Assembly (NCBI GenBank): GCA_030042795.1
Contig: JASHYZ010000107.1
Coordinates: forward strand, 1 to 20,007
From: Terriglobia bacterium
Lineage (GTDB): Bacteria; Acidobacteriota; Terriglobia; UBA7540
DNA: 20,007 nt
Direction: 5' to 3'
Positions 1 to 20,007 of the stretch are shown here, piece by piece. The first letter of the stretch is position 1; every line of letters starts with the position of its first letter. The notes under the pieces are model-generated. The model was given only the letters and a program-made list of their open reading frames with translations, ran no database searches and was not told the origin of the DNA. The translations under genes were made by a program, and so were the position numbers.

Positions 1-1
1 A

Positions 2-67
2 AAGATGGGGATGCCTCACTTGGATCTCAAGCAGAACGAGCACGGAGGCAGCCATGCGGATCACTAA
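2..67 (+). CDS. C-terminal tail of an upstream gene (partial)
   Basis: Reading frame 2 is open from the window edge to a TAA at 65-67 and would encode the last 21 residues of a protein, rich in His, Gly and Asp. It overlaps the ATG at 54 of the next gene by 14 bases, a common arrangement for translationally coupled genes. All three plus frames are open over this short stretch, so the frame choice rests only on the overlap. In Acidobacteriota a small exported protein like the next one often follows a sigma factor and an anti-sigma-like gene. That is context knowledge; nothing here proves the identity. Confidence 0.3.
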   Translation, partial: KMGMPHLDLKQNEHGGSHADH

Positions 68-566
68 ACCCTTCCTGACGATCGCCGTGATTGCCATTTT
101 TGCAGCCGCGCCTGCCCGCGCCGGCGACCGCGAATTCCACGAGATCGTCAACCGGCTGGCGGTGACCTATCATAAGAAGCCCATGCCCTTCATGGGATTC
201 ATATCGTTCGTGGCGCGCTTTGCGCAACCGCAGGGAGTAAGCGGAATCAAGTTTGCGATCTTTGATGACATCGACCCTTCGCTAGGCCCGGACGAAGATG
301 AATTCGACGGCTTCATGCAAAGCATCGTAGGCTCCGACTTCCAGCCTTTTGTTCGAGTGCGCTCGCATCGCGACCATGAGCAAACTTACGTTTACCTGCG
401 CGACCTCGAGGACGCGTCGGAGCTCCTCGTGGTCACGATCGACACTGCGGACGCGGTTGTCGTGAAGATGCGTCTCAAGCCCGAAGCCATGAAGGACTGG
501 ATGGATGACCCGGTGGGCGAGGGACGGCATTCAGCGCGCAACGGAGGTCTCGACCGTAGAGACTGA
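54..566 (+). CDS. Small exported protein, DUF4252-like
   Basis: This encodes 170 residues. A signal peptide covers about residues 1-23 (MRITK, then a hydrophobic core, then an A-R-A-G cleavage region), so the product is probably periplasmic or outer-membrane associated. The mature part has a segment of the type FQPFVRVRSHRDHEQTYVYL followed by ELLVVTIDTADAVVVKMRL, which resembles the C-terminal half of DUF4252 proteins, small exported proteins of unknown function. The start is well supported: GGAGG at 44-48 lies 5 bases before the ATG. The last 20 or so residues are polar and look like a tail. The gene probably belongs to an operon whose earlier part lies left of the window. No catalytic motif is visible and I do not assign a function. 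Confidence 0.75.
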   Translation: MRITKPFLTIAVIAIFAAAPARAGDREFHEIVNRLAVTYHKKPMPFMGFISFVARFAQPQGVSGIKFAIFDDIDPSLGPDEDEFDGFMQSIVGSDFQPFVRVRSHRDHEQTYVYLRDLEDASELLVVTIDTADAVVVKMRLKPEAMKDWMDDPVGEGRHSARNGGLDRRD

Positions 567-588
567 AGCTACGCCGCACGAGTTGCGC
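536..588. terminator. Nested inverted repeats between convergent stop codons
   Basis: A 7-bp inverted repeat (GCGCAAC at 536-542 with GTTGCGC at 582-588) encloses a 5-bp one (GTCTC 547-551 with GAGAC 559-563). It lies between the stop at 566 on the plus strand and the stop at 601 on the minus strand. The position fits a bidirectional transcription barrier, but there is no U-run, so this is only a candidate. Confidence 0.25.
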
Positions 589-600
589 TGCCCTTCCCGT

Positions 601-1614
601 TCACGCCACCCGGCCCGGCAGATACATTGTGAGAAACCGCTGGGCCAGAATGAACCCGTCCTTCCGCTCTTGCGGAAAATCGGCTTCGTTTTCCGTTCCC
701 TCTTTGTCCCAAAACTCGTCTTCGTGCTCCACCGCGATGCCACCCGCGAATCCGGCCTGCAAGAGCACCGTGATAAACGCAGGCCAATTAACGAGCCCTT
801 GGCCCGGTATGCGATAGCGCCACCAACCCTCACCGTGGATTCCCACCTGTTGCAGTACGGGCTGCGTGATCTCGGTATCTTTGGCATGAACAGCATGAAT
901 GCGCGATTGGAAGTGCCACGCGGTGCTCACAGGATCGATGTACTGCCGCACGAAATGTGAAGGATCAAATTCCAGGCCGAAGCGGGGATTGGGAACGAGT
1001 GCGAAAATCTTCTCCCAGATTGCGGGAACCGTAGCAAAGTTGAAAGGCGCAGGGTAGTTCTCCCAGCCGATCTGCATGTCGAGCTTTTCGCACACCGGCA
1101 TGTACTGCTCATTGACAGCCTCGGCGAAGAGCTTCACCATGTCGTCCACCTTCAGGCCGTGGGCGCCACCGCTCAAGGTGCCCACGAACTTGCAGCCAAG
1201 ACGGTGGGCGAATTCGATACAGCGCACAAACTTTGCTTGAGTCGCACTGCGCTCGGCCGCGTCGCCGGCAATATGGTTGAATCCTCCCATGCACTCGATA
1301 CTGACGATGCGCACTCCGGCATCGCGGGCGGTCGCGACAATCTGATCAATCTGGCTGTCGCTGAGATCGGCGTTAAAGGTAGGTCCATGTGTAACGACCA
1401 CGCCTTCGTAACCGGCGGCTCCCGCGAAGCGGAGCTTCTCAGGCGTATACGGTGTGATGATACAAAGCTTCGGGAATTTCGTTGCTGCCGGCGCTTCGGG
1501 TGCGGCAACACCGCCAGTCGCTTTGGCGCTTGCGGCCAGCATGGCCGGCGCTTGGAGCACCGCAGCCGAAGCCCCTGCTGCTTTAAGGAAATTGCGTCTC
1601 TCGATCTTCGACAT
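601..1614 (-). CDS. Tat-exported sugar phosphate isomerase/epimerase (xylose isomerase-like TIM barrel)
   Basis: This 337-residue protein belongs to the xylose isomerase-like TIM-barrel superfamily (AP endonuclease 2 fold), whose members isomerise or epimerise sugars at a divalent metal site. The N-terminus carries a twin-arginine motif (ERRNFLK, residues 5-11) and an Ala-rich hydrophobic stretch, so export in folded form is expected. Likely metal ligands and active-site residues lie in IECMGG (about 106-111), GWENY (E185), FDPSH (D217, H220), VHAKD (H243, K245, D246) and the late VEHED. I chose the ATG at 1614 because GGAGG (complement of 1622-1626) lies 7 bases upstream and the Tat motif follows at once. 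An upstream ATG at 1692 would add 26 residues before the signal and lacks this support. The gene is divergent from the penicillin acylase gene. The substrate cannot be told from sequence. Confidence 0.85.
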   Translation of the reverse strand: MSKIERRNFLKAAGASAAVLQAPAMLAASAKATGGVAAPEAPAATKFPKLCIITPYTPEKLRFAGAAGYEGVVVTHGPTFNADLSDSQIDQIVATARDAGVRIVSIECMGGFNHIAGDAAERSATQAKFVRCIEFAHRLGCKFVGTLSGGAHGLKVDDMVKLFAEAVNEQYMPVCEKLDMQIGWENYPAPFNFATVPAIWEKIFALVPNPRFGLEFDPSHFVRQYIDPVSTAWHFQSRIHAVHAKDTEITQPVLQQVGIHGEGWWRYRIPGQGLVNWPAFITVLLQAGFAGGIAVEHEDEFWDKEGTENEADFPQERKDGFILAQRFLTMYLPGRVA

Positions 1615-1725
1615 CCGTTGACCTCCGCTGATTCTCGGTTCTTGCCGTTGCCTATTCAAGGCGCTGACTTCTGACGCTATGTATAGTACCATCGCAACTC
1701 AGCGAAGCGAAGACACGCGGCAAGA

Positions 1726-4263
1726 ATGGCTACAGGCACGATCGACGGTATCGCAACGAAGAGAGCCGCGCGTAAGTGGGCCCTGGCGCTGGCGTACGGC
1801 CTGGCGGCTCTGGTGGCCATTCTGATCGTCACCACTTTGTGGGCTTGGTGGCGCATCCACGCTTGCTTGCCACAACTCGACGGCGCCATTCAGGTGAAAG
1901 GTCTAAGCACGCCGGTCGAAGTGCTGCGGGACGCTCGGGGCGTGCCGCATATTCGCGCGCATTCCATTGAGGACGCCTACTTCGCACAGGGGTACGTCAC
2001 CGCGCAGGATCGCCTCTGGCAGATGGACTTGAGCCGTCGCCTGGCGAACGGCGATCTTTCCGAGATCTTCGGGGCGCGCGCTCTCGAGCGCGATATCGAA
2101 AATCGCAAACTCGGTTTCCGCCAGGCGGCTGAGCGGGGCGCGGCGGAACTGTCGCCCGATTTCCAGCGTCTGATCTCGGCATACGCGAACGGCGTCAACG
2201 CCTTCATCACCACTCACCTCAATCGGCTTCCGATTGAATTCGTCGTGTTGAGCTACAAGCCCCGCCCCTGGAGCGAAGCGGATTCTCTTTCTGTTGCGCT
2301 CAACATGGCCAAGATGCTCAACACCTCCTGGCAAGGCGACTTATTACGCGAGCGCGTGCGCGCCAGGCTCGCTCCCGAGCTCTACGCTGATCTCTTTCCG
2401 CAGGACTCGCCGCTGGAGCGTCCGGTGGCGGAGCCGGTCGCAGGTCCTGCTCACGCGGTCGGGTCCGACGCCGCCACGAACAGCCAACCCTCGCTTTTGC
2501 CGCCTGGGCTTGACGCTCATCAAGGTCCGGGCAGTAGTCTCGATCCCTTGCTTGGCGCTCTCACTCCTGCCGGTGATGAAGGCGCCTTCGTGCTCGGCAG
2601 CAACAACTGGGTGATCAGTGGCACTCACACGGAGTCCGGGAAGCCGCTGCTCTCCAATGACCCTCACATCGCGCATAGCGTTCCGAGCGTATGGTACATG
2701 ATGCAAATGGAAGCTCCCGGCCTTGACGTGTCAGGTGTCACTCTGCCGGGCGCGCCTTCGGTGATTATCGGGCACAATCAGCGCATCGCTTGGGGCATGA
2801 CCAACACCGGGCCTGACGTTCAGGACCTTTACGTGGAGAAGTTCAACCCCTCGAACCCCGATCAGTACCTGCACAATGGCCAGTGGGTGGAGGCAGAAGT
2901 TCGCCACGAGACCATCAAGGTGAGAGGTGCGGGCGATTACAAGTTAACGGTCCGCACGACGCGGCACGGTCCGATTATTTCCGATGAGGGCGGTCGGGCC
3001 CTCGCTCTTTGCTGGACCGCGCTCCAGCCGCACGCGCTGCAATTCCCGTTTCTCGCCATCAACCAGGCGCGCAACTGGCAAGAGTTTCGAGACGCCATCC
3101 GGCACTTCACCGGACCCGAGCAGAACATGGTTTACGGCGACGTGGACGGCAACATCGGCTACTATGCACCTGCCTGGGTGCCGGTGCGCCGTGAAGGCGA
3201 TGGCTCCGTGCCAGAGCCGGGAGACAGTGACACTTACGATTGGACGGGTTATATTCCGTTCGATGACTTGCCGCACGCTTACAATCCGGCGAGCGGCCTG
3301 ATTGCCACCGCCAACAGCCGGGTGATTCCGGCAGACTACCCTTACTTCTTCACGCACGTTTGGGCGCCGCCTTTTCGCACAGCACGAATCTTCCAACTGC
3401 TTGAGTCGGGAACGCCGGGGCGCTCCTGCGCAACCACGGCTTCACTCGATGTGGCAGCCTCCTCCAGACCTGCCGATTCGCAGAAGGCTGCCTGCTTCGA
3501 CGTCTCCGACATGCTCAGAATTGACATGGATATCCATCCGCTCGACGACGCCTGGCTGACGCAAGCGCTCGTCCGCGCGGCACAGGCCCATGCACCTGAT
3601 CGCGATGACGCCCGTCAGGCGATCAAGATCCTGCAGCAATGGAATGGCGAGGCGACTGTGGACTCTGCCGCGCCCTTGATCTGCGCCAACACATTCACGG
3701 CCCTGCGAGAGCGTTTGCTGGAGCCGAAGCTCGGCGCGGAGCTGGCCAGGGAGAACTGGTCTCTCAGCGAGATCTTCATCGAAGACGTGATCGATCACCA
3801 ACTCACCCGCTGGCTTCCGCCCACGGATACCGATTTCAACACTACGCTGATGGCCAGCCTGGACGACGGCTTGACGCGCATCGAGGCGCGCCTGCCGGGA
3901 CGCGGCGTCGAGTCCTGGCACTGGGGTGACACAATTCCCCTCACCTTCCATCACCCGCTCGACTCCGTGCCGCTCGTCGGCCACCGGTTTGACATTGGGC
4001 CCTATCCGCAATTCGGAACAGCGAACAGCATCAAGGCCACGACGCCCGGCGCGGGACCGTCGATGCGCATGGTGGTCGATCTCGCGAATCTCGATAGCTC
4101 TGTCCAAAACCTGACGCTCGGCGAATCCGGCCAGATCACGAGCCCATACTATTCTGACCAATTCCAGGCCTGGTACCGCGGCAGCAGCTTTCCCATGCTC
4201 TTCAGCGATAGGGCCGTGGATGAGGGAGCGGTGCACAAGCTTACGCTTACGCCCAGGCAGTAG
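1726..4263 (+). CDS. Penicillin acylase family protein (peptidase S45, Ntn hydrolase)
   Basis: This 845-residue protein is a full-length member of the penicillin amidase family, which hydrolyses amide bonds of N-acylated compounds (beta-lactams, acyl-homoserine lactones or other acyl amides). Residues about 16-40 form a signal or membrane anchor, so it acts outside the cytoplasm. The alpha chain begins with PVEVLRDARGVPHI. A spacer rich in Pro, Gly and Ala (about 225-285) precedes GSNNW at 291-295. Ser292 is the expected autoproteolysis site and N-terminal nucleophile of the beta chain. Asn530 in the TANSR motif is the expected oxyanion residue. The C-terminus has the usual GESGQITSPYYSDQ and W-x-x-G-S features. 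One oddity is an insert of about 30 residues at 561-592 with two cysteines. The ATG at 1726 has only a weak ribosome site. True substrate unknown. Confidence 0.92.
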   Translation: MATGTIDGIATKRAARKWALALAYGLAALVAILIVTTLWAWWRIHACLPQLDGAIQVKGLSTPVEVLRDARGVPHIRAHSIEDAYFAQGYVTAQDRLWQMDLSRRLANGDLSEIFGARALERDIENRKLGFRQAAERGAAELSPDFQRLISAYANGVNAFITTHLNRLPIEFVVLSYKPRPWSEADSLSVALNMAKMLNTSWQGDLLRERVRARLAPELYADLFPQDSPLERPVAEPVAGPAHAVGSDAATNSQPSLLPPGLDAHQGPGSSLDPLLGALTPAGDEGAFVLGSNNWVISGTHTESGKPLLSNDPHIAHSVPSVWYMMQMEAPGLDVSGVTLPGAPSVIIGHNQRIAWGMTNTGPDVQDLYVEKFNPSNPDQYLHNGQWVEAEVRHETIKVRGAGDYKLTVRTTRHGPIISDEGGRALALCWTALQPHALQFPFLAINQARNWQEFRDAIRHFTGPEQNMVYGDVDGNIGYYAPAWVPVRREGDGSVPEPGDSDTYDWTGYIPFDDLPHAYNPASGLIATANSRVIPADYPYFFTHVWAPPFRTARIFQLLESGTPGRSCATTASLDVAASSRPADSQKAACFDVSDMLRIDMDIHPLDDAWLTQALVRAAQAHAPDRDDARQAIKILQQWNGEATVDSAAPLICANTFTALRERLLEPKLGAELARENWSLSEIFIEDVIDHQLTRWLPPTDTDFNTTLMASLDDGLTRIEARLPGRGVESWHWGDTIPLTFHHPLDSVPLVGHRFDIGPYPQFGTANSIKATTPGAGPSMRMVVDLANLDSSVQNLTLGESGQITSPYYSDQFQAWYRGSSFPMLFSDRAVDEGAVHKLTLTPRQ

Positions 4264-4294
4264 GCAGCGGCCTCTACCCCAACCGATCCTGTTC

Positions 4295-4819
4295 TCACTT
4301 CGTGGGTTCCATTTGCAAGGCATTGTTGAAACGATTGAAGTAGTTGGACAATCCCGCGACGGCTGCGATCTCCACGATTTCGCCTTCGTCGAAATGGCGG
4401 CGCAACTCGGCAAACATTTCGTCGGAGATGGCGTGAGAGTCGCGTGTGAGTTGTTCGGAGAACTGCAGCGCCGCGCGTTCAGGCGCAGCAAACACTTCGA
4501 AATCGCCGCCTTCCAGCGCGGCCATTTCCGCGTCCGTCGCGCCGAACCGCCTTGCCAAGGCAGTGTGCGAATTCAGTCAGTACTCGCAGGCGTTGAGATA
4601 AGAGACGCGCACCGAGATCATTTCCTTCAGCTTGCGGGAGACTGTGCCGGTGTTCATCACGTTGAAGAAGTGCTGATTCAGGGTCCGCATGATCTCCGGC
4701 CGGTGCGCCACAGTGCGGAACATATTCGGGACGTTACCTCGTTCGCGCAGAAACTGGTCGAAGACCTGGCGCGAAGCGGCATCAACCTGATCGGGAGGGA
4801 GTTTGGAGAGGCGAGGCAT
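4295..4819 (-). CDS. AhpD-like (carboxymuconolactone decarboxylase family) selenoprotein, Sec at in-frame UGA
   Basis: Two apparent ORFs (4819-4577 and 4558-4295) lie in the same frame and are separated by one UGA (complement of 4577-4579). Read through it, they give one 174-residue protein of the AhpD/carboxymuconolactone decarboxylase fold, a peroxidase-type redox family using a CxxC pair. The family signature is intact: E66, then 12 residues to C78, then C78-E-Y-U81, then three residues to H85. This matches the Glu, Cys, Cys, His spacing of AhpD, with UGA in place of the resolving or attacking Cys. Sequence on both sides is family-like (NVPNMFRTVAHRPEI before, HTALARRFGATDAEMAAL after). 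A SECIS-like hairpin follows. AhpD-like CxxU selenoproteins are established in bacteria. The ATG at 4819 is forced by an in-frame TAA 12 bases upstream. No Shine-Dalgarno is seen; see the -10 box. The alternative is a pseudogene with a nonsense mutation or a sequencing error at exactly this codon. It follows the PpiD-like gene by 70 bp. Confidence 0.82.
4546..4564 (-). promoter_or_regulatory. Candidate bacterial SECIS element
   Basis: On the mRNA strand the bases 13-31 after the UGA form an 8-bp stem: ACUGCCUU pairs with AAGGCGGU (one U-G pair) around a GGC triloop. The apical loop starts 20 bases after the UGA and begins with GG. The bacterial SECIS consensus, as generally described, asks for a small apical loop with a G in its first two positions, roughly 16-37 bases downstream of the UGA, so the geometry fits. 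A further 3-bp stem (CGC with GCG, mRNA bases 8-10 and 35-37, out to 4540) can extend it below an internal loop. The hairpin lies inside the coding sequence, as bacterial SECIS elements must. SelB binding is inferred. Confidence 0.7.
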
Positions 4820-4827
4820 GAATAGGA

Positions 4828-4833
4828 ATTATG
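4828..4833 (-). promoter_or_regulatory. -10 box CATAAT immediately before the selenoprotein gene
   Basis: CATAAT (5 of 6 matches to TATAAT) on the minus strand ends 8 bases before the ATG at 4819. Transcription would start within about two bases of the ATG, giving a leaderless or nearly leaderless message. This fits the absence of any Shine-Dalgarno sequence. No good -35 box is present, so the site is tentative. The spacer from here to 4889 also carries low-complexity motifs related to those at 12574-12606. Confidence 0.4.
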
Positions 4834-4889
4834 AACGCTGGACAACGACAACGGAACATCGTCATCTTTCAACATTCATTGTTCATCGT

Positions 4890-6836
4890 TTAACTACTCG
4901 TGTTGTTATACGAGGCCACGAGTTGCTTGAGCGCGTCCGCGTTCATCTTCAGCTTGCCCTCGCGGATCAACACTTGCTTCAGGTTTTGCCGGTAAACTTC
5001 CCAGGCCAGCGATCGCTTCTGGTCCAGCAGCTCCTGGCGAATCTGCCCCTGCTGGCTGGCAAAGGTGGACTCATCCGCGGGCGTGTGGGTAAGCACTTGG
5101 AACACAATTTGGTTGCTGCCCACTGCCACCACGCCGCTCGTCTGTCCAGGGCTCAGTGTAAAAGCGTCTCCGAGCTCGCTGCCTGAAATCAGGTTATCCA
5201 CCGTATCCTGCCGCGTGAAGTCCTTGCTCTCTTTCACGGTCAGGCCCAGGGACGCGGCCACCTTCTTGAAGTCTTCGGTCTTGGCCTTGGCTGCCAAGTT
5301 CTTCGCCTTCTCCGAGGCCAGCACCTTCGCCTGGTCGTTGCGGTAATCTTGCTCCACCTGGGTACGCACTTCGTCAAGCGCCGCTGTGTGCGCGGGGACG
5401 TCCTGAGCAAGCTGTGTAATCACGGCGCCCTTGGGAATCGTCACCGGCTGGCCGACCTCGCCCGGGGTGAGCTCGAAAGTCAGGTTCTGCAAGCCTTCGT
5501 TCACACCCAGGTCAGGAATGGCCTGTCCGAACTTGAAGAGCGAGGTCTGCGCGGCCTTCAGGCCGAACTTTTCGGCGACCGCGTCAAAGTGCTGCGGGTC
5601 CTGCTTGGCCGCCTGTTCCACCTGATCGGCGAGCGCCGCCTGGGCCTCGTCGAGCTTCTGCTTCTCGATCGTAGCCTGAATGCTTCCCTTCACCTCATCG
5701 AAGGTCTGGACGTGCGCGGTTTGCTTGTCGAAAACCTTGATGATGTGAATGCCGTACGTGGTGGTTACCAGACCGCTCACCTGGCCGGGCTGCAAAGCGA
5801 ACGCGGTATCCTCAAACTCCTTCACCGTCTGGCCGCGAACGATCCATCCCAGGTCACCGCCATTCGAAGCGGTCGTGTCCTCGGAATACTTCTTGGCCAT
5901 TTCGGCGAAATCTGCGCCCTTCTGGATCTGGCTGAGCACGTCCTGAGCCGTCTGCCGGATCTTCGCGACCTCCGCCGGGCTCTTATCTGTGGTCTTAAAG
6001 AGGATGTGGGCGCACTTCACGCGCTCCGGCACGCGGTACTCGTCCAGATGCTGCGAATAATAAGCTCGCAGATCGTCGTCGGAAATCTTCACTTGCGCGC
6101 GCACGTGGTCAGCATCAATCAGAATGTAACGCAGCGAGCGCTGTTCGGGCAGCTTGTAACGGTCGCGGTTGCTCGCAAAGTAAGCCGCAAGAGCCTGGGG
6201 CGTTAACTGCACGTCTTTGGTGAAGGTGGTTGCGTCAAAGAAGACGTAGGCGATTTTCGCCTTCTCGTTGCGCGTGACGAACTCCTGGTGAACCTCGGCG
6301 GGAGTCACTTGCACGGCGTCGGTTACCACCTGCTTGAGCTTGTCGGTCAGAAGACTGTCGCGAAGTTGGGCCTCGAACTGCGCCACGCTCATGCCTGTGG
6401 CTTGCTCGATCACGTTTTGGTACTGATCCACTCCGATGAAGACGCCGTTATTGCTGAGGCCAGGGTAAGTGCGGATGGCCGCGGCCAATTCCTGGTCACT
6501 CACCGCGAGTCCCAGCCGGCGCGCCTCCACCACCTGGGCCTGATCGAGCACGATCTGGTCAAGCACGGTGGGGGCGAAGCGCGCCATCAGAGCCTGCGCC
6601 TGCGAACTGCTTCCCAGAGGGGAGTTCCGGAACTGTGCCTCCAGCCTGCGTTGAACCTCTTGCGTGGTGATATTGACGCCGTCCAGGGTGGCCAACACGT
6701 TCGGCTGAGCGTTACTGGTGTCGCCGCCCGGAATGGGCGCCAGCGTAATCACCATGCCGAGCGAGACGATGCCGAGAAAGAAGATCAAGAGATACTTCAT
6801 GATCTTGTCCCGGTTTCTGCGGAAAAACCTATACAT
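4890..6836 (-). CDS. PpiD/SurA-like membrane-anchored peptidyl-prolyl isomerase and chaperone
   Basis: This 648-residue protein has a short basic N-terminus, one membrane helix at about 14-34, and a long periplasmic part, the topology of PpiD. A SurA-type N-terminal chaperone region spans about 45-270. It is followed by a parvulin (rotamase) domain at about 272-370, with KCAHILFKT, FAEMAKKYSEDTTASNGGDLGW and GLVTTTYGIHIIKV. A second rotamase-like stretch around 435-500 looks degenerate, then a helical C-terminal region follows. It should assist folding of exported and outer-membrane proteins at the periplasmic face of the inner membrane. The length fits PpiD (about 620 residues). The start at 6836 has AGGAG (complement of 6842-6846) 5 bases upstream and its own promoter. 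It lies between the TPR gene and the selenoprotein gene, all on the minus strand. It could also be called a SurA_N domain protein; the overall class is secure. Confidence 0.9.
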   Translation of the reverse strand: MYRFFRRNRDKIMKYLLIFFLGIVSLGMVITLAPIPGGDTSNAQPNVLATLDGVNITTQEVQRRLEAQFRNSPLGSSSQAQALMARFAPTVLDQIVLDQAQVVEARRLGLAVSDQELAAAIRTYPGLSNNGVFIGVDQYQNVIEQATGMSVAQFEAQLRDSLLTDKLKQVVTDAVQVTPAEVHQEFVTRNEKAKIAYVFFDATTFTKDVQLTPQALAAYFASNRDRYKLPEQRSLRYILIDADHVRAQVKISDDDLRAYYSQHLDEYRVPERVKCAHILFKTTDKSPAEVAKIRQTAQDVLSQIQKGADFAEMAKKYSEDTTASNGGDLGWIVRGQTVKEFEDTAFALQPGQVSGLVTTTYGIHIIKVFDKQTAHVQTFDEVKGSIQATIEKQKLDEAQAALADQVEQAAKQDPQHFDAVAEKFGLKAAQTSLFKFGQAIPDLGVNEGLQNLTFELTPGEVGQPVTIPKGAVITQLAQDVPAHTAALDEVRTQVEQDYRNDQAKVLASEKAKNLAAKAKTEDFKKVAASLGLTVKESKDFTRQDTVDNLISGSELGDAFTLSPGQTSGVVAVGSNQIVFQVLTHTPADESTFASQQGQIRQELLDQKRSLAWEVYRQNLKQVLIREGKLKMNADALKQLVASYNNTSS

Positions 6837-6868
6837 GGGAGCTCCTTGAACTGGGAGAGTTCTGAACT

Positions 6869-6898
6869 ATTATACGCAGCTTGCCCGCTTAGCGGCAA
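6869..6898 (-). promoter_or_regulatory. Sigma-70 type promoter of the PpiD-like gene
   Basis: On the minus strand TTGCCG (complement of 6893-6898) is followed after 18 bases by a perfect TATAAT (complement of 6869-6874). The -35 sits in an imperfect inverted repeat (CTTGCCGC with GCGGGCAAG, 6881-6899) just past the TPR gene stop, which might also act as a weak transcription barrier. The predicted leader is about 25 bases and contains the AGGAG site. Confidence 0.6.
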
Positions 6899-6946
6899 GG
6901 CGGCGCAGTCCGTGGAAATGCAGCCGGGCGGCTACCCCAGCAGCGT

Positions 6947-7753
6947 TCAATCTTTGAGGGGCGCAGGCGGGTTCTTGCGGAGCGCGGCGTAATCCGGGTA
7001 CTTGCTGATCTTGAGAAAGTCCGGGTCCTGGTCCAATCGCTTGAAGTTGTCAAAACCTTCTTCGAAAGCGCGGCGCAGATATCGCACGGCCTCGGGAGCT
7101 CGTCCCAGCGAGGCAAACACCTTCGCCAGATAGAAGAAGTACTCGGCATCCACCAGGCGCGGCTCCATCACGGTGCCGTTCGCGCCGTGCTCAGTAAGGA
7201 TGGTGGGATCGAGGATGAGCGCCACCCGATACTCCTGCACGGCCTCAGGATATTTCTTGATGTGAGCATATGACGTTCCCAGGTTAACGTGGAAAGCGGG
7301 CGAGTTGGGCTCCAGCGCGATAGCGTGCTGGTAGTACTTGACTGACTTTTTGTACTTGGCGGCGAAAAAGTAAGTGGTGCCCAGATTATTCCAGGGTTCA
7401 GGCGCGTTTCGATTCAGACGAAGCGCTTTCTCGTAGGCCTTGCGGGCTGCCGCGTAATAGTCCTGTTGCTGGTAGGCAATGCCCAGCTTGTTCCAGAGCA
7501 CGGATGCAAAAAGGGGTCCAGAAGTCTGCTGCCGGATGGCGCGCGCGTAAAAGTCCACGGCATCGCTATAGTCTTTGCGGGCCATGAAGATATCGGCGCG
7601 CTGCTCCAGTGTGATTTTTGGAGTGGCGGCCTGCTGCGCCTGAGACGCAGGCTGCTGAGGCAGAGATTCCGTTTGGGCCCTGGCGCCAACGCCCAGGACT
7701 CCCACCGAACTCAGCAAGGAAATGAAACACAAAGCCGACGCTAGCTCATCCAC
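6947..7753 (-). CDS. Exported tetratricopeptide repeat protein
   Basis: This encodes 268 residues. Residues 1-26 form a signal peptide ending in A-R-A before Gln. A Gln/Ala-rich linker follows. About five TPR units then run to near the C-terminus, with typical segments such as LWNKLGIAYQQQDYYAAARK, PWNNLGTTYFFAAKYKKSVK and FHVNLGTSYAHIKKYPEAVQ. TPRs are protein-protein scaffolds, so a periplasmic assembly or lipoprotein-like role is plausible, but no partner can be named. I chose the GTG at 7753 because GAGGGGG (complement of 7760-7766) lies 6 bases upstream. A TTG at 7768 would place that site inside the gene. It sits between PBP1b and the PpiD-like gene on the same strand, so an envelope role is likely. 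The C-terminus (PDFLKISKYPDYAALRKNPP) is a common ending of bacterial TPR proteins. Confidence 0.8.
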   Translation of the reverse strand: MDELASALCFISLLSSVGVLGVGARAQTESLPQQPASQAQQAATPKITLEQRADIFMARKDYSDAVDFYARAIRQQTSGPLFASVLWNKLGIAYQQQDYYAAARKAYEKALRLNRNAPEPWNNLGTTYFFAAKYKKSVKYYQHAIALEPNSPAFHVNLGTSYAHIKKYPEAVQEYRVALILDPTILTEHGANGTVMEPRLVDAEYFFYLAKVFASLGRAPEAVRYLRRAFEEGFDNFKRLDQDPDFLKISKYPDYAALRKNPPAPLKD

Positions 7754-7832
7754 GGAGCACCCCCTCAAGACCTCATTGCACGTCTTTAAGGCGGGGCGTT
7801 CGGCGAGCGCCCTGTCTTAATTGTTCGATTGC

Positions 7833-7861
7833 ATTCTACCCCTAATTACCGGGGTTGTCTT
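7833..7861 (-). promoter_or_regulatory. Candidate promoter of the TPR gene
   Basis: On the minus strand AAGACA (complement of 7856-7861) is followed after 17 bases by TAGAAT (complement of 7833-7838). The -35 lies inside the last codons of the PBP gene. The -10 matches 5 of 6 and the -35 only 4 of 6. The leader would be about 75 bases. Read-through from the PBP gene is equally possible. Confidence 0.4.
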
Positions 7862-10481
7862 GATTTTTTTCGGTCGGATCGGGGACAACGGGCTGGGGCG
7901 TTTCGGGTTGCTGCTCGTGGCGCTTGAAAATGGAAAAGAATCGCTTCACGACATTGGGCTTCTTCTTCCCGGCGCCCGGTTGAGCTTGCTGCGCAGCCGG
8001 CTCCGAATCTGCGCTCTCAACCGGCAGAGGATTGCTTCGCACAAGGGGCGCCGCTGCAGGCGGCTGAGCGCCGGACTTTACATTTTGAGCAGCAGGTTCG
8101 CCGAGATGAAGAATGCGGCTGAAGAAACTCTTACCGGCGTTCAAAACGGCCACCGTTCCGTGCGGTTCCGTGCCTTCAATGAACAGCTCCTCGGACGAAG
8201 CAGCTAGCGGAACAGGTTCTCCAGGAAGGGTGGGCAACTGAATTGAGGCCACAACCAGGCCGGGAGGCTGGGTGAAGTCCTGTACATCCTGGTAATCGGG
8301 CAGCGCGGTCGCCGTCTTCATAAAATCGGTCCATACCGGCAGCGCGGAGGCAGCCCCCGAAAGGCCGATATCACGGTTGTCATCGTATCCCACCCACACC
8401 ACGGCCAGCAGGTTGGTGGTAAAGCCCGCGAACCAGCCATCGTGGGAAGTGCCCGTCTTGCCGGCGGCGGGCTTGGTGAAACCCCGGCTGCGCACGCCTG
8501 CTCCGGTGCCGTGGTCGAGAACGCTGCCCATCAGGCTGATCATCTGGTAGGCCACGCGCGGGTCAAGCACCTGGCGGCGCGTTTCCTTCGGCTCCAGCAG
8601 ATTGCGGGTTCCGAACTCGTCCCGCACCGCCGAAATCATGCGGGGACTCACGTATTCGCCGGCGTTCGAGAAAATCGTGTAAGCGCTGGCGATCTCCATC
8701 GGCGTGGCGTCGTAGGATCCGAGAGCCAGGGCGGGCGTTGCTTCCAGATTATCGTTGATTCCGGCTGCCACGGCCAGTTCCCGCACTTTGTCGTACCCGA
8801 TTAGCTGTGCCAGGCTCACCGTGGCGCAGTTCAGCGAATAGGCCAGCGCCTCGCGCAAAGTGACGGGCCCGTGGTACTCCTCTTTATAGTTCCGGGGCTC
8901 GTAGACCTTGTCGTCATACTCAAAGGTGGTGGGCTCATCCGTCAGAATCGTCGCCGGCGTCACCTGCGGCTGGCTTCCGTCGACGGCGGAGCTTAGCGCG
9001 GCGGCGTAAACGAACGGCTTGAAGGAGGACCCGGGCTGCCGGCTAGCCATCGCGTGATTCAACTGGCTGACAGCGTAATCACGCCCGCCCACCAGCGCTC
9101 GCACCTCGCCGGTGTGCGGATCAAGCACCACCAGCGCCACTTGCGGCTGGTTGGGGTCACGTGGCGTCGTGTCCTTTGTGTGGCGGCGGCTTAACTCGCG
9201 GTCCACTTCCTCCATGCCGGACCGCACTGCGCCTGAAGCTGCAGCCTGTAGATCAGGGTCCAGCGTTGTATACACGCGGTAGCTCTGCGAGATGAGGTCA
9301 TGCTCCGAGAACTGGGCCAGCAACTGGTCCTTCACCATGTCGACAAAATAGGGCGCCTGAGTTGCGTCGATGTTCTGAGGCGCAATGCCGAGCGGCTGGG
9401 CGGTTGCTTCCGCCGCGTCTGCCGCGCTGGCGAATCCGTCGTTTGTCATCTCGCGCAGGACGTAGTTGCGCACACGCAGCGCCGCCTGCGGGTGCCGGTA
9501 GGGCGAATAGAGGTTAGGCCCGCGAATGAGTCCGGCGAGCAAGGCTGCCTCAGCCATGTTCAGATTCTTCACGTCTTTGTTGAAATAGGCCGCTGAGGCG
9601 GCGGCAAAACCGTCGATGGAAAAGCTGCCGCGCTGGCCCAGGTAAACCTCGTTGGCGTACAGTTCAAAAATCTGTTCTTTACTCAGCCGCTGCTCCAGAA
9701 CCATTGCCAGAAACATCTCGGCCAACTTGCGCCGCACCGTCCGTTCGGGCGTCAGGAAGAAGTTGCGTGCGAGCTGCATGGTGAGCGTGCTGCCGCCCTG
9801 CAGACGCTCGTCGGAACGGACGTCTTTAAAGGCCGCGTCGAAAATACGGTAGAAATTTACCCCGTGGTGTGAGTTGAAGCGGCGATCCTCCGCCGCCAGC
9901 ACCGCGTTGATCAGCACGGGAGGCAAGTCCTGATAGCGGACCAATCGGCGCTTGGTGCGGCTCTGGTCAAACAGCGTGGTGATCGGCTCCGGCTCCAGGA
10001 AGTAGTGATCCACCGCACCTTCATCTTCGCCGCTGTTGATATAGGTAACGCGGCCGTCCTTAAATCCAACGGTCGCCGCTCCCTCCTTTACCGGCTCCGC
10101 CGCGAAGTAAGACTGGGCACCGGGCCGAATCTTGATCGCATCCCCTTCCAGCGTGTAAGTGCCCACCCTTGACCCGCTGTCACCTTCGGCGTACAACGCC
10201 CGGCGCAGTCGCTGCGCCACCTCTTCGCGCGTCAGATCTTCACCCACGGTGATCAGAGTGGGGGCGGAGAACACCACGGAAGCCCGATTGAATATCTGTC
10301 CGCTGAGGCGCGCATCGATTTCGCTGGAGAAGCGGACGTAGAAGTGGGTGAAGACGGATGCAGTGATGATGAAACAGAAGATTCCCGCGGTGATCAGCAG
10401 GTTCTGGCGGCGCACGACGAAGCGGGAAACAACTCTCACCGCGCGCGTCACCCGGTCACGAATTGGAAGGTTTCTGCGCAC
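7842..10481 (-). CDS. mrcB: Bifunctional class A penicillin-binding protein (PBP1b type)
   Basis: This 879-residue enzyme polymerises lipid II into glycan strands and cross-links the peptides. A cytoplasmic basic tail is followed by one membrane helix (about 27-49). A UB2H-like region lies around 68-150. The GT51 glycosyltransferase domain (about 180-350) shows AAEDRRF with catalytic E198, GGSTLTMQLARN and the RKLAEMFLAMVLEQ motif. The transpeptidase domain (about 440-730) shows S485-SFK (SxxK), S549-L-N (SxN) and KTGTS at 675-679. The C-terminal 110 residues are Pro/Gln/Ala-rich and probably disordered, with a basic patch. The start is a GTG at 10481 with no strong ribosome site, but a TATAAT lies just upstream. 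The symbol reflects family type (UB2H present), not proven orthology with E. coli. It heads a minus-strand block with the TPR and PpiD-like genes. Confidence 0.93.
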   Translation of the reverse strand: MRRNLPIRDRVTRAVRVVSRFVVRRQNLLITAGIFCFIITASVFTHFYVRFSSEIDARLSGQIFNRASVVFSAPTLITVGEDLTREEVAQRLRRALYAEGDSGSRVGTYTLEGDAIKIRPGAQSYFAAEPVKEGAATVGFKDGRVTYINSGEDEGAVDHYFLEPEPITTLFDQSRTKRRLVRYQDLPPVLINAVLAAEDRRFNSHHGVNFYRIFDAAFKDVRSDERLQGGSTLTMQLARNFFLTPERTVRRKLAEMFLAMVLEQRLSKEQIFELYANEVYLGQRGSFSIDGFAAASAAYFNKDVKNLNMAEAALLAGLIRGPNLYSPYRHPQAALRVRNYVLREMTNDGFASAADAAEATAQPLGIAPQNIDATQAPYFVDMVKDQLLAQFSEHDLISQSYRVYTTLDPDLQAAASGAVRSGMEEVDRELSRRHTKDTTPRDPNQPQVALVVLDPHTGEVRALVGGRDYAVSQLNHAMASRQPGSSFKPFVYAAALSSAVDGSQPQVTPATILTDEPTTFEYDDKVYEPRNYKEEYHGPVTLREALAYSLNCATVSLAQLIGYDKVRELAVAAGINDNLEATPALALGSYDATPMEIASAYTIFSNAGEYVSPRMISAVRDEFGTRNLLEPKETRRQVLDPRVAYQMISLMGSVLDHGTGAGVRSRGFTKPAAGKTGTSHDGWFAGFTTNLLAVVWVGYDDNRDIGLSGAASALPVWTDFMKTATALPDYQDVQDFTQPPGLVVASIQLPTLPGEPVPLAASSEELFIEGTEPHGTVAVLNAGKSFFSRILHLGEPAAQNVKSGAQPPAAAPLVRSNPLPVESADSEPAAQQAQPGAGKKKPNVVKRFFSIFKRHEQQPETPQPVVPDPTEKNQDNPGN

Positions 10482-10493
10482 AGATCTGCTCTA

Positions 10494-10499
10494 ATTATA
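10494..10499 (-). promoter_or_regulatory. Perfect TATAAT -10 box 12 bases before the PBP1b start codon
   Basis: TATAAT on the minus strand ends at 10494, and the GTG start is at 10481. A start site about 7 bases downstream leaves a leader of only about 6 bases, so translation may not use a Shine-Dalgarno, which is in fact missing. No convincing -35 box is present at 16-18 bases. The heptamer repeat array lies directly upstream. Confidence 0.45.
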
Positions 10500-10561
10500 A
10501 GCCCGGCTCTCCACCGAGGGCGTGAAGGCAAAAGGCAAGAGTCAAGAGGCAATAGGGAATA

Positions 10562-10652
10562 GGCTCTTGGCTCTTGGCTCTTGGCTCTTGGCTCTTGGCT
10601 CTTGCCTCTTGGCTCTTGGCTCTTGGCTCTTGGCTCTTGGCTCTTGCCTCTT
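10562..10652. repeat. Heptanucleotide tandem array, 13 units
   Basis: Thirteen head-to-tail 7-base units fill these 91 bases. Units 1-6 and 8-12 are GGCTCTT and units 7 and 13 are GCCTCTT, so the variant recurs every 42 bases. A degenerate copy in inverted orientation precedes the array: AAGAGTCAAGAGGCAA at 10537-10552 can pair over 16 bases with 10602-10617, with only one G-U type pair. On the minus strand the array reads AAGAGCC and lies in the 198-bp spacer between the proS stop and the PBP1b start. It translates as a repeated KSQEPRA in one frame, but it has no gene-like start or end. The unit length and absence of spacers rule out CRISPR. Confidence 0.95.
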
Positions 10653-10679
10653 CCCTCGCCATTTCCTATTCGCCACTCC

Positions 10680-12374
10680 CTACATCGCAAGCTGTTGCTT
10701 CAACGCCTGCACGGCCTCCGTCAGCTTAACCTCCTGCGCCTGCTTCGTGGCGCGCACGAAAATCTCGGCCCGCCCCTGCTCGAAGGTGCGCCGGCCCAGC
10801 GTGAGCCGGAACGGCACACCGATCAGATCGGCATCCTTAAATTTGACGCCCGGACGCTCATCTCTGTCGTCAAATAACACGTCGATGTGCTCGCTCTGCA
10901 GTTCCGTGTAAAGCTCTTCGGCGGCGGCGCGCAACTTCTCGTCATCCATGTTGGCAGCAGTCAGAATCACCTCGAAAGGCGCAATGGCCTTGGGCAGAAA
11001 CATTCCGTCCTTGTCGTGATTTTGCTCGACGGCCGCCGTCAGCACGCGCTCTACCCCGAGACCGTAAGAGCCCATCACCAGCACGATCTCCTTTCCACTG
11101 GCGTCGAGCACCGTGGCGTGCATGGCTTCGGAGTAACGCCGGCCCAACTTGAACACGTGGCCGAGTTCCACCGCCTTGATGACCTCGAGCGGCTGGCCGC
11201 AGCGCACGCAGGGATCGCCGGCCGCCACCAGGCGCAAATCGTGATACTCAGCCTTGAAGTCGCGGCCGGGCGTCACGTGGCGCAGGTGAGTGTCATCGCG
11301 ATTGGCGCCCGCGATAAGATCGCGCCGGCCTTCGAGCGCTTTGTCCGTCAGGATGCGAACACCCATCAGGCCCACCGGCCCGAGCGAGCCCAGGTTGGCG
11401 CCATGCAGCTCGAAGGCTTCCTCTGGCGTTGCGGGACGAAACGTACCGGTTCCGAGCGCCGTGGAGAGCTTGATCTCACTCAGCGTGTGATCCCCGCGCA
11501 TTAGGATCACTACGGGCTGACTCTGGGCCACATACACCAGCGTCTTGATCATCCGGGACGGGCTCTCACCGGTGAATCGCGCCAGGTCGTCGATGGTCTT
11601 CAGGCCCGGAGTGGGGAAGGCTTCGGGCGCCTCGTTGCCGGCCGGGTCTTCTACCGGCGCCAAAGCGGAAATTGCCTTTTCCAGATTCGCGGCGTAGCCG
11701 CACGCCGAGACCGCGATGAAATCCTCTCCGGAGTCGGTGGGCGCGGTGAACTCGCCGGAAAACGTTCCGCCCATCATCCCCGAAAAGGCTTCCACGTAAA
11801 GAGCCCGTACGCCGCAGCGCTCGCAAATCCGGCGATACGCGTGCACGTGCTTGTCGTAGCTCACGTCAAGGCCGGCCTCATCGATGTCGAATGAGTACGA
11901 ATCTTTCATAAAGAATTCCCGCAGCCGAAGCAGGCCCGACTTGGGCCGGGGCTCGTCGCGAAACTTCTCTTGGATTTGATACCAAATCTGGGGCAATTGT
12001 TTGTATGACCGCAACTCGCTACGCGCGATGTTGGTCATCTCTTCTTCGTGCGTGATGCCCAGGCAGATATCGTGCTGGGCACGGTCCTTGAACTTGAAGA
12101 TCACGTCCACCGCGTCCCAACGTCCGCTCTCCCGCCACAACTCGGCGGGATTGAGCACGGGCAGATGAAATTCCTGCGCTCCGATGGCGTCCATCTCCTC
12201 GCGGATGATCTGCATGATCTTCAGCAGCGACCTCCGCGCCAGCATCAGGTGAGCGTAAATTCCGGCAGACACTTGCCGGATGTAGCCCGCCCGCAGCAGC
12301 AGCCGGTGGCTGGGCGCTTCGGCTTCGGCCGGTACCTCGCGCAGAGTAGGAATAAAGGCTTGGCTCCAACGCAT
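10680..12374 (-). CDS. proS: Prolyl-tRNA synthetase
   Basis: This 564-residue class II synthetase charges tRNA-Pro with proline in the cytoplasm. It is the bacterial form with the editing insertion. The N-terminal catalytic part has the PSHRLLLRAGYIRQVSAGIY signature (about 21-40), the GITHEEE loop (107-112) and motif 2 with FRDEPRPKSGLLRLREFFMKD (138-158). The inserted editing domain, which removes mis-charged alanine, spans about 225-400. A CVRCG segment follows, then motif 3 (GLGVERVLTA) and the anticodon-binding domain. The length is normal. I chose the ATG at 12374, which gives the conserved MRWSQAFIPT start and has GAGGA about 7 bases upstream. A start at 12443 would add 23 unconserved residues. 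One small oddity is HLML where most relatives have a LPL sequence after SAGIY. It has its own promoter about 110 bases upstream. Confidence 0.96.
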   Translation of the reverse strand: MRWSQAFIPTLREVPAEAEAPSHRLLLRAGYIRQVSAGIYAHLMLARRSLLKIMQIIREEMDAIGAQEFHLPVLNPAELWRESGRWDAVDVIFKFKDRAQHDICLGITHEEEMTNIARSELRSYKQLPQIWYQIQEKFRDEPRPKSGLLRLREFFMKDSYSFDIDEAGLDVSYDKHVHAYRRICERCGVRALYVEAFSGMMGGTFSGEFTAPTDSGEDFIAVSACGYAANLEKAISALAPVEDPAGNEAPEAFPTPGLKTIDDLARFTGESPSRMIKTLVYVAQSQPVVILMRGDHTLSEIKLSTALGTGTFRPATPEEAFELHGANLGSLGPVGLMGVRILTDKALEGRRDLIAGANRDDTHLRHVTPGRDFKAEYHDLRLVAAGDPCVRCGQPLEVIKAVELGHVFKLGRRYSEAMHATVLDASGKEIVLVMGSYGLGVERVLTAAVEQNHDKDGMFLPKAIAPFEVILTAANMDDEKLRAAAEELYTELQSEHIDVLFDDRDERPGVKFKDADLIGVPFRLTLGRRTFEQGRAEIFVRATKQAQEVKLTEAVQALKQQLAM

Positions 12375-12486
12375 GCGGTTTCCTCGTGGGGTCGCCCGAA
12401 TAGGATCTCCCGAGCCAGGCGGAACGATCGAGACTGGGCTCAACTGGGCTCGGCCGGGCGCTCAGGCCGCCAGTGGGTGAACTGCC

Positions 12487-12515
12487 ATTGTTGAGGATGC
12501 CTCGCGCCTTGTCAA
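12487..12515 (-). promoter_or_regulatory. Sigma-70 type promoter of proS
   Basis: A perfect TTGACA (complement of 12510-12515) is followed after 17 bases by AACAAT (complement of 12487-12492). The leader would be about 105 bases. It contains an inverted repeat (CCGAGCC at 12410-12416 with GGCTCGG at 12447-12453). I see no T-box specifier hairpin or T-box consensus. Confidence 0.55.
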
Positions 12516-12526
12516 GAAACCAGGTT

Positions 12527-12752
12527 CAGTCGGAGTTTGGCAGTTCGGGGTTTCACAGTTCGGAGTTCGGAGGTCATTGTCCTTTGTCCTTGGTCCGTTG
12601 TCCGTCGCCCTCCTTGTTCGTCGGCTCTATTCGGAGTCCGGACTTTACATTTCGGAGTTCCGCGGTTCCGAGTTGCCCCACAGGACTTTCACAGTTCTCA
12701 GATCTTTGGATCTGAAATAATCTGAAATCTCAAATCTGCCATTTGCAATTTG
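12527..12752. repeat. Degenerate low-complexity repeat region in a divergent spacer
   Basis: The 381-bp spacer 12444-12824 between the divergent proS and isomerase genes holds two promoters at its ends and this non-coding block between them. Variants of TTCGGAGT recur at about 12527-12570 and 12630-12672. A run of TTGTCC/TGGTCC variants lies at 12577-12606. AAATCTG/TTTGAA-type words fill 12713-12752. A perfect 7-bp hairpin, TCAGATC-TTTG-GATCTGA, lies at 12698-12715. No reading frame here looks like a gene. Similar words occur in the spacer 4830-4885. Such decayed simple repeats are, from general experience, common in acidobacterial spacers. Confidence 0.65.
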
Positions 12753-12771
12753 AAGCGCACGTGATTTCCGG

Positions 12772-12801
12772 TTGACCTTTCCCACGCCACTGCGTTCTAA
12801 T
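12772..12801 (+). promoter_or_regulatory. Sigma-70 type promoter of the second sugar isomerase
   Basis: TTGACC (12772-12777) is followed after 18 bases by TCTAAT (12796-12801). Both boxes match 5 of 6 consensus bases. The leader would be about 17 bases and contains GGAGG at 12813-12817, 7 bases before the ATG. Confidence 0.65.
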
Positions 12802-12824
12802 GGCTCCCGTGTGGAGGGCAAATT

Positions 12825-13700
12825 ATGCTGAATCGCCGTCAGTTCCTTGAGAGAACAATTCCCATCGCTTACGCGGGCGCGGCGCTGGCCGCGACGGAGG
12901 CCTGGGGTGCGAAACCATTCGCGTGGACGAAACCCATCGGCCTCGAGATGTACACCGTGCGCGAGGAGTTCCCCAAGGACCCTGAAGGCACTCTGAAAAA
13001 AGTGGCCGCCATCGGCTATCGCGAGGTCGAAATTCCAACCGAGATTCCGGCCGCAACGCTGAAGGGCTACCTGAGCGACGCCGGTCTCACGGCGCCCAGC
13101 ACCTATCCCGAGGTACCCAAGGACGTCGAGAGCTGGAAGAAGACGTTGGACCACGTGAAGCCTTATGGCGTTCGTTACGTCGTGGTGGGCGACAACCCGA
13201 AGCTTGATGCCGACGCCTGGAAGAAGCGGGCCGACTTGTTCAATGAATGCGGAAAACTGGCCCAGCAGGCCGGAATGCAGTTCTGCTACCACGCCCACTA
13301 CCACGAGTTCGCGTCCGTGGACGGTACCTCCGGCTATGATATCATGCTGACTCATTGCGACCCGAGGTACCTCAAGATGGAGATGGACGTTTTCTGGGCC
13401 ACCTACGCAGGCCAGGACCCGATTACCTACTTCAAGAAATATCCCGACCGCTTCCCGCTGCTCCATATCAAAGATCTCAAGAAGGGGTTTCCGAGCAGCA
13501 CCAGCGACTTCCCTTACGACAACGGCCTTAATCCGTTCGCCCCGGTGGGGCAGGGGCGCATCGATTGGGCGGGCATTTTTGCTCACGTGAAGCAGGCCGG
13601 CACCCGGCACATCTTCGTTGAACAGGACCGTTGCGACGGCAGTCCCTTCGATGCCATCAAGACCAGCTTCGACTACTTGAAGGCCCTGCGCCTGAACTGA
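12825..13700 (+). CDS. Tat-exported sugar phosphate isomerase/epimerase (xylose isomerase-like TIM barrel)
   Basis: This 291-residue protein is a second member of the xylose isomerase-like TIM-barrel family in the window. The N-terminus has a twin-arginine motif (NRRQFLE, residues 3-9) followed by an Ala-rich hydrophobic stretch, so it is probably exported folded. Conserved active-site segments include LEMYTVREEF, YREVEIP, CYHAHYHEF, MEMDVFWA, LHIKDLKKG, VGQGRIDW and VEQDRCDG, which carry the expected His, Asp and Glu metal ligands. The start is secure, with GGAGG at 12813-12817 and a promoter just upstream. It belongs to a different subgroup from the protein at 601-1614: it is shorter, with the TYTVRE-like beginning found in many proteins annotated as sugar phosphate isomerase. 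The substrate is unknown. It is followed on the same strand by two peptidase genes, with a 211-bp spacer. Confidence 0.88.
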   Translation: MLNRRQFLERTIPIAYAGAALAATEAWGAKPFAWTKPIGLEMYTVREEFPKDPEGTLKKVAAIGYREVEIPTEIPAATLKGYLSDAGLTAPSTYPEVPKDVESWKKTLDHVKPYGVRYVVVGDNPKLDADAWKKRADLFNECGKLAQQAGMQFCYHAHYHEFASVDGTSGYDIMLTHCDPRYLKMEMDVFWATYAGQDPITYFKKYPDRFPLLHIKDLKKGFPSSTSDFPYDNGLNPFAPVGQGRIDWAGIFAHVKQAGTRHIFVEQDRCDGSPFDAIKTSFDYLKALRLN

Positions 13701-13832
13701 ACGTTTTCCCCGTTCGCTGCAAAATTCTCATTTTTCTTACAGGTACGGCCGTCAGCGCAAAAGAAGATCTCGTTCGCAGCCAGAATCGAAAGCCGCAGGG
13801 CTGAAAGCGAGCCCCGCGTTACTTCCTTTCTC

Positions 13833-13849
13833 GCGCAAGTTACTTGCGC
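13833..13849. promoter_or_regulatory. 17-base near-perfect palindrome, possible operator or terminator
   Basis: GCGCAAGT and ACTTGCGC flank a single T, giving an 8-bp inverted repeat with dyad symmetry. It lies in the 211-bp spacer between the isomerase stop and the M28 peptidase start, 63 bases before the latter. There is no T-run after it, which favours a protein-binding site over an intrinsic terminator. A second, weaker inverted repeat (GGAAA with TTTCC) lies at about 13877-13890. Confidence 0.4.
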
Positions 13850-13911
13850 CAGCGGGGGCCACAGCCTTTCCACCAGGGAAACCGTTTTCCGTCCACGAAA
13901 GGGATCCTGGA

Positions 13912-14790
13912 TTGAACGCGCTTTACTTCCGATCTCGCCTTACGCTTTGGATATGGCTGGCCGCCGCACTCGCTACGGCGCTCGTCGCAATCCAACTTCG
14001 CGCCTACGTCTCCAACTCCGGAAAGCCTCTCACGACCGTCAGATTCGATCCGGTAGCAGCCGGCGCCATCGAGGCGCGCCTGAAAGCGGCTCCTCGCAAC
14101 AACCCTGAACGCGAAGCCGTGTTGGAGAGCATGTTCGAGCAATCTGGTTGTAAAGGCGCGAGCCTCTCTGAGCAGCCGGTCACCAACGAGACCCTGCCGA
14201 ACGTGATCTGCAGTGAGCCGGGCAGTTCCCCTTCGCGCATTATCGTCGGCGCGCATTACGATAAGGTGGCGCGCGGCGGCGGAGTGGTGGACAACTGGAG
14301 TGGCGCATCGTTGCTACCCAGCCTCTTCGAGAGCCTCCTCCACAGACCGCGCAAGCACACGTTTCTCTTCGTGGCATTCACAGCCGAGGAGCAGGGGCTT
14401 GTGGGATCAAAGTTCTACGCCAGGCAGATGACGTCTGAGCAAGTGGCCGAGACGCGGGCCATGGTGAATATTGACACGCTCGCGCTCGGCCCCACCAAGA
14501 TCTGGCTGAATCATTCCGCTCCAACACTCGCCAGCGCGTTCTTCGCCGTAGCCCAATCGATGAAGCTTCCCGTGGCCGTCATGAACGCCGACGGCGTGGG
14601 CGACGATGACTCCGAATCCTTCATCCGGCGCAAAATTCCCACTCTTATGGTTCATTCCGTCACCCGGCCGACTTTGCACGTTCTTCACAGCAACGATGAC
14701 AACTACAGTGCCGTGAAGTTCGACGATTACTACGATAGCTATCGGCTGCTGGCCGCCTACCTGGCGTATTTGGATGAGACGCTGCAGTGA
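13912..14790 (+). CDS. M28 family zinc metallopeptidase, membrane-anchored or secreted
   Basis: This 292-residue protein is an M28 (aminopeptidase Y/S type) exopeptidase with two expected zinc ions. Residues about 10-32 form a signal anchor. The co-catalytic site is recognisable: H115 and D117 in GAHYD, bridging D127 in GVVDNWSGAS, catalytic E159-E160 in TAEEQGLVGS, D188 in NIDTL and a late His at H256 or H259 before SNDDN. It probably removes N-terminal residues from peptides outside the cytoplasm. The start is a TTG at 13912 giving MNALYFRSRL; no ATG lies in frame upstream and AAGG lies about 10 bases before it, so the start is the least certain part. An S10 carboxypeptidase gene follows 82 bases later on the same strand, so the pair could digest peptides from both ends. 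Confidence 0.85.
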   Translation: MNALYFRSRLTLWIWLAAALATALVAIQLRAYVSNSGKPLTTVRFDPVAAGAIEARLKAAPRNNPEREAVLESMFEQSGCKGASLSEQPVTNETLPNVICSEPGSSPSRIIVGAHYDKVARGGGVVDNWSGASLLPSLFESLLHRPRKHTFLFVAFTAEEQGLVGSKFYARQMTSEQVAETRAMVNIDTLALGPTKIWLNHSAPTLASAFFAVAQSMKLPVAVMNADGVGDDDSESFIRRKIPTLMVHSVTRPTLHVLHSNDDNYSAVKFDDYYDSYRLLAAYLAYLDETLQ

Positions 14791-14857
14791 CGGTGCAGGA
14801 AGTTACCGGAAGCCTCGCGCGGATACGATGGCGGTCCAGTGAAACGCAGGCGATTCA

Positions 14858-14866
14858 TGTTATGGT
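14858..14866 (+). promoter_or_regulatory. Extended -10 promoter just before the S10 peptidase start
   Basis: TGT followed by TATGGT (14861-14866) forms an extended -10 element (TG-n-TATGGT). Six bases separate it from the ATG at 14873, so transcription would begin at or next to the A of the start codon. No Shine-Dalgarno is present. This suggests a leaderless message. The -10 hexamer matches only 4 of 6, so the call is tentative. Confidence 0.4.
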
Positions 14867-14872
14867 AGCCGA

Positions 14873-16423
14873 ATGCGTTCAATCACATTTGACTCAATCC
14901 GTAACCGTGCCGCGGCCGGCACGGCCGCAGCGCTTATCTTTGTATTTGCTTCTTGTTTTGCCATAGCGCAAGAAGAAAAGCCCGCCACTCCGCCTGCCCC
15001 TGCAACTGCGCCGGCGGCTGAGGCTAATAAGGCAGCCGAAAAGCCGGCTCCCTTGCCGGCGGATAAACATGTGTCGCAGAGTATGGAGCTTGACGGCAAG
15101 ACTCTGCATTACACAGTCACCGTGGGCACGCTGCCGGTGAATGACCAGAACAACAAAAAGATTGGGGAGGTCGTCTTCACCGCGTACGTCATGGAGGGCC
15201 AGGACCGGCCTGTCACTTTCGCCTTGAATGGGGGTCCCGGCGCGGCTTCGGTCTATTTGAATTTCGGCGCCATCGGCCCAAAGCATCTTGAGTTCGGTAT
15301 CGAAGGAGATAGCCCATCCGACCCTACGAAGCTCACCGACAATCCGGGCACGTGGCTCGATTTCACTGACCTGGTATTCATCGACCCTATCGGCACCGGC
15401 TACAGCCGGTCACTGGTCGCGGCGGACGAGACCAAGAAGCAGTTTTACAGCACGGACGCCGACATTCATTACCTCTCGCGCATCATTTATGACTGGCTCG
15501 TGGCGAACGGCCGCATGGGCTCGCGGAAATATCTGGTGGGCGAGAGCTACGGCGGCTATCGCGGCCCGCGCATCACTCATTACCTGCAAACGCAGCTTGG
15601 TGTGGCGATGAACGGATTGGTGCTGGTGTCACCGTACTTGAATCCTAGCCTTGACGACGATAGCGATGTCTCTCCGCTTCCCTGGATGCTGACGCTGCCG
15701 TCGATTACAGCCGCGCATCTCGAGCGCGAGCACAAGCTGACCCCGGAAGCCATGGCCGGGGTTATCGCCTACACGCGCGGCGAGTATGCTTCTGACCTGC
15801 TCAAGGGCCGCTCTGACCCCGAGGCGACACCACGAATCGTCAAACGGGTCACCGAGATGACGGGCTTGGAAGAGGAGTTTGTGCGGCGGTCCGGTGGACG
15901 GTTGGAGACGGGCGCCTATCTGCGCGAGGTCTTTCGCGAAAACGGCAAGATCGGCAGTGTTTACGATTCGAACGTAACCGCGTATGACCCATTTCCGTTT
16001 GCTCCCGAGCAGCGCACCAGCGATCCCTTATTAGAGAGCATCATCGCGCCCACCACGACGGCGATGGTGGACTTTGTCACCCGCGTGGTCGGCTGGAAGA
16101 CAGAGGCTCGTTACAACGCGCTTAGCTTCGAAGTAGGTTCTCAGTGGGACTTCGACAGCCGCGCCCTGCGAAGAGGCGCCGTGCCCGATCTCAGGGAGGC
16201 GGTGGCGGCTGACCCCAAACTCCGCGTGATTATTGCCCACGGCTGGAACGACCTCTCCTGTCCCTTCATGGGCTCGCTGCTGACGGTGGACCAGATGCCG
16301 GTAATGGGTGATCCTACACGCGTCGTGGTGCGCGAGTATCCAGGCGGCCACATGTTCTATAGCCGCCCCGGCAGCCAGGCCGAATTGCGTCAGGACGTAC
16401 AGGAGATGGTTGCCAAACACTGA
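14873..16423 (+). CDS. Secreted S10 family serine carboxypeptidase
   Basis: This 516-residue protein belongs to peptidase family S10, alpha/beta-hydrolase enzymes that remove C-terminal residues at acidic pH. A signal peptide covers about 1-32 (F-A-I-A before Gln), followed by a Pro/Ala/Glu-rich linker to about 63. The catalytic set is complete: oxyanion motif NGGPG at 119-123, nucleophile S225 in GESYGGY, D460 in HGWNDLSCPF and H493 in GGHMFY. The region between S225 and D460 carries the cap or insertion typical of bacterial members. The ATG at 14873 gives an immediate signal peptide; there is no ribosome site but an extended -10 box sits 6 bases upstream. It follows the M28 peptidase gene and ends convergent to the restriction-modification gene. 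S10 carboxypeptidases of this type are frequent in Acidobacteriota. Confidence 0.93.
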   Translation: MRSITFDSIRNRAAAGTAAALIFVFASCFAIAQEEKPATPPAPATAPAAEANKAAEKPAPLPADKHVSQSMELDGKTLHYTVTVGTLPVNDQNNKKIGEVVFTAYVMEGQDRPVTFALNGGPGAASVYLNFGAIGPKHLEFGIEGDSPSDPTKLTDNPGTWLDFTDLVFIDPIGTGYSRSLVAADETKKQFYSTDADIHYLSRIIYDWLVANGRMGSRKYLVGESYGGYRGPRITHYLQTQLGVAMNGLVLVSPYLNPSLDDDSDVSPLPWMLTLPSITAAHLEREHKLTPEAMAGVIAYTRGEYASDLLKGRSDPEATPRIVKRVTEMTGLEEEFVRRSGGRLETGAYLREVFRENGKIGSVYDSNVTAYDPFPFAPEQRTSDPLLESIIAPTTTAMVDFVTRVVGWKTEARYNALSFEVGSQWDFDSRALRRGAVPDLREAVAADPKLRVIIAHGWNDLSCPFMGSLLTVDQMPVMGDPTRVVVREYPGGHMFYSRPGSQAELRQDVQEMVAKH

Positions 16424-16636
16424 GTGAAGGATGCTGGCTGGGCACGCTGGCGAAGGGCCGCCGTTTCATCTCATCCTGCAGCCCGCAAATCCGAGATCCT
16501 CGCCCGTGTGTCACCAAGCCAGCCGCCATTCGAACGGCGAGCTAAACGTACGCTTGGTAGCGGCGCGCGATACAACGTTACAGGCCGCTGAGAGACAAAG
16601 CGACGTAGCGAGGACCTCGCGGCTTAGAAGTCTGCG
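16424..16636. other. Convergent spacer with inverted repeats, no gene seen
   Basis: These 213 bases separate two converging genes. I see no convincing gene or RNA. A 13-base palindrome (GCGAGG, A, CCTCGC) lies at 16608-16620, inside a wider GCCGC/GCGGC pair from about 16583 to 16624. It lies just past the stop of the restriction-modification gene when read on the minus strand, so it may help end transcription, though it lacks a U-run. Confidence 0.4.
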
Positions 16637-19600
16637 TTATGACTTAGGAAGAAGCATCTGCGTGTTTGCGGCATCCTGCTTGATTTGCGCGACAAGTTCG
16701 TGTCCGTTCAGTAGCTCTGCCACCAACGTGTCAAGTTGATCGAGCTCCGCCTGAAGTACCCTCCGCGCCGCTTGGCGTGCTTGCGCTGCCCTTCCCCCGA
16801 TCTTCGATCTCCACTTCAGGATCTTCACGCGCCCCTCACGTGCCACTTCGGCGATTTGCCGGTGGAGACGCCTTTTGGGATCGAATAGAGGAATAGGGCA
16901 CACTTCAAAGGGCCGACGATGGATGTCGCGCTCCCCCTGAAGACCCTGAGACTGGTATGGCTTTATCGCGTCGTTGACGATTGCGCTGTTGAGAACTCCA
17001 ACCAGGTAGAGCGCATGTTCTTCGGAGTCCGCGTAATACCGATACGTGACGTGGTCCGCCACAAAGCCTTGAAGCTTCAACTCACCGATCTGCCGGTGCT
17101 CCTGTGGGGTGATATAGATAGCCACCAAATTCGTACCTGACTTGTTGTAGAGCACGACGAACTTTGCCTGAGGATTTTGGCCTGTAATTTTCTGGTCGTA
17201 ATTTAAATACTCGTTGAGGCTCGGCTGATCCTTCTTCTTTTTTTCGTTCCAGATGTTCCCTGCATTGTCCACCCAGTCGGATGCACCCACCGCGCCCTCG
17301 GCCAGAATTTCTTCATGGCAAAGCATGACAAATCGCCCCTCTCTAGCCGCGACTGGAAGCACGAGGAGCCGGAGCTGTCGAACGGCGAAGGGTAGCAGAT
17401 CCTCGGCTAATGCCGTTCCAAAGAGAAACTCCTCCTCGACCCGCCCCTCCACTTCTACTTTCCAGGGCTCCTTGGCGCCCGCACTCGCCGCCCTTGACGT
17501 GCGCAAGAAAGGGATTCTCACAACCAGCGGGCGATCTGACGGGGGTTCGACAAACCACAAAGCACGTGGAACCAGCGTGGCGCCTTGAAAGACTTGCGGG
17601 AAATAGGGCGAGCGTACCTCCGGCAGCAAAAGGAACGACCAGGAAGCCTTCTGGGATTTCAACAATCTCCTCGCGTGTTCCCACGACAAATTCCGCTGGC
17701 CGCGAGGCAACTCACCGCTCCAGCAAGTGACCGGGATGCCCTCCGCGCGGACGCGCGGTTTGCGGATCAGCACGCAAGTGGGAACCTTGAAGAGACCTTT
17801 TACGTCGCCGAAGTCATTGATCGTTGTGAAGCCCTGTTTCTGAAAAGTCAAATGCTGCTTAGCCGGAAGAATAACAGATCGCGGCATTACAAACCCCATC
17901 GTTCCGCCATCACGCAAGAACTCGTGCACGCAATGGGCAAAGAAAACACTGGAGGTGTCGAGTTGGGTGAAGAGCTTCCGATCCGTTCTCTCCAGCAGGT
18001 TGTAGCTGAAGGCCAGCTCTTTGATCCTGGCCTTGTAGGCTGGGTCTTGAACGTCGCGCAGAGAGAGCCAGGGCGGATTGGCAACAATCACGTCTGACTT
18101 CTGGCGGCGCAGGTAGGCGGGCCGGTAGGCGTTCTTCAGGATGAAAGCCCATACCGTGTCGCGGTTCGCTTGAATCAAGCGAACCATGAGTGCGAAGTTT
18201 TCACGCCACAGAAAGACTTCATGTGGCGAATAGCCAGCGAGCAGCTTGGCGAACCCTTGCCCGGCACGATCTTCCGCCTCTTTCGACACCGCGCCGCGCC
18301 GGGCCAATAGGGTCATCTTATCGATCAAGCTGTCCAGGTCGCGTCCCTGGTCAAGACTTTCCAACGGGACATAAAAGTGTTCAGTGTCGCCGACCTTCAC
18401 GGCTAAAGCCCTCTTCTGAGTGTCCTCGCCGGTCATCAATGTGTCGGCAAGATAGACTCGCAGAAACACCTCCTCTGAGTACTTCGGAAGCTCGGCTGAT
18501 AGCGCAAGAAGGATGTTGGCCTTGGCCATTAAAGCCGCTACCGGATGAACATCGATGCCCGTTATAGATTCAAGCGCGGTTTTCACCAGGGTGTTTCCCT
18601 TCAGGCCTGCGGCGCGGAGGCGGCGGACAGCGCAGAAGAGGAAAGTCCCGGAGCCGCAGGCAGGGTCCAGCAGAGTGCCGCGCCGGTAGTCGATCTCGTC
18701 TAGCGTAAGCTCGGCCAGCCAATCCGGAGTGTAAAATTCACCGAGCTGTTGCCGGTCGCCCGATTCCACCATTTCCTGGTAGAGCACCTTGAGCAAGTCC
18801 TCATCCACCTGGGACCAGTCAAATTCGCTTAGGCGGCGAAAGAGATTGGCGAAAAACTCAAAGAACGCGGGCTCGGCATCGGTCGCGAGTCCCCATGAGA
18901 AGAAGTCTGCCTCGGCGAGGTTTCGAATGCCTTCATTGCGAAAGAACTCACCATCGATGAGTCCGCGGTAAAGTGCGGCGCCATGTTGCCGTTCCCGAAA
19001 AACAGCCAGGGTCACGATGGCCCTTGAGACCATCGTCAAATACGTGTGTCTCAGGAACAAATCCTCGTCATCGGGAGGCGCGCCATACACTTTCGCCAAA
19101 AGGGCGTTCCATTCCCGGAACTTAACCTGCACACTGGAAAGCTCCTTCACCGAGCGATAGGCCGAGCTGAGCGCTTGCCGGCTTCGGTTGAAAACAACGC
19201 TGCCTGGGCCGAAGCGGACCACGACCTCGCCTGAGAGTGGCCGAATCTTGCGGCCGGCCGCCAACAGTTCATCAAGCTGGTTATAGGCGGCGACTGGCAT
19301 CTCAGATTCGAGCCTAAAGGAACGGACTGTTTGCGGCTTCGCCGTCTCCAAATCGAAATCAAAGACTTCAAAATCGAGGCCGTCGGTCACGGCCGCGATG
19401 TAATCGCCGGGGTTCTTCTGTGATTGGAAGTACTTCGTGAGCTCGCTGACGGCATCCTGACGTTCGCGCTCCAGGTCGGTCTTGAACTCGAAGATCACGA
19501 ACCTGTAGAAAGCGTCAATTCGTCCCCGCGCCGACGCGGCCTTCACCTTGTGCTCTAATTCCACTTCATCAACCTGAATGTTGAAGGCCTTTCGAAGAAA

Positions 19601-19729
19601 ATCCATGAAGAGCGCACGGCGCTGATCGTGATGCTTTTTGCGGTTAACGGCGTCTTTGGCGTGCTCACAATAGTCTTGCAGGTATTCTGCGAAGCGGTCC
19701 GGGATGGGAATGACGGACTGTCTCAACAT
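16637..19729 (-). CDS. Single-chain restriction-modification enzyme (type IIG-like, nuclease plus N6-adenine methylase)
   Basis: This 1030-residue protein combines cleavage, methylation and target recognition. The N-terminal part (about 30-130) has a PD-(D/E)xK type nuclease core: D72 in GRIDAF, then E81-F-K83 in VIFEFK. A helical linker precedes the N6-adenine methylase core, with GEFYTP (330-335), SAM-binding motif I LDPACGSGTF (about 354-363) and catalytic NPPW (551-554). The part after about 650 should hold the target recognition domain, ending with VCPIPLFDP and a helical tail. The order nuclease, methylase, specificity is that of Eco57I-like type IIG enzymes. I chose the ATG at 19729; GGAGG lies 12 bases upstream, slightly far, and a TTG at 19756 would add 9 residues. 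No separate restriction, specificity or regulator gene lies in the window. It could instead belong to a larger defence cluster beyond 20007. Confidence 0.88.
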   Translation of the reverse strand: MLRQSVIPIPDRFAEYLQDYCEHAKDAVNRKKHHDQRRALFMDFLRKAFNIQVDEVELEHKVKAASARGRIDAFYRFVIFEFKTDLERERQDAVSELTKYFQSQKNPGDYIAAVTDGLDFEVFDFDLETAKPQTVRSFRLESEMPVAAYNQLDELLAAGRKIRPLSGEVVVRFGPGSVVFNRSRQALSSAYRSVKELSSVQVKFREWNALLAKVYGAPPDDEDLFLRHTYLTMVSRAIVTLAVFRERQHGAALYRGLIDGEFFRNEGIRNLAEADFFSWGLATDAEPAFFEFFANLFRRLSEFDWSQVDEDLLKVLYQEMVESGDRQQLGEFYTPDWLAELTLDEIDYRRGTLLDPACGSGTFLFCAVRRLRAAGLKGNTLVKTALESITGIDVHPVAALMAKANILLALSAELPKYSEEVFLRVYLADTLMTGEDTQKRALAVKVGDTEHFYVPLESLDQGRDLDSLIDKMTLLARRGAVSKEAEDRAGQGFAKLLAGYSPHEVFLWRENFALMVRLIQANRDTVWAFILKNAYRPAYLRRQKSDVIVANPPWLSLRDVQDPAYKARIKELAFSYNLLERTDRKLFTQLDTSSVFFAHCVHEFLRDGGTMGFVMPRSVILPAKQHLTFQKQGFTTINDFGDVKGLFKVPTCVLIRKPRVRAEGIPVTCWSGELPRGQRNLSWEHARRLLKSQKASWSFLLLPEVRSPYFPQVFQGATLVPRALWFVEPPSDRPLVVRIPFLRTSRAASAGAKEPWKVEVEGRVEEEFLFGTALAEDLLPFAVRQLRLLVLPVAAREGRFVMLCHEEILAEGAVGASDWVDNAGNIWNEKKKKDQPSLNEYLNYDQKITGQNPQAKFVVLYNKSGTNLVAIYITPQEHRQIGELKLQGFVADHVTYRYYADSEEHALYLVGVLNSAIVNDAIKPYQSQGLQGERDIHRRPFEVCPIPLFDPKRRLHRQIAEVAREGRVKILKWRSKIGGRAAQARQAARRVLQAELDQLDTLVAELLNGHELVAQIKQDAANTQMLLPKS

Positions 19730-19773
19730 GACGTAGCTTGTCCTCCGGCGCGGCAAGGCCTGACCGGCAGGTT

Positions 19774-19779
19774 ATCATA
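19774..19779 (-). promoter_or_regulatory. Candidate -10 box of the restriction-modification gene
   Basis: TATGAT (5 of 6) on the minus strand lies 44 bases before the ATG at 19729, in an A/T-rich patch (TTTATATGATAA). The predicted leader of about 38 bases contains GGAGG. No clear -35 box is visible. Confidence 0.4.
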
Positions 19780-20007
19780 TAAATCTGCGGCTGACGGTAA
19801 CCATCGTGGCTAATGTCAGGGCCACCCACGCTGACAGTCCATTCTTGGCGCTCCGGCGTCCTTCGAACCTTGACTCAACGCGCGAGAAGGGAAACCCTAA
19901 TCTGTATCGTTTCTTTACACTTTCTGCCGTCCTGAAACGAGGGACTCCCCTAAGTTATTGCTCCACAAGGTGAAAAAATATTTTTAAAGCTTCTCACCGG
20001 TACCCAC
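19780..20007. other. Spacer at the window edge with A/T-rich palindrome
   Basis: No gene is visible in these 228 bases. A perfect 12-base palindrome, AAAAATATTTTT, lies at 19974-19985, flanked by GGTGA (19969-19973) and TCACC (19994-19998) as an outer inverted repeat. The A/T-richness contrasts with the surroundings. It could belong to the promoter region of a gene beyond the window or mark an edge of acquired DNA; neither can be shown. Confidence 0.35.

Follow-up and report, generated by a model that had tools for sequence, protein, structure and literature searches.

The window, by which we mean the whole stretch of 20,007 nt analysed here, carries on its minus strand a gene for an AhpD-like protein with one in-frame UGA, a SECIS-like hairpin behind that codon and a peptidylprolyl isomerase-like gene directly upstream. 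The features at the locus are:

4890..6836, minus strand: PpiD/SurA-like peptidylprolyl isomerase gene, directly upstream of the AhpD-like gene with a 70-nt gap
4295..4819, minus strand: AhpD-like (CMD, TIGR01926) gene, very probably a selenoprotein gene, 174 aa with TGA translated as U, Sec at residue 81
4622..4624, minus strand: codon of E66, the relay Glu, from translation and alignment
4586..4588, minus strand: codon of C78, which opens the CxxU motif and is conserved as Cys in all 25 TGA loci of relatives
4577..4579, minus strand: in-frame UGA, codon 81, aligned with the second Cys of CxxC in relatives
4565..4567, minus strand: codon of H85, the relay His, from translation and alignment
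4547..4563, minus strand: bacterial SECIS-like hairpin, 7-bp stem (one G-U), apical loop GGC at 4554-4556
4295-4297, minus strand: terminal TGA of the AhpD-like gene

Read on the minus strand from 4819 to 4295, the gene comprises an ATG start and 80 codons in all, the TGA, 93 further codons and the terminal TGA. A sequence-only reading of this DNA had described a 174-codon gene divided by a single in-frame UGA, leaving the strand unstated, and the minus-strand translation bore this out. The motif in the read-through frame is E66-x11-C78-x-Y80-UGA81-x3-H85, with E66, C78, the UGA and H85 all at the positions given by that reading and a Tyr at position 80; E66 and H85 were invariant in a 24-row alignment (A1). 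A longer, overlapping ORF on the plus strand (4220..4825, 201 aa) was judged to be an antisense shadow, because the CMD match and the homology found both sit on the minus frame. Further candidates for TGA read-through within the window lay mostly inside longer frames.

The read-through protein matched the Pfam family CMD (PF02627) with 69.3 bits; the 5′ half by itself still matched CMD (29.5 bits), and the 3′ half by itself gave no Pfam match at an E-value of 0.001. We assigned the protein to the NCBIfam family TIGR01926 (peroxidase-related enzyme, AhpD-like) on the basis of its score (89.8 bits, above the cut-off of 81.8), the E-x11-C-x2-C/U-x3-H relay and the AhpD-core fold of its model. This AF2 model, in which U81 was modelled as Cys, had a pLDDT of 94.2, and its best structural matches were the AhpD-core structures 2prr and 6k40 (TM 0.92). 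The best NCBIfam E-value, with a nearly full-length alignment, was that of NF053654 (YciW-related (seleno)protein), but the score, 91.8 bits, is far short of the cut-off of 310 and places the protein outside that family. AhpD proper (TIGR00777) was likewise rejected, at 19 bits against a cut-off of 191.95. The relay of Mycobacterium tuberculosis AhpD, Glu118-Cys130-Cys133-His137 in the part of the source available (PMC3141380), has the same spacing as that of the window protein, and the structures of M. tuberculosis AhpD aligned with the model at TM 0.55–0.61; a Streptococcus pneumoniae protein named AhpD (6e8l) matched better (TM 0.86–0.87, 14% identity). PA0269 of Pseudomonas aeruginosa (PDB 2ijc, 2o4d, 7xw1) has the same relay residues and an AhpD-like fold. 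The same partly available paper describes a Glu36/Cys48/Tyr50/Cys51/His55 proton relay for it (PMC3141380), and E66, C78, Y80, U81 and H85 of the window protein aligned with this relay at identical spacing. Unlike the window protein, PA0269 has Cys51 instead of Sec, and the same source reports weak peroxidase activity only.

Since standard gene prediction would overlook genes that contain a TGA in frame, the DNA of relatives was examined. Among the best 80 of 123 relatives from a species-genome collection, codon 81 was TGA in 25 loci and TGC or TGT in 55, so that the residue carried by close relatives at position 81, which the sequence-only reading had singled out as informative, is either UGA or Cys. 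The TGA loci came from 25 different genomes and none had a stop besides codon 81 (25/25), while column 81 was Cys in all 55 non-TGA loci. By record title, 18 of the TGA loci belonged to Acidobacteria, Acidobacteriaceae or Terriglobia, six to Bacillota (including the complete chromosome of Geosporobacter ferrireducens) and one to Planctomycetota. The UGA at this column goes beyond chance: it always occupies the Cys column and recurs in 25 other loci. Cys78 was kept in 25 of 25 TGA loci, whereas 38 of the 55 Cys81 loci have Thr in its place. L028, L030, L034 and 35 more Cys loci form a large acidobacterial group with TxxC instead of CxxC, the first Cys being replaced by Thr, and keep only the residue equivalent to Sec here. 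Cys or UGA is thus found throughout only at the second residue, which fits residue 81, as U or C, as the attacking one.

A search across the class was run on 399 genomes and gave a match in 358; these are partly the same genomes as in the 80-locus set, and the two sets are not independent, at least 16 of the top 50 rows being already present in the first. Twenty-eight of these top 50 matches contained exactly one stop, always TGA, and 22 were uninterrupted; no interruption by TAA or TAG occurred among the class-wide matches listed. In 20 class-wide stretches, which were picked for having one TGA and therefore test its position alone, the TGA fell at the CxxU column in 20 of 20 cases, down to 28% identity, and H85 was present in 18. 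Distant AhpD-like paralogues (L141-L156, ~28–42% identity) also had a TGA at the CxxU column, many of them with a hairpin-like stretch after it as judged by eye, and may represent several seleno-AhpD families within one class.

Differences by codon position were counted in nine of the 11 closest TGA loci, L007 and L012 being the two not used. Downstream of the UGA, differences at codon positions 1, 2 and 3 amounted to 0.18–0.31, 0.13–0.20 and 0.48–0.56, respectively, third-position differences being ~2.4 to 4.3 times those at the second position, with a similar pattern before the UGA. Constraint at the level of the protein therefore extends into its tail. Unrelated stops and decay after the UGA in close relatives, which had been put forward as the outcome that would speak against selenocysteine, left no sign in these data, with a third-position excess in all nine relatives. 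Plain ORF calling cuts the gene into two pieces, and the missing Pfam match of the 3′ half would likewise suit a pseudogene or a recent nonsense mutation, with the UGA ending a dead gene. We consider this very improbable: TGA stands at the same codon in 25 of the 80 loci (18 acidobacterial records, six from Bacillota and one from Planctomycetota), constraint persists after it, the hairpin described below follows it, and TAA or TAG interruptions are absent from the class-wide matches listed. At the family level, recurrence and downstream constraint refute a pseudogene. The gene that looks broken by a stop is very probably intact, its stop being read as selenocysteine in a redox active site.

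The hairpin downstream of the UGA is 17 nt long, begins 13 nt after the UGA and has a UGA-to-loop spacing of 20 nt; its stem (CUGCCUU/AAGGCGG, loop GGC) was found also as an inverted repeat. A bacterial SECIS model described in a review available in part (PMC13188914) has a loop of 3–9 nt, a stem of 4–16 bp, a G within the first two loop bases and a loop located 16–37 nt from the UGA, and the window hairpin agrees with it in loop, stem, loop G and spacing. The stem is fully paired (seven of seven) in 23 of 26 TGA genes (the 25 loci and the window), the loop always being GGC, as against one of 55 Cys genes, the exception being L004 (Fisher p = 6e-16, a value made too small by the relatedness of the sequences). 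The canonical hairpin was absent from three of the 26 TGA genes (L033, L035 and L044). In L035 (10001-10432), the TGA gene is short of ~28 residues in frame and the 3′ half of the hairpin is gone, which reflects either decay or assembly collapse.

Stem variants (CCGCCTT, CTGTTTT, CTGCTTT and CCGTCTT) were each matched by an altered partner strand. Across 29 TGA sequences, 92.6% of stem cells could pair, and 20 stem cells were changed on both sides, compared with a shuffled mean of 5.3; stem covariation was 0.298 versus 0.145 after shuffling and almost as high (0.265) when the strands were slid by +3, the contrast with all such shuffle controls being inflated by the relatedness of the sequences. 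No excess was seen in how many pairs had both sides changed (3 vs 2.8 shuffled) or in how many further pair types occurred (5 vs 5.8 shuffled). The SECIS alignment (A2) was made without the TGA genes L127, L129-L131, L133, L138 and L139, which are represented in the tree, and without six TGA loci that repeat earlier ones. Folding of the 61 nt around the UGA was ordinary (z = −0.45, with 55 of 200 shuffles at least as good), so that it is the particular hairpin, with its conservation, that carries the support. The energy of the window hairpin was equalled or bettered by 3.5–4.2% of synonymous recodings, and a 7-bp stem arose in at most 1 of 1000. An Rfam scan of the window returned nothing at gathering scores.

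A sequencing or assembly error is formally easy to envisage, TGA being one base away from TGC and TGT. It has, in our view, next to no probability, given that the same TGA codon occurs in 25 other genomes and that the window carries a hairpin which 54 of the 55 Cys genes are without.

Searches for selenocysteine machinery took in 38 of the 80 loci, namely the genomes of all 25 with TGA and of 13 of the 55 with Cys. Genome completeness was not given, and single absences of sel genes mean little in the counts that follow. Of the 25 TGA genomes, 24 had a tRNA-Sec (RF01852) match of at least 65 bits, 24 had SelA (PF03841) above 300 bits (in two pieces in G002 and from model position 80 in G011), 22 had SelB and 23 had SelD above their curated cut-offs. 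All 23 SelD genes contained one in-frame TGA of their own. The complete set of selA, selB, selD and tRNA-Sec was found in 20 of 25 TGA genomes, and selA and/or tRNA-Sec at full strength in all 25. At the same thresholds, six of the 13 Cys81 genomes had both selA and tRNA-Sec and seven had neither; machinery alone is therefore no predictor of the Sec form.

These thresholds bear on the counts. The limit of 65 bits for tRNA-Sec was adopted because weak RF01852 matches also turn up in control genomes (14 of 14; above the gathering score in five of 14 controls and in 35 of the 38 genomes), and the gap it uses (lowest counted 65.7 bits, next 52.9) was set after the scores were known. At the gathering score, five of the seven Cys81 genomes counted as lacking tRNA-Sec would pass, with 47.1–47.9 bits. 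For PF03841, 31 of 38 genomes score above the cut-off of Pfam; the 300-bit limit that was used excludes G004 (33.8 bits), and weak second SelA matches also occur in genomes with a full SelA, for instance G003, G009, G011 and G034. SelB and SelD were counted over curated cut-offs because weaker matches were present in every one of the 38 genomes. The 20,007-nt window itself yielded no tRNA gene.

A protein search returned 2165 matches, and in the best 120 of these the residues at positions 66, 78, 81 and 85 were ECCH in 72, ETCH in 42, ECWH in five and ECGH in one. The Trp (5/120) and Gly (1/120) at residue 81 are what callers would print if UGA were reassigned (to Trp, as in code 4, or to Gly, as in code 25), and a low-level read-through without selenium might also be imagined. 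We regard either as having a vanishingly small chance of being right. Seven of 12 window frames checked, this gene among them, terminate in TGA, and UGA is therefore not reassigned genome-wide; the column is filled by Cys, never by Trp or Gly, in 55 of 55 non-TGA loci, and Sec machinery is present in the genomes of relatives. In addition, the protein to which the TGA gene L012 sits closest in the tree is the Gly protein, P0006 (path 0.09, support 95). One Trp protein, P0009, pairs with the TGA gene L019 (support 88), and another, P0008, was placed in the tree without resolution. The Trp and Gly residues in these six of 120 database proteins are probably UGA codons misread by code 4 or code 25, as far as the protein sequences can tell.

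Taken with the UGA/Cys column, the hairpin that tracks the UGA and the lack of decay downstream, these results support the proposal of the sequence-only reading that the UGA encodes selenocysteine. The Sec reading of UGA 81 is strongly supported, and for the organism of the window itself we infer Sec insertion from this evidence.

The history of Sec and Cys at this position was followed in an unrooted tree obtained by a quick search, in which 42 of 97 inner branches are open and which served for nesting and minimum change counts only; its trait column was gapped in Sec rows and left unmasked in Cys rows. The labelled rows need at least three state changes, the direction of which is not given by an unrooted tree. 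The nearest Cys locus, L004 (66% identity), has TGT at codon 81. In L004 (3515-3550), a perfect hairpin stands behind this TGT codon. Together with its near-copy P0003 (99% identical), L004 falls inside a group of 32 rows with support 96, comprising 27 TGA rows, L004 and four database proteins, although its inner placement is weak. The MAG of L004 (G004) has SelB over the cut-off and a SelD without TGA, and its best SelA and tRNA-Sec matches reach 33.8 and 44.9 bits, respectively. The simplest reading is that L004 probably represents a recent change from Sec to Cys with a fossil SECIS. Two further Cys proteins, P0004 and P0005, group with the TGA gene L112 (support 80) and possibly mark a second Sec/Cys switch, judging by their protein sequences. 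The Sec/Cys switching record around the acidobacterial gene is unusually clear.

AhpD-like CxxU selenoproteins as such are not new. Their existence, given as known in the sequence-only reading, has been in print since the Sargasso Sea study of 2005 (PMC1088965), and the available parts of later sources list AhpD-like proteins (COG2128) in Alkaliphilus (2006 bacterial survey; PMC1794560), ‘AhpD-like 1/2’ selenoproteins in the GOS ocean metagenomes (2008; PMC2398784) and TIGR01926 with CxxU in a review table (2026; PMC13188914). The description of the gene as unannotated suits the locus in so far as plain translation splits the gene and the first half only keeps a Pfam match; it does not hold for the family, which is in print. 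With the published AhpD-like selenoproteins (COG2128/TIGR01926) the window protein shares, as far as those partial sources go, the CMD/AhpD family, Sec as the second residue of CxxU, a stem-loop after the UGA and widespread Cys homologues; what sets the window copy apart is that it comes from an acidobacterium and has a PpiD-like gene as its neighbour. For Acidobacteria, the available text of the 2006 survey counts four selenoproteins of three families (PMC1794560), and that of a deep-Sep paper counts three known selenoproteins in one acidobacterial genome (PMC12013277), the names not being given in either. In the accessible portions of the open-licence literature on selenoproteins of Acidobacteria/Acidobacteriota, no AhpD-like selenoprotein is named. 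The gene is therefore of a kind already known from other bacteria, and its acidobacterial copy is very probably a real selenoprotein.

The gene upstream (4890..6836) had its best NCBIfam match to PRK10788 (190.6 bits), all its isomerase matches being below their cut-offs. Within the available flanks of L001-L080 and at an E-value of 1e-15, a PpiD-like gene preceded the AhpD-like gene in all 12 testable close loci (L001-L010, L012 and L035); L011, which starts 113 nt upstream of the gene, is uninformative on its neighbour. The other acidobacterial loci of the 80 gave no PpiD-like match at E 1e-15, some of their flanks being short, and the Bacillota loci L020, L024, L029 and L032 have instead a PpiC-type gene ~2 kb downstream. 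In the Bacillota loci L020, L021 and L032, inspection by eye showed the AhpD-like gene followed by a similar 239–259-aa protein and a nitroreductase-like gene. The PpiD-like gene is a probable operon partner of the AhpD-like gene, and a functional tie between the putative selenoprotein and the PpiD-like chaperone is suggested as a lead by this gene order.

Elsewhere in the window, positions 10522-10690 form a repetitive stretch between two genes, in which short ORFs of either strand repeat the unit ‘AKSQEPR’ or ‘GSWLLAL’. At 16637-19756 on the minus strand lies a gene for a 1039-aa DNA methyltransferase-like protein, with weak matches, below cut-offs, to BREX-2 PglX (53.2 bits) and MAD2 (51.5 bits).

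The gene at 4295..4819 very probably encodes a 174-aa AhpD-like redox enzyme with Sec81, inserted by way of SECIS, SelB and tRNA-Sec, a five-residue relay, U81 as the putative attacking residue and C78 as the putative resolving one. In the mechanism we propose, the 17-nt downstream hairpin would act as the bacterial SECIS, and because of this UGA 81 would be decoded by SelB and tRNA-Sec with insertion of selenocysteine. In the folded protein, E66, C78, Y80, U81 and H85 would form a proton relay like that of PA0269; the U81 selenolate would attack a peroxide or a (mixed) disulfide, and the C78 thiol would then resolve U81 as a selenenyl-sulfide. A peroxidase or thiol-disulfide activity is predicted here only from the relay residues, and the attacking residue and the reductant of the enzyme are likewise putative.

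What this locus adds to the known family is the PpiD-like upstream neighbour, the switching between Sec and Cys, and the Trp or Gly at position 81 in 6 of 120 database relatives. Simple gene callers break the gene in two, and the catalytic residue of some of its database relatives has probably been misread. The link to the PpiD-like gene may give a first clue to the biological role of proteins that are labelled in databases only as ‘uncharacterized peroxidase-related enzyme’. As a tentative extension, to which we give a rather low probability, Sec might be the older state of a large acidobacterial AhpD-like family that underwent repeated Sec-to-Cys losses, and L004 would then show one such loss still under way. 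In the lineage of the window the selenoenzyme might, just as tentatively, be linked within one operon to a PpiD-like periplasmic chaperone and, instead of working as a peroxidase in general, serve the quality control of envelope proteins as a redox partner that depends on selenium. The family provides a natural series of Sec, Cys with a fossil SECIS and Cys within one bacterial group, and it thereby becomes testable in what sequence codon, SECIS and sel genes disappear.
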